DNA of 64,000 bases from Candidatus Aegiribacteria sp. (GTDB taxonomy: Bacteria > Fermentibacterota > Fermentibacteria > Fermentibacterales > JCC-6). Numbering within the stretch: position 1 is the first letter of the stretch; each line of letters opens with the position of its first letter. This document shows, piece by piece, positions 1-64,000 of this stretch. The notes beneath the pieces were generated by a model, which searched no databases, was not told the DNA's origin, and saw only the letters and a program-made list of their open reading frames with translations. Both the position numbers and the translations under genes were made by a program. Location: positions 1-64,000 of the forward strand of contig WTBT01000013.1 in NCBI GenBank assembly GCA_013138965.1. Reading direction: 5' to 3'.

Positions 1-917
1 CCGATCAGTGACATCACAATACCGATTGGAAGCTCGGCCGGGCTGATAACCACCCTTGAAAGAGAATCCGCGAGAATGACAAGCAGCATACCTCCAAGCG
101 CTGATGCAGGTACAAGGTATCTGTAATCAGCTCCGACGAATCTCCTCATCATATGCGGCACCATCAGCCCGACAAATCCGACGGGACCCACTGCTCCTAC
201 GGTTGATCCTGCAAGAAGCGCGGCGATCGCAAGCAGCAGATTTCTTTCACTGTTCACTGAAACGCCTCTGGTATGGGCGATATCATCGCCCTGAGAAATC
301 TGGTTCAGGACCCCCGTTCTCGTGATCACAACACCAATTCCCAGGATCACCGGCAGCAGGAGGAACAGAGGTTTGCTCCATCCGATTACAGCCATATCAC
401 CCATCATCCATCGTACTATCTCCATGATCCTTGAGGCATCACTGAAATACTCGAACAGGAGGAGGATGGACGCGCCCACAAGGTTCATGGTGATCCCGGC
501 CAGAAGGAGTGTTGAACCGTAATCAGCCCTCCTGCTCCTGTAGGCCAGAGCGTACACCAGAATAACGGCCAGAAGTGCTCCCGCTGTCCCGGCAACGACA
601 AGCCCCATAACCGGCATGATCAGCCCGAACACGATCACTGAACCGGCCACCAATCCGGCTCCTGCAGATATGCCAAGAGTGTAGGGTGTTGCCAGATCGT
701 TCCTGAGTATGGACTGAAGAACACAGCCCGAAATGGACAGAGCGCTTCCGGTGAGCAGAGCAAGTATAAGCCTGGGTAGCCTCAGTTTCATGATAACCCA
801 TTCCGGGGGGTGCTCCATGGGACCGGCGAGAAGTGACAGAGCGCCGGCAAGAATGACTGACAGTACAAGAAGAATCCAGAATCCAGACGACTTCCTTGAG
901 GTGATTCCGCTTTTCAT
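1..917 (-). CDS. FecCD/BtuC-family ABC transporter permease (3' end cut by window edge)
   Basis: Inner-membrane permease of a cobalamin/siderophore/heme-type importer. About 305 residues are visible and the C-terminal ~25 lie beyond the left edge, judging from the usual ~330. The frame starts MKSGITSRKSSGFWILL, with one TM helix at once, then the conserved RLPRLILALLTGSALS and the GPVGFVGLMVPHMMRR stretch typical of BtuC/FecD, where the ATPase docks. The start ATG at 917 overlaps the TGA of the ATPase gene as ATGA, so the two are translationally coupled. It follows the binding-protein and ATPase genes in the order F-D-C. No cobalamin riboswitch precedes the set, because the set is the tail of a long housekeeping operon. 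The substrate is therefore not fixed by sequence; a corrinoid is my guess. Confidence 0.93.
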   Translation of the reverse strand, partial: MKSGITSRKSSGFWILLVLSVILAGALSLLAGPMEHPPEWVIMKLRLPRLILALLTGSALSISGCVLQSILRNDLATPYTLGISAGAGLVAGSVIVFGLIMPVMGLVVAGTAGALLAVILVYALAYRSRRADYGSTLLLAGITMNLVGASILLLFEYFSDASRIMEIVRWMMGDMAVIGWSKPLFLLLPVILGIGVVITRTGVLNQISQGDDIAHTRGVSVNSERNLLLAIAALLAGSTVGAVGPVGFVGLMVPHMMRRFVGADYRYLVPASALGGMLLVILADSLSRVVISPAELPIGIVMSLI

Positions 918-1699
918 TGTTTCACTTCGGGTACGATAACCCAGGAACGGGTTGCCCTGTCGTGCGATACGAGAAGATTCACATTGAATACTTCCGACAG
1001 GATCTCAGTTGTAAAAACATCAGCGGGGCTGCCGAAGGCCCTGGATCTTCCATCTGACAGGACAAGCACTGAATCGAGGTACCTTCCGGAGATCGCGACT
1101 TCGTGTGTGCTGACAAGAATGGCAATTCCTCTGCTGGAGAGTTTTTTCAGCAGCAGCCACATGTTAAGTTGATGCCTGAAATCCAGGGATGAGCCCGGTT
1201 CGTCCAGAAGGAGGAGCTCGGGTTCCTGTGCAAGCGCCGATGCAAGCAGAACCAGCCGCTTCTCTCCGCCTGAAAGGTTTGAGAATATTCTGTCCCGAAG
1301 ATCCCATGTATCCGTTTCAAGCATGCATCTCTCAGCCGTTTCCAGGTCCTCCGCGGAATCCAGAGCCCATCCGCTTCTGTACGGATGCCTGCCGAGGAGA
1401 ACGGTTTCAGCAACGGTCAATCGGGACTGAGGATTGAAGTTCTGCGGAAGGTAAGATACCATCCTGGCTTTCTGATTGTTCGAAAGGGAAGACAGCCTGC
1501 TGCCGCATATGGATATCTCACCGGAAGAATCAACTGCAATCTGAAGTATGCTCCTTAGCAGGGTGCTTTTCCCGACGCCGTTGGGACCGATCAGCCCGCA
1601 TATCTCACCCGGAGCGATCGAAAGATTTATATCCGAAAGTATCCTGATACTTCCATAACCCGCGCTCAGATTGCTGATACTCAGAGCAGGCACGAACAT
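914..1699 (-). CDS. ABC transporter ATP-binding protein, BtuD/FecE type
   Basis: Cytoplasmic ATPase that powers the adjacent FecCD-type permease. At 261 residues it is of normal family length. The Walker A motif GPNGVGKST is at about 38-46, the Q-loop in SYLPQNF near 82-88, the ABC signature LSGGEKR near 142-148, Walker B LLLLDEP near 162-168, and the H-loop in LVSTHE. The ATG at 1699 lies inside the last codons of the binding-protein gene (19-bp overlap), and its TGA overlaps the permease ATG, so the three genes form one coupled unit. All catalytic motifs look intact. Confidence 0.95.
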   Translation of the reverse strand: MFVPALSISNLSAGYGSIRILSDINLSIAPGEICGLIGPNGVGKSTLLRSILQIAVDSSGEISICGSRLSSLSNNQKARMVSYLPQNFNPQSRLTVAETVLLGRHPYRSGWALDSAEDLETAERCMLETDTWDLRDRIFSNLSGGEKRLVLLASALAQEPELLLLDEPGSSLDFRHQLNMWLLLKKLSSRGIAILVSTHEVAISGRYLDSVLVLSDGRSRAFGSPADVFTTEILSEVFNVNLLVSHDRATRSWVIVPEVKQ

Positions 1700-2508
1700 A
1701 TCCTTTCTGCTATCCTGCCGATCCTTCCTCCTGGAATCATAATGTACGGCTCGAAAAGAGAGTGTGTCCTGGCGGGTTCAAAACCCAACCCCTCGAAGTA
1801 ATTCTCTTCCGAGGCCGCGATGAACGCCGTATCCGTTCTTCCGGGAAAAAGAGAGATGATATGATCCGGAGAAAGATCAATAACACCTTCCGCGGATATC
1901 ATTGGCCAGCAGCCGGTTCCCGGAGCGGATATGGAGCAGTTGACAGAGGAGAGGATATCCGCAAAAAAGGTACTCCTTCCCGCAACGGTCATGCTGGATG
2001 AACCTCTCTCGTGGTATATCACTATCATCACCGAAATGGGAGCCGTACTCTGCATTTCATTTGCCAGTGAGTCCAGTTTATTCTGCACTTCCCCCCTGAA
2101 ATCGGCTGCTTCAGCGCCGTACCTGGCATCAAGGGAATCAAGTGAACTGAAAACATCCGCCAGTGTGTCAAAGCGGTAGGTATAGCAGGGTATTCCAAGG
2201 GTTGCGGCAAGTTCCATGAGTACAGGGCTTTCGCCGGAGATATGAATTGAAGTCGGGGCCAGTGAGGCTATCTGCTCCAATGACGGGTCAATATAGCCGC
2301 CGACCTGCGGCAGGTTCCCGGTCTCCTCCGGGAAGGAAGAGTAGCGGTCTACCCCGACTATTCGGGAGCCCAGACCGGAAGCGTACATCAGCTCAACCAG
2401 AGACGGGCCAAGAACCACGAATCTGTTATCCTCCAGGCTGCCGTTGTCAATGCTGGAACAGGAGCAGAACAGAATTGCCGATAGAACAAGAAAGAGTAAG
2501 GCTTTCAT
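1681..2508 (-). CDS. Periplasmic/lipoprotein substrate-binding protein, BtuF/FepB type
   Basis: Captures a metal chelate outside the inner membrane and delivers it to the permease. The protein has the BtuF-like core pattern: IVGVDRYSSFPEE, then LPQVGGYIDPSLEQIASLAP, and the two-lobed fold length. I use the ATG at 2508 rather than an in-frame start at 2550, for two reasons. It gives a clean signal sequence MKALLFLVLSAILFCSC with a lipobox-like FCSC, and it overlaps the TGA of the sigma gene as ATGA. That gives 275 residues. The lipobox has Phe at -3 in place of the usual Leu, so lipidation is probable but not certain. The ligand (B12, heme or siderophore) cannot be told from sequence. Confidence 0.9.
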   Translation of the reverse strand: MKALLFLVLSAILFCSCSSIDNGSLEDNRFVVLGPSLVELMYASGLGSRIVGVDRYSSFPEETGNLPQVGGYIDPSLEQIASLAPTSIHISGESPVLMELAATLGIPCYTYRFDTLADVFSSLDSLDARYGAEAADFRGEVQNKLDSLANEMQSTAPISVMIVIYHERGSSSMTVAGRSTFFADILSSVNCSISAPGTGCWPMISAEGVIDLSPDHIISLFPGRTDTAFIAASEENYFEGLGFEPARTHSLFEPYIMIPGGRIGRIAERICSCLL

Positions 2509-3968
2509 AATGATCCATTTCCCGAAAGTGTTGCAAGCAAACCGTGACATTTAAGCTTGTTCAGGGCTCTGGATTCCAGTTGTCTGACCCTTTCCCTGCT
2601 GATGCCGAATATCCTTCCAAGCTCCTGCAGAGTACACGGCTCATCATCGAGAAGCCCGAAGCGCAGTGTGATTATAGTCTTCTCCCTGTCGGAGAGCGAA
2701 GCAAGCGCGGTATCGATTCTCTCTCTGGTATCATTATGCACAGCCTCTGCGTCAGGCTGCTGAAAACGGCTCTCCAGGAAATCGGCGATCGTTGCGTCAT
2801 GCTCTCCATCGGTATGGTCCAGTGACAGCAAGGGTGCGGTAGAAAGGTATACCTGTTCTATTTCGTTCCTGTTTCTGCCCATGTATTCCGAAAGCTCATC
2901 CAGGGTTGGCTTATGACCGCTTTCCAACGTAAAATCATCGATCGCCCTGTTTATTGAAGAATCCTCTTTCTGTACGGATGCCGGAACTCGAACCAGCCTT
3001 GAATGGTGAAGAATGGCTTTTATTATGTACTGCCTTATCCACCATACCGCGTAAGTGGACAGTTTGCAGGAGCGGCGGAAATCGAAACGCCTGACAGCCT
3101 CCATAAGGCCCTGGCATCCTTCCTGAACAAGGTCCATCTCTTCCATTATACTGCATGGATAGTACTTCCGTACCATGGAGACCACAAGCCTGAGATTCGC
3201 CTCAACGAAACGTTCGAGGATATCAGCGTTTTCCTGGAAGGCTTTTCGGAAACATTTCGCAGCGGTAGAGTATTCTTGAATACCTGAGCCTCTCTTCACC
3301 TCCATAAGATCCAGTTCATTCTGGATGGATGAAAAGAGAGGATGAAGCTCCCAGGCTCTGTAACTGTTCTGTTCGGCAGGCTTTAGAAGTGATTCATGAT
3401 TGAGAGCCTTCGCGGCGACAGGATCCAAATCATCTTCCAGAAGATTCATCAGGCTCATGCGCCGGTTCACAAGCTTTCTACAGTTCTCGATCCCTTCAAA
3501 AAGTTCACTACCGATGTTCTCCACGGTATGCCAGAGAAGATGAAGGTCACGTACTGAATCGCGATTAAGGTAACGATTTTTCATGTTATCGAGAATTTCC
3601 CTGAGTGTATTTCTACTGGAATCAGGCAAATGGCCGTTAACGATACCCCAGAAGGACTCGTCGATCATTCTCTTCCGAGGGATATCTCCATTCAGCAGCA
3701 TCCGGAAAGGATCGAAGAACTGACGGCGGCCAAGTTTAATGGAAAGGATAGATTCAAGCATATCGCACCTTACTTTTTCCTGCTCTGTAATCAGCTTCTT
3801 CTCCTCCTCCGGTGACATTGGAGAAACCACATCAAGCTCCCGGAGGAAAATTGTACTTGACGAGCAATCACGATTTCTGCGGCTATCGAAAATAGGAACT
3901 TCCTTACATGCTGATGAGCTTTTTCTCGATTTCGATGATCTTGCGCTGCAGCTCCTGAAGATCTTCAT
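2505..3968 (-). CDS. RpoD-like sigma-70 factor (second sigma of the window); start uncertain
   Basis: Directs RNA polymerase to promoters. Region 1.2 is visible in SSTIFLREL and SPEEEKKL, the region 2 core in FVEANLRLVVSMVRKYYP and DLVQEGCQGLMEAVRRFD, region 2.4 in STYAVWWIRQYIIKAILHHS, region 3 in PTLDELSEYMGRN, and the region 4 helix-turn-helix in GISRERVRQLESRALNKL. A non-conserved region of roughly 200 residues separates regions 1.2 and 2. The first ATG (3968) would overlap dnaG by 65 bp and give a Ser/Lys-rich tail read from dnaG codons. The next canonical starts, GTG 3830 and ATG 3818, would cut into region 1.2. An ATT at 3893, seven bases after AAGGA, would begin just upstream of region 1.2. 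It lies directly downstream of dnaG, as rpoD does in the classical macromolecular-synthesis operon. Confidence 0.88.
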   Translation of the reverse strand: MKIFRSCSARSSKSRKSSSACKEVPIFDSRRNRDCSSSTIFLRELDVVSPMSPEEEKKLITEQEKVRCDMLESILSIKLGRRQFFDPFRMLLNGDIPRKRMIDESFWGIVNGHLPDSSRNTLREILDNMKNRYLNRDSVRDLHLLWHTVENIGSELFEGIENCRKLVNRRMSLMNLLEDDLDPVAAKALNHESLLKPAEQNSYRAWELHPLFSSIQNELDLMEVKRGSGIQEYSTAAKCFRKAFQENADILERFVEANLRLVVSMVRKYYPCSIMEEMDLVQEGCQGLMEAVRRFDFRRSCKLSTYAVWWIRQYIIKAILHHSRLVRVPASVQKEDSSINRAIDDFTLESGHKPTLDELSEYMGRNRNEIEQVYLSTAPLLSLDHTDGEHDATIADFLESRFQQPDAEAVHNDTRERIDTALASLSDREKTIITLRFGLLDDEPCTLQELGRIFGISRERVRQLESRALNKLKCHGLLATLSGNGSL

Positions 3969-5637
3969 TCTTCCCGAAATTCAGCTGCGATTTCAGTCGT
4001 TTGCACTCCCTCTGAAGCCTGTCCTTTTTCACGGCTTTCAGCAGGTTTTCACTGTCAGCAGGCTCGTTCTGCTCAGGATAGATTGACAACAGCCTGGCGC
4101 ATATCGATCTGTCATTATCCTCAAGAAGCGAAAGCTGTAGATTTTCCATACCTGAATCGGCCTGTCTTCTTATTTCGCTTAAAATCCTGGATCCCGATTC
4201 GCTGCGAAAATCATCCTCCTCAAGAAAATCCAGGAGCGGATCTGAGAGTCCTCCGGGTGAAAGGAGAATTGAACCCAGTATCCTGCTGTCCCACCTGTTC
4301 AGTTCCATCTTCTTGAGTTTCTCCCGATCCGGCTTTCTTATTCTGCTGTCCCCTTCTTCGATCTCAAGTTGCAGCGTTCTCATGGAATAGCCGGTCTCCT
4401 CAGAAATTACCCTGATCATGGTTTCCCTTATAACCGGCTCAGTGGCGCTGGAAGCGATCTCAACAAGTCTTTTCACAACCTTTACCTTTTTCTCCGAACC
4501 ACTCACCGAGGACCAGCCGCCAAGAAGCTCAAGGGCGTATCTGATGGGATCATTAGCTCTTCCAATCAATTCAAGTACTGATTCCCTGCCCATCTCGAGT
4601 ATATAATCATCTGGATCCTGTCCTCGAGGAATAGCGATTATCCCGGGGAGGCATCCCTGCTCAAGAATGATTTCAGCTGCTCTTACAGATGCCCTCTGCC
4701 CGGATCTGTCGCCGTCGTAGCAAATATAAACAGACGCAAGAGCCCCCATCTGGCGGGCCTGGGGAGATGTAAGGGCGGTTCCGCAAGTTGCCACGACGCA
4801 TTCAAATCCAGCGTCCACAAACCGGGCATGATCGAAATAACCCTCAACCAGAATGACCATGTCCAGATCCCGTGATGCTCGTGCGGCATCTCTGTAACCG
4901 TAAAGATAATCACCCTTCCTGTAAATGGGTGAATCGGGACCGTTAAGGTACTTCGGAGCCCCTGTTGCGGATTCTTTTATCAGTCTCCCGCCGAAACTGA
5001 TTATCCTGCCCCGTCTGTCTGAGATCGGGAACAGTATTCTGCCCCTGAATCTGTCGTATATACCGCTGCTCCTGGTTGATCGCAGAGCCACGCCCGATTC
5101 GATAAGCTGACTTTCGGAATACCCCTTTCCACGCAGGTGGGCTCCCAGACCGCCCGCATCGGGTGCCCAGCCGATACCGAGCTTTTCTATGATCCGTTCA
5201 GACAGTTTTCGTCCCTCGAGGTACTTCAGGGCAACGGCTCCAGCCTTACCCGAAAGCTGCTTCCTGTAATAACTGTGAGCATCGGCAAGGATTTCCCTGA
5301 ACACATCGGTTCTGGTTGTATCTCTTCCGGTTCTTTCCAGCTTGATGCCGGCTTCGGATGCCAGTTCCTCCACCACTTCGGTAAATGAAAAGCTTAGATA
5401 ATTCATAAGAAATGAGAATACGTCTCCTCCGGCCCCGCACCCGAAACAATGATACATCTGCCTTTCCGGGGAGACGAAGAAGGATGGGGTTTTCTCCCTG
5501 TGGAAAGGGCATGAACCCTTTATGCTTCTCCCTGACCTCTTCAGGTTGACATACCTGCCGATTACTGTGACTATATCACTCGACGCTCTGACACGTTCGA
5601 CGGATTCGCTGGAGAAATAGCCGCCTGTTCCGCTCAT
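3904..5637 (-). CDS. dnaG: DNA primase
   Basis: Makes RNA primers at the replication fork. It has 577 residues. The N-terminal CHC2 zinc finger has C43, H46, C64 and C67 (CPFHREKTPSFF, then YHCFGCGAGGD). The catalytic core follows, with the Toprim glutamate in VILVEGYFDH near residue 265 and the metal-binding YDGDRSGQRA near 309. The C-terminal helicase-binding part is less conserved and ends in a charged helix, KKLISM. The ATG at 5637 overlaps the mutS2 TGA as ATGA, and the stop at 3904 precedes the RpoD-like sigma. The dnaG-sigma pairing is classical, but here rpsU is absent and mutS2 and dnaJ sit upstream instead. Confidence 0.97.
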   Translation of the reverse strand: MSGTGGYFSSESVERVRASSDIVTVIGRYVNLKRSGRSIKGSCPFHREKTPSFFVSPERQMYHCFGCGAGGDVFSFLMNYLSFSFTEVVEELASEAGIKLERTGRDTTRTDVFREILADAHSYYRKQLSGKAGAVALKYLEGRKLSERIIEKLGIGWAPDAGGLGAHLRGKGYSESQLIESGVALRSTRSSGIYDRFRGRILFPISDRRGRIISFGGRLIKESATGAPKYLNGPDSPIYRKGDYLYGYRDAARASRDLDMVILVEGYFDHARFVDAGFECVVATCGTALTSPQARQMGALASVYICYDGDRSGQRASVRAAEIILEQGCLPGIIAIPRGQDPDDYILEMGRESVLELIGRANDPIRYALELLGGWSSVSGSEKKVKVVKRLVEIASSATEPVIRETMIRVISEETGYSMRTLQLEIEEGDSRIRKPDREKLKKMELNRWDSRILGSILLSPGGLSDPLLDFLEEDDFRSESGSRILSEIRRQADSGMENLQLSLLEDNDRSICARLLSIYPEQNEPADSENLLKAVKKDRLQRECKRLKSQLNFGKNEDLQELQRKIIEIEKKLISM

Positions 5638-7973
5638 AAGGATTTCTTCTCAGCTGTATTCAGCAATACGATTGTCACTCCCGTACCTCCTTCGGAGGGT
5701 TTTCCCTGTCTGAAGGAGGTAATCCTCCCATCTCTCCGTACCATATCGACGACAGCTTTCATCAATATACCTTTTCCCTTGCCGTGTATGACATTTATGA
5801 AGGGAATGCCTGCGACGATTCCATCATCGATCGCACGATCAAGCTCATCAAGAGCTTCATCGGCGGACATACCTCTCAGATCCAGTTCAGTTTCAGCCGT
5901 GACAGGAATGTTCCATCCCGCGGAAGAAGGTTTCTCATCTGGTGGTGATATTTTCTCAAGGTCGGAAAGGGGTTTTCTCAGTTTGAGGTTACCAAGGATC
6001 ACCGTGGCCTGATCCTTCCCGGTTTCCTCAACCTTTCCACATCCACTCCATCCCTTCACATTAACCCAGTCTCCAGGCTCTATATCCCCGAAGGCAGGTT
6101 CCTTGTCAATGACGGATTTCCCCTTGAAAGCATGGGGTATCCTGGATACTTCCCTGATCTTCGATCTAAGCTCCCTGCGTTCTTCGGGGGATTCGGACCT
6201 TGCCAGTCTTGCCAGAAGCGAATCAGCCCTTGAATTCACACTGCGCTCTAATTCAAGGTAATCCTTCTCAATCTTCTTCTTCTGAATCAGCAGATCGTTT
6301 CTCTCCCTCTCCAGTTCCGCTTCATTCCTTTCAAACGATTTCCTGCTTTCCTCCCGCTCCATACCCAGTTCCTCCAGCTGGATCAGAACCTCCTTCCTCG
6401 CGGAAGTGATCTCCTCAAGCATTCTATCCAGCCGGAAAGAATCACCCGATAACTCCTGGGCTCTTGATAGAACGGAATCCGGAAAATTCATTCTTCTGGC
6501 TATCTCAAGGGTAAAAGAAGATCCGGGAATTCCAGCAACAAAAGTGTAATCCGGCGCCAGCGAATCCTTCCGGAAATTCATGCACCCATTGAAAAAGCCG
6601 GGCTTTCCGTGTGCGAAACTTTTCAGCTGCCCCTGGTGCGTTGTAACAATAACCCTGCAGCCCGATTCGGACAGATGCTCAAGGACAGAGGCAGCCAGAG
6701 CAGCTCCCGTCAGCGGATCTGTCCCGGCAGCCGGTTCATCAATCAGAGCAAGTGAGCTGCAGCCGGGCGTTCTGAGCATTTCAAGCTGTTCAAGCAGACG
6801 GGCGGAATAAGTACTCTGGTGCCGGGCTATCGATTGCTGGTCTCCAATTGAAACATATACCCTGCCGAAAAAGGGGATAGATGAATCCACGTCCACGCAC
6901 GAACCTATACCTGATTGAGATGTTACAACGGCCAGTCCCACTGCCTTGAGCAGTACGCTTTTCCCTCCGGCATTGGGTCCGCTCACGATAAGAACCCTCC
7001 AGTCTTCGGGGAGTTCAACATTGTTACCGACAACTTCTTTCTCGGGTATCAAAGGATGCCTGAGGTTCCGAAGCGAGAGGCTGCCTTCAGGGGGAAAGAC
7101 CGTTCTATGCTCTCGATGATACGAAGCCCTGGCGAAAATGGCGTCGAGGGAAGCTGATGCTTCAAAACATTCCTTAAGTCTGTCCAGATGCTCCCTTATC
7201 TCAAGTGAAGCTTTCTTTAAAATCCTCCGCTTCTCGAAATCAAGGTCCAGGGAGGCTTCCCTCATGGCATTACCGTCTCCGACAAGTTCCGACGGCTCAA
7301 TGAAAATTGTTTCACCGCTTTCGGACCGGTCATGAACGATTCCCCGAACATCACTTTTTCTAGAGGAGATAACTGGCAGAACATACCTTCCATCTCTTAA
7401 TGTAGGGGGGATATCCCTGAGTAATTTTCTGTTGGAAAGTGATGATGAGATTTTCGCTATCCTCTTTGACAGTCTTCTCTTGAGTCTGTCCACCTGTCGT
7501 AACAGCCGGGAGAGTTCCGCGGAAGCGTCTGAGGAGAGCTCCCCGTCCGGAGTAGTTATTGATATGAGCCTGTCTGACAGCTTTTTCAGCCTGGGGATCC
7601 GCTCAAGATGCTTATCCAGAACTGAATGATCGGCTGTTTCATTCCTGTTACGGTCTACAGACTCGACGAATCGATCCATTTCGGCGAGTATTGTACCGAC
7701 GGTTCTCAATTGCTGCGGGTCAAGCACTATTACGCCATCATCAAGGAGGCCGCATACATCATAGAGGCTGTCATTAGTGCCTGCTGGAATTCTGATGTCG
7801 CTATCGAGAAGTGCCGCTGCGACCTCGGTCTCACGCCTGCGCTCACTGGCCTTCTCCCTCCTCCAACCAGGAGTGAGAGACATGACCTTCGCGCTTCCTA
7901 TCCTGCATAAGGTCCTGGCGGCGATATCCTCAAGTACCTTCCGAAATTCCAATCGCACAAGGGAACTGATCAT
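5634..7973 (-). CDS. mutS2: Endonuclease MutS2
   Basis: MutS-family ATPase with a C-terminal Smr nuclease domain, linked in other bacteria to suppression of recombination and to rescue of collided ribosomes. The ATPase domain carries Walker A GPNAGGKS and Walker B LALIDEPAAGTDP. A long coiled coil follows (EELGMEREESRKSFERNEAE). The Smr domain, with LDLRGMSADEALDEL and NVIHGKGKGIL, forms the last ~80 residues. An in-frame TTG lies at 8000, right after the dnaJ stop. I prefer ATG 7973, which gives MISSLVRLEFRKVLEDIA, matching the usual MutS2 N-terminus, and 779 residues. The stop overlaps the dnaG start. Confidence 0.95.
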   Translation of the reverse strand: MISSLVRLEFRKVLEDIAARTLCRIGSAKVMSLTPGWRREKASERRRETEVAAALLDSDIRIPAGTNDSLYDVCGLLDDGVIVLDPQQLRTVGTILAEMDRFVESVDRNRNETADHSVLDKHLERIPRLKKLSDRLISITTPDGELSSDASAELSRLLRQVDRLKRRLSKRIAKISSSLSNRKLLRDIPPTLRDGRYVLPVISSRKSDVRGIVHDRSESGETIFIEPSELVGDGNAMREASLDLDFEKRRILKKASLEIREHLDRLKECFEASASLDAIFARASYHREHRTVFPPEGSLSLRNLRHPLIPEKEVVGNNVELPEDWRVLIVSGPNAGGKSVLLKAVGLAVVTSQSGIGSCVDVDSSIPFFGRVYVSIGDQQSIARHQSTYSARLLEQLEMLRTPGCSSLALIDEPAAGTDPLTGAALAASVLEHLSESGCRVIVTTHQGQLKSFAHGKPGFFNGCMNFRKDSLAPDYTFVAGIPGSSFTLEIARRMNFPDSVLSRAQELSGDSFRLDRMLEEITSARKEVLIQLEELGMEREESRKSFERNEAELERERNDLLIQKKKIEKDYLELERSVNSRADSLLARLARSESPEERRELRSKIREVSRIPHAFKGKSVIDKEPAFGDIEPGDWVNVKGWSGCGKVEETGKDQATVILGNLKLRKPLSDLEKISPPDEKPSSAGWNIPVTAETELDLRGMSADEALDELDRAIDDGIVAGIPFINVIHGKGKGILMKAVVDMVRRDGRITSFRQGKPSEGGTGVTIVLLNTAEKKSL

Positions 7974-8000
7974 AATGACAGTAAAAAATTCCTGCAGCAA

Positions 8001-9062
8001 CTATGATGAGGGCACGAAATGGTCTGATTCACCAAGCTCCTTCAGTACTATTTTCTCCTTCCTTGAAAGCCTTTCCGGGACGTATATATCGGCGATCACT
8101 ACAATGTTACCCCTGCCGAACCCCTTCAGTTTCCTGATCCCTTTTCTTTTCAGAACAAGCCTCTCCCCCGGCTGCACGCCAGGTGGAATAGCAATATTCA
8201 TGGTTTCTTCCTCAACGGCGGGAATGCTGATCTCAGTGCCCAGTGCCGCGTCGGGGAAGGATATCCTGGTTCTGTAGATCAGATCGTAACTCTCGCGCTG
8301 ATATTCTCCATAATCGATATTCATTATCCTTAGAATAAGATCCCCGGGATGGCCGTCATCCCCCGGGAAATGCCCCTGTCCTCTGAGCCTTATGAAATGG
8401 CCCTCGGAAACACCCGCAGGAAGATCTACCGAGATCTTCCTTTCTCTGTATTCAAGCCTGGATCCCAGACAGCCGGAACATGTTTTCACAGGGATACTGC
8501 CCCTGCCTCTGCATGAGGGGCAGACCGAAACCGACTGCATGGCTCCCAGGAGAGTTCTTCTTACAGTTCTGATCCTCCCCTGTCCACCGCACCTGTCGCA
8601 CTGTTTCATTCCTTCTTTAGGATCTGCTCCAGTTCCATCGCAAACGCTGCAATGCTCATTTCTTTCAACGGTTATCTCACGGGAGCAACCCAGAACAACT
8701 TCTTTAAGGCTCAACTCAATATCAATGACAGCGTCCTCGCCGACGGAAGTCTCCCTTGTTCGGCCAAATCCGAAAATATCCTGAAAAGCCCGAAGGGCAT
8801 CATCCATTCCAAATCCGCCGAAGAAATCCGACATGTCGGGCATTCCATCCGCCGAGCCTGTTCTATCGAATCTCTGTTTCGTGCGAGGATCACTCAGTAT
8901 TTCGTAAGCCTGGGTAATTTCCTTGAATTTCTCCTCGGCAGCCTTGTCTCCCGGATTTCTGTCAGGGTGGTATTTCAGGGCAAGCTTCCTGTAAGCGCTT
9001 TTGATCGTAGTATGATCAGCGTCCCGCTCAACACCAAGAACATTGTATGGATTAGTACTCAT
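8001..9062 (-). CDS. dnaJ: Chaperone protein DnaJ
   Basis: Hsp40 co-chaperone that delivers substrates to DnaK and stimulates its ATPase. The J domain occupies about 5-70 with the HPD motif in KYHPDRNPGD. A short Gly/Phe-rich linker follows (FFGGFGMDDALRAFQDIFGFG). The zinc-binding domain has four CxxCxGxG-type repeats: CSVCDGTG, CDRCGGQG, CPSCRGRG, and a relaxed fourth, CSGCLGSR. The two C-terminal beta domains complete 353 residues, slightly short for the family. It follows dnaK after a 176-bp gap and precedes mutS2. No grpE or hrcA is present in the window. Confidence 0.96.
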   Translation of the reverse strand: MSTNPYNVLGVERDADHTTIKSAYRKLALKYHPDRNPGDKAAEEKFKEITQAYEILSDPRTKQRFDRTGSADGMPDMSDFFGGFGMDDALRAFQDIFGFGRTRETSVGEDAVIDIELSLKEVVLGCSREITVERNEHCSVCDGTGADPKEGMKQCDRCGGQGRIRTVRRTLLGAMQSVSVCPSCRGRGSIPVKTCSGCLGSRLEYRERKISVDLPAGVSEGHFIRLRGQGHFPGDDGHPGDLILRIMNIDYGEYQRESYDLIYRTRISFPDAALGTEISIPAVEEETMNIAIPPGVQPGERLVLKRKGIRKLKGFGRGNIVVIADIYVPERLSRKEKIVLKELGESDHFVPSS

Positions 9063-9106
9063 GCAACCACATCCGTAATAAAATTCATAATTTAAACTTC
9101 ATCTGC

Positions 9107-9141
9107 CATCCGATGGACTTCTGATGATACACCATCGGATG
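9107..9141. repeat. Perfect 10-bp inverted repeat in the dnaK-dnaJ gap
   Basis: CATCCGATGG (9107-9116) pairs exactly with CCATCGGATG (9132-9141) around a 15-base spacer. It lies in the 176-bp gap between dnaK and dnaJ, both on the minus strand, and would lie in the leader of dnaJ in any readthrough transcript. No T run follows on either strand, so it is not a standard terminator. It does not match the CIRCE consensus. It could be a partial terminator, an RNA-processing hairpin or an operator. Confidence 0.6.
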
Positions 9142-9238
9142 CACATCCTGTATTTTCCGAAACAGAAATATAGTAAGGAAATGCTTTTTGTGGAAAAATA
9201 GTATTTATAGCTGTTGCAGTTCATCGGAAGCAGAGCGG

Positions 9239-11101
9239 TCAGTCCATGCCCTCTTTCTGATCCGGCGAGTATACATCACCGGAGTCATCTTCCTCATCGA
9301 GAGTATCCAACATCTTCAGTATGTTCCGTGAGGTGTGCAACACCATGGCAAGATCCTTCTTCGTACGTTCTATGGAAGCTAAGTCGGAACCTTCACGGGC
9401 GGTTCTCAATTCAGTGAGGGCTGATTTAAGCTCTGTAATCGAATCACCGTCAAGTTTACCCTTGCTTGTGTTAAGCAGCTTTGATGCCTCGTATATCAAC
9501 TGATCGGCAAGATTCCGCTCTTCGATCAGTTTGGTTCTGTCACGGTCTGCTTCCCTGTAATGCCTTGCATCCCTGATAAGCTCCCGGATATCATCATCTG
9601 AAAGCCCGCCGCTGGGGTTGACCTTCAGTTCCTGATGCTTTCCGGTAACCGCATCCTTGGCGTTGACAAACAGGATTCCATTGGCATCTATCGAGAATGA
9701 CACTTCTATCCTGGGAACACCCCTTGGCGCAGGACTGATGCCTACAAGTTCGAACCTTGCGAGACTTCTGTTATCCTCGGTGAGTTCCCGTTCACCCTGA
9801 AGAACATGGATACCCACTACCTGCTGATTATCCACCGCAGTGGTGAACATCTTGCTTCTCTTTATTGGCAGAGGGCTGTTCTTTGCGATTATGGGCGCCA
9901 TAACACCGCCAAGAGTCTCGACACCCAACGTAAGTGAAGTTACATCAAGAAGTACAAGATCCTTCCTCTGGCCTGAAACAACGGATCCGGCTATTGCGGC
10001 ACCCATCGCAACTACCTCATCGGGATTCACGCTGTGAACAGGTTCCTGTTGAAAGACTTCCTGAACCAGCGTCCTTAGCATGGGTATCCTGGTGGACCCT
10101 CCGACAAGAACAACCGTCTCGAGGTCTTCATGGGTAAGACCGGCATCCTTCAGAACCTGCACGCAGAGAGGCCGTGTACTTTCAATCATATCCTTGATAA
10201 GCCCTTCGAACAGGCCGCGGGTAATCAGCATTTCAAGATGAACAGGCCCCTGATCGCCAGAGGCAATGAAGGGAAGGTTAATTGAAGTTTCAAGGGCTGC
10301 AGAGAGTTCACACTTGGCTCTTTCAGCTGCTTCACGAACCCTCTGAGGGGCTACTGGATCTTCTCTCAGGTCGATACCCTTTTCCCGTTTGAACTCTTTC
10401 ATGATCCATTTAACCAGTAGAGCGTCGAAATCGTCCCCCCCAAGCTGAGTATTCCCCGTTGTGGCTTTGACTTCAAAAATGCCATTCACTACCTGAAGAA
10501 CACTTATGTCAAAGGTGCCGCCTCCGAAATCGAAAACGGCTATCTTTCTCCGTTCAACTGCATCGGTAAAGGCAAGCGCAGCAGCGGTAGGCTCATTAAG
10601 CACACGCTTGACGTTCAGACCGGCAATGGTGCATGCGGCCTTTGTTGCCTTTCTCTGTACTTCGTTGAAATGGGCGGGTACTGTAACGACGACATCCGTT
10701 ACTTCCTCCCCGAGGTATTCCTCTGCTCTGTATTTCATTTTCTGGAGGATCATCGAGGAAATCTCCTGTGGGGTAAACGTTCTGCCGTCTCCTATTTTTA
10801 CGACGGCGTCTCCCTTGTCATTGGAAATTATGTCGTAGGATACGTTGAATATTCCCTCGTTGAGTTCATCGTACTTTCTTCCCATAAGCCTTTTAATGCT
10901 TGTTATGGTTTCTTTGGGATTAGTTATCGCCTGCCTTTTGGCAACGATGCCTACAAGCCTGTCTCCCGCAGGAGTAAACGCAACCACAGAAGGCATAACT
11001 CTGGGACCTTCCCCGGTCTGTATGACAATGGCGTTTCCACCTTCGCTTATTGACATGCAAGAGTTAGTTGTTCCCAGGTCAATACCAATTGTGAAACCCA
11101 A
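9239..11101 (-). CDS. dnaK: Chaperone protein DnaK (Hsp70), TTG start
   Basis: ATP-driven chaperone, 620 residues. Diagnostic motifs are GIDLGTTNSCMSI at the N-terminus, FDFGGGTFDISVL (phosphate 2), VLVGGSTRIPMLRTLV (adenosine), then the beta substrate-binding domain and the helical lid. The tail is acidic (EEDDSGDVYSPDQ) rather than the usual long Gly-rich tail. The only sensible start is TTG at 11101, four bases after AAGGGGG; no ATG or GTG lies before the first conserved strand. A TTGACA promoter is visible 170-200 bp upstream. It probably acts with the DnaJ encoded downstream. Confidence 0.96.
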   Translation of the reverse strand: MGFTIGIDLGTTNSCMSISEGGNAIVIQTGEGPRVMPSVVAFTPAGDRLVGIVAKRQAITNPKETITSIKRLMGRKYDELNEGIFNVSYDIISNDKGDAVVKIGDGRTFTPQEISSMILQKMKYRAEEYLGEEVTDVVVTVPAHFNEVQRKATKAACTIAGLNVKRVLNEPTAAALAFTDAVERRKIAVFDFGGGTFDISVLQVVNGIFEVKATTGNTQLGGDDFDALLVKWIMKEFKREKGIDLREDPVAPQRVREAAERAKCELSAALETSINLPFIASGDQGPVHLEMLITRGLFEGLIKDMIESTRPLCVQVLKDAGLTHEDLETVVLVGGSTRIPMLRTLVQEVFQQEPVHSVNPDEVVAMGAAIAGSVVSGQRKDLVLLDVTSLTLGVETLGGVMAPIIAKNSPLPIKRSKMFTTAVDNQQVVGIHVLQGERELTEDNRSLARFELVGISPAPRGVPRIEVSFSIDANGILFVNAKDAVTGKHQELKVNPSGGLSDDDIRELIRDARHYREADRDRTKLIEERNLADQLIYEASKLLNTSKGKLDGDSITELKSALTELRTAREGSDLASIERTKKDLAMVLHTSRNILKMLDTLDEEDDSGDVYSPDQKEGMD

Positions 11102-11274
11102 AATTCCCCCTTAAACACACTTAATTTCTATTTCTAAGTCCTGCATTCAATGAGCCTGTCAATACACATTGTCGGACACACTTCCAATCAGAATTACCTG
11201 AACAGGAAAACCGAACACAGTATAGAATAATGGAAGTTACTCCAAATTCCAACCTCATTAAAACACAAGGAGTA

Positions 11275-11303
11275 ACAGTACGCTAGAACTTCGAACATGT
11301 CAA
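11275..11303 (-). promoter_or_regulatory. Candidate sigma-70 promoter for dnaK
   Basis: On the minus strand a perfect -35 box TTGACA (11303-11298) is followed by a 17-base spacer and a -10 box TACTGT (11280-11275). It lies in the 238-bp gap between mtnA and dnaK, leaving a leader of about 165 bases. The strong -35 and exact spacing support it, but the -10 matches the consensus only at TA and the final T. Confidence 0.42.
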
Positions 11304-11339
11304 CTCTTCAGCAGTATCAGCCAACACCAATCACCACAT

Positions 11340-12374
11340 TCATGATCTCCCCAAAACCGAGTGTACCGATTCGGTATCCGGAGAAAACAGCACACCTTTC
11401 TCACAGACAATTCCAGTAATGAGCGTGGCAGGTGTTACGTCGAATGCCGGATTCCATACTCCGGCCGCTGCCGGAAGCAGCTTCCTGCCTCCAAGATGAG
11501 CCAGTTCATCCCTGCCCCTCTGTTCTATTTCAATTTCACTCCCGCACGGAGTGGAGATATCGAAGGTGGAAAGAGGCGCGACAACGTAGAAGGGAACTCC
11601 ATGGGCTGATGCCGCAAGCGCGAGTGGATAGGTCCCTATCTTGTTAGCGGCGTCTCCATTGGCAGCTATCCTGTCGCTGCCGACTATAACAGCATCGACC
11701 TCTCCCTTTCTTAAAAGCGAAGCGGCGGCGGAATCGGGAAGCACATCAACCGGGATCCCAGCCCTTGAAAGCTCCCATGCTGTCAGCCTGGCGCCCTGAA
11801 GCAGGGGACGGGTCTCATCGGCATACACTTTTACCAGAAGATTGCGGTCCCATGCTTCGTATATCACTGCAAGGGCTGTCCCGAGACCTGCGGTTGCCAG
11901 TCCTCCGGCATTGCAGTGAGTCAGTACGGTTGAACCGCTTTTCAGCAGATCGGCGCCGAAACACCCCATCTGTCTGCTGGCTTCAAGATCAGATCGCACC
12001 ATGCCTTTCGCGGATTCCAGAAGAGCCCGGACAGCGTTTTCCCGGCCCGGATTCCTGCGGAAAATATCTCTCTGGATCTCAAGACAATGAAAGAGATTGA
12101 CCGCTGTAGGTCTCGTTCCTTCAAGTATGTCGATCTTCGAATGAAAGGCATCATCAAATTCTTCACCTTGATCGGAGGTCAAAGCAGCGATTACAGCGCC
12201 AAAAGCCGCTGCAATCCCAATAGCTGGCGCCCCTCTGACGGCAAGGGTTTTTATGGCATCCGCCAGGGAATCGATATCCCCGCAGTCAATGAAAATTTCC
12301 TCGGATGGAAGCTGTCTCTGGTCCAGCAGCCGCAGACAACCATCCAGCCATTGCATGGTCGGCAGAGGAACCAT
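11340..12374 (-). CDS. mtnA: S-methyl-5-thioribose-1-phosphate isomerase
   Basis: Converts methylthioribose-1-phosphate to methylthioribulose-1-phosphate in the methionine salvage pathway. It has 344 residues, normal for the family. The N-terminal RGAPAIGIAAAFG, the catalytic cysteine in THCNAGGLATAGLG, and the catalytic aspartate in GSDRIAANGDAANKIGTY are all present. The start ATG at 12374 lies one base after the TGA of the CoaC-like gene. The related eIF2B-like and ribose-1,5-bisphosphate isomerase families share the fold, but these motifs favour MtnA. Other salvage genes are not in the window. Confidence 0.9.
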   Translation of the reverse strand: MVPLPTMQWLDGCLRLLDQRQLPSEEIFIDCGDIDSLADAIKTLAVRGAPAIGIAAAFGAVIAALTSDQGEEFDDAFHSKIDILEGTRPTAVNLFHCLEIQRDIFRRNPGRENAVRALLESAKGMVRSDLEASRQMGCFGADLLKSGSTVLTHCNAGGLATAGLGTALAVIYEAWDRNLLVKVYADETRPLLQGARLTAWELSRAGIPVDVLPDSAAASLLRKGEVDAVIVGSDRIAANGDAANKIGTYPLALAASAHGVPFYVVAPLSTFDISTPCGSEIEIEQRGRDELAHLGGRKLLPAAAGVWNPAFDVTPATLITGIVCEKGVLFSPDTESVHSVLGRS

Positions 12375-12375
12375 A

Positions 12376-12924
12376 TCAACACCGACCTGATAGAACGTCC
12401 AGACACATCTTGAGGATACTCGAGGGTTCCATCAGTCTGCCCATACCTTCCGTGCCGCAAGCAAGAGGCCCCATGACAGGTCCGGCAAATATGACTCCGC
12501 GGTTCTCAAGTATTTCCAAATTGGCGGCTGTAGCACTGTTGTTCCACATCCTTGTATTCATTGAAGGGGCCATGATAACCGACGCTTCGCACGCTAGAAA
12601 AGCGGAAGACAGCAGATCATCAGCCAGTCCATTGGCGGACTTACCTATAAAATCGGCGGTGGCTGGAACAACGGCAAAGAGATCAATACTATTGGTCAGC
12701 GTAATATGGGGAACGGGGTCGTCGGGCTGCATAGTGAAAAGCGAGCTGTAAACAGGCCTTCCGGTTACACAGGCCAGCTGGGTTTCGGAAATGAACTGCA
12801 GAGCGCCCGGAGTAAGAACACCGTCAATCTCGAAGCCTTCTTTTCTTAACAGAGAGGCTAGCATTACGCCCTTGAAGGCCGCAGCGCTGCCTGTGATTCC
12901 CAGCAGTATTTTTTTAACATCCAT
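12376..12924 (-). CDS. Phosphopantothenoylcysteine decarboxylase-type flavoprotein (CoaC half only)
   Basis: Flavin-dependent decarboxylase, likely making 4'-phosphopantetheine for coenzyme A. It shows ILLGITGSAAAFKG at the FMN site, the CoaC substrate clamp APSMNTRMW, and LACGTEGMGRLMEP corresponding to the conserved ACG loop. Most bacteria carry a fused CoaBC of about 400 residues. This one has 182 and ends just after the CoaC part, so the CoaB ligase must be elsewhere. I chose ATG 12924, seven bases after AAAGGTG, over the GTG at 12939. It overlaps coaX by 11 bp, which supports a role in CoA synthesis over other flavoprotein decarboxylases such as UbiX. Confidence 0.83.
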   Translation of the reverse strand: MDVKKILLGITGSAAAFKGVMLASLLRKEGFEIDGVLTPGALQFISETQLACVTGRPVYSSLFTMQPDDPVPHITLTNSIDLFAVVPATADFIGKSANGLADDLLSSAFLACEASVIMAPSMNTRMWNNSATAANLEILENRGVIFAGPVMGPLACGTEGMGRLMEPSSILKMCLDVLSGRC

Positions 12925-13678
12925 TGGAACACCTTTCACCGATACAGTCTATTCCTACAAGTGTAAGTTCGGGACATACCTTCATCGGGTTCCTGCACTT
13001 CCCCGCGATACCGGGTGCCCAGCCTCCAGTAGCCCATATCTCGGGAACACCTTTGATAGTTTTCATAAGCTCATCGATTATATGGTCAGCCGCTCCAACA
13101 GCCCCGAGAAGAACCCCTGAGCAGACAGCTTCAGCTGTACTCTTTCCAAGGGGGGAAGCAGGAAACTCGAGATCCACAGGATTGAGCTGTTCCGCCTTCT
13201 TGAACAGTTCTCCCGCAGCGGTGCCCACTCCGGGAGTTATTGCGCCGCCAAGGTAAGCCCCTTTGATGCCTATAACATCGAAGGTTGTTGCCGTTCCAAA
13301 ATCCACAACAATAGCGGGAGGTGAGCCAAGGCTTAGAACACCTGCGGTATTTGCCAGTCGATCGGCGCCCAGTTCGTGGGGAAATTCGTAATCAATTGTA
13401 ATTCCCGCTGTTTCTACGGTTACTTCAACCGGATCAGCACTGATGTACCTTCTGGAGAGATTCAGGAGAGCATGGCGAACCTGGGGAACAACACAGGCGT
13501 ACGCAACCCCTTCGGGGAGATCACAATCGTCCGCCTTCAGAAGCGAACTCAGGATGACCCAGAGGTCATCGGCAGTCCAGTGCCTGGTGGTAATCCTCCA
13601 CTGAACATCAAGCCTGCCATCCATGAATACTCCCACTGATGTCCTTGTATTGCCTATATCAAGTACAAGCCTTTTCAT
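12914..13678 (-). CDS. coaX: Type III pantothenate kinase
   Basis: First committed step of coenzyme A synthesis: phosphorylates pantothenate. It has 254 residues with the acetate-kinase-fold motifs: DIGNTRTSVGVF (phosphate 1), HELGADRLANTAG, and the pair DFGTATTFD and GGAITPGV. Type III enzymes are not inhibited by CoA and need a monovalent cation; this is family knowledge, not seen here. The ATG at 13678 overlaps the nadC TGA as ATGA, and the gene's 3' end overlaps the CoaC-like gene. Confidence 0.95.
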   Translation of the reverse strand: MKRLVLDIGNTRTSVGVFMDGRLDVQWRITTRHWTADDLWVILSSLLKADDCDLPEGVAYACVVPQVRHALLNLSRRYISADPVEVTVETAGITIDYEFPHELGADRLANTAGVLSLGSPPAIVVDFGTATTFDVIGIKGAYLGGAITPGVGTAAGELFKKAEQLNPVDLEFPASPLGKSTAEAVCSGVLLGAVGAADHIIDELMKTIKGVPEIWATGGWAPGIAGKCRNPMKVCPELTLVGIDCIGERCSNGC

Positions 13679-14553
13679 GTAATCCCCCAGTCAAATCCTA
13701 TATCCGCTGATGAAGCGGAATGCGTAAGGGCACCTGAAGATATTCCGTCAACTCCGGTACCTGCTACTTCCCTTAGATTTTTCAGTGTTATCCCACCAGA
13801 AGCCTCAAGGTAAATGCCGCTGCCGGATGCCACCCGTACGGCTGCTGCCAGGGCATCGGGTTTCATATTATCGAGCAGGATTCTGTCGGGTTTCTCATCA
13901 AGCACTTCTTTCAGCTGATCAATAGAATCCACCTCAATTTCAACGGGGATTCCCTTCTCCTTTATACGGAGTATTACGCTGTGCAGTTTTCCTGATCCTC
14001 CTGCAACGGCTGTATGATTATCCTTCACCATGGCAAGCTCCGCCAGATTGAAACGGTGATTCACTCCTCCGCCTGCCCTCACTGCGTATTTTTCCAGGGC
14101 ACGAAGACATGGAGTTGTTTTTCTGGTGTCAAGAATTTCCACTCCCGTTCCCTTAACAACCTCAACGTATTTCGCTGTGAGGGTCGCGATCCCTGAGAGA
14201 TGGCAGAGAAGATTCAGAGCCACTCTCTCCCCTCTCAGAAGCAGATTAGCGGAACCCTGCAGACAGCCGATCCTGTCTCCTTCAAAGGCTGTGGATCCAT
14301 CAGGGATGATATTCTGAATCCGGGGAATACTCCTCCCCGCCAGAATGGATAGTTCGGAAAATACCTGTTCAACAAGAAACCATCCAGCTGTGATCAGCTC
14401 TTCCCTGGCTGAAACGGCACAGGCGCTTTTATCGTCAGCAGGTACCCCGAGTGATGAGGTTGTAACGTCATCCATCACCCTGTCTTCCGCAAGAGCGTTG
14501 CGCACAATAAAGCTTCCAACTGATACAGGATCCGACCAGTCGACTTTTTCCAT
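13675..14553 (-). CDS. nadC: Nicotinate-nucleotide pyrophosphorylase (carboxylating)
   Basis: Makes nicotinate mononucleotide from quinolinate and PRPP in de novo NAD synthesis. It has 292 residues. Family motifs are ALNLLCHLSGIATLT, the active-site ILDTRKTTPCLRALEKYAV, GGGVNHRFNLAELAMVKDNH, EIEVDSIDQL, and the phosphate-binding LEASGGI near the end. The ATG at 14553 shares its A with the TGA of the amidohydrolase gene (TGATG); a TTG three bases earlier is less likely. nadA and nadB are not in the window. Confidence 0.95.
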   Translation of the reverse strand: MEKVDWSDPVSVGSFIVRNALAEDRVMDDVTTSSLGVPADDKSACAVSAREELITAGWFLVEQVFSELSILAGRSIPRIQNIIPDGSTAFEGDRIGCLQGSANLLLRGERVALNLLCHLSGIATLTAKYVEVVKGTGVEILDTRKTTPCLRALEKYAVRAGGGVNHRFNLAELAMVKDNHTAVAGGSGKLHSVILRIKEKGIPVEIEVDSIDQLKEVLDEKPDRILLDNMKPDALAAAVRVASGSGIYLEASGGITLKNLREVAGTGVDGISSGALTHSASSADIGFDWGIT

Positions 14554-16025
14554 CAAATCTCCTCCAGAAAGGTTTCCGGTCCGTACACCGTTTCACCTCC
14601 GATGATGGTTGCAATCACTTCGATCTCATCCCAGGATGTATGGAAGGGATCGGCTGAGAGTACAGTCATATCCGCAACCCTTCCAGCTGTAAGGTTTTCG
14701 GTAAGATCCTGAAAACCACAGATTGCTGCTGCTTCTATTGTATATGCGTTAAGGGCTTGCGCGGTATCGATCCCGAATTTATTCAATGGATGGTCTGTTG
14801 CGCCACTAAGCCCCCTGAGCGGACCAAAGGGCATGCTATCGCTGCCGAAACCAAGAGAGAAACCGGCATCTGCAACCAGACTGAAAGGGTTCAGAGCCAA
14901 TGCCCTCTCCTTTCCGAGTTTTCCTTCGTACAACCCCCCTTTCATCTGCCACCTGTTTACGAAATTAGGCTGCATGACAAAGGAGTGAACCGAAGGATCC
15001 CAGCGGCCGGGCCAATCAGCGATGAGTTCTTCGGCATGCTCTATCCTCACGGTTACAGGATCTCCCCTATCATGCTTCTTATGGAAATAATGGCTTACCC
15101 GGTCTATCTGCGCCAGAGCCTTGCCCCCTATCGCGTGGTAAACAGGCATCAGGCCGAGACTGTCCGCTAATTCCAGACTGCGCAGAACCTGTTCATCGGA
15201 GAGTAGAGGTTTGGTAACCGTCCCGTCTGCATAGCTCTCGGATACGGCCGCGGTAGATGCCCCAAGGGATCCGTCAAGGAAAAATTTCAAGCCATCGATG
15301 CCGGGAATCATCCCTTCCAGGCAGCGGGGTGTTTCTCCAGGAAAACCGGCATCCTTCCCGAAAAGACAGATGGACATTCTTAAGGCGGAGCTGTTATTCA
15401 ACAGCACTGCGGCGGTTATAAGGGGCTCGAAGGTACATACTGCGGTAACTCCTGAGGAAAAGGCCAGTTCAGTCGCCATTGAGCATGCCTGGTCCAGAAT
15501 GTGCGGTTCAGGCGGGAACAGGCTTTCAAAATCGAAAATAACACCTTCCCTGATGATACCTGTTGAGTAATCCGCCCCCGGACATTCCGAGGGGAGCATA
15601 TCAAGCATGGCTGAATTTACAATGGCTTCATGGCAGCAGACCCTTCTGAAGAAAACCGGGCGGCTTCCCGTTGCTCTGTCCAGTTCCGCAAGTGAGGGAA
15701 AGAGAGGGTTATTCCAGTTGCCGCAGTCGAATCCGAACCCCCTGAGAATTCGCCCGGTTCCTTCCGAATCGATCTCAGAAGAAACCAGATCAAGAAGATC
15801 CGTTGCGGATGCAGTTCCTGAAAGATCAAGATACAGACTTTCAAGCCCGCTCCAGCAGAAATGGCAATGTGCGTCCACAAAACCCGGCATTACAAACAGA
15901 TGTGAATGTATATCAGCAGATGGGGAAATATCCACTATCCTCTCCCCGGAGATGGATATTCTGGACGGAGGGAGCTCACCGCTTTCCGGGCCCGCCCAGA
16001 TTCCTCCGCAGACAAAGGATTTCAT
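14553..16025 (-). CDS. Amidohydrolase family protein, YtcJ-like
   Basis: Metal-dependent hydrolase with a TIM-barrel core, 490 residues. It has the first metal motif DAHCHF, a second histidine in RIEHAEEL, and the catalytic aspartate in FGSDSMPFGPL. The small beta domain formed by both termini is visible (PGFVDAHC at the start, ADMTVLSADPF at the end). This arrangement matches the Amidohydro_3 group, whose substrates are mostly unknown amides or imides. The N-terminus has no signal peptide, so it is cytoplasmic. The ATG at 16025 overlaps the GGDEF gene's TGA as ATGA. Its place upstream of nadC does not identify a substrate. Confidence 0.85.
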   Translation of the reverse strand: MKSFVCGGIWAGPESGELPPSRISISGERIVDISPSADIHSHLFVMPGFVDAHCHFCWSGLESLYLDLSGTASATDLLDLVSSEIDSEGTGRILRGFGFDCGNWNNPLFPSLAELDRATGSRPVFFRRVCCHEAIVNSAMLDMLPSECPGADYSTGIIREGVIFDFESLFPPEPHILDQACSMATELAFSSGVTAVCTFEPLITAAVLLNNSSALRMSICLFGKDAGFPGETPRCLEGMIPGIDGLKFFLDGSLGASTAAVSESYADGTVTKPLLSDEQVLRSLELADSLGLMPVYHAIGGKALAQIDRVSHYFHKKHDRGDPVTVRIEHAEELIADWPGRWDPSVHSFVMQPNFVNRWQMKGGLYEGKLGKERALALNPFSLVADAGFSLGFGSDSMPFGPLRGLSGATDHPLNKFGIDTAQALNAYTIEAAAICGFQDLTENLTAGRVADMTVLSADPFHTSWDEIEVIATIIGGETVYGPETFLEEI

Positions 16026-16909
16026 GAATCGCGATCTTTCAGGTGATGGAACATAAGGTCAAGAACTTCGGCTTCAACCTCAAAACTGAAGAAAGTGGAA
16101 TCACCACGTCGCTCAACGGCCATAACACGGCCTCTGATCTCAGCTGTTACAGGCCCTCCCGGAGGTACCGGCCCTTCCGCAAATTCCCTGACACCTCTGC
16201 CGGGATCGGATATTTCCCTGGCTTCGATCTCGGTAAGTTCACCCCTGTGCCTGAACCAGCGTGTAAGGATTATGTAGCTGCCCTCACTGATGGAGGAAGC
16301 AGCTGGAAACCTGACATCGAGAACAACCGGCAAACTCTCATCCTTCTTTCGGGAGTTGTATACTGCAATCCTGTTTCTGCCCCCCTTCTTGGCATCGTAG
16401 AGAGCCTGATCGGCGGCGACAAGCAGCTCGCTGCCTGCCACTGAGGGAAAAGTGCTTACACCCAGAGAAATAGTTACAGAGAGCGGAATCGGTAAAGATT
16501 CATCATCTTCTCCGGATTGCCTTTCCAGGGGTGAATCGTAGATGCTCCGGCGTATCCTCTCTGCTGTCAGGGAAGCCTCATCCGAGGATGTGTTCGGAAG
16601 AAGCAGGGTGATCTCCTCACCGCCATACCTGTAAGCCTCACCACGGTATCTTACAGCTTCACGAATTATGCGGCTTACATGCCTGAGAACTCTGTCCCCA
16701 GTATCATGCCCCCATCTGTCATTGAATTTCTTGAAATGGTCAATATCGATCATTATTACTGACAGGGGAAGATCTTCCTCCCCCATAATCCGAAGCAGCA
16801 GCGGCAAGCTGCTGTCCAGAGCCTTTCTCGGTGGTATTCCTGTTACAGCGTCCAGTTCTTCCGTCCAGGGAAATTCCAGCTGAAACTCACCGCGGCCCAT
16901 GAATGACAA
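16022..16909 (-). CDS. GGDEF-domain protein with an unrecognised C-terminal domain, TTG start
   Basis: Likely diguanylate cyclase making cyclic di-GMP. The catalytic loop is YRYGGEEITLLLP, a GG-E-E-I variant of GGDEF that retains the key residues. The metal and nucleotide motifs SVIMIDIDHFKKFNDRWGH and FEFPWTEELDAVTG-like start are present. The product inhibition site RxxD is not visible at its usual place (RGEA instead). After about residue 195 a beta-rich domain of ~100 residues follows, with RFPAASSISEGSYIILTRWF, which I cannot assign; it might be a degenerate PilZ-like domain. GGAGG (16921-16917) lies seven bases before TTG 16909; an ATG at 16900 is the alternative but sits too far from it. 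Confidence 0.82.
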   Translation of the reverse strand: MSFMGRGEFQLEFPWTEELDAVTGIPPRKALDSSLPLLLRIMGEEDLPLSVIMIDIDHFKKFNDRWGHDTGDRVLRHVSRIIREAVRYRGEAYRYGGEEITLLLPNTSSDEASLTAERIRRSIYDSPLERQSGEDDESLPIPLSVTISLGVSTFPSVAGSELLVAADQALYDAKKGGRNRIAVYNSRKKDESLPVVLDVRFPAASSISEGSYIILTRWFRHRGELTEIEAREISDPGRGVREFAEGPVPPGGPVTAEIRGRVMAVERRGDSTFFSFEVEAEVLDLMFHHLKDRDS

Positions 16910-17032
16910 ATGCAAACCTCCCTTGGTTGCATGAATAATAACAGGATATCGAATAAGTCAACCACCCCGATATTGACGAGGGTGAATAAAAGGAACAGAC
17001 TATGATGTACTTATTATCGGTGAGGGAGAATT

Positions 17033-17488
17033 ATGTTCCGAATTCGCGAATGCTTATCAACGATACTTCTCGTAACGTTTCTTATCATGATATCATGCTC
17101 CTGGTCAGCAGCACAGCAGGAAATCCTTGATAGATATAACGAGACCGCGGGGTACATCGATAGAAACGAATGGGAATCAGCAACCAGCTCGATGAGTTCC
17201 TCCACTATGCTCTTCCTTGATTCTCTTGCTTCGAATCTGGAAGCGAGAGGACTGCAGGGATACGTATCCGGTGCGGATCTTCTTCCGATATTATGCAGAG
17301 AGTACATTGACTTAAGCGGAGATGTAACTATGATTTTTGTCCAGGGAGATCAGGCGGAAATTACTCTTTCCTCTGCCGAATCGCGAAAGTATTCAATGAT
17401 TCTTGAGGGGGGTTACTGGAAGCTCAGCCTGGAAAAGATATTCATCAACAGCATCGATACAGCCCTCAGGGGCTCGTATGTTCAGTAA
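17033..17488 (+). CDS. Small exported protein of unknown function, probable lipoprotein
   Basis: It has 151 residues, starting with a hydrophobic signal, LSTILLVTFLIMISCSWS, where MISC is a plausible though imperfect lipobox. The mature part is a helical segment followed by beta strands ending in GYWKLSLEKIF. That layout resembles small NTF2-like or DUF4878-type secreted proteins, but I cannot assign a family. The start at 17033 follows GAGGGAGAATT, a good ribosome-binding site. It stands first in a two-gene plus-strand island and is divergent from the GGDEF gene. Another small secreted protein (23395-23871) has a similar layout and a similar final strand, DDWKLGESF. Confidence 0.75.
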   Translation: MFRIRECLSTILLVTFLIMISCSWSAAQQEILDRYNETAGYIDRNEWESATSSMSSSTMLFLDSLASNLEARGLQGYVSGADLLPILCREYIDLSGDVTMIFVQGDQAEITLSSAESRKYSMILEGGYWKLSLEKIFINSIDTALRGSYVQ

Positions 17489-17577
17489 TTACCTGTTACG
17501 AAGAGTTTCTTTTTTTCGCTAACGTTTGAATCATACCGGTTCGGGTAACCGGAAATACAGGAAGAGAGGTGTATTCG

Positions 17578-18582
17578 ATGATGAAATTGGCATTACTTCT
17601 CAGTGTACTTGCTATAGCACTGTTTGCTGCCTGCGGCGAACAGGCGGATGAGGGGACACAAGCTCCGGCAGAAGACACTGATGAAACAGCAATGGTTGAA
17701 ATTACCATTACAAATGGTCTTGAGATGTGGGACATTTACTATATACTCATTGATCCATCCGATGAGATATGGAGCGAAGACCGTCTTGGGGAAGAAGATA
17801 TCCTTGCTCCGGGAGAATCCTTCACTATTGAGATCGAAGAGGGCACCTGGGACATGACGGTTGAGGACGAAGACGGCGACACATATACGCTGTGGCAGGT
17901 TGAGATAGGGCCTGAAGACTACCAGTGGAATGTAACAATCGACGATCTGGATTCGGGATGGGGCGAAGATGAGTTCATCGAACCCCAGATAATAGAAACA
18001 GGCGAGGGAAGCACACACATCGCCATCACCAACGACCTTCAGGGATGGGACATATACTGGGTGTACGTTGATCCCGCCGACGCATCCCGGAGCGATGACC
18101 GTCTGGGTTCGAATGTTCTCTTCCAGGATGACCAGATCATCGTCCGGGTAGACCCCGGCACTTATTACATACAGGTAGAGGACCAGGACGGCGACACATA
18201 TACACTCCGGGAAGTTGAAGTGGATGCAGCCGGTTTCGAATGGCCGGTAACACTCGGTGATATGGACCCCATCTCAGATGTTGAGGTACATGAAGGCTTT
18301 TCTCTTGATACCGGTGATGGAACTGCGCCGGTCACCGTCGTGAACGATCTGGGCGGCTGGGACATCTTCAACGTATACGTGGACCCTTCGGATGGTCCCT
18401 GGGGTGACGACCGTCTTGGAACTGAGATTCTTACAGAATCGAATGATATCACAATCTGGGTAGACCCCGGAACCTACGATATGCGTGTACAGGACGTAGA
18501 CGGCGACACTTACACACTCTGGGAAATCGATGTTGACGAGAACGGCTACGAATGGGCAGTAGCCCTTGAGGATATGGATTAA
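17578..18582 (+). CDS. Lipoprotein built of three tandem acidic repeats
   Basis: It has 334 residues. The signal MMKLALLLSVLAIALFAACG is followed by a Cys, consistent with a lipoprotein. After a short acidic linker come three copies of a domain of about 85 residues, starting near residues 40, 145 and 250. Each copy has ITN-L--WDIY, DPSD or DPAD, DRLG, then DPGTYDM or EGTWDM, the hallmark DGDTYTLW, and a final W-V-L-DMD strand pair. The protein is very rich in Asp, Glu and Trp, which suggests calcium binding or surface contacts, but I recognise no family. SD GAGAGG lies eight bases before ATG 17578. A 6-bp hairpin (17536-17552) sits in the leader and a strong terminator follows. Confidence 0.83.
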   Translation: MMKLALLLSVLAIALFAACGEQADEGTQAPAEDTDETAMVEITITNGLEMWDIYYILIDPSDEIWSEDRLGEEDILAPGESFTIEIEEGTWDMTVEDEDGDTYTLWQVEIGPEDYQWNVTIDDLDSGWGEDEFIEPQIIETGEGSTHIAITNDLQGWDIYWVYVDPADASRSDDRLGSNVLFQDDQIIVRVDPGTYYIQVEDQDGDTYTLREVEVDAAGFEWPVTLGDMDPISDVEVHEGFSLDTGDGTAPVTVVNDLGGWDIFNVYVDPSDGPWGDDRLGTEILTESNDITIWVDPGTYDMRVQDVDGDTYTLWEIDVDENGYEWAVALEDMD

Positions 18583-18611
18583 GCTTCTAAAATATCCTTG
18601 AAACACAGTAA

Positions 18612-18646
18612 AACCCGTGGATTGCAAAGCTCTCCACGGGTTTTTT
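18612..18646 (+). terminator. Rho-independent terminator after the three-repeat lipoprotein
   Basis: A perfect 9-bp stem, AACCCGTGG (18612-18620) with CCACGGGTT (18634-18642), is followed by six T residues (18641-18646). It lies 30 bases after the lipoprotein stop. A-rich sequence on the other side could let it work weakly for rpsD transcripts arriving on the minus strand. Confidence 0.9.
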
Positions 18647-18661
18647 ATATCAGTTTATATC

Positions 18662-18726
18662 AGGGACGTACCACATTTGTTCAACTTACTCTTTATTAGT
18701 AAGTTGAAGAAATGTGGTACGTCCCT
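18662..18726. repeat. REP-like 65-bp palindromic element, copy A
   Basis: The left arm (18662-18690, begins AGGGACGTACCACATTTG) and the right arm (18698-18726) are complementary over 29 bases with one mismatch, around a 7-base loop. It lies between the convergent lipoprotein and rpsD genes. A nearly identical copy is at 23957-24021, and in both the right arm is followed by TTCCGAT, so the mobile unit probably includes that tail. The ends AGGGACG and CGTCCCT resemble palindromes spread by Y1/REP-associated transposases, but no transposase gene is in this window. Confidence 0.85.
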
Positions 18727-18741
18727 TTCCGATCCCTTGTC

Positions 18742-19350
18742 TTATTTAGAGTAGAACTCGACAACCATACGCTCGTCTACTTCAAGGGGAACATCCTCCC
18801 TGGAAGGAAGCGCCTTCATGATTATCTTCCTGGCGGCGGGATCAACATCAAGAAATGCCGGCACACCGATACCCGAACCCTCGGTAATATTAGCCTCAAT
18901 GACTTTGAGTTTTCTGCTCTTCTCCTTCAGAGAAATAACATCACCGACCTTGACGGAATAGGACGGTATGTCCAGTTTTCTGCCGTTAACGGTTATATGA
19001 CCATGGCAGACAAGCTGACGTGCCGCAGGTATGGATATGGTGAAGCCTGACCTCGCGACTACATTGTCCAGTCTGCGCTCGATCTGCTGCAGAAGGTTAT
19101 GACCGGTTTCACCCTTCATCGAAGTGGCTTTACTGTAATACTTGCGAAGCTGCTTCTCCGACAGGCCGTAATTGAACCTTATCTTCTGTTTCTCTACAAG
19201 CTGAAGCCTGTACGTTGAAGCCCTCTTCCTGCGCCATCTGCCGCCATGTTCTCCTGGTGGATTCGGGTTTGCAGGGTCTTTTCTTGTAAGGCCGGGAAGG
19301 GGTCCTAAAGACCTGATCTTGCGAAATTTCGGACCACGGTATCTTGACAT
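18742..19350 (-). CDS. rpsD: 30S ribosomal protein S4, zinc-free (C-) form
   Basis: Primary 16S rRNA-binding protein needed for small-subunit assembly. It has 202 residues: an N-terminal MSRYRGPKFRKIRSLGPLPG, then the S4 RNA-binding domain in RRLDNVVARSGFTISIPAAR and HGHITVNGRKLDIPSY. It has no cysteine cluster in the first 40 residues, so it is the cysteine-free form seen in cyanobacteria, plastids and some other phyla. It stands alone instead of beside rpsM, rpsK and rpoA, which is common for this form. GGAGG lies seven bases before the ATG, and the leader contains a promoter and two hairpins. Confidence 0.97.
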   Translation of the reverse strand: MSRYRGPKFRKIRSLGPLPGLTRKDPANPNPPGEHGGRWRRKRASTYRLQLVEKQKIRFNYGLSEKQLRKYYSKATSMKGETGHNLLQQIERRLDNVVARSGFTISIPAARQLVCHGHITVNGRKLDIPSYSVKVGDVISLKEKSRKLKVIEANITEGSGIGVPAFLDVDPAARKIIMKALPSREDVPLEVDERMVVEFYSK

Positions 19351-19384
19351 TGAGCAACCTCCGTTTTCTGTGCCTCACGAATCT

Positions 19385-19421
19385 ATCGTGGCATGACGAT
19401 AACACCGGACACCCGCCGGTG
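19385..19421 (-). promoter_or_regulatory. Two adjacent hairpins in the rpsD leader
   Basis: ATCGT/ACGAT (19385-19389 with 19396-19400) and CACCGG/CCGGTG (19403-19408 with 19416-19421) can form two small stems about 35-70 bases before the rpsD start. S4 represses its own mRNA in several bacteria by binding structured leaders, so these may be an autoregulatory site. The stems are short and the link is inference. Confidence 0.3.
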
Positions 19422-19474
19422 AACTGTTCTCGGACAGCCATCTCCATGCTTCGGCACAATTTTAATAACGCTGG

Positions 19475-19504
19475 AATCTAGTGATTGAGGGTACTAACCG
19501 TCAA
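19475..19504 (-). promoter_or_regulatory. Candidate sigma-70 promoter for rpsD
   Basis: On the minus strand TTGACG (19504-19499), an 18-base spacer and TAGATT (19480-19475) lie just downstream of the C25 peptidase terminator. The predicted transcript starts near 19468 and gives a leader of about 118 bases containing the two hairpins. Its position between a terminator and a good SD supports it. Confidence 0.45.
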
Positions 19505-19514
19505 CCTGCGGGAA

Positions 19515-19555
19515 AACCACGCAGGGGCATACTCGTGAAAAGCATACCCCCGCGT
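19515..19555 (-). terminator. Rho-independent-type terminator after the C25 peptidase gene
   Basis: On the minus strand a 14-bp stem (19555-19542 with 19532-19519, all positions paired if three G-U pairs are allowed) closes a 9-base loop and is followed by GGTTTT. It begins 17 bases after the peptidase stop. The T run is short, so termination may be partial. Confidence 0.6.
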
Positions 19556-19571
19556 CAGGATAATCTGAAAT

Positions 19572-21815
19572 CTATCTGATGACCACGCAGGATCTTGTCA
19601 TGGTATCACCGTCGGTAGTGAGCTTGACAAGGTACATACCGCCGGGTACCGTGGAACCTTCAGAATCGGTTCCCGACCAGATCACAGAATGACTTCCCGC
19701 GAGTCTTTCTCCGGATGCGACGTTTGTCACAAGCCTTCCGGATACATCGTAAATATCCAGGGACACGTTCCCGGCCCCGGGAAGGGTATAGACGAAGGTG
19801 GTGGAACCCGCGAACGGGTTTGGCACGGGAGCGGAAAGCTCAAGGCTCAGCACACCTGTTTCACCGCCTGCAACACCAACTCCGAATACGGGTACAGAAG
19901 CGACATAGGGATACAGGTTATGATGTGTAATTGTAACGGTAACAAATGCTACGCCAGGAATTGCGGGGATAACAAGTGAGGCCAGACCTGAAGCATTGGT
20001 ATAGCCGCTCTGAAGGAGAGTAGTATCCTGAACAACGCCCACAAGAGCGCCTTCAATGTTTGATCCCCCCGCGGTTACAGTTACGTCCCAGGTGCCCGGG
20101 GTGATGGTGGAAGGATGGGCTCCGACAAGACGTACCAGAGGTGATGCAACCGTAAAGATATCGAATTCGGGGCAGCCCATTATCATGTGCATGTTGCTGT
20201 TGCTGGTGCTTGATGTATACTGATAAGCCTTTATCTTGCCGTAATCGAAGGCCGCGCCCATGTGGTACAATTCCTCTTCAAAGTATCCCCTGAACTGGTA
20301 CATGGCCAGAGAATCCGTGGGGCCGACAGGGCTGTCATCGGTTGCGCCCATGAAGCCTACGGCTCCCTTGGGGGTGGAAACACTGCCCTCACCCAGCCAT
20401 GCTTCTCCGAAACAGGTGTTTGAACCGTCGAATGCGCAGTTCTGACAGGCTATGGAACTTATCCAGGGCAGCCTGCGACCGTTGGAGAGTGCCGCTACAT
20501 CACCGTTGTTGAAACCGGTGGTTATCCAGGATGTCTGGCTTCCGTGTCCAATATAGCTGAGAAGTGAAAGCCCAGTGTTGACCTCAGCGGATATGTTCGC
20601 AACCGTAGGATTAATGCCGCCATGGGAACTGTTGGCGCAGTAGAGTGTGGTGGACATAGCATGTGCTGTGAATACCTGGGCGTACCTGTACGACATCAGA
20701 GGATCCTGGAAATGCGTTGAACCGATACTTATTGCATGCTGGAACCAGCTCGAGGCAGGCTCGTATGGATCGCTCTCGTAGTTTTTGATCTTCCCGCACT
20801 GGTACGCAAGAACATCTGTATCACCGCATATCCTTCCAACATGGATGCTTGGATCAACACCTGTACCGATGACACCGTACTGATTATCAGCTTCCGTACC
20901 GCTGGCATATGGAGGCGGCACTACATTCTCGTCGCCGACAATGAGTATCCACTCCGGTTTGTTCGGCAATGTATTGTACGCGTTTTCAATCCAGGTATCT
21001 ATGGCTGGGGCCGTGCTGCCGATGGCGGGAACAACGCCATATATAACTTCCAGACCGGTCTCTCTTTTCCAGTCTATGAGATCCCTAGCGTAACCGATGC
21101 TCTCTGTAGTTCCTATTACGAGATAGGACCCGTCGATAACATCAGTGCCCGAGAGTTCAAGTCCCAGGACCTGCTTATAGATCGGCAGGAAACTCCGGGT
21201 ATATCCATCGAAAGGTTTGTAAATCTCATTCTCGCCTGTGCCTTCAGTAGTAAGGCGTACGGTGATATTCGTGTTGATTATGGTTTCACCCGTAACAGGA
21301 TTGTGCTGTACTGGTGAAAAAGTCACCCATGCAACCCTGATATCCCGGAGAATGCTTACCCTCTCAACAGAAACAGGCTGCGAGGGATAGAATTCGGAAT
21401 TAGAATAGACATTTTCATCAATTCTGTAAGGCGCGGGCCCTCCGCTCCTGGTCGGGTACTCCTGGAATGGCGGAATGCTGTAGATTCCCAGGGGCGAGGA
21501 TTCCGATGAAACGATCTCCACACTGACAGCCCCTGTATTGGGAATAAGAACCATCCTTCTGATGATCGGCAGATCAGGGCTTCCCACAGGCACACCCATT
21601 CCCTCGCCGGGAATTCTTAGAATGGTTCCGGAGCCGAAATCTCCAACGCTTTTACTTCCAGCTGTAAGGGCTGGAAGGGTAAATTCAACCAGAATACCTT
21701 CAGCGTCCGTGCCAAGGTATTCAGCAGCTTCCGCGCAATCCTCGGCGCGGTACACCACTTCGGCACCGGCTGCTACTGTAAGAAGCAGCAATGGAATGAT
21801 AAGCACTCTCAACAT
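19572..21815 (-). CDS. Secreted gingipain-like C25 cysteine peptidase with C-terminal sorting domain
   Basis: Exported endopeptidase, 747 residues. Residues 1-18 are a signal peptide (LLLLTVAAGAEV). A propeptide-like beta region (about 40-220) precedes the catalytic caspase-like domain. The dyad is His424 in YIGHGSQTSW and Cys457 in SSIACQNCAFD; the spacing of 33 equals that of RgpB. A beta-sandwich follows, then a final ~90-residue domain with PVPNPFAGST and LDIYDVSGRLV, the FlgD-like/Por sorting type used for surface delivery in FCB bacteria. No T9SS structural gene is in the window. GGAGG precedes the ATG by six bases. A terminator and then rpsD lie downstream. Confidence 0.93.
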   Translation of the reverse strand: MLRVLIIPLLLLTVAAGAEVVYRAEDCAEAAEYLGTDAEGILVEFTLPALTAGSKSVGDFGSGTILRIPGEGMGVPVGSPDLPIIRRMVLIPNTGAVSVEIVSSESSPLGIYSIPPFQEYPTRSGGPAPYRIDENVYSNSEFYPSQPVSVERVSILRDIRVAWVTFSPVQHNPVTGETIINTNITVRLTTEGTGENEIYKPFDGYTRSFLPIYKQVLGLELSGTDVIDGSYLVIGTTESIGYARDLIDWKRETGLEVIYGVVPAIGSTAPAIDTWIENAYNTLPNKPEWILIVGDENVVPPPYASGTEADNQYGVIGTGVDPSIHVGRICGDTDVLAYQCGKIKNYESDPYEPASSWFQHAISIGSTHFQDPLMSYRYAQVFTAHAMSTTLYCANSSHGGINPTVANISAEVNTGLSLLSYIGHGSQTSWITTGFNNGDVAALSNGRRLPWISSIACQNCAFDGSNTCFGEAWLGEGSVSTPKGAVGFMGATDDSPVGPTDSLAMYQFRGYFEEELYHMGAAFDYGKIKAYQYTSSTSNSNMHMIMGCPEFDIFTVASPLVRLVGAHPSTITPGTWDVTVTAGGSNIEGALVGVVQDTTLLQSGYTNASGLASLVIPAIPGVAFVTVTITHHNLYPYVASVPVFGVGVAGGETGVLSLELSAPVPNPFAGSTTFVYTLPGAGNVSLDIYDVSGRLVTNVASGERLAGSHSVIWSGTDSEGSTVPGGMYLVKLTTDGDTMTRSCVVIR

Positions 21816-22231
21816 TTTTTACCTCCAGAGTTTAGGGCGTCTTCAATCAAATGTATGATAATACAGGAACCTATTAATTTAATCCTAATCCGACAATATC
21901 AGTAAGTATAACTTGAACTGTTCATAAATAGTTCCCGCACGGAAACAAGTCAAGCGTTTGAACAAGACCGGAATTGCAGTCCTGCTGCTCTGATTATTGG
22001 AGTTCATGTTATTGCAGTCTGTGAAGCGTTCGCAAGAATCAAAGGCAAATCGTATCGAGTGAAATATCTATGATAGAACTAATTAATACTGGTTCAATTG
22101 TTTCAGCACATATTCCGTTTGGCGAGGATCACCAAGTTGACTATTGTATTAATATGAGATTAAGCATAATGTCAATGAAATTATTATTAGTAGTATTTTG
22201 CTATTTCTAAACGTATACGAAGGAATTCCAC
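21816..22231. other. 416-bp intergenic region, AT-rich, divergent promoters expected
   Basis: No gene, RNA gene or repeat was found. It separates the divergent peptidase (minus) and antitoxin (plus) genes, so it must hold both promoters. Weak candidates are TTGACT (21953-21948)-17-TATTTA on the minus strand and TTGTAT (22144-22149)-17-TAATGT on the plus strand. The right half is clearly richer in A and T than nearby genes, in keeping with an acquired toxin-antitoxin remnant. Confidence 0.5.
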
Positions 22232-22474
22232 ATGGCTGCAGCAATCACAAATGAAATACTCAATAGCGCGTTACAACAACCGGAAAAGGATAGAGCTCGA
22301 ATTGCTGAGGCTCTTATTGCAAGTCTGGATATAAAGACAGAGCCTAATGTTGAACAAGCTTGGCAACAGGAAATAGATAAGCGCTTAAGCGAAATAGATA
22401 AGGGTATTGTTAAATGCATTCCATGGGAAGAAGTTAGAGATCGTCTTTACAAGAATACCCATGCACAAAGTTGA
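22232..22474 (+). CDS. Addiction-module component (CHP02574-type antitoxin)
   Basis: An 80-residue protein with the pattern of the short antitoxin family annotated as putative addiction module component: LNSALQQPEKDRARIAEALIASLD, then an acidic helix ending in IPWEEVRDRLY. These proteins are usually the first gene of a pair with a ParE/RelE-like toxin and probably repress their own operon. AAGGA lies about eight bases before the ATG. The downstream gene overlaps by 14 bp, as expected for such a pair, but it is broken. The region is AT-rich compared with its neighbours, suggesting transfer. Confidence 0.75.
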   Translation: MAAAITNEILNSALQQPEKDRARIAEALIASLDIKTEPNVEQAWQQEIDKRLSEIDKGIVKCIPWEEVRDRLYKNTHAQS

Positions 22475-22562
22475 TGTACACCCGGATGTTTATGCTGAGT
22501 TGGATCCTGATTATTGGCATGAGAGAGTAATTCATTGGAATGGCAGCCGACAAGATAACTAA
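22461..22562 (+). pseudogene. Truncated RelE/ParE-type toxin
   Basis: ATG 22461 lies inside the antitoxin 3' end. It opens MHKVDVHPDVYAELDPDYWHE, which resembles the first strand and helix of RelE/ParE toxins (usually MHKV-IHP-AY-EL). The frame diverges and stops after 33 codons, against the usual 90-100. No later frame shows a clear toxin C-terminus. I read it as a decayed toxin; the match is short, so a small unrelated peptide is possible. Confidence 0.5.
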
Positions 22563-22817
22563 GAAATTGTTTTGCGAACAATCAGTTTCAGCAGGATGTC
22601 AACACTGTTTTGGGTTAGGAGAACGTCCGATAATGCAGCATCGGCATTTTGGAGGATACAAAATGGGAAACTACAATGAAAGAAGCAATTGGATCAACCC
22701 TCACACAATTTCTGTGAATTCCAGTGATTTCATTTTACCTTGAATTTTGTCCCGACTGCCAGAGAATTCTCTCTGGAAAAATGGAAATACGGGTTCTCTT
22801 CGAAATGTGTTACATCC

Positions 22818-23378
22818 TTAAGTTATCAGCAGGCCTTTCTGGAGCATCATCATGGGGTTGAAAGTCGCGAAATCAGCCTGATGCACCAGAACCGTCTCCA
22901 CTCTCTGCGGCCTTCCCTCGCCCTCCTTCGCATGACACCCGATCATATTGATTATCGCCATCGGCATATCAAATCTGGCAGCGAGTATGGCCCCGGATAT
23001 GGGATGTCTTGCGTGTTTGCCGTGAAGGCTCTTTACATAACCATCCTCAGTACGCTCGATTTCCAGCAGTTTTCCCACATCGTGAAGAAGGCCTCCGGCA
23101 ACAAGTATGTCATGGTCGATCAGAAACGGCAGTGTACAGTTCGACTGTATTGCCCGGGCAAGGCCCAGAGCGCCTTCGGTTACAGCGATAGTATGCTGAA
23201 TCAGATTGATTCCATGTGTATCGGTAAGCAGTGTGAATGGGATCTTCTCCAGATCCACCGGTTCCCATCCACCCTCCTCTGCGGCTGCGGTCCATATTTC
23301 AACGGTTTTCCGTCTGAGTTCAGGATCACTGATCTTATCGAGCTGCTCTTTGAAAAGTGCCTCAATCCTGTTTTTCAT
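22818..23378 (-). CDS. HD-domain phosphohydrolase
   Basis: A 186-residue metal-dependent hydrolase. The HD metal ligands are in NLIQHTIAV, LLHDVGKLLEIE and the later HARHPISG and IGCHAKEGE. Family members act on nucleotides or cyclic nucleotides; the substrate is unknown here. No other domain is visible. The ATG at 23378 follows AAGGG by about eight bases. It lies 16 bases downstream of the small secreted protein gene and is probably co-transcribed with it. Confidence 0.85.
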   Translation of the reverse strand: MKNRIEALFKEQLDKISDPELRRKTVEIWTAAAEEGGWEPVDLEKIPFTLLTDTHGINLIQHTIAVTEGALGLARAIQSNCTLPFLIDHDILVAGGLLHDVGKLLEIERTEDGYVKSLHGKHARHPISGAILAARFDMPMAIINMIGCHAKEGEGRPQRVETVLVHQADFATFNPMMMLQKGLLIT

Positions 23379-23394
23379 GAATAACCCTTATCAG

Positions 23395-23871
23395 TTAGAG
23401 TTCCGATTGTAGAAAACTTTCACCCAGTTTCCAGTCATCCCCTTCGCGCACCATCGCGATTGCTATCTCTTCGGGATAATCAGGAATATCAAGGAACACG
23501 GTGCTGCTGTCTCCCTGTATATCAAAGCTGGAAACCTCAATATCCTCTCTTAATGGAAGCTGATCGGTAATACCTGGGGCGCTTATAAGAACGTAGATAA
23601 AGTCAGTGGTAGTCCAGTTCAGGAGTTCATCCCCGGTCAGTGCTATCTCAAGCTCCGCTGATATCTCAGCCGCGGCCTGATCCGGCTGCATTTTAACCAT
23701 CATCAGCATCATATTGAGCATATTAATCGAATTCGAGGAAAGACCGGCTTCAACACCGCAGGCATCACCTTCGTAGAAGGCATCAACCAGATTCTCAAGT
23801 GCTTCGCCAGGTTCATTTGACAAGACCGCACCGGCAAGGACAGCAAGCAACAGGGGTATAAACTTCTTCAA
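23395..23871 (-). CDS. Small secreted protein of unknown function, TTG start
   Basis: It has 158 residues. A typical signal peptide, MKKFIPLLLAVLAGAVLS, lacks a lipobox, so the protein is probably periplasmic. The mature part has a helical half (EALENLVDAFYEGDACG) and a beta half ending DDWKLGESF, reminiscent of NTF2-like secreted proteins and of the protein at 17033. No function is assigned. The start is TTG 23871, six bases after AAAGGA; no ATG fits. The final ~50 residues contain IPDYPEEIAIAMVREGD, typical of a beta sheet edge. Confidence 0.75.
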   Translation of the reverse strand: MKKFIPLLLAVLAGAVLSNEPGEALENLVDAFYEGDACGVEAGLSSNSINMLNMMLMMVKMQPDQAAAEISAELEIALTGDELLNWTTTDFIYVLISAPGITDQLPLREDIEVSSFDIQGDSSTVFLDIPDYPEEIAIAMVREGDDWKLGESFLQSEL

Positions 23872-23956
23872 TGCTTTTCCTTTCGCATGAGTTCAGGGGC
23901 TTTCATGCCGTATATAGCCGATACACGCTCAGCGGTTCCTGGGAGTTAGGAGAGTT

Positions 23957-24021
23957 AGGGACGTACCACATTTCTTCAACTTACTTATAATCGGTAAGTT
24001 GAAGAAATGTGGTACGTCCCT
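23957..24021. repeat. REP-like 65-bp palindromic element, copy B
   Basis: The left arm (23957-23984) and right arm (23994-24021) are perfectly complementary over 28 bases around TTATAATCG. The arms equal those of copy A at 18662 except for one base, and the TTCCGAT tail is shared. It lies between the small secreted protein gene and the dehydrogenase stop, so it is in the 3' region of the dehydrogenase transcript and could act as an mRNA-stabilising or terminating hairpin. Confidence 0.87.
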
Positions 24022-24039
24022 TTCCGATTCGGGATCCGG

Positions 24040-25227
24040 TCAGTTCATTGCACTGATAATGGCATCGGTCATTTCAGTTGTGCTTGCAGCTCCCTTTTCC
24101 AGAACATCCTGGGAACCCTTCAGCTTCAGCATGTCGTAGCTGCGGACTTTACCTTCGGCTATAACGGTTTCAATGGCTTTCCTTATCCTTGCAGCCTTTT
24201 CCGTCTCACCAACGTGGTCAAGCATCATACAGGCGGAGAGTATCATCGCCATAGGGTTAACAATCGATACCTCGTAATCCGCATACTTCGGAGCCGAACC
24301 GTGAGTAGGCTCAAAGACCGCGACTTCCTCGCCTATATTGGCGCTGCAGGCAAATCCGAGGCCTCCTACAAGCCCGGCGAATCCATCGGATACGATATCA
24401 CCGAACATGTTGCTCGAAATTATCACTCCGTAATCTTCGGGATTTTTCGTAAGCCACATCATCTGGGCATCAATGTTCGTCTCCCAGAGATCAATATCCG
24501 GATACTTCTCCGAAATCTTCCTTCCCTCTTCCCTCAGCATACCGCTTGTCTCGCGGATAACGTTGGGTTTCTCGCAGATCGTAACGCTCTTGTAGCCGAA
24601 TTTGTCCGCATATTCAAATGCGGCAGTCAATATTCTTCTGCAGGCGTTTCTGGAGAATATCCTGGTGGAGACGGCAAGGTCTTTCCTGGGAACATCGGCA
24701 AAATTCTTCTCGAATTTCGGATGGCTCATAAGGGCATCGTACACGTTGTCCGGAGGATCAGTCCATTCCACACCTCCGTACAGTCCTTCCGTGTTCTGCC
24801 TGAATATCACCGCATCTACGAGAGGTTCCTCTATCGTGTCACCGGGGCCTCTGCGGATGAAGTTAAGCGGATTGCCCGTAAAGGCTTTGCAGGGTCTCAT
24901 GCAGATGTCAAGGTTAAAATGCTGCCGCATCGCAACAATGGGACTGTAGTAAACGAGTCCCTTGTCCCGCAATGACGGGTCCAGTTCGGCAAGGGTTTTG
25001 TCCTTCGGCTTAGATGTAATGGCTCCAAATAAGGCGATCTTATGCTTTTGAAGCAGGTCTATTGTCCTGTCAGGAAGGGGATTCCCCTCCTTCTTCCAGA
25101 ATTCCCACCCGATATCGGCGTGAACGTAATCGGCTTCGAAACCCACAGCTTCCAGAACTCTCAGAGTTTCATCAAGTACTGCGCCTCCAATGCCGTCTCC
25201 AGGCATTGTCACAACAGTCCTTCTCAT
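24040..25227 (-). CDS. Isocitrate/isopropylmalate-family dehydrogenase, probably NADP-linked
   Basis: Oxidative decarboxylation of a 2-hydroxy-acid such as isocitrate. It has 395 residues. MPGDGIGGAVLDETLRVLE starts the Rossmann-like domain. Substrate-site sequences are AMRQHFNLDICMRP and RQNTEGLYGGVEW, metal-binding aspartates lie in NMFGDIVSDGFAGL, and the cofactor loop is FEPTHGSAPKYADY. In characterised members Lys-Tyr after HG-AP marks NADP preference, whereas NAD enzymes have Asp-Ile. I infer NADP; whether the substrate is isocitrate is likely but not proven. GGGAG lies six bases before the ATG. Palindrome B sits just downstream. Confidence 0.85.
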   Translation of the reverse strand: MRRTVVTMPGDGIGGAVLDETLRVLEAVGFEADYVHADIGWEFWKKEGNPLPDRTIDLLQKHKIALFGAITSKPKDKTLAELDPSLRDKGLVYYSPIVAMRQHFNLDICMRPCKAFTGNPLNFIRRGPGDTIEEPLVDAVIFRQNTEGLYGGVEWTDPPDNVYDALMSHPKFEKNFADVPRKDLAVSTRIFSRNACRRILTAAFEYADKFGYKSVTICEKPNVIRETSGMLREEGRKISEKYPDIDLWETNIDAQMMWLTKNPEDYGVIISSNMFGDIVSDGFAGLVGGLGFACSANIGEEVAVFEPTHGSAPKYADYEVSIVNPMAMILSACMMLDHVGETEKAARIRKAIETVIAEGKVRSYDMLKLKGSQDVLEKGAASTTEMTDAIISAMN

Positions 25228-25315
25228 CAGCTACTCCCTTCGGTTAACATTTTCCAAAAGCACCAACAGCCCGGCAAAGATACTTACTGAATTAATCGGA
25301 GAGAACCCCTGCGTA

Positions 25316-28300
25316 TCAGATAAGATCCATAATCGTTGCAGCGGCGGCTTCCAATTGTCTGTCGATGTTCTGCCCGGCGTCGGCGGGAAGCTCGGGCACA
25401 TGGATATCGGGCTCAACACCGCTGTTCTCGAGATTTTCTCCCGTAAGCGTAAACCAGCCGGTTCCAGGCACCCTGAAGCCGGTACCGTCTACAAGGGTCA
25501 CATCTGATGTTCCGATCACCGCACCGTAAGTAGTCTCGCCCACGAGAGGGCCAAGGTCCATCTGTTTCCATCCTCCTGGGAATATCTCGGCGTCGGAGTA
25601 GCACCTTTCGTTTATGAGCAATACAAGGGGTTTCTGCCAGACACCAAGGGGTTCAAAGGTGATGTTCCCATACCTGTCCGTTGAGTACATATATATTGGA
25701 CGTCCCAGTTCGCGGATTATGTCATCGTGGGTGCTCCCGCCTTCATTGTTGCGGATATCGATAATCATTCCGTCACTTTCGAGACCCTCCGCAAAGAGAT
25801 CGACAAGGAAATTCTCAACGCTCCTGTTGCTCATGGAGGGTATGTGAAGGTACCCGACCCTCCCGCCTGTCAGTCTCGCGACTTCCCTCCTGTTCCTTTC
25901 GATCCATTCGTCATAAACGAGCCTCTCGATTGCCCAGACGGAAACGGGCTCGATGTCTATATCAAGGAGGTCACCGGAACGGCTGATCCTGAGTCTTGTT
26001 ATACGATTCCTTCTCTGAAGAAGCGCCCTGTAAAGGTTACCCTCAGACCCAATATCCATGCCATGAACTGAAATAATGATGTCACCGGGATAAAGGCGCG
26101 AATCCTCAAGGTCAGCAGGGGAATAGGGAATCACACTGTCCACAAGAATCCCAGGTTCTGCCCAGCTGCAATCGGGTATGATGCCTATTGAGCCTGAGGC
26201 GGGAGTGGAATTAAAATTCCATGGTCCGTAAATTCCGAGATGCGAAGCGGACAATTCTCCGAGCATTCTTCTGACAACATCGTTGAAATCTTCATTGATA
26301 ACGCTGGATACAGCTCTTTCCCGGTACATTATCCGCATGGAATCCCAGTTCACCTCATGCATTGCAGAATCGTAAAAATTATCTCTCAGCAGTCTCCATG
26401 CTTCATCGAACTTCTGGGCCTGTATCTCCGTTATGGAACGCCATACAGGCATGTGCCATCCAAGCGAACCGCTGATACCTGAATCGGTGGATGCCTTCCG
26501 GACGGATCCGCTGATGGATACGTAATAGATATCACCTTCATCGTTTACAAGGATTTCCTCGGGATACTCCCCCGAATAGGTTACCCTCTGGAGAGATTCG
26601 CCCCTCCAGTCAACGGTCCAGAGATCCATTCTGCCCTTGTCATCCCACCCGGGCAGCGCAATGGTTCTGCCGTCCGGAGAAGCTCCATAGAAATCGTAAT
26701 AACCTTCCACCGTGCAAAGCGTTTCAGTTCTCCGCTGCAGGCCGTCCCATTCAATATCAACCCTTTCCAGCGGCTGATCAAGGAGTTCCTCGCGTTCGTC
26801 ATTATCGCTGTCCCATGCCTCCCTTGAAAACCAGACCTGTCTAATGGAATAATCGCCGTCATCCGTTCGGCTCGCGTACAGGATTCTGCGGCCATCGCAA
26901 GGCCAGAAGGGCTGGAAATCGTCGTTGGGATGCCTGCTTATATTGCGTGGTTCACCGCCTTCAGAGGGTACGATGAAGATCTCTTCCCTGTGTGCCAGAA
27001 CAGGCACACTGAAAGCAAGCCACCTGCTGTCGGGGGACCAGGAATGGTGAATGATGTCCGGAGTATCACAGATTCTGCTATCGTGTCCCGTTATTACATT
27101 GAACACATGCAGCCTGGAATCCCCATCCAGATAGGATATCCTTTCGCCATCGGGCGCCCATTCGGGTTCACGTGCCACATCAGAACCTGTAGAAAGCATA
27201 TCAGTTTCCGGAAAGGTGGAATTCGCCAGCAGGGAATCCTGATGCTCGGAAAAACTTCGAGCCAGCTGAACGGAGCCATCATGTTCAAGGCTGAATACAA
27301 GTGTCATGCCATCAGGGCTCCAGACAGGATCTCCGGCTCTCCAGGCGCCTGCGTAGATCTGCACTATATTTTCTATATTGTCATCTTCAAGTGTTCCCAC
27401 GAAAAGGTCGCCTGTTCCCACAACAGCGATCTGTGTACCCGACGAATCTATGTCGAAACAGTCGGTGGAAAAGCCAACCGACTCTCCATACTCAAGTGGA
27501 AACGGGAAATCCGATCCCGGGACCAGCGGAACTTCGGATATGGACCAGTCGGGAACGTTCAGACTGTAAAGCCCTCCGTTGAATTCAAAGGCAACGGTTC
27601 TCCCGGTGGAGTTAATAGCCGGGAATGTTATGTCCCCATCGGTAAGGAACGTTCTCTGCAGGGGCTCTCCCCCCGTCTGCATGCTCCATATTGCGGCATG
27701 TCCCTCCGAATCCTCTCGGACAAAGAGTATTTCATCGTTTAGCGCTGAATACATCGGCCATCGGGAATCAAGTTCAGAATCAACAAGCAATACCCAGTCG
27801 GTTCCGGAACCTGTCCAGATCTTTCTTGAGGCGGAACCGCTGTAATGCTTCCGCCACCAGCTGGTAAACCCTCTCTCTATCGCCATACCGTCCGGCAGCA
27901 GGCAGATATTCTCGGTTTCAACCCTGGCAACGGGAGATGGAGTTCCACCGGTTACGGGTACGGAGTACACCCATGAGCTTCCTCCCTCTCTTGATGACTG
28001 AAAATAGACGCTTTCGGAAGCAGCGCTCCAGCAGAATACCCTGTCCAGACCCGCATGGTAGGTCAGGCGGGTTGAAATGCCGCCTGAAGTGTCCATGATA
28101 TACACGTCTCCGCCACCGGTTCTGCTGCTGGTGAAGGCTATGAAGCGACCATCGGGAGAGTAGCAGGGCGATGTCTCCGTACTTTCTCCGGGTACGAGGC
28201 ATCTCATGATACCCCCCGCCATGGGAGCCTCCCATATATCTCCCCTGAAACAGAATACAACTGTCATGCCGTCAGTGGATGGGCAGGGTTCCCTGATATC

Positions 28301-28354
28301 GGACATTCCGATAGAAATCAAACCGATAAGCAGCGTTTTGATCAAAACAATCAT
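25316..28354 (-). CDS. Tricorn-type S41 protease, exported
   Basis: Large peptidase, 1012 residues, predicted to degrade peptides. An N-terminal hydrophobic signal, LIKTLLIGLISIGMS, suggests export, unlike archaeal cytosolic tricorn. Two beta-propeller regions made of PD40/WD40-like repeats follow (CYSPDGRFIAFTSSR, WSPDGMTLVF, WSPDSRWLAFS). Then come a C1-type helical segment (FDEAWRLLRDNFYDS), a PDZ domain near 760-830, and the S41 catalytic core with GMIIDIRNNEGGSTHDD and NERCYSDAEIFPGGW, where Ser precedes Asp at the nucleophile site. The ATG overlaps the methyltransferase TGA as ATGA. Confidence 0.93.
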   Translation of the reverse strand: MIVLIKTLLIGLISIGMSDIREPCPSTDGMTVVFCFRGDIWEAPMAGGIMRCLVPGESTETSPCYSPDGRFIAFTSSRTGGGDVYIMDTSGGISTRLTYHAGLDRVFCWSAASESVYFQSSREGGSSWVYSVPVTGGTPSPVARVETENICLLPDGMAIERGFTSWWRKHYSGSASRKIWTGSGTDWVLLVDSELDSRWPMYSALNDEILFVREDSEGHAAIWSMQTGGEPLQRTFLTDGDITFPAINSTGRTVAFEFNGGLYSLNVPDWSISEVPLVPGSDFPFPLEYGESVGFSTDCFDIDSSGTQIAVVGTGDLFVGTLEDDNIENIVQIYAGAWRAGDPVWSPDGMTLVFSLEHDGSVQLARSFSEHQDSLLANSTFPETDMLSTGSDVAREPEWAPDGERISYLDGDSRLHVFNVITGHDSRICDTPDIIHHSWSPDSRWLAFSVPVLAHREEIFIVPSEGGEPRNISRHPNDDFQPFWPCDGRRILYASRTDDGDYSIRQVWFSREAWDSDNDEREELLDQPLERVDIEWDGLQRRTETLCTVEGYYDFYGASPDGRTIALPGWDDKGRMDLWTVDWRGESLQRVTYSGEYPEEILVNDEGDIYYVSISGSVRKASTDSGISGSLGWHMPVWRSITEIQAQKFDEAWRLLRDNFYDSAMHEVNWDSMRIMYRERAVSSVINEDFNDVVRRMLGELSASHLGIYGPWNFNSTPASGSIGIIPDCSWAEPGILVDSVIPYSPADLEDSRLYPGDIIISVHGMDIGSEGNLYRALLQRRNRITRLRISRSGDLLDIDIEPVSVWAIERLVYDEWIERNRREVARLTGGRVGYLHIPSMSNRSVENFLVDLFAEGLESDGMIIDIRNNEGGSTHDDIIRELGRPIYMYSTDRYGNITFEPLGVWQKPLVLLINERCYSDAEIFPGGWKQMDLGPLVGETTYGAVIGTSDVTLVDGTGFRVPGTGWFTLTGENLENSGVEPDIHVPELPADAGQNIDRQLEAAAATIMDLI

Positions 28355-29109
28355 TTTTTATTCCTCTCGGCCAGTACAAGAAGCCTTGGCGAATCATCCG
28401 AAGCCCAGGGAGAAAGGTCATAATCACCCCAGATTGCAGCGACTCTCATGCCCTCGTTCCTGATATCATTGAGCAGTTCTCCCGCAGATATGAGAGCCAG
28501 CTCAAGAGTGATATCGATCCTGCCATCCGCTACGGCAGATCCTGAGTATTCCATGTCGAAGACAATCAGTCCTCTTGAGAAGTCATGGCTTACCGACTCT
28601 ACCAGTTTCACCGAAGAACCATTCCGGTTGTAATCGTATCTCACTTTTCTATCCTCGTCTTGACGGTTATCAAATCCAGGACACGCTTCAGCGAAGAATT
28701 TTCCCCCCGGTTTCAATACTGCGGCTATCTCCCTGAACACCAGCTTTCTTTCATTTCGCTCAAGAATGCAATGGATCCCGTTGTACGGGAACAGAACCAG
28801 ATCCAGAGTTGAGTTTCTCAAAGGTATGTTTTGCGCAATGGCCCTGATTCGTGAAATCTTCTTCCGTTTCTCGCTGGACCATGAACCCAGCATCGAAGCG
28901 GAAGGTTCAAGAGCAATAACCTGTGAACCGTCAGGAAGAAGCTCTGTCAGCCTGCCGTCACCTGCACCGAGTTCCATGCATTTCCCTGGATATTTCTTTC
29001 GAAGGTCAATGTAGAACTGGATTTCTTTCATGTCAGGTGGATAGACATCTCTCTCCTCAAGTGAGAACAGGGGACCGTAACGCTCCCAGAGATGTATTTC
29101 TGTTTTCAA
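28351..29109 (-). CDS. Class I SAM-dependent methyltransferase, TTG start
   Basis: Its 252 residues have the SAM-binding glycine loop CMELGAGDGRLTELL, an acidic second strand VIALEPSASML, and the post-motif LKPGGKFFAEACPG. The substrate is unknown. A longer frame begins at 29181 inside DUF523, but the TTG at 29109 is much better placed: GGTGGAGG lies seven bases upstream and the TTG overlaps the DUF523 stop as TTGA, a coupling geometry repeated across this genome. It is followed by the tricorn protease gene. Confidence 0.87.
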   Translation of the reverse strand: MKTEIHLWERYGPLFSLEERDVYPPDMKEIQFYIDLRKKYPGKCMELGAGDGRLTELLPDGSQVIALEPSASMLGSWSSEKRKKISRIRAIAQNIPLRNSTLDLVLFPYNGIHCILERNERKLVFREIAAVLKPGGKFFAEACPGFDNRQDEDRKVRYDYNRNGSSVKLVESVSHDFSRGLIVFDMEYSGSAVADGRIDITLELALISAGELLNDIRNEGMRVAAIWGDYDLSPWASDDSPRLLVLAERNKK

Positions 29110-29690
29110 TCGACCGCCTCCACCCTGAAGCCTGATCTTATGAGTGCCGCTGCGGCAACTCCTGGCATGTTTACCCCGCATCTAACGCCGCATGAAGGGC
29201 TTTTCTCCTTCAAATATATGGACTCCGGGTTAATTGATAAGGCGTACATGACCGAAAGCTTGGCTCCTCTGATGTATTCATTGGTCACATCTCCATCAGC
29301 GTCACTGAGGATTACCCTTGCTGTTCCATCAAGGACCGAGAAGCCGTTCCCCCCTGATAGAACAGCCGGTTCTCTCGGAGTGGTCAGCCCACCCAGCTTC
29401 TCAGGGCAGAAGGGCATGCATTTACCGCAACGGAGCATTTTAACGAACCTGTCAACAGGTTTTGATCTGCCGTCGAACCTGCAGGGAATACCGCATAGAC
29501 AGGCACTTACCAGTGTCATGTCAAGTGTCAGATGTTGTAAAATTGCGAAGTTATTTGGCGTTCCTGCAAGGCGCGGATGATGGTGCATAGCAGGGCTATG
29601 TAACTGAATCCGCAACGCCGCAGGAGCGTCAAAGAACGAGCAGGATGCATCATTTGATGCTTGACATGACACTAGGTTGATACCGGCCAT
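29106..29690 (-). CDS. DUF523 protein with a 54-residue in-frame insertion encoded by a miniature element
   Basis: A 194-residue product of the conserved DUF523 family (function unknown, cysteine-rich). Family motifs are VSACLCGIPCRFDGRSK, CGKCMPFCPEKLGG and LKEKSPSCGV. Normal members start M--ILVSACL. Here the start ATG 29690, preceded nine bases upstream by AAAGGA, encodes MAGINLVS. Then 54 codons of element sequence follow without a stop, and the frame resumes at LVSACLCG. So MAGINLVSACLCG was probably the ancestral N-terminus. An ATG within the element's terminal repeat (29519) could restart translation but lacks an SD. Downstream is the coupled methyltransferase. Confidence 0.85.
   Translation of the reverse strand: MAGINLVSCQASNDASCSFFDAPAALRIQLHSPAMHHHPRLAGTPNNFAILQHLTLDMTLVSACLCGIPCRFDGRSKPVDRFVKMLRCGKCMPFCPEKLGGLTTPREPAVLSGGNGFSVLDGTARVILSDADGDVTNEYIRGAKLSVMYALSINPESIYLKEKSPSCGVRCGVNMPGVAAAALIRSGFRVEAVD
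29513..29672. mobile_element. MITE-like element with 13-14 bp terminal inverted repeats inside DUF523
   Basis: GTGTCATGTCAAG (29513-29525) is the exact reverse complement of CTTGACATGACAC (29660-29672); one extra flanking base pair also matches (29512 with 29673). The interior of about 134 bp is GC-rich and has weak inner symmetry but no gene. It lies within the first codons of a DUF523 gene. With its flanking bases it adds 162 bp, a multiple of three, with no stop in the gene's frame. No clear target duplication is visible; one imperfect candidate is CTA on one side against CTG on the other. Confidence 0.8.
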
Positions 29691-29780
29691 GAATAATTAT
29701 CCTTTGTCATTTTTCACACTGCAAGACATCCCTATGTGCCGTTTGGGGGCTTCACGGAGTAAGTATTGAATATATCAATT

Positions 29781-30998
29781 TTATACAGATTGGCAGGATT
29801 TTTTGTAAGTGCGGATAATCATTAAGAGACGCAGCAGAAGGAATGGAAGTACAACAATAAGATACTTCTCCCAGACCTGGTAGGAGAATGGCATGATGAC
29901 CAGAAAGACGATGATAGTCAGGGTCAGGAAATGGCCGAAATCCCATTTTCCCGCTTTCATCCTCGTAATGTCTGTCCAGATGATGCTGAAAAGGGTGATA
30001 AACCCAGCCCAGCAGAAAATCCACAGGACGAATTGTTCAAGGCTGTAGCTATCCAGTATTCCGCGAATGAAACTATGCATCAACCCCACGGTGGTGCCCT
30101 CTGTCTGCTCCAGAGTGACAGAGGAAGAATGAACTGGAAAGAAGAAGTACGTCAGTGAAAGCAGAAAACCAGACAGAACAACCATTCTGTTTCTAAGCAA
30201 AATCCTGTATGCGTATACCAGAAGAGGGAATAACGAGGCTGCCATGAAGATAATGTAGATGAAAATATACCTGAACCTGTACACTGAACCATCATCAATC
30301 ACCCATCTGGCAATCCCTGAGGGTGGTGCCGTACCCCTCCAGAGTAACATCATCACCAGCAGTGGTACCGCGCCACAGATAAGCGCGAGAAATGAACCTG
30401 TTCCGAACCGGCCGTTCTTCCGGTATAGAATGAAAAGGTATACGGCAGCGGAGATGAACATGAAGACAGAATACTGTCTTATCAGGAGGGCACAAGCTGT
30501 GGAAAGCAGAAGGAGTAATGGATTTCCAAGGTATACTGCGAATGCTATCAGGACAATGAATAGAAGGGATGGCATATCTGTAAACACATGCATGCTGAGC
30601 CCCGGGAAGTAAGGATTCAAGAGAAGCAGAAGCAGGCCTGGAAGAACGATCTTCAGATTTCGCAGAACTTTTCCATACAGGATATAGATCAGAATGAAGG
30701 TTATGGCAGAAACAAGCAGGTTGAAAATCCTCAGGCTTGCAGGATTGAAACCGATCAATTTTCCCCACGAAGCGTACATGTAATAGAAAAGAGGTCCGGT
30801 TACCTCAGGGTAATCCAGGGCGGTCCGGGGATGATAATTATCCCCGAAAAGCTCTACTGTGGAGATGAAGTGTTCTTCATCGCCTCTGAAAGGATAATCC
30901 ATACCTGTCGATACGGTAAAGGCGATACAAAGGACAATAAGAGCCAGGGGGAACAGCAGCCATTTCCACAGATGTTTAAGGTTAGAAAACTGCTGAAT
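29781..30998 (-). CDS. Polytopic membrane glycosyltransferase (GT-C, ArnT/PMT-like), apparent ATT start
   Basis: About 405 residues with some ten TM helices, typical of enzymes that move a sugar from a lipid-linked donor. The first outer loop carries the acidic motif YPFRGDEEHF right after TM1, as in GT39/GT83 proteins. ATG 30902 would remove TM1: the frame continues upstream with LWKWLLFPLALIVLCIAF, a perfect helix with a basic flank. No ATG, GTG or TTG lies between the upstream in-frame TAG and 30902. An ATT at 30998 lies six bases after GGAGG, overlapping the M23 gene end by 17 bp, and is my preferred start. The acceptor is unknown. Confidence 0.78.
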   Translation of the reverse strand: MQQFSNLKHLWKWLLFPLALIVLCIAFTVSTGMDYPFRGDEEHFISTVELFGDNYHPRTALDYPEVTGPLFYYMYASWGKLIGFNPASLRIFNLLVSAITFILIYILYGKVLRNLKIVLPGLLLLLLNPYFPGLSMHVFTDMPSLLFIVLIAFAVYLGNPLLLLLSTACALLIRQYSVFMFISAAVYLFILYRKNGRFGTGSFLALICGAVPLLVMMLLWRGTAPPSGIARWVIDDGSVYRFRYIFIYIIFMAASLFPLLVYAYRILLRNRMVVLSGFLLSLTYFFFPVHSSSVTLEQTEGTTVGLMHSFIRGILDSYSLEQFVLWIFCWAGFITLFSIIWTDITRMKAGKWDFGHFLTLTIIVFLVIMPFSYQVWEKYLIVVLPFLLLRLLMIIRTYKKSCQSV

Positions 30999-31890
30999 CC
31001 GACCCCTCCCTGAGTATGTAATCCTCCGGATCGACCTGTACTCCGTTAATGAGAACCTCGTAATGAAGATGGGGAGCTATCGATCTTCCCGTTGAGCCTA
31101 CCCTCGCTATCAGGTCTCCCCTGGTAACATCCTGTCCCACAACTGTGCAGGCGACAGAACAATGGGCATACCTCGTTGAAATCCTGTCCGAGTGCCTGAC
31201 AACGATATTCAAACCCCATCCGCCAGTCCATCCCACGAAGACAATTACACCATCAGCGGGAGCATATATAGGTGTTCCCGAAACGCAGGCGAGATCGATC
31301 CCTTTATGAATCCGGACGGCACCTGTGAATGGATCTATCCGGGGCCCGAAGTCGCTGACAAAAATGCCGTCAACAGGCCATATGGAGGGAATTCCTGCAA
31401 GTTCACTATCCTTCCCCATTAAGTAACAGACAAGGGAATCGTAGGCCATCAGTTCTGCATCGGCCAGCCTCTCCATGAGCATGATCTCCATTTCCAGTTC
31501 ATCTATGAACCTGAACATATTATCTCTCGGAGGCTCTCTTATCATGGCAGTCTGCGGAATAAGCTGTGAAAAATCCAGGTTCAGCCCTGCACCTGCAACA
31601 AGCACCTGTTTCTCTCTGGTACTGATCTCTTCAAGCTGGAACCGGAGGTTCATGACGCGCTCCGACAGCTGATACAGCTCTCCACGCAAAACGATCAGTT
31701 CGTTCTGCCTGTTATCTGTGAACTGCGCCCTCTCGTTTATTCCGCCAAAATGGAAGAACAGGGCGGCTATCCCGGTAAGGAACAGCGCTGTTAGCAGGAT
31801 CATCAGCCTTAACCGGGCCGCAGTAAGTATGAACTTCCTGCCGATCTTGCTGGATCTCTGTGGTAACCAGTGAATGGTGCCTATTGGCAT
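30982..31890 (-). CDS. M23 (LytM) peptidase, membrane-anchored
   Basis: Envelope protein of 302 residues. It has a short cytoplasmic segment, one TM helix (about 29-48, LMILLTALFLTGIAALFF), a coiled coil (about 60-95), and a C-terminal LytM domain. Zinc ligands are in IHKGIDLA and HLHYEV, and the core GVIVFVGWTGGWGLNIVVRH is intact, so it may be an active peptidoglycan endopeptidase rather than a degenerate activator. It lies 15 bases downstream of rpoD. There is no strong SD at ATG 31890, so translation may depend on coupling. Confidence 0.9.
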   Translation of the reverse strand: MPIGTIHWLPQRSSKIGRKFILTAARLRLMILLTALFLTGIAALFFHFGGINERAQFTDNRQNELIVLRGELYQLSERVMNLRFQLEEISTREKQVLVAGAGLNLDFSQLIPQTAMIREPPRDNMFRFIDELEMEIMLMERLADAELMAYDSLVCYLMGKDSELAGIPSIWPVDGIFVSDFGPRIDPFTGAVRIHKGIDLACVSGTPIYAPADGVIVFVGWTGGWGLNIVVRHSDRISTRYAHCSVACTVVGQDVTRGDLIARVGSTGRSIAPHLHYEVLINGVQVDPEDYILREGSDSAVF

Positions 31891-31905
31891 TGAAGAACCA
31901 GTTTT

Positions 31906-32748
31906 CTATTTCAGGTAAAGCAGCAGGTTCTTGCTGTCGGTTTTGTCGTTGAGTTTGGAAATAGCCCTGTTCTTCAACTGACGCACCCTCTCACGGCTTA
32001 TACCCATTGTTCTTCCTATTTCTGCAAGGGTATGCCTTCTATCGGTGTTTATTCCGAAGAACAGCTGGATTATCGTTCTTTCACGCTGGTCAAGAATGTC
32101 CAGCATTCCCGCGACACTTCTCTTCATGGCTGTCAGGACTACAGCTTCATCGGGCGGGACATCGCCGTCATCGGAGATCATCTCCTGGAAAGTCTTATCA
32201 CTGCCTTCGTAAACAGGACTGTCAAGTGAGAGATGTGTACTGTGAATCGACATCATTCCTTCTACATCACCCCTGGATACATCCAGTTCATCGGCAATTT
32301 CATTTGTAGATGGATTTCTGCCGAGAGAATGGCCAAGTTCTCTTGCCGCACGGCCCATTTTATAAAGCTCACCAACACGGTTCAAGGGAAGGCGGACGAT
32401 TCTTGACTGCTCCGCAAGAGCCTGAAGGATAGCCTGCCTTATCCACCATACCGCATATGTTATGAAGCGGCACCCTTTACTCTCATCAAATCCCTTTGCA
32501 GCCCTGATAAGCCCTACATTCCCTTCGTTGATAAGGTCTTCCAGCGCAACGCCCTGATTCGCGTACTGCTTCGCGATGCTGACTACGAACCTGAGATTTG
32601 CCTCTGTAAGTTCGTTCAGGGCTTCCTGTTCACCCGCACGAATACGTTTGGCAAGAGAAGCCTCCTCCGCAGATGAAAGAGTCTCCTTACTCCCGATTTC
32701 TCTAAGGTAGAGTTCCAGTGATCTTCCTTCTGTACGCTTTGTCGCCAA
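31906..32748 (-). CDS. rpoD: Housekeeping-type RNA polymerase sigma factor, short Bacteroidetes-like form, TTG start
   Basis: A 280-residue sigma-70 lacking region 1.1 and the long insert, like the ~285-residue principal sigma of Bacteroidetes. Region 1.2 is SLELYLREIGSKETLSSAEE, region 2 LTEANLRFVVSIAKQYANQG and EDLINEGNVGLIRAAKGFD, region 2.4 ITYAVWWIRQAILQALAEQS, and the region 4 helix-turn-helix GISRERVRQLKNRAISKL. TTG 32748 is eight bases after AAAGG; no ATG is in frame. I take it as the main sigma because its core motifs are nearer consensus than those of the gene after dnaG. It is transcribed with the M23 peptidase. Confidence 0.92.
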   Translation of the reverse strand: MATKRTEGRSLELYLREIGSKETLSSAEEASLAKRIRAGEQEALNELTEANLRFVVSIAKQYANQGVALEDLINEGNVGLIRAAKGFDESKGCRFITYAVWWIRQAILQALAEQSRIVRLPLNRVGELYKMGRAARELGHSLGRNPSTNEIADELDVSRGDVEGMMSIHSTHLSLDSPVYEGSDKTFQEMISDDGDVPPDEAVVLTAMKRSVAGMLDILDQRERTIIQLFFGINTDRRHTLAEIGRTMGISRERVRQLKNRAISKLNDKTDSKNLLLYLK

Positions 32749-32827
32749 AAGAGCCGCCTTTCATGTGCAATACACAGCCTCGCATGTTATAATTCAAAAA
32801 GATGTTAGAAGGTTCCTGCCTCAATTC

Positions 32828-32857
32828 AGATTAACGTGTAGAAGTCTAATCTGTCAA
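32828..32857 (-). promoter_or_regulatory. Candidate promoter for rpoD
   Basis: On the minus strand TTGACA (32857-32852), an 18-base spacer and TAATCT (32833-32828) lie about 80 bases before the rpoD start. The -35 is perfect, the -10 matches only at TA and the last T. The -35 abuts the 24-bp palindrome, which could let a bound regulator block it. Confidence 0.35.
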
Positions 32858-32880
32858 GGGGTTGACAATTGTCAACCCCT
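32857..32880. promoter_or_regulatory. Perfect 24-bp palindrome between rpoD and a divergent methyltransferase
   Basis: AGGGGTTGACAATTGTCAAC followed by CCCT reads the same on both strands. It holds a TTGACA box on each strand, facing opposite ways. It sits in the gap between divergent genes, so a terminator is not needed and no T run follows. I read it as a candidate operator with overlapping divergent -35 boxes. Three more TTGACA boxes of either orientation occur within 150 bp (32852, 32965, 32994). Confidence 0.5.
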
Positions 32881-33018
32881 GATATTGCAGGTTATTGATA
32901 TTCAATCTTCTATGATACTGTACCAGCTGGATTAGATGAATATTCGGCGCTGTTGAGGGCTATCTGTCAAGTGCGCGTCAAACCCATGCGGAGTTGACAG
33001 GTCAAGGGAAGGTGGATT

Positions 33019-33963
33019 ATGGACTGGAGCAGGTTCCCGCGAGAGAAGACTGACTGTATCCTTTGCGGGTCAAATTTCTCCCGTCTGCTCAGCGTGCAGA
33101 AAACATGGCCGGTTGTACGATGCAGTGAATGCGGCCTTGTATACCTCTCCGAAAGACCGGTCGAAAAAGCACTTACCGACATGTACAGCAGAGCCTATTA
33201 CGAAGATGGAGATGTCGGGTACAGGGGCTATTTGCAGACATTTGAAAAATATCATGACACATTCATGAAAATCTTCAGCGGGCGTCACAGGGATCTTCTT
33301 CATCATGCCCGGGGAAGGCGGCTTCTTGAGGTCGGCTGCGCTTACGGTTTCCTTCTGGATTATCTCGACCGAAGAGGATGGGATGTGCAGGGTGTTGAAA
33401 TAAGCCCTCTCTCTTCAGAATACGCCCGGGATATACTGGGGCTTGATGTGTATACAGGAAGTGTTGAGTCAGCTGACCTCGAGGAACACTCCTATGATGT
33501 AATTCTACTTCTTGACGTACTTGAACATCTTCACAGGCCCTCCGATATACTCAGGCGCATCCGCAAACTGCTCTCTCCCGATGGAATACTGGTAGTTCAA
33601 TGCCCATGGGAACTGTACCACTGGGAGGAGATCGCCGAAGCGATTTTAAGAGGTAAAAGGCCCGGTACCATAGAACCCGATTCTATTCCAGCTCACCTGT
33701 ACTTCTTTCAACCCCGGACTCTTGACGCGGTTCTAAAAAATGCTGGATTCAGAATATATGCAAGGCAGTCGGGTAATTACGGTTCAATAAGAAGGCTGAT
33801 CGAACCGCCTGAGATAAACAGGGGAAATCCGATTGAGCGTTTCAGCCGGTTCGTATACTTCCGTCTTGGCCTGCAACGTTTTCTTTACTCCGCAGCCAGG
33901 TTGCTTCATCTTGGAAATGGCATGATAAGGTACGCCATAGCTGATGAAGATGGACAGCAATGA
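33019..33963 (+). CDS. SAM-dependent methyltransferase with N-terminal zinc ribbon
   Basis: 314 residues. Two Cys pairs, CILCGS and CSECGLVYL, form a zinc ribbon, followed by the SAM fold: LLEVGCAYGFLLDYL, VQGVEISPLSSEYA, VILLLDVLEHLHRP and LLSPDGILVVQCP. This layout is that of methyltransferases found in surface glycan clusters. It begins a plus-strand cassette; its TGA overlaps the nucleotidyltransferase ATG as ATGA. AAGGTGG precedes the ATG at 33019. I infer a role in modifying an envelope glycan; the acceptor is unknown. Confidence 0.9.
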   Translation: MDWSRFPREKTDCILCGSNFSRLLSVQKTWPVVRCSECGLVYLSERPVEKALTDMYSRAYYEDGDVGYRGYLQTFEKYHDTFMKIFSGRHRDLLHHARGRRLLEVGCAYGFLLDYLDRRGWDVQGVEISPLSSEYARDILGLDVYTGSVESADLEEHSYDVILLLDVLEHLHRPSDILRRIRKLLSPDGILVVQCPWELYHWEEIAEAILRGKRPGTIEPDSIPAHLYFFQPRTLDAVLKNAGFRIYARQSGNYGSIRRLIEPPEINRGNPIERFSRFVYFRLGLQRFLYSAARLLHLGNGMIRYAIADEDGQQ

Positions 33964-34925
33964 ATGCTATCCTGCTGTGCGCAGGTTTCGGAACCAGACT
34001 TTCGCCACTGACGGATTCTCTTCCTAAACCTCTGATCAGAATCGCGGGTTTTACACTTATCCATGATACACTGCTTCATTTACTGCAGCAGGGAGTTGAT
34101 ACAGCTGTAGTAAACGGTTCATGGATGGCGGACATGATCGAGGATTATCTTTCAAATGCTGATCTACCTTTGCAAATCATCTTCCAGAGGGAAGAAGAAC
34201 CTCTCGGAACAGCTGGAGCTGTCCGTAAAGCTCTTCCATATCTTGGTGAGGAATTCCTGGTCGTGTACGGTGACAATCTGACCAGGCAGCCTGTGGCTCC
34301 TCTTATAGAACTTCACCGCAGACTTGATTCGGAGATTACTATCGCCCTGGCTCCAACCGGAGAACCTTCAAGCAAGGGTATAGTTCTTACAGAACCGGAC
34401 GGAAGGATTTCGTATTTTCGCGAAAAACCCCCCGATGAGGTTGCTGAATCGAACCTGGCCAACTCGGGGTTGTACATCTGCAGAAAATCAGCGGTTGAAC
34501 ATCTGAATGAAGGAGAATTCTCGGATTTCGGGAAGAATGTATTCCCCATGCTCCTGAACGAGGGAAGGGTTCTGGCTGCAGATACCCCGGGCGGTTATAC
34601 AAGGGATATCGGGACGGGAAAAAGCTATCTGATAGCCTGTCACGATGTTCTTTCCGGCAGGCTGACCCCGTATACAGGCAACGGTAACATCAAGAACGGC
34701 ATATTGATAGAGAACACTCAATCCTACGATGATATTGAACTTAAAAGTACATTCTGGGCTGAGAAGGGAGCCAGGATTTCGAAAGGTTGCTCTCTCGAGA
34801 ATTGTGTTGTACTATCCGGTGCGGTCATCGGAGCTGACTGCGCATTGAAAAATTCGCTCGTAATGCCTGGAACAGAAGTACCGGAATGTACAATCGCCGA
34901 TGATAAATACCTGAAAGTGTTCTGA
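33960..34925 (+). CDS. Sugar-1-phosphate nucleotidyltransferase (heptose/mannose type)
   Basis: Makes a nucleotide-activated sugar. It has 321 residues. The signature LLCAGFGTRLSPLTDSLPKPLI gives the nucleotide-binding loop, EEPLGTAGAVRKAL the sugar region, and VVYGDNLTR the metal Asp. A C-terminal left-handed-helix-like segment (ENCVVLSGAVIGADCALKNS) extends past residue 240, so it is longer than the ~230-residue HddC. Placed just before gmhA, it probably activates a D-glycero-manno-heptose phosphate, but a mannose-1-phosphate substrate is also possible. Confidence 0.85.
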   Translation: MNAILLCAGFGTRLSPLTDSLPKPLIRIAGFTLIHDTLLHLLQQGVDTAVVNGSWMADMIEDYLSNADLPLQIIFQREEEPLGTAGAVRKALPYLGEEFLVVYGDNLTRQPVAPLIELHRRLDSEITIALAPTGEPSSKGIVLTEPDGRISYFREKPPDEVAESNLANSGLYICRKSAVEHLNEGEFSDFGKNVFPMLLNEGRVLAADTPGGYTRDIGTGKSYLIACHDVLSGRLTPYTGNGNIKNGILIENTQSYDDIELKSTFWAEKGARISKGCSLENCVVLSGAVIGADCALKNSLVMPGTEVPECTIADDKYLKVF

Positions 34926-34936
34926 CAGGAGAAAAC

Positions 34937-35518
34937 ATGCAGAAAGAAATAAACACATACTTTGATCAAATAAGCACTCTCGTTCATAAAATTCCATCGA
35001 AGAATATAGAAGAACTGGTCAAGGTCATATTCGAAGCCTACAAAAAAGGCAGGAGGATTTTCATTTTCGGTAATGGAGGAGGGTCTGCCACTTCCAGTCA
35101 TTTCGTCTGCGACCTGGCAAAGGGTACTGCAACTCCGGGGAAACCCAGGTTGAAAGCTGTCAGTCTTTCCGACAATGTACCGCTGATAACCGCATGGGCG
35201 AATGACACAGATTACACAAATACCTTCGGTGAACAGCTGAAGAACCTTGTTGAAGAGGGAGATATAGTTATTGGCCTTTCCGGAAGCGGAATGAGTCCTA
35301 ATGTAATAAATGCTTTCAGGGTAGCCAACAAATCAGGCGCAATTTCAGTGTTGCTTTCAGGTTACAGTGGTGGCGATGCAGTGAACGAGGCACTATTATC
35401 AATAATAGTCCCCAGCGAGGATATGCAGCATATCGAAGATATTCACCTTATGCTCTGCCATATAGTATTCAGGATGGTCCGTGGAAGAATCAGGAGAGAT
35501 GAATCGTATCAGGAGTAG
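34937..35518 (+). CDS. gmhA: Phosphoheptose isomerase (SIS domain)
   Basis: Converts sedoheptulose-7-phosphate to manno-heptose-7-phosphate, the first step of heptose synthesis for lipopolysaccharide or surface glycans. It has 193 residues with the SIS motifs IFIFGNGGGSATSSHFVCDL, LSDNVPLITAWAND, and IGLSGSGMSPNVINA, and the helix EDIHLMLCHIVFRMV that carries the active-site His. AGGAG lies before the ATG. It ends the glycan cassette and its 3' end overlaps the convergent zinc-ribbon gene by 10 bp. Confidence 0.92.
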   Translation: MQKEINTYFDQISTLVHKIPSKNIEELVKVIFEAYKKGRRIFIFGNGGGSATSSHFVCDLAKGTATPGKPRLKAVSLSDNVPLITAWANDTDYTNTFGEQLKNLVEEGDIVIGLSGSGMSPNVINAFRVANKSGAISVLLSGYSGGDAVNEALLSIIVPSEDMQHIEDIHLMLCHIVFRMVRGRIRRDESYQE

Positions 35519-35931
35519 TCCTGGCTTCTGAAGATCTTTTCACCATCGGCCAGATATTGATTCAGGGCATCGCTGAAGATATCAGGATTCTCTTCACATT
35601 CTTCAGGAAACCTGCTCTTCCATAAATCCCAGGATTTCTGAATTTCCCCGCTCATTACTTCGGGAAGATTTCCGTCTTTCCTGGCTTCATCTATCAATTC
35701 CCGGTTATAAATAAGTATGTCACTTGCCAGAACCCTGGCAAATCTGGCAGCCCTCTGCTCTTCGCTGTCTTCATCGATGGAAACATCTGCCGGCACTGCT
35801 ATTCTATCCTTTGGGGGGTTTATAATGAAAATTTCAGAACATTTCCTGCATCGAAAGCGCTTGGGTGTGTTTCCAATTTTATTTTCAGGAATATTATATT
35901 TACTATCACAATTCGGACAGTTGACAATCAT
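35509..35931 (-). CDS. Zinc-ribbon protein (MJ0042 type) of unknown function
   Basis: 140 residues. The N-terminus MIVNCPNCDSKYNIPENKIG and FRCRKCSEIF form the two CxxC knuckles of the MJ0042/zinc-ribbon_5 family, found in many Gram-negative regulators and membrane proteins. The rest is helical (residues 55-140) with no TM segment, so it is cytoplasmic. AGGAGG precedes the ATG, which overlaps the aminotransferase stop as ATGA. The 3' end overlaps gmhA on the other strand. No function is assigned. Confidence 0.83.
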   Translation of the reverse strand: MIVNCPNCDSKYNIPENKIGNTPKRFRCRKCSEIFIINPPKDRIAVPADVSIDEDSEEQRAARFARVLASDILIYNRELIDEARKDGNLPEVMSGEIQKSWDLWKSRFPEECEENPDIFSDALNQYLADGEKIFRSQDYS

Positions 35932-37082
35932 GTATTGTACCTCCTGCGCAGGAATCTTTTCAATCTGTTCACACCTTCCCGAATATCATCGTCGGACGCT
36001 GCAAAAGATAGCCTGATGTATCCTTCAGCTCCAAACGCAGAACCCGGTATTACAGCCAATCCCTCTTCTTCCAGAAGCTCACTGCAGAATTTTGCAGTGT
36101 CGGGTTCAGCAGGCAACCGGGGAAACACGTAAAATGCCCCTTCAGGTCTCTCAAATTGTAAGCTTTCTACATCCGAAAGTAAAGAGCATATCAGATCCCT
36201 TCTATTTCTGAAAGATCTGTACATTTCACTTTTCTCTTTATCAGCCTTTCCTTCAACGGCCGCCAGGGCTGCCCACTGAGATATGGAACAGGGGTTTGAG
36301 GTGGAATGTGCCTGAAGTATGCCGGAGAGTCTTGACCATTCGATATTAGCAAGTGAGTATCCGATCCGCCATCCCGTCATCGCATAAGTTTTTGATACAC
36401 CGGAAACAACAGCAGTTCTCGAGCTTAGTTCCGGCCTGTAATCAAGAATGTGGGGCGCTGCGCCGTCAATGTAGACGAGATCTTCATAAATATCATCCGA
36501 GATAACCCACATATCCGTATCAGCAATTGCATCTGCGATGCTGTTCATCTCATCATCGGAGGGAACATATCCGGAGGGGTTGCAGGGGTAGTTAAGGAGC
36601 AGGCCGACTGCACCGTGATCTGCTGCTTTAACTATTTCTTCAGGATCAATGCCCTTCTCAGGTAAAACAGGTATGCCCCCGGAAGCCTTGACCATTTCAG
36701 GATAGCTGACCCAGTATGGCCTTGGAAGAAGTACCCTGTCTCCGGGATTCACAGCCGATCTGATCAGATTAGCCAGATCGTGCTTCGCGCCGCAGCTTAC
36801 TACCACATTCTCAGGTTTCCATTCGATATTCCTTCTGATGGAATAGCTTTCTGCTACAGCTTCTTTCAGTTCAGGTATACCGGTACTTGCGGTGTATCCG
36901 GTTTTCCCGTCCTGTATCGCCATTATCCCGGCATCAGTGATCGGAGCCGGTGTAGGAAAATCAGGCTGGCCTGCGGTCAGTGATACAATATCCCTTCCCG
37001 ATTTCTTCAGTTCCTTTGCTTTTGCGCTTAACTGGAGTGTCGCAGAAGGTGATAGTGACATTATTATTCTGGAGTATTTCAT
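35928..37082 (-). CDS. Class I/II aminotransferase, aspartate aminotransferase-like
   Basis: PLP enzyme of 384 residues that probably moves the amino group between aspartate and 2-oxoglutarate. Motifs are GQPDFPTPAPI, YTASTGIPELKEAV, NYPCNPSGYVPS, ISDDIYEDLVY and the lysine that binds PLP in SGVSKTYAMTGWRIGY. This matches the 1-gamma group common in deep-branching bacteria, some of which also act on prephenate. The ATG at 37082 lies one base after the coaD TGA; an upstream in-frame ATG at 37127 would read through coaD codons. It precedes the zinc-ribbon gene. Confidence 0.93.
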   Translation of the reverse strand: MKYSRIIMSLSPSATLQLSAKAKELKKSGRDIVSLTAGQPDFPTPAPITDAGIMAIQDGKTGYTASTGIPELKEAVAESYSIRRNIEWKPENVVVSCGAKHDLANLIRSAVNPGDRVLLPRPYWVSYPEMVKASGGIPVLPEKGIDPEEIVKAADHGAVGLLLNYPCNPSGYVPSDDEMNSIADAIADTDMWVISDDIYEDLVYIDGAAPHILDYRPELSSRTAVVSGVSKTYAMTGWRIGYSLANIEWSRLSGILQAHSTSNPCSISQWAALAAVEGKADKEKSEMYRSFRNRRDLICSLLSDVESLQFERPEGAFYVFPRLPAEPDTAKFCSELLEEEGLAVIPGSAFGAEGYIRLSFAASDDDIREGVNRLKRFLRRRYNT

Positions 37083-37083
37083 A

Positions 37084-37587
37084 TCATCCGTTTCCGGTAT
37101 CAGCCTCTGATCCAAAACGCTCTTCAAGTGCTTTCCTTACGCAGGCTGTAACCATCGAGGAAAGGTCTCCCCGGTATCTCGCGATCTCTTTTACAAGTGT
37201 TGAAGAGAGGTACATATTGTCCTCCGATGGCATAAGATAAAGCCCTGTTATCTCCGGTGCCAGTCTTCTGTTCATCAGCTGCATCTGAAACTCGTATTCA
37301 AAATCGGAGTTGGCCCGCAGACCTCTGATGAAAGTACTGGAATTCTTCTTCTTCATATATTCAACCAGCAGGGAATCGAATGAAGATACCTCAATTCCTT
37401 TCATACCTGTCTCCACCAGAGATCCCCTGAGGAGCCCTACCCTCTCTTCAATCGTAAAACATAGAGATTTGAAAGACCGACTCACCACGGCCACTTCAAT
37501 TTCACTGAATATTCTCACTGCCCTTCTTATAATGTCCAGGTGTCCAAGGGTTATAGGGTCGAATGTACCGGGATATATAATTCTCAT
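37084..37587 (-). CDS. coaD: Phosphopantetheine adenylyltransferase
   Basis: Fourth step of CoA synthesis: joins AMP from ATP to 4'-phosphopantetheine. It has 167 residues. GTFDPITLGHLDIIRRA holds the nucleotide-binding TxGH-like site, FIRGLRANSDFEYEFQM the substrate site, and MYLSSTLVKEIARY the last ATP motif. With coaX and the CoaC-like gene elsewhere in the window, most CoA steps are present. The ATG overlaps the rsmD stop as ATGA, the usual rsmD-coaD pairing. Confidence 0.96.
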   Translation of the reverse strand: MRIIYPGTFDPITLGHLDIIRRAVRIFSEIEVAVVSRSFKSLCFTIEERVGLLRGSLVETGMKGIEVSSFDSLLVEYMKKKNSSTFIRGLRANSDFEYEFQMQLMNRRLAPEITGLYLMPSEDNMYLSSTLVKEIARYRGDLSSMVTACVRKALEERFGSEADTGNG

Positions 37588-38111
37588 CGTACTATCTTCC
37601 AGCAGAGGTAGCTGTCTCCGTACTTTCTCCTTTTCCAGCCTTCCTTCATCATGCCTTCATCTCCACATTCTACGAAAACCGCTCCATTCGTGGACAGAAC
37701 ACCGTTCCATTCCATACTGTCTGCCCATTCATAGAGCCTGCTGTACCTGTAGGGTGGATCGATGTATACAATATCAGGCACGGAATCCGTATTATTAATA
37801 AACTCCCTTAACCTGCCGGTAATGACTGCCGCGTCATCCAGCGCGTCGTGTTCTCTTAAGAAAGCCCTGATGAACGATGTCGAACGGGGATTCCTGTCAA
37901 CGAATACACAATAGGATGCCCCCCAGCTCAAAGCTTCAAGACCTACCGCACCTGTTCCTGCACAGAGGTCCCACACAACAGCGGAATCGATAAGATTACT
38001 TCCGGCAATATCGAGAAAGGCGCCCCTCAGAAGTGATGTAGTGGGTCTGCAGAGCTTAGAGGAAGGGCGGAGAATGTGACCTTTCCACTTTCCCCGCCCC
38101 AGTCTGATCAC
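37584..38111 (-). CDS. rsmD: 16S rRNA (guanine966-N2)-methyltransferase, GTG start
   Basis: Methylates 16S rRNA in the small subunit. It has 175 residues. KGHILRPSSKLCRPTTSLLRGAF-type N-terminus, VVWDLCAGTGAVGLEALSWGA (SAM loop), and the N-methylase motif IVYIDPPYRY are present. The GTG at 38111 lies 12 bases after pilQ; no better start is seen. Coupled to coaD. Confidence 0.92.
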   Translation of the reverse strand: MIRLGRGKWKGHILRPSSKLCRPTTSLLRGAFLDIAGSNLIDSAVVWDLCAGTGAVGLEALSWGASYCVFVDRNPRSTSFIRAFLREHDALDDAAVITGRLREFINNTDSVPDIVYIDPPYRYSRLYEWADSMEWNGVLSTNGAVFVECGDEGMMKEGWKRRKYGDSYLCWKIVR

Positions 38112-38123
38112 TCTGGCCTGGTT

Positions 38124-39875
38124 TTAGTAAGGCCTGATAATGTGTGGAGTAACAAATATCACAAGCTCTGTGCTTTCTTCCCGTTCGGAATTGTAGGAGA
38201 AAAGCAGATCGCCGAGCAGGGGAATGCTTCCCAGTATCGGGATGGATCTTCTGACAGTTGTATGCTTGCTTCTCATTATTCCACCGATGACCGCTGTGGC
38301 GCCGTCGTCTATCATCAGGGTTGTATTTGCGCTCTGGGTAAGGATAATCGGTTGACCGGAAGAAGTTGCCTCGCCGGAAAGCTCGCTTACAAGCGGATAG
38401 AGCTCAAGTGTTACATTGTTATCGGCATTGATATGAGGTGTAACGGTCAGCTCAACTCCAACCTTGAACATCTGTATGTATACATTCTGGCTCGGATCCA
38501 TAAGGGTCAGCGGTATTTCCTTTCCGGACATGACTGTACCGGTCATGTTGTCTATTATCGCTATCCTCGGTTCCGAAAGTATGTGTGCATGATTCTGTGA
38601 TTCAAGCATAGTAATAACCGCGTTCACATCGAACATACTGGTGATGGTACCGAAAGAGAGGGTGCCGCTCGGATCTCCCACTGCAAGGCCGCCGGAGCTC
38701 ATACCTCCGTGTAGCAGGTCGTTAGATCTGGTAAGGTTCCCCAGAGACCAGTCAATACCCATTTCGTTAGCGTAGCTGGCATCGATTTCCACCAGTTTCG
38801 CTTCTATCATTACCTGTGCGGTCGGGCTGTCCAGGATCGGAAGCAGCCTTCCTACCTCCTCGAGCTTGTAAGGTATATCCGTAATGATAAGAGAGTTTGT
38901 CCTGTCATCAATGGAGATCTGACCTCTATCGGAAAGAGCAGTAGTGAGAGCGCCGTTCAGGCTTTGCGCCGAAGCATATCTGATCACGTATATCTCAGTC
39001 TGTAGTTCCTGAAGGTTCTCCCTGTCATGACGGGTTGATGCCATCTGGCTTATCTCCGAATAGAACTTATCTCTGGGCAGTACCCTCAGAACATTACCCT
39101 GCATGCTGGCAACCAGTCCCTGAGAGTTCAGAATCGCTGTCAGAGCATCCCTCCAGCCAACATTCTGCAACCGGGCCGTAACCGAGGCGGTGTAATCTTC
39201 CGGAAGCATGATGTTCATGCCGCTCACATCCGCGATAGCCCTCATAACGGTTCTGATGCTTGCATCAACAACATCGACAGTTATCCTTCTGCCGCCGGTT
39301 CCGGACCACTCCACAGGGAAGCCGTCCTCTATCTGGCGATTGATCTCACTTATACGGATACCCCTTGTTGATGTCGCGATAGATCGCCCTGAAAGGGGCG
39401 AGTAGTCAGGTGATGACAGCGGGGCTACATCTCCGCCAGTCAGTACAGGCTCAACGTATTGAGAAGTTGTTGACCATGAAGCAAATGGTATTCCGGTCGG
39501 GTCTGTCTGCATTTCCAGAACGAGCCTGTTCCCGTCAAGAGATGCGTTGTAGTTGAGAAGCTCACCGTTAACATCGATGATTATTCTGACAATTCCGTCC
39601 GGCGGAGCTTTGTACTGACTCGTCCTTATGGACAGAACGCCTCCCCTGTTAACGGAAAAATCCATCGACGGCAGCGAATGCACCGCATCGCCAATGTCCA
39701 GAACGATCCTCATGGGATCGGTCAGGAGAAACCTTTCGTACGAAATCGCATCATCAGCGGTTAATGTGACCAGAGTCACGTCGCCGCTGGGTACTACCGA
39801 GATATCGGTAATCCTGTACGCAGCCGCTGGCACAGCCAGCAACAGCAGTAGACTACAAACGGTTAAGAGACGCAT
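38124..39875 (-). CDS. pilQ: Type IV pilus secretin PilQ
   Basis: Outer-membrane pore of the type IV pilus. It has 583 residues. A signal peptide (LLLLLAVPAAA) is followed by one AMIN domain that binds peptidoglycan (about 20-120), an STN/N0 domain near 190-240, N1-type domain near 285-360, and the secretin core with VMIEAKLVEIDASYANEMG, SEPRIAIIDNMTGTVMSG and the C-terminal GSIPLLGDLLFS and ELVIFVTPHII. The ATG at 39875 shares its A with the pilP stop (TGATG). It closes the pilus operon. Confidence 0.96.
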   Translation of the reverse strand: MRLLTVCSLLLLLAVPAAAYRITDISVVPSGDVTLVTLTADDAISYERFLLTDPMRIVLDIGDAVHSLPSMDFSVNRGGVLSIRTSQYKAPPDGIVRIIIDVNGELLNYNASLDGNRLVLEMQTDPTGIPFASWSTTSQYVEPVLTGGDVAPLSSPDYSPLSGRSIATSTRGIRISEINRQIEDGFPVEWSGTGGRRITVDVVDASIRTVMRAIADVSGMNIMLPEDYTASVTARLQNVGWRDALTAILNSQGLVASMQGNVLRVLPRDKFYSEISQMASTRHDRENLQELQTEIYVIRYASAQSLNGALTTALSDRGQISIDDRTNSLIITDIPYKLEEVGRLLPILDSPTAQVMIEAKLVEIDASYANEMGIDWSLGNLTRSNDLLHGGMSSGGLAVGDPSGTLSFGTITSMFDVNAVITMLESQNHAHILSEPRIAIIDNMTGTVMSGKEIPLTLMDPSQNVYIQMFKVGVELTVTPHINADNNVTLELYPLVSELSGEATSSGQPIILTQSANTTLMIDDGATAVIGGIMRSKHTTVRRSIPILGSIPLLGDLLFSYNSEREESTELVIFVTPHIIRPY

Positions 39876-41287
39876 CACAGACCACCTTCTTCATGTAAAC
39901 GCAGAGAATAAATGGTGGGGATCGTGGTCTCCCCTCCACCTCTTGCGCTGTAATCAACTATAACATCCTGAATTACAATAACTTCATTACTGGTAATCTC
40001 GGCAACGTGGGAATTATTGGCAAGAACAGTTCCTTCGTAGAGAATGTATGAGACACCAATTCCATCTTCAACCATGGCCTGATCACCACCGACAGGATCA
40101 AGTGTTATTCCGACCAGCCTGAATTCCTCGACCGATACGATCTCAAGACTCCTTCTCGCGTCCCTTCCCTCAGTTGAGAATTCGGTGAAGGGGTCGGGTC
40201 TGATGGAGACGGATTCATATATTCTGAATGTAGCGCTACCTGCCTGTATTATATCGTTCACGGAGTCTGCTGAGCCCTGCATTCCACCTGCGCTCTGCCC
40301 GGCCATGGAACAGGATACACGCTGTGTTTCGTAATGAGGGAGGCTTGTTTCTATTGAACCCAGATCTGTGTAGACCGCTATTCCAAGATCGTCAATAGCC
40401 CATACAGGCTGCCGGAAGCTTTCCATTGCAAACAATCTTGATGGCTCGAATGAAGGAACTTCGGCGATTATCTCTCCCGGCGACATGACTGTTGAGATAC
40501 CGTTCTCTGCCAGAACAAGACCTCCATCATACAGACGACCATCAGAATGATAATTCCATTCCCCAGGCAGGGTTCTTACGTAAATGGTGTCGTGGATGCC
40601 TATGAACAGGATATTGTCTGACGAAGCGAGAATATCTCCGTCCGGTGAGTCCTCGAACTGCCACAGTGCAACCGAGGGATCGAACAGCGCAATGCCGCCC
40701 CCCTCAAGCCCGAAGATCCAGTCCGGTCCGATCCGCTGAAGGTCGCCCGCGGGATTCAGTTCTTCAGAAGCGGTATATACAGTGAAGCCATCTTCCTCCC
40801 TGATCGCCAGATCTCCGTCATAACCCAGAATTGCTATATCATCATTACTGATCTCAAGCTCCATCGGAGAGAAACCATCAGGCAGTGATTCTGAAACAGC
40901 ATCACAGCTGTTATCGTTGAATACAAGGTATTCGCTCTCTGTAATGAATGCGGGAGTTTCACCATTCAGGTCGAAATCAACGACATCGCTTATATCTTCC
41001 AGGCAGTAAGCCTTCCACCTTCCGTCCATTCTGCTGAACCTGAGCAGGGTGCCCCCTTCGAAAAGCAGCCATACATTATCGTCTCCTGCTTCGGCCATTT
41101 TGGGAGGAGCCTGCGAAAGGGTCATTTCAATCCAGCCGTAAACATCGGAGCTGGATACCACAGTTATGGATACTCCTGGATGCTCAAGCGTTGAAGTTGC
41201 TTCATCCGTACTCTCATTACAGCCCGAAACCAGAAATACAGCTGCTGCAGTCAGAAGGGCTGTGCAAGTTAATTTTGAGATACTCAT
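39875..41287 (-). CDS. PilP-type pilus lipoprotein fused to a propeller-like N-terminal region
   Basis: 470 residues. The lipoprotein signal ends in FLVSGCNES (Cys acylated), so it sits in the inner or outer membrane leaflet. The last ~110 residues follow the PilP pattern: SIRPDPFTEF, SLEIVSVEEFRLVGI, QAMVEDGIGVSYIL, GTVLANNSHVAEITSNEVIV. PilP links PilN/PilO to PilQ. Residues ~40-325 are extra: repeated W- and G-rich beta strands (DVYGWIEMTLSQ, GPDWIFGLEGGG, SDNILFIGIHDTIYV) that look like a beta-propeller. Its role is unknown. Gene order pilMN-lipoprotein-pilO-pilP-pilQ supports the assignment. Confidence 0.83.
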   Translation of the reverse strand: MSISKLTCTALLTAAAVFLVSGCNESTDEATSTLEHPGVSITVVSSSDVYGWIEMTLSQAPPKMAEAGDDNVWLLFEGGTLLRFSRMDGRWKAYCLEDISDVVDFDLNGETPAFITESEYLVFNDNSCDAVSESLPDGFSPMELEISNDDIAILGYDGDLAIREEDGFTVYTASEELNPAGDLQRIGPDWIFGLEGGGIALFDPSVALWQFEDSPDGDILASSDNILFIGIHDTIYVRTLPGEWNYHSDGRLYDGGLVLAENGISTVMSPGEIIAEVPSFEPSRLFAMESFRQPVWAIDDLGIAVYTDLGSIETSLPHYETQRVSCSMAGQSAGGMQGSADSVNDIIQAGSATFRIYESVSIRPDPFTEFSTEGRDARRSLEIVSVEEFRLVGITLDPVGGDQAMVEDGIGVSYILYEGTVLANNSHVAEITSNEVIVIQDVIVDYSARGGGETTIPTIYSLRLHEEGGL

Positions 41288-41304
41288 CTCTTATCCTCCC
41301 TTCC

Positions 41305-41862
41305 CTATGGCTGCACGAAGGCTGAAATCGTGAAATTAGCCTCCATATTGTCGTAGCTTCCATCGGAAGCCTTTTTCTGAATTATGGTTAGTTCTGTAAC
41401 CGCGGTAAGCATAATCTGCTGAGTCAACTGATCAAGAAAAACACCAAGTCTATGAAAACGTCCGGTGAGTTGCATCTGCCATCCGTAAACCAGGAAATCC
41501 CCCTGGGTAGACGGTGGTAGCGGTGTGAGAGAATATATCTGCAAACCGCTGTTCTCAGCATTCTCCGTCAGCATATCCATTATTTCATCCTGATCGTAAG
41601 TTCTTGGAAGATATCTATCCAGTTCCGCAAGCTGCTGAGTCAGGCGGTTGATCTCCTGCTCGGTTATTGCCATATCCGATGCGGTTCCCGACTGGAGTGA
41701 ACTGAGTTCGGCCCTTTTCATATTCAGGTTTTGTTCGGCCTGCTCGATCCTCTCCTTTACTTCGGAAGAAAACTCCCTTGGATACAGGTATATCAGCGCG
41801 ACGACAAGAAGAATACCGACTGTCAGGATGTAAAACCTGGGGTCTCTGAGATAGGCATTCAT
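41305..41862 (-). CDS. pilO: Type IV pilus assembly protein PilO
   Basis: Inner-membrane protein of the alignment complex, pairs with PilN. It has 185 residues. An N-terminal TM helix (FYILTVGILLVVALIYLY) is followed by a coiled coil (about 33-85) and a ferredoxin-like periplasmic domain with ENSGLQIYSLTPLPPS and LQLTGRFHRLGVFLDQL-type core. Sequence identity in this family is low, so position in the operon is strong support. SD GGGGG precedes the ATG. Confidence 0.9.
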   Translation of the reverse strand: MNAYLRDPRFYILTVGILLVVALIYLYPREFSSEVKERIEQAEQNLNMKRAELSSLQSGTASDMAITEQEINRLTQQLAELDRYLPRTYDQDEIMDMLTENAENSGLQIYSLTPLPPSTQGDFLVYGWQMQLTGRFHRLGVFLDQLTQQIMLTAVTELTIIQKKASDGSYDNMEANFTISAFVQP

Positions 41863-41917
41863 ATCAAACCCCCTATGTATTCTATCTCTTTAAATAGTAA
41901 CGAATATTCCATCTGTA

Positions 41918-42352
41918 TTACCTGCCGCCGGATTTGGCTGCTTCGAACATGCCAAGATTAATTGAGTACATTGTCAGTGTATCGCCGCCGGAGACGGTGA
42001 ATGTGTAATCTTCATCTCCACCGTAGAAGTACTCACCTGCAAATGTATCAAAGGCTTTAAGTGAGAAGATAACAATTCCCGAAGACCCGCCACGCACAGT
42101 GCTACCCTCTACAACCTCCGGATAGAACTGAATCTCAATCCAGAATTGACCGTTGGCATCTGTCTCGGTGACATATGTTTCCTGAGTACCTTTAGTTGAT
42201 AAACCTATACCTTCGGCTCTTATAGTCTCCGTTGAATCAGTGTAAATGAGCCCTGTTACGTAAACCCGGGTTTTGTCCATCCCCACTGGATTACATCCTG
42301 CAACTGCCAGTACAACCAGCAGACCTAAAACTGAAATCGCAAATATTTTCAT
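41918..42352 (-). CDS. Small lipoprotein within the pilus operon, carboxypeptidase-regulatory-like fold
   Basis: 144 residues. Signal and lipobox: LLVVLAVAGCNP. The mature part has a beta-sandwich pattern resembling CarboxypepD_reg/transthyretin-like domains: RVYVTGLIYTDS, ETYVTETDANGQFWIEI. No PilP or PilF features are seen. The ATG at 42352 overlaps the pilMN stop as ATGA and GGGGAGG lies six bases upstream, so it belongs to the operon and probably assists pilus assembly or anchors it. No named homologue. Confidence 0.8.
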   Translation of the reverse strand: MKIFAISVLGLLVVLAVAGCNPVGMDKTRVYVTGLIYTDSTETIRAEGIGLSTKGTQETYVTETDANGQFWIEIQFYPEVVEGSTVRGGSSGIVIFSLKAFDTFAGEYFYGGDEDYTFTVSGGDTLTMYSINLGMFEAAKSGGR

Positions 42353-44166
42353 GATTCCTCCCCTGGATTATCAGGACGGTCCTCAGTGTTTTCGGATCCT
42401 TCAAAAGTTTCCGGCAATGCCCCGGAATCGGTGGCAAACTCTCCAACCAGCGATGACAGGGCAAAGGGATTCACCCCAATGATCATTTCGAAATTATATC
42501 TTCTGCTTCCAGTTCTGGTCGCCTCGGAAGCGAGTGTGTAAGTTTGTCCATAATCATCAAGAGTGAACAGCGGGGTTCTTCCGTCGGGCATGATTTCCGC
42601 TACATCACGCTGGAATTCGATTATGTCACCCCAGGTCTTAGCAACCCCTGAAATGTACAAGTCAGTTGGACCAAGGATAAGACTGGTAATGTAAATACCC
42701 TTATCTATCCGGGTACCCGGAGTGATCGCTTCAGGATAGACTGCCCTGCAGAGATACTCGATAATGTAAACTGAATATTTCTGACCCAGTGAAAGATCGA
42801 GGATCTGCTGAAGCTTCCTCTCAACAGCTGCACTCAGCCTGCTGGCCTCGGCCTGCTGGTCCATCTGAATACCCAGCTGCGAAATCTGTTCCTGAACCAC
42901 CTGGATCTCTTCGTTCACTTCAACTTCATGCTCCTTGAGATCCTGATAATCCTTGTAGGCGATTATACCGCCTGCGATAAGAGCAAGGTACGGAATTATG
43001 CACAGAATTGTAAGGAGTACTGTCGACTTGACTTCTGATGGCGCACCCGCTGCTTTTCTTTTCCTGCCTTCAGGCTCCTCAAGAATGTTAATGTCAACCA
43101 TGCTGGGTTCATAACCTCTAAGCGCAAGGCCTACAGATACCGCGAGTACAGCGCTCATCGAGTCTACTTCACTGTCGCTGATGACATCCTCAGGTATTGT
43201 GATATTTCTGAAGGGCTGGAAGTGCTCTACCGGAAGGCCATGCTGTTCACTCAGTATTGAGGCCAGGCCCGGCATAAGAGAACATCCTCCGCTTATGTAC
43301 ATCTTGTCTATTCTGGTATTTTCACCGGATGCCTGATAGGTAATGAATGATCTTCTTATACTCGTTGAGAGCTCTTCAATCACCCTGCCGATTGCAGTAT
43401 GGACTTCATCGGATGATATACCGTCCGGAACGTTGCCCTTGAGCACACCGAGTGCAACTTCATACTCAAGCCCCAGAGTTCTCTGAAGGGCCTCAACAAA
43501 CCTTGAACCACCAATGGAAAGATCACGGTTGAAGCTTGGAAGACCGTTCCTGACAACAACCATGTTCGTAACTTCAGCACCTATGTTGAGTATGGTTACG
43601 CATTCATCACCGCTGGGTCTGTAAGCATGCTGATAAGCTCTCTGCAGTGAAAACTGCTCAAGCTCGATAGTGGAAGGCTTAAGGCCCGCACCCTGCAGAA
43701 TTCCTCTGTGAAGGTCGACCACTTCCTTCTTGGCCGCAACCAGAAGGACTTCCATCTGTCCTGGAGAGATCTCAGGATTGATAATCTTGAAATCAAGGCT
43801 GACCTCATCTATCCTGAATGGAATATGCGTCTCGGCTTCCCACTGAATAGCTTGACGGGCATCCTGCTCCGACATTTTCTCCATTGGGATCCTTCGAACG
43901 ATTACGCTTCTTCCCGAAACAGCACTGTTGATATTCTTGCTACTTGGTTTTACACCTGCCTGTCGGACGACATCATGAACCGTATCAATCAAGTGTTCAC
44001 GATTAACAACTTCCCCGTCCACTATAGTGCCGGGAGATAACTCCTGTATGGCATAACTGGATAGTGTCAGAGATTTGCTTGACCCTGTCAACTGAACTAC
44101 TTTGATTGAATGGCTGCCGATATCTAGACCAACAGTTCCCCCGCCTGATCTTCCGAAGATGAACAT
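42349..44166 (-). CDS. Fused PilM-PilN type IV pilus alignment protein
   Basis: 605 residues. Residues 1-355 are PilM, an actin-like ATP-binding protein: GGTVGLDIGSHSIKVVQL, MSEQDARQAIQWEAETHIPF, VTILNIGAEVTNMVVV and KMYISGGCSLMPGLASIL. From about 356 the PilN part begins with DINILEEPEGR, equivalent to the PilN INLLP motif that normally binds PilM, then a TM helix (about 380-404) and a periplasmic coiled coil and ferredoxin-like domain. I use ATG 44166 (GGAAG just upstream); 25 upstream codons in frame are not needed. The fusion ties the two partners permanently. Confidence 0.92.
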   Translation of the reverse strand: MFIFGRSGGGTVGLDIGSHSIKVVQLTGSSKSLTLSSYAIQELSPGTIVDGEVVNREHLIDTVHDVVRQAGVKPSSKNINSAVSGRSVIVRRIPMEKMSEQDARQAIQWEAETHIPFRIDEVSLDFKIINPEISPGQMEVLLVAAKKEVVDLHRGILQGAGLKPSTIELEQFSLQRAYQHAYRPSGDECVTILNIGAEVTNMVVVRNGLPSFNRDLSIGGSRFVEALQRTLGLEYEVALGVLKGNVPDGISSDEVHTAIGRVIEELSTSIRRSFITYQASGENTRIDKMYISGGCSLMPGLASILSEQHGLPVEHFQPFRNITIPEDVISDSEVDSMSAVLAVSVGLALRGYEPSMVDINILEEPEGRKRKAAGAPSEVKSTVLLTILCIIPYLALIAGGIIAYKDYQDLKEHEVEVNEEIQVVQEQISQLGIQMDQQAEASRLSAAVERKLQQILDLSLGQKYSVYIIEYLCRAVYPEAITPGTRIDKGIYITSLILGPTDLYISGVAKTWGDIIEFQRDVAEIMPDGRTPLFTLDDYGQTYTLASEATRTGSRRYNFEMIIGVNPFALSSLVGEFATDSGALPETFEGSENTEDRPDNPGEES

Positions 44167-44317
44167 TATCTTCCTTTCCTCAGGTAGCCGTTCGCCTGCA
44201 TTAGATATTTCCTCACCATATCGGTGATAGTAACAGAACAATAATAATGAAGTATTTTAATGTTTGCCATAAGTACAATCCTTACTTAACAAGCCCTGCC
44301 TATTCTTCATTACAAGA

Positions 44318-44346
44318 ATCTTACAACGTTTCAAACCCTGCGTCAA
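44318..44346 (-). promoter_or_regulatory. Candidate sigma-70 promoter for the pilus operon
   Basis: On the minus strand TTGACG (44346-44341), a 17-base spacer and TAAGAT (44323-44318). The predicted start is near 44311, giving a leader of about 145 bases before pilMN. It has the best -35/-10 pair in the 263-bp divergent gap. Confidence 0.5.
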
Positions 44347-44383
44347 TACCCTAAATTCATAACTATGGAATTTCATACTTCAC

Positions 44384-44412
44384 TTGACTCCGGCTCTCAA
44401 AGAGCATATCTT
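44384..44412 (+). promoter_or_regulatory. Weak candidate promoter for the 99-aa gene
   Basis: TTGACT (44384-44389), 17-base spacer, TATCTT (44407-44412). The start would fall near 44419, right at the SD of the 44430 gene, leaving a very short leader, so it is less convincing than the divergent pil promoter. Confidence 0.28.
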
Positions 44413-44429
44413 CCTCCCCGGAGGTTGAT

Positions 44430-44729
44430 ATGAAAACTGATACCGAGAGATCATCTAGTCTGATTTCAAGGATTTCTGACATACAGCATCATTGCAGCCC
44501 CAGCGTCAGGCTGACTGTTCCTGTGAGACCCGACCAGGAGGAACTGTTAACAAGAATCGTCCGATCAATAACACAGAACAGGGACAGACAGCACAGGTCT
44601 CAGAGGATAACCAAAGCAACAATTATACGAGCGTATATTGATGCTCTGTCAACACTTCCGCTGGATATAGATAATATCAACGATGAGAATATCCTGCTCA
44701 GGAGGGTTCTCGATTCTCTGGAGGATTAA
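44430..44729 (+). CDS. Small basic protein, possible ribbon-helix-helix regulator
   Basis: 99 residues. After a polar N-terminus comes a strand-like SVRLTVPVRPDQEELLTRIV, then a basic linker (RDRQHRSQRI) and a helix ITKATIIRAYIDALSTL. A beta strand followed by helices that begin with ITK-TI-RAY is typical of RHH DNA-binding proteins (CopG/MetJ-like), so it may bind DNA, but the match is short. Good SD: CCGGAGG. It is divergent from the pilus operon, making it a candidate local regulator. Confidence 0.68.
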   Translation: MKTDTERSSSLISRISDIQHHCSPSVRLTVPVRPDQEELLTRIVRSITQNRDRQHRSQRITKATIIRAYIDALSTLPLDIDNINDENILLRRVLDSLED

Positions 44730-44749
44730 CTGCGTATCCCCATGCAATC

Positions 44750-45064
44750 TTACCTGTTGCCGCTTACTTCACAATGTACTTTAAGATTAACACGAACACT
44801 TCTCTGACACTCGAATATCTCCGCAACCAACCAATTCCGGAACAGTAGAGGATTAAGCCCGAAGGATACGAATTCTCTCCATTGCCTTGATTCATCCTCA
44901 GAAAGCTCCGGGGATACGTTGATCGAAGTGAGGAACATATCCACAGCAAGGTGCGTAATACCCCTGTTTTGAAGTGAATCGGCGATTGCTGCCGATTCCA
45001 TTCCGGCCCAGAGCATTTCCATGAGTTCAGGAGGTGCCTTGACGATCACAGCATAATTTATCAC
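44750..45064 (-). CDS. Hypothetical 104-residue protein
   Basis: An uninterrupted frame with balanced composition (NYAVIVKAPPELMEMLWAG, SPELSEDESRQWREF). It has no signal, TM segment or recognised motif. The start is GTG 45064 and no SD is visible, so translation is uncertain. It is convergent with the 99-aa gene and divergent from the KamA gene. The N-terminal strand IVKAPPEL suggests a small alpha/beta fold. It could be a real orphan gene or a chance frame; I favour real, because no plus-strand gene covers it. Confidence 0.45.
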   Translation of the reverse strand: MINYAVIVKAPPELMEMLWAGMESAAIADSLQNRGITHLAVDMFLTSINVSPELSEDESRQWREFVSFGLNPLLFRNWLVAEIFECQRSVRVNLKVHCEVSGNR

Positions 45065-45072
45065 ATAGTATA

Positions 45073-45156
45073 CGGGAGGTGAAAATTACGCCTGTGCAAT
45101 TCTCCCGGTAACGATCACGATCATACCAGTAATGGTAGTCGGAACCGATACAGGCG
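45073..45156 (+). promoter_or_regulatory. Inverted repeats in the leader of the KamA-type gene
   Basis: CGGGAG/CTCCCG (45073-45078 with 45102-45107) and CGCCTGT/ACAGGCG (45089-45095 with 45150-45156) overlap, so they would form mutually exclusive structures. The second arm covers the bases just before the ATG at 45166. An SD-like GGGAGG at 45074 precedes a nine-codon frame starting GTG 45079. This could be an attenuator or a leader peptide arrangement; evidence is only the pairing. Confidence 0.25.
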
Positions 45157-45165
45157 AATGGCTCC

Positions 45166-46248
45166 ATGTCAGAATCAATCACGGATATAAAGGCCATCCC
45201 CGGTATAAGTACAGAGGAGGCTGAGGCTATTCAGCGCGTGACGGAGTTCTTCCCCTTTCGCGTTACATCTCACTATCTCTCGCTTGTGGACTGGAATGAT
45301 CCTCATGATCCTCTGAAAAGGGTTGTGGTGCCTGATGAGGGAGAGCTGAAGTCAGACGGGAACCTTGATCCAAGCAGAGAGAAGAACTTCTATGTTCTTC
45401 CCGGCATGCAGCATAAATATCCTGATACTGCTCTGCTTCTTGTAAGCCATCAGTGTGCCGGATACTGCCGCTACTGCTTCCGGAAAAGGCTGTTTCTTCG
45501 AAGATCCACAGGTGAGCATCCCCCAGATATCAATAATTGCCTGGAGTACATTCGCAATCATCCCGAGGTGCGGAATGTACTGCTCACGGGTGGCGATCCT
45601 CTCACTCTTCCAAGCGAACGCCTGATGAAGATCATTCGAAAGATCGCCAGGCTACCCCGGATCGAGGCTGTCAGGATCGGCACGAGGATGCTGTCCTGGG
45701 ATCCCGCCAGGGTAATTGCAGATCGATTTCTGCTTCAGGGATTGAACGAACTTACCGGTGCGCAGGTCTATGTCATGACCCATTTCACTCATTCCAGAGA
45801 ATTGTGCGGGGAAGCTCTTGAGGCAATCAGGCTGCTCAAACGCTGTGGAGTGTCCATATGCAACCAGACACCAATAATAAGAGGTGTGAATGATAGTGCT
45901 GACGCGCTGCAAGATCTCTTCAACGCTCTTGTAGCAGCGGGAGTGTCGCCCTACTACATATTCCAGGTAAGACCAACAGTAGGAAACAGCATATACTCGG
46001 TTCCACCATTAGAGGCATACATGATATTCAGAGAGGCTCAGAGCCGTTGCTCCGGACTTGCGGCCAGAGCCCGTTATGTCATTTCTCACTATGCGGGAAA
46101 GCTCCACGTATGCGGGCTGACTGATGAGCATCTTGTAATGGTTTATCACAGGGCGGCCTTCCCTGGAGACAGGGGCAGAACGATTCTGGTGAAAAGGAGT
46201 ATCGCGAACAATTCAATCGCATTCTTCAGGACGAATCACCCCGGTTAA
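45166..46248 (+). CDS. Lysine 2,3-aminomutase-family radical SAM protein
   Basis: 360 residues. It binds a [4Fe-4S] cluster and SAM at CAGYCRYCFRKR (CxxxCxxC) and contains the family motifs TGGDPLTLP, IGTRMLSWDP, THFTHSRE and QTPIIRGVND. PLP would bind at the lysine in SHYAGKLHVCG. At 360 residues it is shorter than clostridial KamA (416) and close to EpmB (~340), but no epmA or efp is near. It may make beta-lysine, a compatible solute precursor, or act on another amino acid. Enzyme family is secure, substrate not. Confidence 0.88.
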   Translation: MSESITDIKAIPGISTEEAEAIQRVTEFFPFRVTSHYLSLVDWNDPHDPLKRVVVPDEGELKSDGNLDPSREKNFYVLPGMQHKYPDTALLLVSHQCAGYCRYCFRKRLFLRRSTGEHPPDINNCLEYIRNHPEVRNVLLTGGDPLTLPSERLMKIIRKIARLPRIEAVRIGTRMLSWDPARVIADRFLLQGLNELTGAQVYVMTHFTHSRELCGEALEAIRLLKRCGVSICNQTPIIRGVNDSADALQDLFNALVAAGVSPYYIFQVRPTVGNSIYSVPPLEAYMIFREAQSRCSGLAARARYVISHYAGKLHVCGLTDEHLVMVYHRAAFPGDRGRTILVKRSIANNSIAFFRTNHPG

Positions 46249-46325
46249 ATCCGGCACAGACTACAAAAGAATCAGATGAATCCGGGCTGGATACCGTATC
46301 AGCATGGCAAACTGAAACATTCAGC

Positions 46326-46354
46326 TTGACCTGGTATCAGATATGTCGTATTCT
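46326..46354 (+). promoter_or_regulatory. Candidate sigma-70 promoter for the UspA-glucan synthase pair
   Basis: TTGACC (46326-46331), a 17-base spacer, and TATTCT (46349-46354) give a predicted start near 46361, about 60 bases before the UspA ATG. It lies in the 171-bp gap after the KamA gene. Confidence 0.5.
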
Positions 46355-46419
46355 CACTTATAAAGGATTTTGATTTATTTATCTCCTATAAAAACACAGG
46401 CAATGAAGAGGAGATTGCC

Positions 46420-47382
46420 ATGTTCAATCATATCCTTGTTCCCCTTGACGGCTCTGCCGTTGCCGAATGCGTAATCGCTCATGCAAGAATTGTTGCCGAA
46501 GCCCTTGGAGCCAGGATAACTCTGCTGCATGTTCTTGAGCGTCCCGATTCTTCCGACCTGGACCACATAGTTAATCCCCTCGACTGGCATATCAGGAAGG
46601 CCGAAGCTCAGAGTTACCTTGACAGAATGACTTCTTTGCTTGTGGATTCCGTTCCTGATGTATGCAACGTGATTGTGGAGGGTAACGCTCCTGACGGGGT
46701 GATCGACTATGCTCATCAGAATAATGTGGATCTCATTACCCTCTCCAGCCATGGAAAAAGTGGACTAAGCGGCTGGAACGTCAGCAGTGTCGTTCAGAAG
46801 ATCATACTGCGCTCCTACATCTCTACATTCATCGTAAGAGCCTACAAGTCTACGGGCGGTGGCGGCGATGTTGCATACAAGAAAATCCTCATCGCCCTGG
46901 ACTGCTCACAGCGCGCGGAAAGCGCACTCCCCATAGCTATAAGGCTGGCCAGGCATCAGGGAGCAAAACTTCTGCTTGCGCACGTTGTCGGCAGACCGGA
47001 GATGCCCAGGCACCTGCCTCGCTCCAGGGAGGATACAGATCTTGCTGAGAGACTGATGGTGAGGAATTACTCCGAGGCGGAACGTTACCTTGCTCAGCTG
47101 GATTCCCAGCTCTCCTCCACGGAGATATCCATTCAGACCTTTCTTCATATTGGAAGTAATGCTGCCGCGACTCTCGATGATCTGGTGGAAAGTGAGAATG
47201 TTCATCTTGTCGTTCTCAGCGCACATGGGTACAACGGTGTTGAGAAGTGGCCATACGGCAGTGTTGCTGTGAATTTTATAGCATATGGAGCAACTCCTCT
47301 GCTGATAATGCAGGACATCCCCTTCGAAAGGTCATTGCGTACGAGAGCGGAGAACGCCGCCAGAGAGAGGCCGGGGCATTAG
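46420..47382 (+). CDS. Universal stress protein with two tandem UspA domains
   Basis: 320 residues forming two Usp folds: 1-145 (NHILVPLDGSAVAECVIAHA, LITLSSHGKSGLSGW) and 150-300 (KKILIALDCSQRAESALPIA, LVVLSAHGYNGVEKWPYGSV). The glycine-rich nucleotide loops are only partly canonical, so ATP binding is uncertain. Tandem Usp proteins respond to stress and starvation. GAGGAG precedes the ATG. The gene lies 43 bases before the giant glucan synthase gene and is probably co-transcribed, which hints at stress or osmotic control of glucan production. Confidence 0.92.
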   Translation: MFNHILVPLDGSAVAECVIAHARIVAEALGARITLLHVLERPDSSDLDHIVNPLDWHIRKAEAQSYLDRMTSLLVDSVPDVCNVIVEGNAPDGVIDYAHQNNVDLITLSSHGKSGLSGWNVSSVVQKIILRSYISTFIVRAYKSTGGGGDVAYKKILIALDCSQRAESALPIAIRLARHQGAKLLLAHVVGRPEMPRHLPRSREDTDLAERLMVRNYSEAERYLAQLDSQLSSTEISIQTFLHIGSNAAATLDDLVESENVHLVVLSAHGYNGVEKWPYGSVAVNFIAYGATPLLIMQDIPFERSLRTRAENAARERPGH

Positions 47383-47425
47383 GGTAACTCGTGCTGTCAG
47401 CAGGAGTAAAGAAACAGGGTAGGGA

Positions 47426-50400
47426 ATGCAGTCAGGCGGGGACAAGTACAAAGCCTCTGGAGAAACAGTTCTTTCCACTCGCGGACTTGCGGAAAGTCAC
47501 ACAATATCCGAAAACAGGAAGAATACATTCAACCTTCCTTCGAGACTCCGGAAATACAGTGTTCTCCTGCAGTCGGCCTACAAATACTTCAGGAGCCAAG
47601 AGGGGGAACATTCCCATGCCGCTGAATGGGTGCTTGATAACTACTACATCATTCAGCAGGCTATCCGCCAGGTGCGTGAAGACATGCCCGGTGATTACTA
47701 CAGGCAGCTTCCCGTTCTTACCTCCCCCGTTCACCTCGAGCCTTCAAGGGTATTCTCAATAGCATGGTCGATCCTCCAGTGTTCTGAGAATCAGCTTGAT
47801 ATGGTGCTTATCACCCGCTTTGTACGGAACTACCAGAAGATCACTCCGCTTACGATGGGGGAACTCTGGGCAATACCGACCATGCTCAGATTCGGTATTC
47901 TTGAGAAGCTTTTCCGGCTGATCTCCAGTATTGCCGGCCTGCCCTGCGAAGAGATCTGTGATATCGGCAAAGCTGAGGAAGCAGCGGATGAGGATGACAC
48001 TGTAGCCGCCTGCATACAAAGCCTCAGGATGTTCGCGGTACAGGACTGGAAGGATTATTTCGAGAAGACAAGCCTGGTAGAGGGTATTCTAAGGCATGAT
48101 CCCTCTGGTGATTACACCGGAATGGATTTCGCCACGCGTAACAGTTACAGGTTGACAGTGGAGGAGATAGGGTCCGAATCCGATCGCGATGAGCTGAGGG
48201 TTGCGCGGGAAGCGATCGGAATGGCTGATGAAGCGGGCGATGACCCGCGTTCCGGGCATGTCGGTTTCTTCCTGCACACCCGGGAAGGACGCAAACTGCT
48301 GGAAGACCGCCTTGGTTGCTCCCGACCCGCGTCCATGAACTTCAGGAGAATGCTTTGGGAACATGCTTCAGAAGTATACGCAGGCTCGATAGCGATGATC
48401 TTTCTTATCTTCCTCCTGTGCGTACTGGGGTATGCGCTTGCTGAAGGCGCGAGTGTTCTTCAGATGCTATCCGTTCTTCTTCTCTGTCTGCTTCCGGCGT
48501 CGGCGGCAGGTGTCAACCTTGTGAACAGCTTCCTTATGCACAATACCATTCCAAAACGTCTTCCACGGATGGATTTCAGCAGGGGCATACCTCCCGAGTA
48601 CAGAACTATGGTGGTCATACCCACGCTGCTGAGTGATCCTGGAGATATTCACTCAATGATAAGGCAGCTGGAGCGGCATTATCTCGCTAACAGGGACAGG
48701 AATCTCACCTTTGCTGTTCTTTCCGATTTTGCCGACGCTCCGGAACGGCAAATACCCGGAGACGGAGAATTGCTTGAACTGGCCTATAATGAGATAGAAA
48801 AGCTCAACAGGAGATATCATCACGATTCCGGAGATCCTTTTTACCAGTTTCACCGCCGCAGGAAATGGAATCCCGGTGAAGGCTGCTGGATGGGATGGGA
48901 GCGAAAGCGAGGAAAGCTCATGGAGTTCAACCGCCTGCTTCGCGGAAAAGGCGGAACTTCATATGATGTCCGCATCGGTGAGTTGAGAATTCTTCCTGAT
49001 ATCAGGTATGTGATCACTCTTGACGCGGATACATCCCTTCCGCAAAACTGCGCAAGAAGGCTCGTCTCCACAATGGCGCATCCCCTCAACAGGGTGCTTC
49101 TCGACCGGAAGACCTGCACGTTCATGAACGGTTATACTGTTCTGCAGCCAAGGATTCTTACAGCTCCATTAAAAGGGTCAGAATCGCTCTTTTCCAGAAC
49201 CTTCGCGGGTGATTTCAGCGTAGATCTCTATTCAAATGCCGTTTCCGATGTGTATCAGGATCTTTTCGGTGAAGGCAACTATGTCGGAAAAGGCATCTAT
49301 GATGTTGAAGCCTTCGACAGGCACCTTGAGGGGAGAATTCCGGAGAATTCCCTTCTCAGCCATGACCTTTTCGAAGGAATACATGGAAGAGCGGGGCTTG
49401 TTACCGATATTGTTCTCTATGAAGATTACCCTCCGCATTATCTGGCATGGACCAACCGGCTCCACCGATGGATAAGGGGAGACTGGCAGCTTCTCCCATG
49501 GCTCCGCTCAACTGTTCCGGACGCGACTGGAAACAGGAGGCGAAACGACCTTTCTTTTCTGGATCGATGGAAGATTATCGACAATATGCGGAGGAGTCTG
49601 CTTACCCCCGCTCTTCTCGTCCTTCTCATGGCAGGCTGGTTGTGGCTGCCCGGTTCACCGCTTTTCTGGACATCCGCGGTTCTTCTGATTGAATTCAGCT
49701 GTCCGCTGGCAGATACCATTTTCGAGTTCTTCCGCAAGCTCAGACGGAAATCCTATCTGAAGGTGACAGGACCGATGAAGGCAGGCTGGCTGCGGTCACT
49801 GTTCGCGCTTGTCTTTCTTCTTTACGAGACATGCATAACGATCGACGCAACGGTCACAACAATTATCAGGCTCGCCGTCACCAGGAAGAGACTGCTTCAG
49901 TGGAGATCGGCGGCACACACGGTCAGAATGTTCGGAAGAGAACTGAAAATGGGTCTCGTATGGGCGAGAATGTATACCGTTATCATCTTCGTACCCGTTA
50001 TCTGCGCGATTCTCCTTCTGCTCCATCCCGACGGCCTTCCATTTGCCGCGCCATTTCTGATAGCATGGCTCGTATCTCCCAGGATCGCTCACCTTATCAG
50101 CAGAACCCCCACAGTGAAGAGAATACCGCCCGAGGATGAACGGTACGCGAGTCTGCGCATGCTTGCCGTGCGCACATGGCACTTCTTTGAGACATACGTC
50201 GGCCCCGAGGACCACTGGCTTCCACCTGACCACTTCCAGGAAGAACCCCTTTCCAAAGTAGCCCACAGAACTTCACCTACAAATATCGGCCTCTTTCTTC
50301 TCTCCGTTCTCGCGGCTCACGACAGAGGTTACATAGGTACGCTCGAGTTTACACTGCGTCTCTCGGATACGCTTAACGCGATGAAACAGCTTGAGAGATA

Positions 50401-53400
50401 CAGGGGGCACCTGCTGAACTGGTACGATACCCGCACTCTCGAACCTCTGCATCCCCGATACGTTTCGGTGGTTGACAGCGGCAATCTCGCGGGATGCCTG
50501 CTTGTCCTCAAACAGGGGTGCCTCGAGATGCGCGGTGCCGCAATTCTTAGCAGAAGGCGCTGGGAGGGTTTCATAGATATTCTTGATATTCTTTCCGGTA
50601 TTCTGAGAAAGGAATGCTCCGATCAGACCGATCTTCTTGAAATCGTTGCCGGAATTCGGAGAATGGTGATGGAAGCGCTTGATAATCCGCGAGCCCGGGT
50701 AACGATGTTGATGAATCTCTACAACACACAGCTGGTCAGGATGGAGCGGATGCTCATCGAAATTGTCCGGAGGAATGCCGGAACGGTTGATATCGCAAGA
50801 CTGAAGGAGTTACGGATATGGTCAGGCAAGATGAGAAGACACCTTGGCAATATGCTCAAAGAGATAAATACGATCTTTCCCTGGATGATTCATATCTGCA
50901 ATCCTCCTGAACTCTTCAGAAACGCGGACACCGCGAGAGCCATCGCGGACGCCTGGCGTTTCCTCAAGGATTCTCTGCCTCCCTCTCCGTCGCCGGAGAC
51001 GATAAGGGAAATCACCCCAAGGGTCAGGTTCCGGATCAAATCCCTGATAACTCTCCTGAAGGATGAGCCACTCTCATCGGAATCCGCGAGGGACGCGATA
51101 AAGTGGTGCCGGAAACTGGAGGATCTTATCGATGAGAGTCTGAAGGAATCCGGAAACATTATTGAAAAGATCAACGATCTGGCGGCCGCGGCGGAGAAGG
51201 AATTCAGGCGAATCAATTTCAGTTTCCTTTTCAGCAGGCGGCGAAAGGTCTTCCATATCGGATACAACCTCGAATCGGGTCATCTTGACCCGAACTACTA
51301 TGACCTCCTCGCGTCGGAAGCCCGTCTGGCAAGCCTGGTGGCGATTGGAAAGGGTGATGTCCCGAGGAGCCACTGGCTGCACCTCGCAAGACCGCTCACT
51401 GTCACAGGGGGTATGAAGGCGCTGATCTCCTGGAGTGGCACCATGTTCGAATACCTGATGCCCATCCTGATCGTGGGCAGCTATGAAAACAGCATCCTGG
51501 AGCAGAGCTGTCGCGCAGCGGTAAAGCGCCAGATCGCCTACAGCAGAAGCAGGGATGTGCCATGGGGAATATCCGAGTCGAGCTACTACAGTTTCGATGC
51601 CGGTATGCATTACCAGTACAGGGCTTTCGGAGTTCCGGGGTTCGGTTTTAAACGTGGACTGGAGGAGGACCTCGTGATATCACCGTATGCTTCCCTGCTC
51701 GCGCTTCCCATTGATCCAAACGCTGTTCTGGACAATATAAAGGATCTTGTGGCCAGCGGTCTGCTGGGTATGTATGGCTTCTATGAGTCAATCGATTTCA
51801 CGACTGAACGGCTTGCGATGGGCAAAGAAAACGCGGTGATCCTCTCCTACATGGCACACCACCAGGGCATGATACTCCTTTCCATCGTCAATTTCCTCAA
51901 CAACAACTCCATGGTTCGGCGCTTCCAATCCGAACCTCTTATACAGATAGTGAATCTGTTGCTGTATGAACAGATTCCGGAGGAGGCTCCCTTTGAGCGA
52001 GTCCGCCCTGACATTCCGGGTGTGATAAGGCCGTCAACAGGCGGGATCGCTCTTGAACCATGGCTGGTTCCTGTTGATTTCCCCATTCCACTGGTTCATT
52101 ACCTCTCTAATGGCAGTTACGGAGTCCTCATTACTGAAGCGGGCGGGGGTTACAGCCGCTGGAAGGGGATAGACATCACGCGCTGGGTGAGTGACACAAC
52201 CCTGGACAACCGGGGAACATGGATATACCTGACTGATCGGGAGACAGGGGATCTATGGTCCATGGGAAGGCAACCCGCGGGAACGCGGTCTGATAGATGC
52301 GAGGTCCGCTTCTTCCCTCACAGAGCGGAAATTCTCAGGTGGGACAATGACATCTTCTCAAGGATGGAGATAATCGTTGCTCCGGAGGACGATGCAGAAA
52401 TACGGAGAATCGATCTCACGAATAACAGTGATCGCACAAGAAAGTTGCTTGTCTGCAGCTACGCGGAGGTTGTACTGGCTCCTCATGCCGCGGATATCAG
52501 TCATCCCTCCTTCAACCGGCTTTTCATAGAGAGCGAATACCTCTCCGCAGAGAACGCTCTTCTCTTCCGTCGCAGGCCGCGCACAGCGGAAGAGAAGGAG
52601 ATATTCGTTGTCCACATACTTACAGGTTCGGAGGGAAACAGATCCTATGAGGTCGACAGGGAGAGATTCCTGGGCAGGGGAGGTTCCCCCGCCAATCCGC
52701 AGTTCCTTCGCGATCAGAAGGCAGCTTTTTCGACAAGGAGGACGGGAACAACACTTGACCCTGTCATGGTCGCCGCCATCGAGATCGAACTGCTTCCCCA
52801 TGAAAGCGCCAGCCTCTTCTTTGTCACCGCAGCAGCCAGTGATCGGGATGCCGCTGAATACCTGGCAAAGCGCTACAAAAGCCGTTCCGTTATTAACGAA
52901 GCCTGTGCGAGGGCCGGCTCCTTCTGCAGGCGCGAAATGGCCAGAATGAACCTCACATCCATCGAACTGGAGCGGATGCAGCTTCTCCTTTCGGCGCTTA
53001 TCTATCCGGGACATGCTCTTCGTCCCGGATCGGATATTCTCAGGGAGAACACCCTGGGACAGCAGGGACTGTGGCCGTTCGGCATATCCGGCGATTATCC
53101 TCTGCTTCTTGTCACTGTGTACGCGGAGGATGACACAACCCTTGTGTATGATCTGCTCAGAGCGCACGCATTCTGGCGCAGCAGGGGACTTATGATAGAT
53201 TTCGCGATTCTGAACATGAGGGAAAGTTCCTATGAGGAGGATATCCAGGCCCACATTCAAGGTCTTATCTCCCGCACCGGAGGAGACAAATGGATGAACC
53301 GCCGGGGAGGATTATTCCTTCTGAGGGCCGACGAGATGCAGGAGCGGGAAAGGATACTGCTGCAAACGGCAGCCGGAGCCTGGCTCGATCCCAGGGCAGG

Positions 53401-55921
53401 ATCCCTCGACAAACAATTGGAACGACTTGCCGAAAGACCTGTAAGGCTCCCGGAATTTGTTCCCATACTGCCGTCCGCGGATCGAGAAGAGACAGAAGCG
53501 CTGAAAAAACCGGAAGGTCTCCTCTTTGACAACGGTACGGGAGGATTCTCTCCGGATGGCAGAGAGTATGTCATCTATCTCGACGGCGATAGGCGGACAC
53601 CCGCCCCGTGGATCAATGTCATCGCCAATCCCTCTTTCGGTTTCACGACTTCAGAGGCCGGTATGGAATGCACCTGGGCTGAAAACAGCGGAGTGAACCG
53701 CCTTACTCCATGGAGGAATGATCCCGTAACAGATATGCCCGGTGAGATCATCTATCTCCGAGACGAGGAGACAGGTACATTCTGGTCTCCAACTCCGCTT
53801 CCCATACGGGAGAATGAACCTTACATCATCACCCACGGAGCAGGTTACACAACCTACCGGCACAACAGCCATGGCCTGGAACAGCGGCTTGTCGTCTGTG
53901 TCTCACTCGATAACCCCATAAAAGTCGTGAACCTCAAACTGGTGAACCTATGGAGCTGCAACAGGAGAATCACGGCAACATTCTACCTCGAACCTGTCAT
54001 GGGCACGACCAGATCTGAGACGCGGCAGTACATAGTTCCGGAGTTCAGCGCGACAGGTCAGGCTCTGATGGCACGGAATACCTACAATTCGGAATTCAGG
54101 GAGAAAGTTCTCTTCCTTGCCGCAAGCCGCGAGCCAAACGGTCTCACGACTGACAGGACGGAGTTCCTTGGACGGCGGGGAAGCTATTCCAGCCCTGCGG
54201 CTCTCGGTCGCGTGGGGCTTTCAGGTACTGTGGGCAGCGGACAGGACCCCTGCTTCGCCATGCAGATTATGATCTGGATTGGACCGGGTGAAGAAAAGGA
54301 GGTCACGTTCCTCCTGGGAGAGGGTGAAGAGAGGGAGAACGCTCTCGACCTCATAAAGCAGAATATGATCAGAGCGCAGGAGGGCGCTCTCCTGGCTGAT
54401 GTTACAGCTTTCTGGGACAACCTGCTCGGAAAGGTTCATGTCAAGACGCCCGATACAGGAATGAACATCATGCTCAACAGATGGCTGATCTACCAGACAC
54501 TCTCCTGCAGGATATGGGGCCGTACAGCTCTTTACCAGTCAAGCGGAGCCTTCGGTTTCCGTGATCAGCTCCAGGACATCATGGCGCTGAGCAGTGCCGC
54601 GCCCGGGATATTCAGAAGCCATATACTGAAGTCGGCATCCAGGCAATTCAGAGAAGGAGATGTTCTCCACTGGTGGCATCCTCCATCCGCCAGAGGTATT
54701 CGAACACGGTGCTCGGATGATCTTCTGTGGCTTCCCTACGCGACTGCCGTCTACATTGATAGAACCGGAGATCTGTCGATTCTTTCCGATTCCGTCAGTT
54801 TCCTGGAAGGACCGCAACTGGAAGATGAAGAGAGCGAGCACTACACGGTCTACAGTGAGAGCAGGAAGAAGGCCTCCCTCTACGATCACTGTCTTCTCGC
54901 GCTGAAGAAGGGATCGACAAAAGGAGTGCATGGTCTTCCACTGATTGGAAGTCATGACTGGAACGACGGACTGAATCGTGTCGGTGTTGAAGGCAAAGGT
55001 GAAAGCGTCTGGCTCGGATGGTTCCTCCTCGATACATTAAAAAGGTTCGCCCCCGTCTGCGAACTGATGGGAGACACCGCGAGGGCGAAAGGCTGTCTCA
55101 ACCAGGCGGAGACGCTCAGACTGGCACTCGAAGAACATACATGGGATGGCGACTGGTACCTCCGCGCCTATTACGATGACGGTTCTGTTCTTGGCTCGAA
55201 AGAGAACATCGAGTGCCGTATCGACTCGATCGCGCAGTCCTGGGCTGTTCTATCAGGTGCCGCGGAGCCAGGCAGAGCGGAGAAGGCGATGAACTCAGTT
55301 CTGGAAATGCTGGTGGATATTGAGGATCAGCTCATTCTTCTCTTCACACCACCGTTCGATAAAACAGAAAAAGATCCGGGTTATATAAAGGGTTACCTGC
55401 CCGGTATAAGGGAGAACGGCGGTCAGTACACACATGCAGCTGTATGGGTGGCCTGGGCCTTTGCCAGATCAGGAAGAGGAAACACCGCTGAAACCCTTTT
55501 CCGACTCATGAATCCTGTCTATCACAGCGACACTTCGCTGAAGATGAAAAAGTACAGAGTGGAACCATACTCGGTTGCGGCGGATATCTACAGCATCCCT
55601 CCGAATAGGGGAAGGGGAGGCTGGACATGGTACACAGGCGCCGCGGGCTGGCTCTACCGTCTGGGTATGGAAGCGATACTTGGAATCACCCGAAAAGGTG
55701 ACAGACTGATAATCGATCCATGCATACCCGAATGCTGGGGCGAGTTCACTGCAACAATTCGCTACGAATCTTCCGTATATCACATACATGTGGAGAATCC
55801 TGAAGAAGTTTCAAGTGGTGTCATCAGTATAGAAATGGACGGAGAATGCTTCACCGAGGGAGACATTCCTCTGACTGATGACCAGGCTGAACACAATATC
55901 AGAGTGATCATGGGATATTAA
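47426..55921 (+). CDS. ndvB: Cyclic beta-1,2-glucan synthase (NdvB/ChvB-type)
   Basis: A giant inner-membrane enzyme (2831 residues) that polymerises and cyclises beta-1,2-glucans, periplasmic osmoprotectants and virulence or symbiosis factors in rhizobia. It has TM helices near 321-365, a GT84 glycosyltransferase (~390-700; DAD near 533-535, HRWIRGDWQLLPWL near 680), more TM segments (~723-880), a glycoamylase-like domain (~1200-1460; FDAGMHYQYRAFG), then two GH94 beta-sandwiches (~1565 and ~2070) and the alpha/alpha barrel (~2340-2750), whose acid is in RCSDDLLWLPY near 2430. All parts of known NdvB are in order. The TAA lies inside a palindromic element. Confidence 0.95.
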   Translation: MQSGGDKYKASGETVLSTRGLAESHTISENRKNTFNLPSRLRKYSVLLQSAYKYFRSQEGEHSHAAEWVLDNYYIIQQAIRQVREDMPGDYYRQLPVLTSPVHLEPSRVFSIAWSILQCSENQLDMVLITRFVRNYQKITPLTMGELWAIPTMLRFGILEKLFRLISSIAGLPCEEICDIGKAEEAADEDDTVAACIQSLRMFAVQDWKDYFEKTSLVEGILRHDPSGDYTGMDFATRNSYRLTVEEIGSESDRDELRVAREAIGMADEAGDDPRSGHVGFFLHTREGRKLLEDRLGCSRPASMNFRRMLWEHASEVYAGSIAMIFLIFLLCVLGYALAEGASVLQMLSVLLLCLLPASAAGVNLVNSFLMHNTIPKRLPRMDFSRGIPPEYRTMVVIPTLLSDPGDIHSMIRQLERHYLANRDRNLTFAVLSDFADAPERQIPGDGELLELAYNEIEKLNRRYHHDSGDPFYQFHRRRKWNPGEGCWMGWERKRGKLMEFNRLLRGKGGTSYDVRIGELRILPDIRYVITLDADTSLPQNCARRLVSTMAHPLNRVLLDRKTCTFMNGYTVLQPRILTAPLKGSESLFSRTFAGDFSVDLYSNAVSDVYQDLFGEGNYVGKGIYDVEAFDRHLEGRIPENSLLSHDLFEGIHGRAGLVTDIVLYEDYPPHYLAWTNRLHRWIRGDWQLLPWLRSTVPDATGNRRRNDLSFLDRWKIIDNMRRSLLTPALLVLLMAGWLWLPGSPLFWTSAVLLIEFSCPLADTIFEFFRKLRRKSYLKVTGPMKAGWLRSLFALVFLLYETCITIDATVTTIIRLAVTRKRLLQWRSAAHTVRMFGRELKMGLVWARMYTVIIFVPVICAILLLLHPDGLPFAAPFLIAWLVSPRIAHLISRTPTVKRIPPEDERYASLRMLAVRTWHFFETYVGPEDHWLPPDHFQEEPLSKVAHRTSPTNIGLFLLSVLAAHDRGYIGTLEFTLRLSDTLNAMKQLERYRGHLLNWYDTRTLEPLHPRYVSVVDSGNLAGCLLVLKQGCLEMRGAAILSRRRWEGFIDILDILSGILRKECSDQTDLLEIVAGIRRMVMEALDNPRARVTMLMNLYNTQLVRMERMLIEIVRRNAGTVDIARLKELRIWSGKMRRHLGNMLKEINTIFPWMIHICNPPELFRNADTARAIADAWRFLKDSLPPSPSPETIREITPRVRFRIKSLITLLKDEPLSSESARDAIKWCRKLEDLIDESLKESGNIIEKINDLAAAAEKEFRRINFSFLFSRRRKVFHIGYNLESGHLDPNYYDLLASEARLASLVAIGKGDVPRSHWLHLARPLTVTGGMKALISWSGTMFEYLMPILIVGSYENSILEQSCRAAVKRQIAYSRSRDVPWGISESSYYSFDAGMHYQYRAFGVPGFGFKRGLEEDLVISPYASLLALPIDPNAVLDNIKDLVASGLLGMYGFYESIDFTTERLAMGKENAVILSYMAHHQGMILLSIVNFLNNNSMVRRFQSEPLIQIVNLLLYEQIPEEAPFERVRPDIPGVIRPSTGGIALEPWLVPVDFPIPLVHYLSNGSYGVLITEAGGGYSRWKGIDITRWVSDTTLDNRGTWIYLTDRETGDLWSMGRQPAGTRSDRCEVRFFPHRAEILRWDNDIFSRMEIIVAPEDDAEIRRIDLTNNSDRTRKLLVCSYAEVVLAPHAADISHPSFNRLFIESEYLSAENALLFRRRPRTAEEKEIFVVHILTGSEGNRSYEVDRERFLGRGGSPANPQFLRDQKAAFSTRRTGTTLDPVMVAAIEIELLPHESASLFFVTAAASDRDAAEYLAKRYKSRSVINEACARAGSFCRREMARMNLTSIELERMQLLLSALIYPGHALRPGSDILRENTLGQQGLWPFGISGDYPLLLVTVYAEDDTTLVYDLLRAHAFWRSRGLMIDFAILNMRESSYEEDIQAHIQGLISRTGGDKWMNRRGGLFLLRADEMQERERILLQTAAGAWLDPRAGSLDKQLERLAERPVRLPEFVPILPSADREETEALKKPEGLLFDNGTGGFSPDGREYVIYLDGDRRTPAPWINVIANPSFGFTTSEAGMECTWAENSGVNRLTPWRNDPVTDMPGEIIYLRDEETGTFWSPTPLPIRENEPYIITHGAGYTTYRHNSHGLEQRLVVCVSLDNPIKVVNLKLVNLWSCNRRITATFYLEPVMGTTRSETRQYIVPEFSATGQALMARNTYNSEFREKVLFLAASREPNGLTTDRTEFLGRRGSYSSPAALGRVGLSGTVGSGQDPCFAMQIMIWIGPGEEKEVTFLLGEGEERENALDLIKQNMIRAQEGALLADVTAFWDNLLGKVHVKTPDTGMNIMLNRWLIYQTLSCRIWGRTALYQSSGAFGFRDQLQDIMALSSAAPGIFRSHILKSASRQFREGDVLHWWHPPSARGIRTRCSDDLLWLPYATAVYIDRTGDLSILSDSVSFLEGPQLEDEESEHYTVYSESRKKASLYDHCLLALKKGSTKGVHGLPLIGSHDWNDGLNRVGVEGKGESVWLGWFLLDTLKRFAPVCELMGDTARAKGCLNQAETLRLALEEHTWDGDWYLRAYYDDGSVLGSKENIECRIDSIAQSWAVLSGAAEPGRAEKAMNSVLEMLVDIEDQLILLFTPPFDKTEKDPGYIKGYLPGIRENGGQYTHAAVWVAWAFARSGRGNTAETLFRLMNPVYHSDTSLKMKKYRVEPYSVAADIYSIPPNRGRGGWTWYTGAAGWLYRLGMEAILGITRKGDRLIIDPCIPECWGEFTATIRYESSVYHIHVENPEEVSSGVISIEMDGECFTEGDIPLTDDQAEHNIRVIMGY

Positions 55922-56030
55922 ATAGGGACGGAGGTTATTTATTTGTGATCATGAAATAATATGACTGAACCACGGCTCGCAAGTACATATTATTCACGTT
56001 TTGTAAATAAATTACCTCCGTCCCTATTTA
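55919..56030. repeat. 112-bp nested palindromic element joining the ndvB and cysS stop codons
   Basis: The outer arms (55919-55944 and 56005-56030, begin TAAATAGGGACGGAGGT) pair over 26 bases with one mismatch; an inner pair AATAATATG/CATATTATT (55955-55963 with 55986-55994) is perfect. It fills the whole gap between two convergent genes, and the first TAA of each arm is the stop codon of ndvB and cysS respectively. The AGGGACG ends match copies A and B (18662, 23957) but the inner sequence differs, so it is a related family. It may also act as a bidirectional terminator. Confidence 0.85.
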
Positions 56031-57464
56031 TTTTCTGTTAATCTCGCTTTTTCCGCCTGGCAGGTCTCTGGCTGCGTACCCTATCTCTTCCAGGCTGTCA
56101 CGCATCCGATCAGCAGCCTCGAACAGCCTGTTCTCTCTAAGGACAGCCCTTACCTCAACCAGTACCCCGCACAGTCCCCCGATGTCCGCAGATGAAGAAT
56201 CACTGCAGGTCAGATCAAGGCCGAGGATTTCGCCGGCAAGCTCATCCAGTATACCGGCAAGAGCAGCTTTGTCCTCAGGAGTATCATTGCTATCAAGGGC
56301 GCTGTTACCGGCCCGGACAAGTTCAAAGATCGAAGCAAGCGCGCCGGGAGTGTTAAGGTCATCGTTCATGGATTCGTGGAATGCCGCCTTTGTAGATTCT
56401 ATAAGAACAGCGATTGCTGCGGACGGTTCTACTGTAATTTCAGTAAGTTGATCACCAAGCCTTGTACGGAAGGCAATCAGTCTTCCAAGACCGCTCTTTG
56501 CTGAGTCGAGCCCCATATCGGAGAAATCAAGCGGACTCCGGTAATGACTTCTTAGTATATAGAGCCTGACAACCATGGGATGGAATTTCTGGAATATATC
56601 CCTCAGAAGAATAAAATTCCCGAGGCTCTTGCCCATCTTCCGGCCATCCACGGTAACCATGTTATGGTGAAGCCAGAAACGAACGAACTGTTTTCCGGTA
56701 GCTCCTTCGCTCTGAGCTATTTCAGATTCGTGATGCGGAAATATGTTCTCCAGGCCGCCCCCGTGGATGTCCAGCGTCTCGCCTATGTACCTCATTGCCA
56801 TCGCCGAACATTCCAGGTGCCAGCCGGGGTATCCCCAGCCCCATGGGGAATTCCATTTTAAAATATGATCGTCGCCCGCTTTTTTCCAGAGGGCAAAATC
56901 TTTCGGATCCCTTTTCCCCCGGTCGATGGAAACTCTCGCTCCGGCAACAAGCTCATCAAGCTTTCTGCCCGACAGTTTACCGTACGCCGGAAAGCTGGAT
57001 ACGGAATAGTAAACGTAGCCGTCAACTTCGTAAGCATGACCATTCTCGATAAGCACCTTTATCAGTTCTATCTGCTCGGGAATATGACCGGATGCCCTTG
57101 GAGAGACATCGGGACGCAGAATACATAGGGCGTCCATGTCATCAAAGTATGATTTCGTGTACTTCTCGGCTATCTGCATGGGTTCCAGTTTCTCAAGTCG
57201 GGCCTGCTTCTCTATCTTATCCTCGCCCGCATCGGCATCATCGGTGAGATGCCCCACATCCGTGATATTCTGGATGTACCTCACGTTATATCCCAGGTGC
57301 CGCAGGTATCGGATCAGAACATCGAAGGATATATAACTCTTCCCGTGACCCAGATGGCTGTGGCCATAAACCGTAGGGCCGCAGACATACACACCTACGT
57401 GCGGCTTCGAAAGGGGTTCAAATTCCTCCTTCTGACGGGTCAGGCTGTTATAGAGTTTCATCAT
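56028..57464 (-). CDS. cysS: Cysteinyl-tRNA synthetase
   Basis: Charges tRNA-Cys. It has 478 residues. The class I signatures are [14 protein letters not shown] (HIGH-like) and [11 protein letters not shown] (KMSKS-like). Zinc ligands include the Cys in [10 protein letters not shown] and the [22 protein letters not shown] stretch. The C-terminal anticodon-binding helical domain is complete. Two start choices, ATG 57464 or 57461, both overlap the trpS stop (ATGATG). Ends within the palindromic element. Confidence 0.97.
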
Positions 57465-58468
57465 AAGTTCCTTCGGTCAAAATAATCCGTGTGCATCGCT
57501 TCCCGGACAAGCTGCATCGTCTTGCTTCCCTCAATACATGCTGCTTCAGTGCCGCTTTTCAATATTTCTTCGATAAGGCCGGGTTTTTCGAACTGGATCC
57601 TCCGTTCACGGACGGGTTCCAGAATCTCCTCGATCACATGGAATATCCTCTGCTTGCACGCAACACACCCGATAGTTCCCTGCCGGCACCGCTCTTCAAT
57701 GTCCGGTGATTCATCTCTGTTAAAAGCCAGGTGGTAGGTAAATATCGTGCATATTTCGGGATGCCCGGGATCATCTTTGTGGATCCTGGCCGGATCAGTA
57801 ACAGCGGACATCAGCTTCTTTCTGACTTCCTGTGTGCTGTCACTCAGATAAATACAGTTCCCAAGGGATTTGGACATCTTGGCCTGGCCGTCCAGACCCA
57901 CCAGCCTTGCCGTCTCACTCTTCAACCCCGCAGGCTCGGGAAAAACGTTGTCGTAAAGCTCATTGAACCGCCTGGCTGTAAAACGGGACACTTCCACCAC
58001 CGGAAGCTGGTCTTCGCCGACAGGGACAAGATCAGCCCTGCAGAAAAGGATATCCGCAGCCTGACTCACAGGATATCCCAGGAATCCGTAGGTCATGTTC
58101 TCTTCAAAACCATGCTGTCTAGCTTCGGTTTTAATGGTGGGATTGTGCCTGAGCCGGTTCACGGTGATGAACATTGAGAAGAAAATTGTAAGCTCAGCTA
58201 TCTGTGGTACCATGCTCTGAATGAAGATGTTCGCAATGCCAGGATCAAGTCCTACGGAAAGATTATCAAGCGTAACCTGTCTAACATCCGCGGGAAGGTG
58301 TTCCGGATGATCAAAATTCGTGGACAGTGTCTGTACATCAGCTACAATTATGAATGTCTCGTACTCCTTCTGAAGTTTTACTCTGTTCTGCAGCGAGCCG
58401 GCTAAGTGTCCAAGATGAAGAGGACCTGTGGGCCTGTCTCCTGTTAATATACGCTTTCTTCTGTTCAT
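57461..58468 (-). CDS. trpS: Tryptophanyl-tRNA synthetase
   Basis: Charges tRNA-Trp. It has 335 residues with MNRRKRILTGDRPTGPLHLG (HIGH motif as HLGH) and GQAKMSKSLGNCIYLS. The insertion with CVACKQRIF (~275-285) resembles the form lacking the eukaryote-like extension. The ATG at 58468 lies one base after the kinase TGA (TGATATG); a longer frame from 58489 would overlap the kinase. Coupled to cysS. Confidence 0.96.
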   Translation of the reverse strand: MNRRKRILTGDRPTGPLHLGHLAGSLQNRVKLQKEYETFIIVADVQTLSTNFDHPEHLPADVRQVTLDNLSVGLDPGIANIFIQSMVPQIAELTIFFSMFITVNRLRHNPTIKTEARQHGFEENMTYGFLGYPVSQAADILFCRADLVPVGEDQLPVVEVSRFTARRFNELYDNVFPEPAGLKSETARLVGLDGQAKMSKSLGNCIYLSDSTQEVRKKLMSAVTDPARIHKDDPGHPEICTIFTYHLAFNRDESPDIEERCRQGTIGCVACKQRIFHVIEEILEPVRERRIQFEKPGLIEEILKSGTEAACIEGSKTMQLVREAMHTDYFDRRNL

Positions 58469-58469
58469 A

Positions 58470-59474
58470 TCACTTCTTCTCCCGTACACCGGGAATATTG
58501 GAATATCTGAAATCTCTCAGATCTATCTCACCGGAGTACTCATCCAGAATGTTGTATGTCTTCTCAATAAGATTATCAAGTTGCGGACAGATCCTGGAAT
58601 AATCCGCAAGGTACCTGAAAGTTCTGGGCAGGTATCCCAGAAATTTCGTATCACCTGTTTTCCTGTACTGGAGAGCGAAAGTACCTATGGCCTTCAGATT
58701 CCGCTGACATGCTGTCCGAGCGATCTGGAACATGTTCATATCGCCCTTCGCCAGAATAAATTTCTTGGCCCTGTCCTCCCATGAGAATCCGGGATCCCGA
58801 TAACTGTCTCTTAAAAGGCTTACCACATCGTATGCGGGAGGACCGAACCGGGCATCCTGCCAGTCAAGCATGATCAACCGGCCATTGTGAACCATAAGAT
58901 TCGCACTGTGAAAGTCTCTGTGAACGAATACTGTTGAATCCGATATCATGCCGCAGAGCTTCCGCATCTCATCCTGAAGTGTGAGAAGTTCTTTCATTGG
59001 AACTTCAAGAAGTCGGAAAAACAGTGTTTCCAGGGTATTCTCAAGCTCCGCCATGAAGAATGCGGGAGTAAAGCTTCTTCTGCCGGCTATTGAATCGGAA
59101 CAGGCTCTACTGTCAAGTTGTCTCTGCATGGAAATGATCATGTCAATCGCTTCATTGAGATACTTCAAGTACTGGTCATCATCCACATCAAGGAGTCTGC
59201 AGCTGCCAAGATCCTCCTGAAGAACCCATCCCTTCTTGGTGTCGCATTCCAGGATTGCAGAAACACCGAATCCATGATCGGAAAGGAGTTCATGAATATC
59301 CAGCCAGGGCCATATGGGAATCTTCCCGCTGTCCATCAGGATAAGAGTTTCGCCGCCTGAGAATACGCGCCAGAAAAGCCTTCCCGACACATCACCATGA
59401 AGTATCTTTATAGTTACGCTGTTATCGGTTCTGTTCCTGAGCCATGCAGTAAGTTCCGGAGACATGCTTCTCAT
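58470..59474 (-). CDS. AmgK-like sugar kinase (aminoglycoside phosphotransferase fold)
   Basis: 334 residues. The APH-type motifs are VHRDFHSANLMVHN (catalytic Asp) and LDWQDARFGPPAYDVVSLLR, which matches AmgK, the anomeric kinase of N-acetylmuramate/N-acetylglucosamine in Pseudomonas, in detail. It probably phosphorylates recycled cell-wall amino sugars at C1. The ATG overlaps the nucleotidyltransferase stop as ATGA, the order murU-amgK being as expected for partners. Members of the fold also act on choline or antibiotics, so the substrate is inference. Confidence 0.82.
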   Translation of the reverse strand: MRSMSPELTAWLRNRTDNSVTIKILHGDVSGRLFWRVFSGGETLILMDSGKIPIWPWLDIHELLSDHGFGVSAILECDTKKGWVLQEDLGSCRLLDVDDDQYLKYLNEAIDMIISMQRQLDSRACSDSIAGRRSFTPAFFMAELENTLETLFFRLLEVPMKELLTLQDEMRKLCGMISDSTVFVHRDFHSANLMVHNGRLIMLDWQDARFGPPAYDVVSLLRDSYRDPGFSWEDRAKKFILAKGDMNMFQIARTACQRNLKAIGTFALQYRKTGDTKFLGYLPRTFRYLADYSRICPQLDNLIEKTYNILDEYSGEIDLRDFRYSNIPGVREKK

Positions 59475-60358
59475 ACGAGTTCACCGTCCCGGCTGCTGCA
59501 GAACCAGGGCAATATGGATTCTTCAAGCGTACCACTTTCGAGGGAAGAACCATCAAGCATGACACTGTTCTTCAGTACGGTACCGCTTCCCAGAATACAG
59601 CCCCTGCCGATGTTCCATACTCCACTGAGAAGAACATCGCTGGAAATACACGCTGTGGGATGAATAAAAGAACCACCGGATAGAATATTCCTGCGAAGAG
59701 TATCTATTCTGCCCATGTCCAGCCACTTCCCACTCCCCCTGCAGGCATTGAGCCTGCTGCCGTCTGCCGCCACCATGGAAGCAAGTTCCCGGAACATACC
59801 TCCCGAAGCCTGTATCCTTGCGGCAGCAGCTGGAATTGATGGTTCCATCAGGCTTACCCCCCAGTAATGCGTCCTTTGGACGCCGCCACATCCAAATTTC
59901 ATATCTTCATCTATCAATAAAGGAGAATAATTGCCATCGGGTGGAAATTCACCGGTAAGAGCGGTCCAGTTAGATCCGGTTTTACAGTGGTGTTCAACCA
60001 ATCCGAGTGCATCAAAATCCTCTATTATCATATCCGTGTTTACGACCATCCAGGTTCCCGTATCCATAGCATCCGAATGCCGTGCCAGGGTTGCTGAGGC
60101 ACCCAGCGGCCTTTCCTCAAAATATAGTTCACATATTTCTGCAGGCCAGACCGATGATATCTCATTCAGCAGGGCTTCCGGACACCTTGAAGCATTTATT
60201 CTAATCCTCCGGGGACATACAGAGCTTACCTGCACGGCCAGCCTTTCCAGAACCGATGTCCCGCCGAATGGCAGCAGGGCTTTCGGACGGATATAAGTAA
60301 GGGGTTCATCCCTCCTGCCGTAACCGGCAGCAAGGAAAAGAACCCCTTCAATCTCCAT
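59471..60358 (-). CDS. MurU-like sugar-1-phosphate nucleotidyltransferase
   Basis: Probably makes UDP-MurNAc or a similar UDP-sugar. It has 295 residues. GVLFLAAGYGRRDEPLTYIRPKALLPFGG at the N-terminus gives the activating loop (GxGxRxxPLT with Asp-Glu in place of Met-Arg), and VVNTDMII the metal Asp. A C-terminal left-handed helix (LSGVWNIGRGCILGSGTVLK, about 235-290) is extra over MurU (~223 residues). Directly upstream of the AmgK-like kinase, it would bypass de novo UDP-MurNAc synthesis. Confidence 0.82.
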   Translation of the reverse strand: MEIEGVLFLAAGYGRRDEPLTYIRPKALLPFGGTSVLERLAVQVSSVCPRRIRINASRCPEALLNEISSVWPAEICELYFEERPLGASATLARHSDAMDTGTWMVVNTDMIIEDFDALGLVEHHCKTGSNWTALTGEFPPDGNYSPLLIDEDMKFGCGGVQRTHYWGVSLMEPSIPAAAARIQASGGMFRELASMVAADGSRLNACRGSGKWLDMGRIDTLRRNILSGGSFIHPTACISSDVLLSGVWNIGRGCILGSGTVLKNSVMLDGSSLESGTLEESILPWFCSSRDGELV

Positions 60359-60369
60359 GCGGGGCCTGT

Positions 60370-60570
60370 TTACCCGTAAATCTCTTTTCTGTTGCAGTCA
60401 CACAGCTTGACTCTGCGCCTCTGAGGGCGCCAGTCTTCACTCTCATTGTATCTGGCGGCATAGAGTATTACAGGTACCCTTTCCTTGCCGCATACAGGGC
60501 AGTCATCCTTATGAAGCGCCCTGGCTTCGTGTGCCAGCTTGGCTGCAAAAGTTCTTTCTTTTTTAGGCAT
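60370..60570 (-). CDS. Small zinc-binding protein of unknown function
   Basis: 66 residues. MPKKERTFAAKLAHEA is followed by CPVCGKERVPVILY and, after a basic stretch WRPQRRRVKL, CDCN, a CxxC...CxC zinc site. The start ATG 60570 lies nine bases after AGAGG and overlaps the GH57 stop by eight bases; ATG 60579 is too close to the SD. It sits between GH57 and murU. The conserved-looking paired cysteines and tight coupling argue for a real gene. No function is assigned. Confidence 0.72.
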   Translation of the reverse strand: MPKKERTFAAKLAHEARALHKDDCPVCGKERVPVILYAARYNESEDWRPQRRRVKLCDCNRKEIYG

Positions 60571-61708
60571 TAGATGCATCCTCTCCGGTTATCACCGGGA
60601 TACTGCAGGCATATGTCATGATCCTGTCCATCATGGAGCGATCACCGGTTTCGGTATATACCGCCTGAGCTGTCTCCAGAATTATAAGCAAACCACGGCG
60701 GACCTGCACGGCATCGAATCTACCTTCAGAAGCCCACCAAAACGGACACGAGTATAACATTTTATCGGCCAGAGAGGCAACCCTATCCGACTTGCACAGT
60801 CTGGCAACATCACTGACATCGCGAATCAGCATCCGCATATGAACATGGATCCGGTTATCGGGATCATCCCATAAAGGCCACGGTTTCCCGGCATCAAGGT
60901 CATCGGAAGTTGTTGACCAGCTGCCCGGGGGAACGTCACCCCGGACAGATGGAAATTTCTCAAGCAAATTCGCCGGAGTTACCATTACAACATCTTTCCT
61001 CTTCTGAAAGGCCTCAAGGAAAGGCGCGAGAAATTTCTCGATAGTTCCCTTTCTATGATGGCCGTAGGTTTCAGCATCCATTGCTATGAGAATATAAGCG
61101 TCTTCGGAGCCTGTCCAGCTGTTCAAACCGGCAATCATCTCCTCAGCCGTCCCGGAGCCATCCTCTCCGTGAAAAGATATCCTGTTACTCCAGAAATTAC
61201 TTCGAAGCAGCACAGCCACGCCGCCCACTTCGGGAATGGTGTTAAAGGGGACGTTTCTGCCTGTCCATGCAAACGGAATATCATCGGTTACTGTCCAGGT
61301 ATAGCCCATACTGCCGAATATCGATGGAAGCAGCGGAGAGTAAGCCATCTCAGGGGGGAATACACCTGAAGGATCGTAGTTCTTACCCAAAATCCGGCGG
61401 TTGCCATCACTGTTGATCTTCAGCTGCCTTCTTACATCATCCTCGCTTATCAGAGGAAATATGGGGTGGTAAGCTCCGGAGTCGGTGAATTCCAGGTTCG
61501 CAGCAGAAGCGAGGTGGCCAAGAGATTCCGATCCCAGCTCTTTCAGCTGCTCGGTCAGGGAATAGTTGATGTTAACCGCTACCCTGGCTCCCGATCCGGC
61601 CAGCAATCCGGCAAGGGGAGTGTAGCATTCCGCGTCTATTTTCGCCACTAAAGCCATATCCTGAGTTGGAGGCTGATACATATGCAGCAGCAAACTTACA
61701 TACTTCAT
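60563..61708 (-). CDS. GH57-family glycoside hydrolase-like protein
   Basis: 381 residues. GH57 motifs: LLHMYQPPTQD (metal/active-site His), GVFPPEMAYSPLLPSIF with the catalytic nucleophile Glu, and AMDAETYGHH with the acid Asp. These enzymes cleave or transfer alpha-1,4- or alpha-1,6-glucan bonds. No signal peptide is present, so it is cytoplasmic. Length is short for GH57 (usually 500 or more), with a helical C-terminal part. ATG overlaps the HEAT/PP2C stop as ATGA. Substrate is unknown. Confidence 0.85.
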   Translation of the reverse strand: MKYVSLLLHMYQPPTQDMALVAKIDAECYTPLAGLLAGSGARVAVNINYSLTEQLKELGSESLGHLASAANLEFTDSGAYHPIFPLISEDDVRRQLKINSDGNRRILGKNYDPSGVFPPEMAYSPLLPSIFGSMGYTWTVTDDIPFAWTGRNVPFNTIPEVGGVAVLLRSNFWSNRISFHGEDGSGTAEEMIAGLNSWTGSEDAYILIAMDAETYGHHRKGTIEKFLAPFLEAFQKRKDVVMVTPANLLEKFPSVRGDVPPGSWSTTSDDLDAGKPWPLWDDPDNRIHVHMRMLIRDVSDVARLCKSDRVASLADKMLYSCPFWWASEGRFDAVQVRRGLLIILETAQAVYTETGDRSMMDRIMTYACSIPVITGEDASNA

Positions 61709-64000
61709 CTGTATTTCAGAACCACAAGGGTCTGATCATCCCCCTGCGGCGAACCCTTTGAGTAGGAGTTAACAGCATCCAGTATCCCGCTGGATATCTG
61801 GTGTGCGGAGAGGTCACGGTTTTCCAGCACAACATTGTAAAGTCTCTCTGTCCCGAATTCGAAGCCTGACGAATCCATGGCCTCTGTCAGCCCATCGGTG
61901 TAAAGGATAAGCACATCCCCCGATTCAAGATCCACCGTTCCGTGCTCGTACTTTGCCTGGGCCGACAGACCCATTATAAGCCCGCCCTTGTCAAGCCAGT
62001 GGGATTCCCCTTCCCTCTTCACAAGAAGCGGAGGATTATGCCCTGCGTTAACATATGTAAGTTTGCCCGAATCAAGGTCCAGCACACCGTAGAATAGACC
62101 GGTCATTATGGGATCCCCCTCATCCAGAACGGAGGATTCATTAACCTTCTGAATTATCTCGCTGATGGAATAAATACTCTGTACATAGGCTACCAGGTTA
62201 CCCTTAAGCCCTGCCATTGTAAGCGCTGCCGGGATACCTTTCCCAGCTACATCGGCCACTGCCAGCCCAAGGTTACGATCAGGAAGATGGAAAAAATCGT
62301 AGTAATCACCCCCCACTTCACTGGCAGGCCTGTAGAAAATCTCGATATCGTAGCCCTCAAGATTGGGAGGGGCATCCGGGAGCAGGTCAAGCTGTATCTT
62401 CCTCGCCATATTCAGTTCTTCTGATATGGCATGTCCGGCTGAGAACCTGTTAAGAAGAATATCAGGCATCCTGTTCCTGATGATATCCGAAGCCAGCAAC
62501 TCCGGAGTTTCGGTAACCAGCCTTATCACTTCCATTCGTACATTTCTATCGGGATCAGCGAACATGTCCGCAAGTATTACATCTATGTCCGATATTGAAT
62601 ACAGCTCCGGGTGGCTTCTGAGACCGTTCACGATCTCCAGCCGCAAATCCGACGCAGAATCATTAAAAGCACGGATTATTACAGGAAGGAGTTTTCCGGC
62701 GGATATGGAAACGTTGTTAAGCAGGCCGGAAAGAGCGCTGAGGCGAACATACGAATCTTCATCCTCAAGCAGCTCCTTCAGTGTCAGGTCAAGATCTTCC
62801 TGATCATTGCTTTCAAATTCCCCAAGTGCCAGAGCTACGGCAGCCCTGACAGCCCTTTTCTCGTCACATGCCAGCTGCCTGAGCGCATCGAAGGTTATAT
62901 CGGTTCTTATCCCCAGGCTCCGGATCGCGTTCACCAGTGATTTTCGAACGGATGAAGAGGAGTCATGCATGAATTCAGTTATGAAATCGGAGACAGAATC
63001 GCCGAGATCATTGCCGTTCCAGAGCACGAAGAACGGGAGGGCGGCTCTTTTCTCAAATTCACTAGTCTCAAGAATGTGTGCGATCAGCTCAACAGATGCT
63101 TCTATCAGATCTGTCCTGCCAAGGCATATGAGCTGGCCCAGAGCCTCCCTTCCCCCATGGTGGTCCGATATCAGAACCTCTATCAGGAGATTTCTTCTGA
63201 TTCCTGTGTCCATGATAGTGTAGTATCGCATTACCATGCTGGCGAATGCCCTGCTGAAGGCGATTCGTTCGTGGATGAGCTCCCAGAGGTTCTCCTTTTC
63301 CTCATCATTCAGGGAGGAGTAGTTCATCAGCATGCAACGCGAGACCTGAAGAATGTCCTCCTCTGCCAGATCGGTTCTGAGTGATTTCCTGACTTCAGCG
63401 CTGAAGAACCTGAGCCGGGCTCCGATCCTCCATGCCAGCCTTCCCTTGCCTCCCGGAGGCAGTCTGTCCATCAGTACCCAGAGAAGATCGTTGAATTCCT
63501 GGTTGAACTCCTCAAGCTTTCTATCCAGAAGTCCCATTATAAGGGTATTCATCAATCCGGGGTTACCCTCTTCCAGAACCTCGTTCAGCACATCAAATTC
63601 CCTTGGTTCAAGCAGGGGGAACTTGCTGCCAATGAACAGCATCAGGCCTTGACGGACTTCGAACGAATTATCCTCCAGAAAGTCCCTGTAAATTTTTCCG
63701 CATTTCTCAGACATTCCCCACATTGTCATATTCTGAATGAACTGTCCCCTGACTTTTGATTCAGAGTCAGTCACAGCCGCGTGCACCAGACCTTGAAATG
63801 CAGGTAACCCAAGAACCCACTGCCGCCCCAGAGTACCGGCAACTGCCATTCTTACTTCAGTATCACCCTTCGACATCATAATCCTGTACATGCTTATTAT
63901 CGACTCATCCGAATGCTCCGCGGAGCTTAGCAGCATATTAAGAACGTCAATAAGGACCGCTCCTGATCTTTCGGAGGCGATGTGAAGAAGAAGCTTTGCC
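61705..64000 (-). CDS. HEAT-repeat protein with C-terminal SpoIIE-type PP2C phosphatase (5' end cut)
   Basis: At least 764 residues; the frame is open to the right edge (AKLLLHIASERSGAVLIDVL precedes the ATG at 63936, so that is not the true start). Residues up to ~500 are tandem HEAT-like helical repeats (SYVRLSALSGLLNNVSI, RNVRMEVIRLVTETPELL). The last ~240 are a PP2C/SpoIIE serine phosphatase: EVGGDYYDFFHL, DVAGKGIPAALTMAGLKG, YVNAGHNPPLLV, YTDGLTEAM and GDDQTLVVL, with the metal Asp residues present. Such proteins reverse phosphorylation of anti-sigma antagonists; here HEAT repeats may sense a partner. Heads the operon. Confidence 0.92.
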   Translation of the reverse strand, partial: AKLLLHIASERSGAVLIDVLNMLLSSAEHSDESIISMYRIMMSKGDTEVRMAVAGTLGRQWVLGLPAFQGLVHAAVTDSESKVRGQFIQNMTMWGMSEKCGKIYRDFLEDNSFEVRQGLMLFIGSKFPLLEPREFDVLNEVLEEGNPGLMNTLIMGLLDRKLEEFNQEFNDLLWVLMDRLPPGGKGRLAWRIGARLRFFSAEVRKSLRTDLAEEDILQVSRCMLMNYSSLNDEEKENLWELIHERIAFSRAFASMVMRYYTIMDTGIRRNLLIEVLISDHHGGREALGQLICLGRTDLIEASVELIAHILETSEFEKRAALPFFVLWNGNDLGDSVSDFITEFMHDSSSSVRKSLVNAIRSLGIRTDITFDALRQLACDEKRAVRAAVALALGEFESNDQEDLDLTLKELLEDEDSYVRLSALSGLLNNVSISAGKLLPVIIRAFNDSASDLRLEIVNGLRSHPELYSISDIDVILADMFADPDRNVRMEVIRLVTETPELLASDIIRNRMPDILLNRFSAGHAISEELNMARKIQLDLLPDAPPNLEGYDIEIFYRPASEVGGDYYDFFHLPDRNLGLAVADVAGKGIPAALTMAGLKGNLVAYVQSIYSISEIIQKVNESSVLDEGDPIMTGLFYGVLDLDSGKLTYVNAGHNPPLLVKREGESHWLDKGGLIMGLSAQAKYEHGTVDLESGDVLILYTDGLTEAMDSSGFEFGTERLYNVVLENRDLSAHQISSGILDAVNSYSKGSPQGDDQTLVVLKYR

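Follow-up and report, generated by a model that had tools for sequence, protein, structure and literature searches.

PilP is a core part of a nanomachine found across bacteria, in which it is taken as a small connector. The locus described here raises the question of whether a lipid-anchored protein of 470 residues, encoded in the pilus operon of a Candidatus Aegiribacteria genome, is such a PilP, what its additional region consists of, and what that region would do there. A sequence-only reading of the surrounding DNA (64,000 nt, positions 1 to 64,000 of contig WTBT01000013.1; hereafter the window) had proposed that a propeller-like region precedes a PilP domain in this protein. The ORF is present and lies on the minus strand, which that reading had left unstated; the plus strand of the same interval is full of stops in the same frame (Table 1). 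At its N terminus we found a lipobox-like sequence, LVSGC, containing an invariant Cys23, and the product is accordingly a putative lipoprotein, as would be expected of a PilP. The residue following Cys23 (G in 24 of 27 aligned sequences, and N, D and E in one each) does not discriminate between an inner- and an outer-membrane anchor. The alignment used throughout comprises 27 rows, the fragments L008, L017, L029 and L030 having been omitted, and the MAGs in which close relatives of the window protein occur carry the titles Candidatus Aegiribacteria, Sabulitectum, Fermentibacter, Fermentibacteria and Hyd24-12, with 90% identity to the nearest relative; the window is accordingly assigned to Fermentibacterota, an uncultured phylum. 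On the evidence given below, the window protein is almost certainly a PilP of two-domain architecture, with an extra β-propeller inserted between the lipid anchor and the PilP arm.

Table 1. Features of the pilus operon and of the propeller-PilP gene in the window
Feature	Coordinates	Strand	Basis or remark
pilQ, secretin with AMIN, STN and Secretin_N	38124..39878	-	Sole secretin match of the genome
Propeller-PilP gene, 470 aa putative lipoprotein	39875..41287	-	ORF, ATG start, relatives, synteny
PilP (HR-type) β-domain, residues 385-466	39890..40135	-	Structure matches, profile, alignment
Arm with motif FRIYESVS.RPDPF, residues 351-384	40136..40237	-	Alignment; 17/34 residues invariant
Linker, residues 311-350, mostly disordered	40238..40357	-	AlphaFold2, alignment; A329-G330-Q331 invariant
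β-Propeller, residues 46-310	40358..41152	-	AlphaFold2, VIA-align, Foldseek
Signal peptide and lipobox, residues 1-23	41219..41287	-	Cys23 invariant, 27/27 aligned sequences
pilO	41305..41862	-	PF04350, E 5.8e-12
lipo144, small conserved lipoprotein gene between pilMN and pilO	41918..42352	-	Conserved position in related loci
pilM-pilN, single-frame fusion of 630 aa	42349..44241	-	PilM_2 at residues 38-376; remainder putatively PilN

The C-terminal 120 residues were modelled separately (mean pLDDT 82.0) and compared with known structures. Foldseek placed chains titled PilP, from Pseudomonas and Neisseria, at ranks 2-5 and 7; the chains at ranks 1 and 6 (3jc8 chain Pa and 4av2 chain M) belong to pilus-machine entries, and we take them to be PilP. 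Using VIA-align against 3jc8, 2y4x, 2lc4, 2y4y and 2ivw, we obtained Z-scores of 10.7-8.1 at 21-28% identity, the top pairs being 3jc8_Pa (Z 10.7; rmsd 4.4 with 84 aligned) and 2y4x_A (Z 9.9; rmsd 2.3 with 78 aligned). Pfam and NCBIfam scans of the window protein alone returned neither a PilP name nor a PF04351 match, the protein lying below the gathering cut-off, and across the 27 members PF04351 gave 10 weak matches, the best at E 0.0063. We rejected the missing name as evidence against PilP, as structure and a custom profile agree. This profile was built from Fermentibacterota C-termini only and run in the reverse direction, against ORFs of ≥80 residues on the pilM strand of 100 pilM loci from other lineages. 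Its matches at E≤10 totalled 43. Of the 88 ORFs found immediately before a secretin, it matched 39 at E<0.01, demonstrating sequence homology to PilPs of other lineages. With structure and reverse profile both pointing to PilP, we read the PF04351 model as falling short of Fermentibacterota, and the C-terminal PilP domain that had been claimed, here of ∼120 residues, is upheld on independent grounds.

The comparison loci were obtained from a census of 385 genomes (the 'relatives' sample, an uneven sample of bacteria), 319 of which have PilM, and were drawn from the best PilM matches listed. From these matches 104 non-Fermentibacterota places were taken, and 100 of the 104 sequences were used (without G134, G197, G312 and G334); at least G073, G090, G230 and G279, with little or no downstream sequence, and G214, with an internal stop, had been left out beforehand. 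A secretin ORF was found in 91 of the 100 loci and an ORF preceding it in 88, although by eye some of the latter are not PilP, being PilO in L168, L169, L200 and L203 and wrong frames in L135, L138 and L175.

The fold of the C-terminal domain is also that of the HR domain of GspC, an inner-membrane protein of the type II secretion system (T2SS), to which VIA-align gave a Z of 8.1 (3oss). Identity with GspC was rejected, as this would call for a T2SS secretin of its own, whereas the single secretin match of the window genome sits in the pilMNO operon. Given that lone secretin, and with no PF04351 match elsewhere in the genome, the propeller-PilP is likely to be the sole PilP, and most probably the one that functions in the genome's single pilus machine.

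For the full-length protein, AlphaFold2 (27 sequences) gave a mean pLDDT of 71.6. Confidence was low at residues 1-47 and 317-375, and most ten-residue blocks across residues 61-300 averaged 80-97; at a pTM of 0.58, the placement of the propeller relative to the PilP domain is undefined by the model. Residues 46-310 form a closed ring of four-stranded blades, comprising ∼27 strands in a regular pattern, in which the N-terminal strand closes the last blade; counted from the strand list, this corresponds to seven blades of ∼38 residues. A Foldseek search with this region returned 497 PDB chains at E≤0.001, these being β-propellers, and in VIA-align, WD40 proteins and streptogramin B lyase could be superposed over ∼250-260 residues with Z reaching 18.5, while 988 of 988 aligned chains had Z≥8. 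As many of the VIA-align rows lie within <1 Z of each other, the fold is supported but a family is not. The propeller-like fold proposed from the letters is thus confirmed by model and structure searches alike; an extra region is indeed present before the PilP domain, but its ordered part, at ∼265 residues, is slightly shorter than the ∼290 first suggested. Neither the full profile nor the propeller profile detected a significant relative in sequence searches of the PDB; non-significant matches of the latter were to 4a2l (E 0.17), representing periplasmic sensor propellers, and to PorZ (5m11, E 0.036). BamB and PorZ, both of which are in the Foldseek list, are envelope β-propeller proteins within large envelope machines; these are other machines, neither protein has a PilP domain, and the resemblance to the window propeller is at the fold level only. 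The BamB propeller has eight blades.

These matches bear on the possibility that the propeller links the pilus machine with peptidoglycan or with factors of outer-membrane assembly, comparable to the scaffold lipoprotein BamB or the T2SS scaffold GspB. BamB (8orr, 3prw) is among the Foldseek matches, weak PQQ_2/BamB matches occur in 2 of the 27 members (best E 0.001) and a weak TIGR03300 match in one (E 0.015), whilst the solved Dickeya GspB (4wfw, Z 5.6) has an HR-like fold in common with the C-terminal domain. The likeness to BamB is non-specific, however, since every propeller scores alike in the structural alignment, and an AMIN domain, a type that binds peptidoglycan, is already present on PilQ. 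As such, we consider an envelope anchor unlikely.

The genomic context agrees with the assignment to PilP. The genes are ordered pilMN, lipo144, pilO, propeller-pilP and pilQ on the minus strand, and this order recurs in related loci on every contig of sufficient length, such that the propeller-PilP gene occupies the PilP slot between pilO and pilQ. Two neighbouring features go with it, the pilM-pilN fusion and lipo144. At pilM, 40 of the 41 Fermentibacterota genomes having a PilM match show an open frame of ≥562 aa, and among the matches listed only one frame from another lineage is of comparable length (G273, 579 aa). The domain scan gave no PilN family match in the part of the pilM-pilN product outside PilM_2; we infer that the second half is PilN because of where it lies, how it is conserved and a hydrophobic stretch visible by eye. 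The lipo144 product, which mostly reads C-N/D-P-V/F-G after its signal and belongs to no named family, is conserved in place across Fermentibacterota. An outgroup genome (G144, locus L170) has two lipo144-like genes between pilN and pilO (E 7e-10 and 3e-9), with pilM and pilN separate and an ordinary PilP of 177 residues. The most parsimonious interpretation is that lipo144 predates both the propeller and the pilM-pilN fusion, which arose later on the Fermentibacterota stem; alternatively, lipo144 may have been transferred horizontally. Between the window and distant relatives, identity is ∼37-43% for the PilN part, ∼31-39% for lipo144, ∼50% for PilO and ∼58-68% for PilM and PilQ, making the PilN part and lipo144 the fastest-diverging products of the operon.

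We then asked how far the fusion extends. With the full-length profile, matches were obtained in 41 of the 42 Fermentibacterota genomes, including 24 of 24 of high quality, and all nine of nine genera, which argues that the fusion is not a product of chance. In 36 of the 42 a single frame spans its full length, and we read the remaining matches as cuts at contig ends or, in G026, as a split into two frames. In the sole miss, G037, pilM lies 1.8 kb from the contig end in the reading direction, roughly where propeller-pilP would start, so a contig break is likely to account for it. Across the 385 genomes the propeller profile recovered the same 41 Fermentibacterota and one weak match (G044, E 0.0034) among the 343 genomes of other lineages; it matched none of the ORFs of the 100 other-lineage pilM loci at E≤10, and tblastn against plasmids gave no match. 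A search for the same fusion in other PilP-containing proteins, which the sequence-only reading had suggested, thus found it in Fermentibacterota and in none of those 100 loci. The normal PilP size of ∼170 residues assumed there also fits, as the 88 ORFs preceding a secretin have a median length of 188 aa, these lengths being upper bounds counted from the first possible start codon.

Only one of the 88 ORFs reaches ≥400 residues, namely a protein of 528 aa (L171:4179-5762, + strand) just before a secretin gene. Like the window protein it is a long PilP in the PilP slot, but its additions are domains of a secretin's N terminus (AMIN, STN, Secretin_N). Two PilO-PilP gene fusions (L142:1708-2661 and L197:2087-3019, both + strand, with the PilP portion of L197 scoring under the Pfam cut-off) likewise combine PilP with an added N-terminal domain at the same operon position, the added part being PilO. 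A PilP-like protein with a DUF4398-like C-terminal extension was also observed (L188:2431-3336, + strand), with both matches below Pfam cut-offs. PilP therefore gains extra domains elsewhere too, and among the genomes sampled the propeller is seen in Fermentibacterota only. Canonical PilP (PF04351; P. aeruginosa 2LC4/2Y4X, N. meningitidis 2IVW and the M. xanthus chain in 3JC8) shares with the window protein the lipobox, a flexible RDPF-like arm, the C-terminal HR-type β-domain and the gene slot between pilO and pilQ, but has no ∼265-residue β-propeller between lipid anchor and arm. The RDPF stretch lies N-terminal to the folded domain in many PilPs and was seen in those of other lineages; we take the RPDPF arm of the window protein as its counterpart.

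The fusion is thus real and phylum-wide in Fermentibacterota, and no account of a propeller-PilP fusion was found in the open-access literature, to which our search was confined, subscription journals being outside its scope. Papers listed for PilP together with propellers were mostly unrelated or dealt with PilY1, which is also the protein meant in the propeller passage of PMC4471445. Accompanied as it is by the pilM-pilN fusion and lipo144, the fusion amounts to a remodelling of the pilus alignment complex across the phylum, and suggests that Fermentibacterota build the pilus base with an additional scaffold.

In order to gain insight into the role of the propeller, we compared its conservation with that of the PilP core over the 27 sequences. 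Mean pairwise identity is 37.9% for the propeller versus 77.5% for the core (minimum 16.5 versus 63.4%), and 12 of 265 positions are invariant versus 39 of 82. Such rapid divergence might be expected of a neutral passenger, fused once and retained without a function of its own. Against this, dN/dS for the propeller is 0.076-0.154 (median 0.103) in all 34 pairs with usable dS, out of 66 pairs from 12 sequences, indicating that the domain is maintained by purifying selection, and it is retained in one full-length frame in most genomes of the phylum, as described above; we regard a passenger as very improbable. The corresponding median for PilP is 0.052 (46 of 66 pairs usable). The propeller is therefore under purifying selection yet evolves fast. 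That a propeller was added to PilP and is kept by selection in nearly all sampled members implies that the alignment complex can be rebuilt, and makes Fermentibacterota PilP a natural test of which of the connector's tasks are essential and which dispensable.

The 12 invariant propeller residues (G51, W52, G79, W91, L154, G158, P215, W244, G250, P282, W296 and G302) are all W, G, P or L, i.e. residues of the fold, and no polar residue is invariant among the 265 positions. Nothing in the propeller thus hints at an active site, and the absence of an invariant polar residue that would point to catalysis or a shared ligand favours a scaffold, a role to which we assign an even chance. The earlier suggestion had been of a sensor or a brace, and, judged from these conserved residues, 'brace' would fit the propeller better. 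As a sensor, the propeller would bind a periplasmic ligand or stress cue and signal to the PilN/PilO/PilM cage, tuning extension or retraction; its attachment to a complex that contacts the motor and the non-significant resemblance to periplasmic sensor propellers and PorZ noted above are in keeping with this, whereas no common binding pocket is visible across the 27 sequences. A sensor is in our estimation improbable. The fast surface evolution of the propeller would also fit a sensor of variable ligands or a simple spacer.

Overall, the best explanation, and one that we hold to be fairly probable, is that the protein is the PilP of the sole secretin-based pilus machine found, enlarged by a propeller that acts as a structural collar or brace. 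In studied species, canonical PilP contacts PilNO through its arm and PilQ through its C-terminal domain (PMC5805733; PMC4471445), the protein being located in the inner membrane (PMC4471445). As conservation in the window protein is highest in the C-terminal domain and the RPDPF arm, these docking contacts have presumably been retained: by analogy, the C-terminal domain would dock on the N0 domain of PilQ and the arm would bind PilN-PilO. Since the propeller precedes the arm, it would be expected near the membrane, beside the PilN/PilO cage, with one per PilP copy, and the periplasmic place within the pilus alignment complex proposed in the sequence-only reading appears right alongside the fusion itself. 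There, the propeller could form a passive protein-binding collar, brace or docking platform around the cage, its likely contacts being the other fast-evolving periplasmic parts, namely the PilN domain and lipo144. About a dozen propellers would not fit within the width of the PilP ring proper and would lie in a wider ring outside it; here we assume some twelve PilP copies and, from this stoichiometry and the size of a propeller, a ring of roughly 17-20 nm. A more specific proposal, which we offer tentatively and consider somewhat doubtful, is that about a dozen lipid-anchored, PilP-borne propellers pack together with lipo144 around the fused PilM-PilN cage as a periplasmic collar known from no described pilus machine. 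A collar of this kind predicts an extra periplasmic ring in cryo-tomography.

Away from the pilMNOPQ operon, the window genome (G000) contains six PilB/PilT-type ATPase matches, on contigs C41, C45 and C49, of which three are long frames (602-884 aa) and three are short (359-403 aa).
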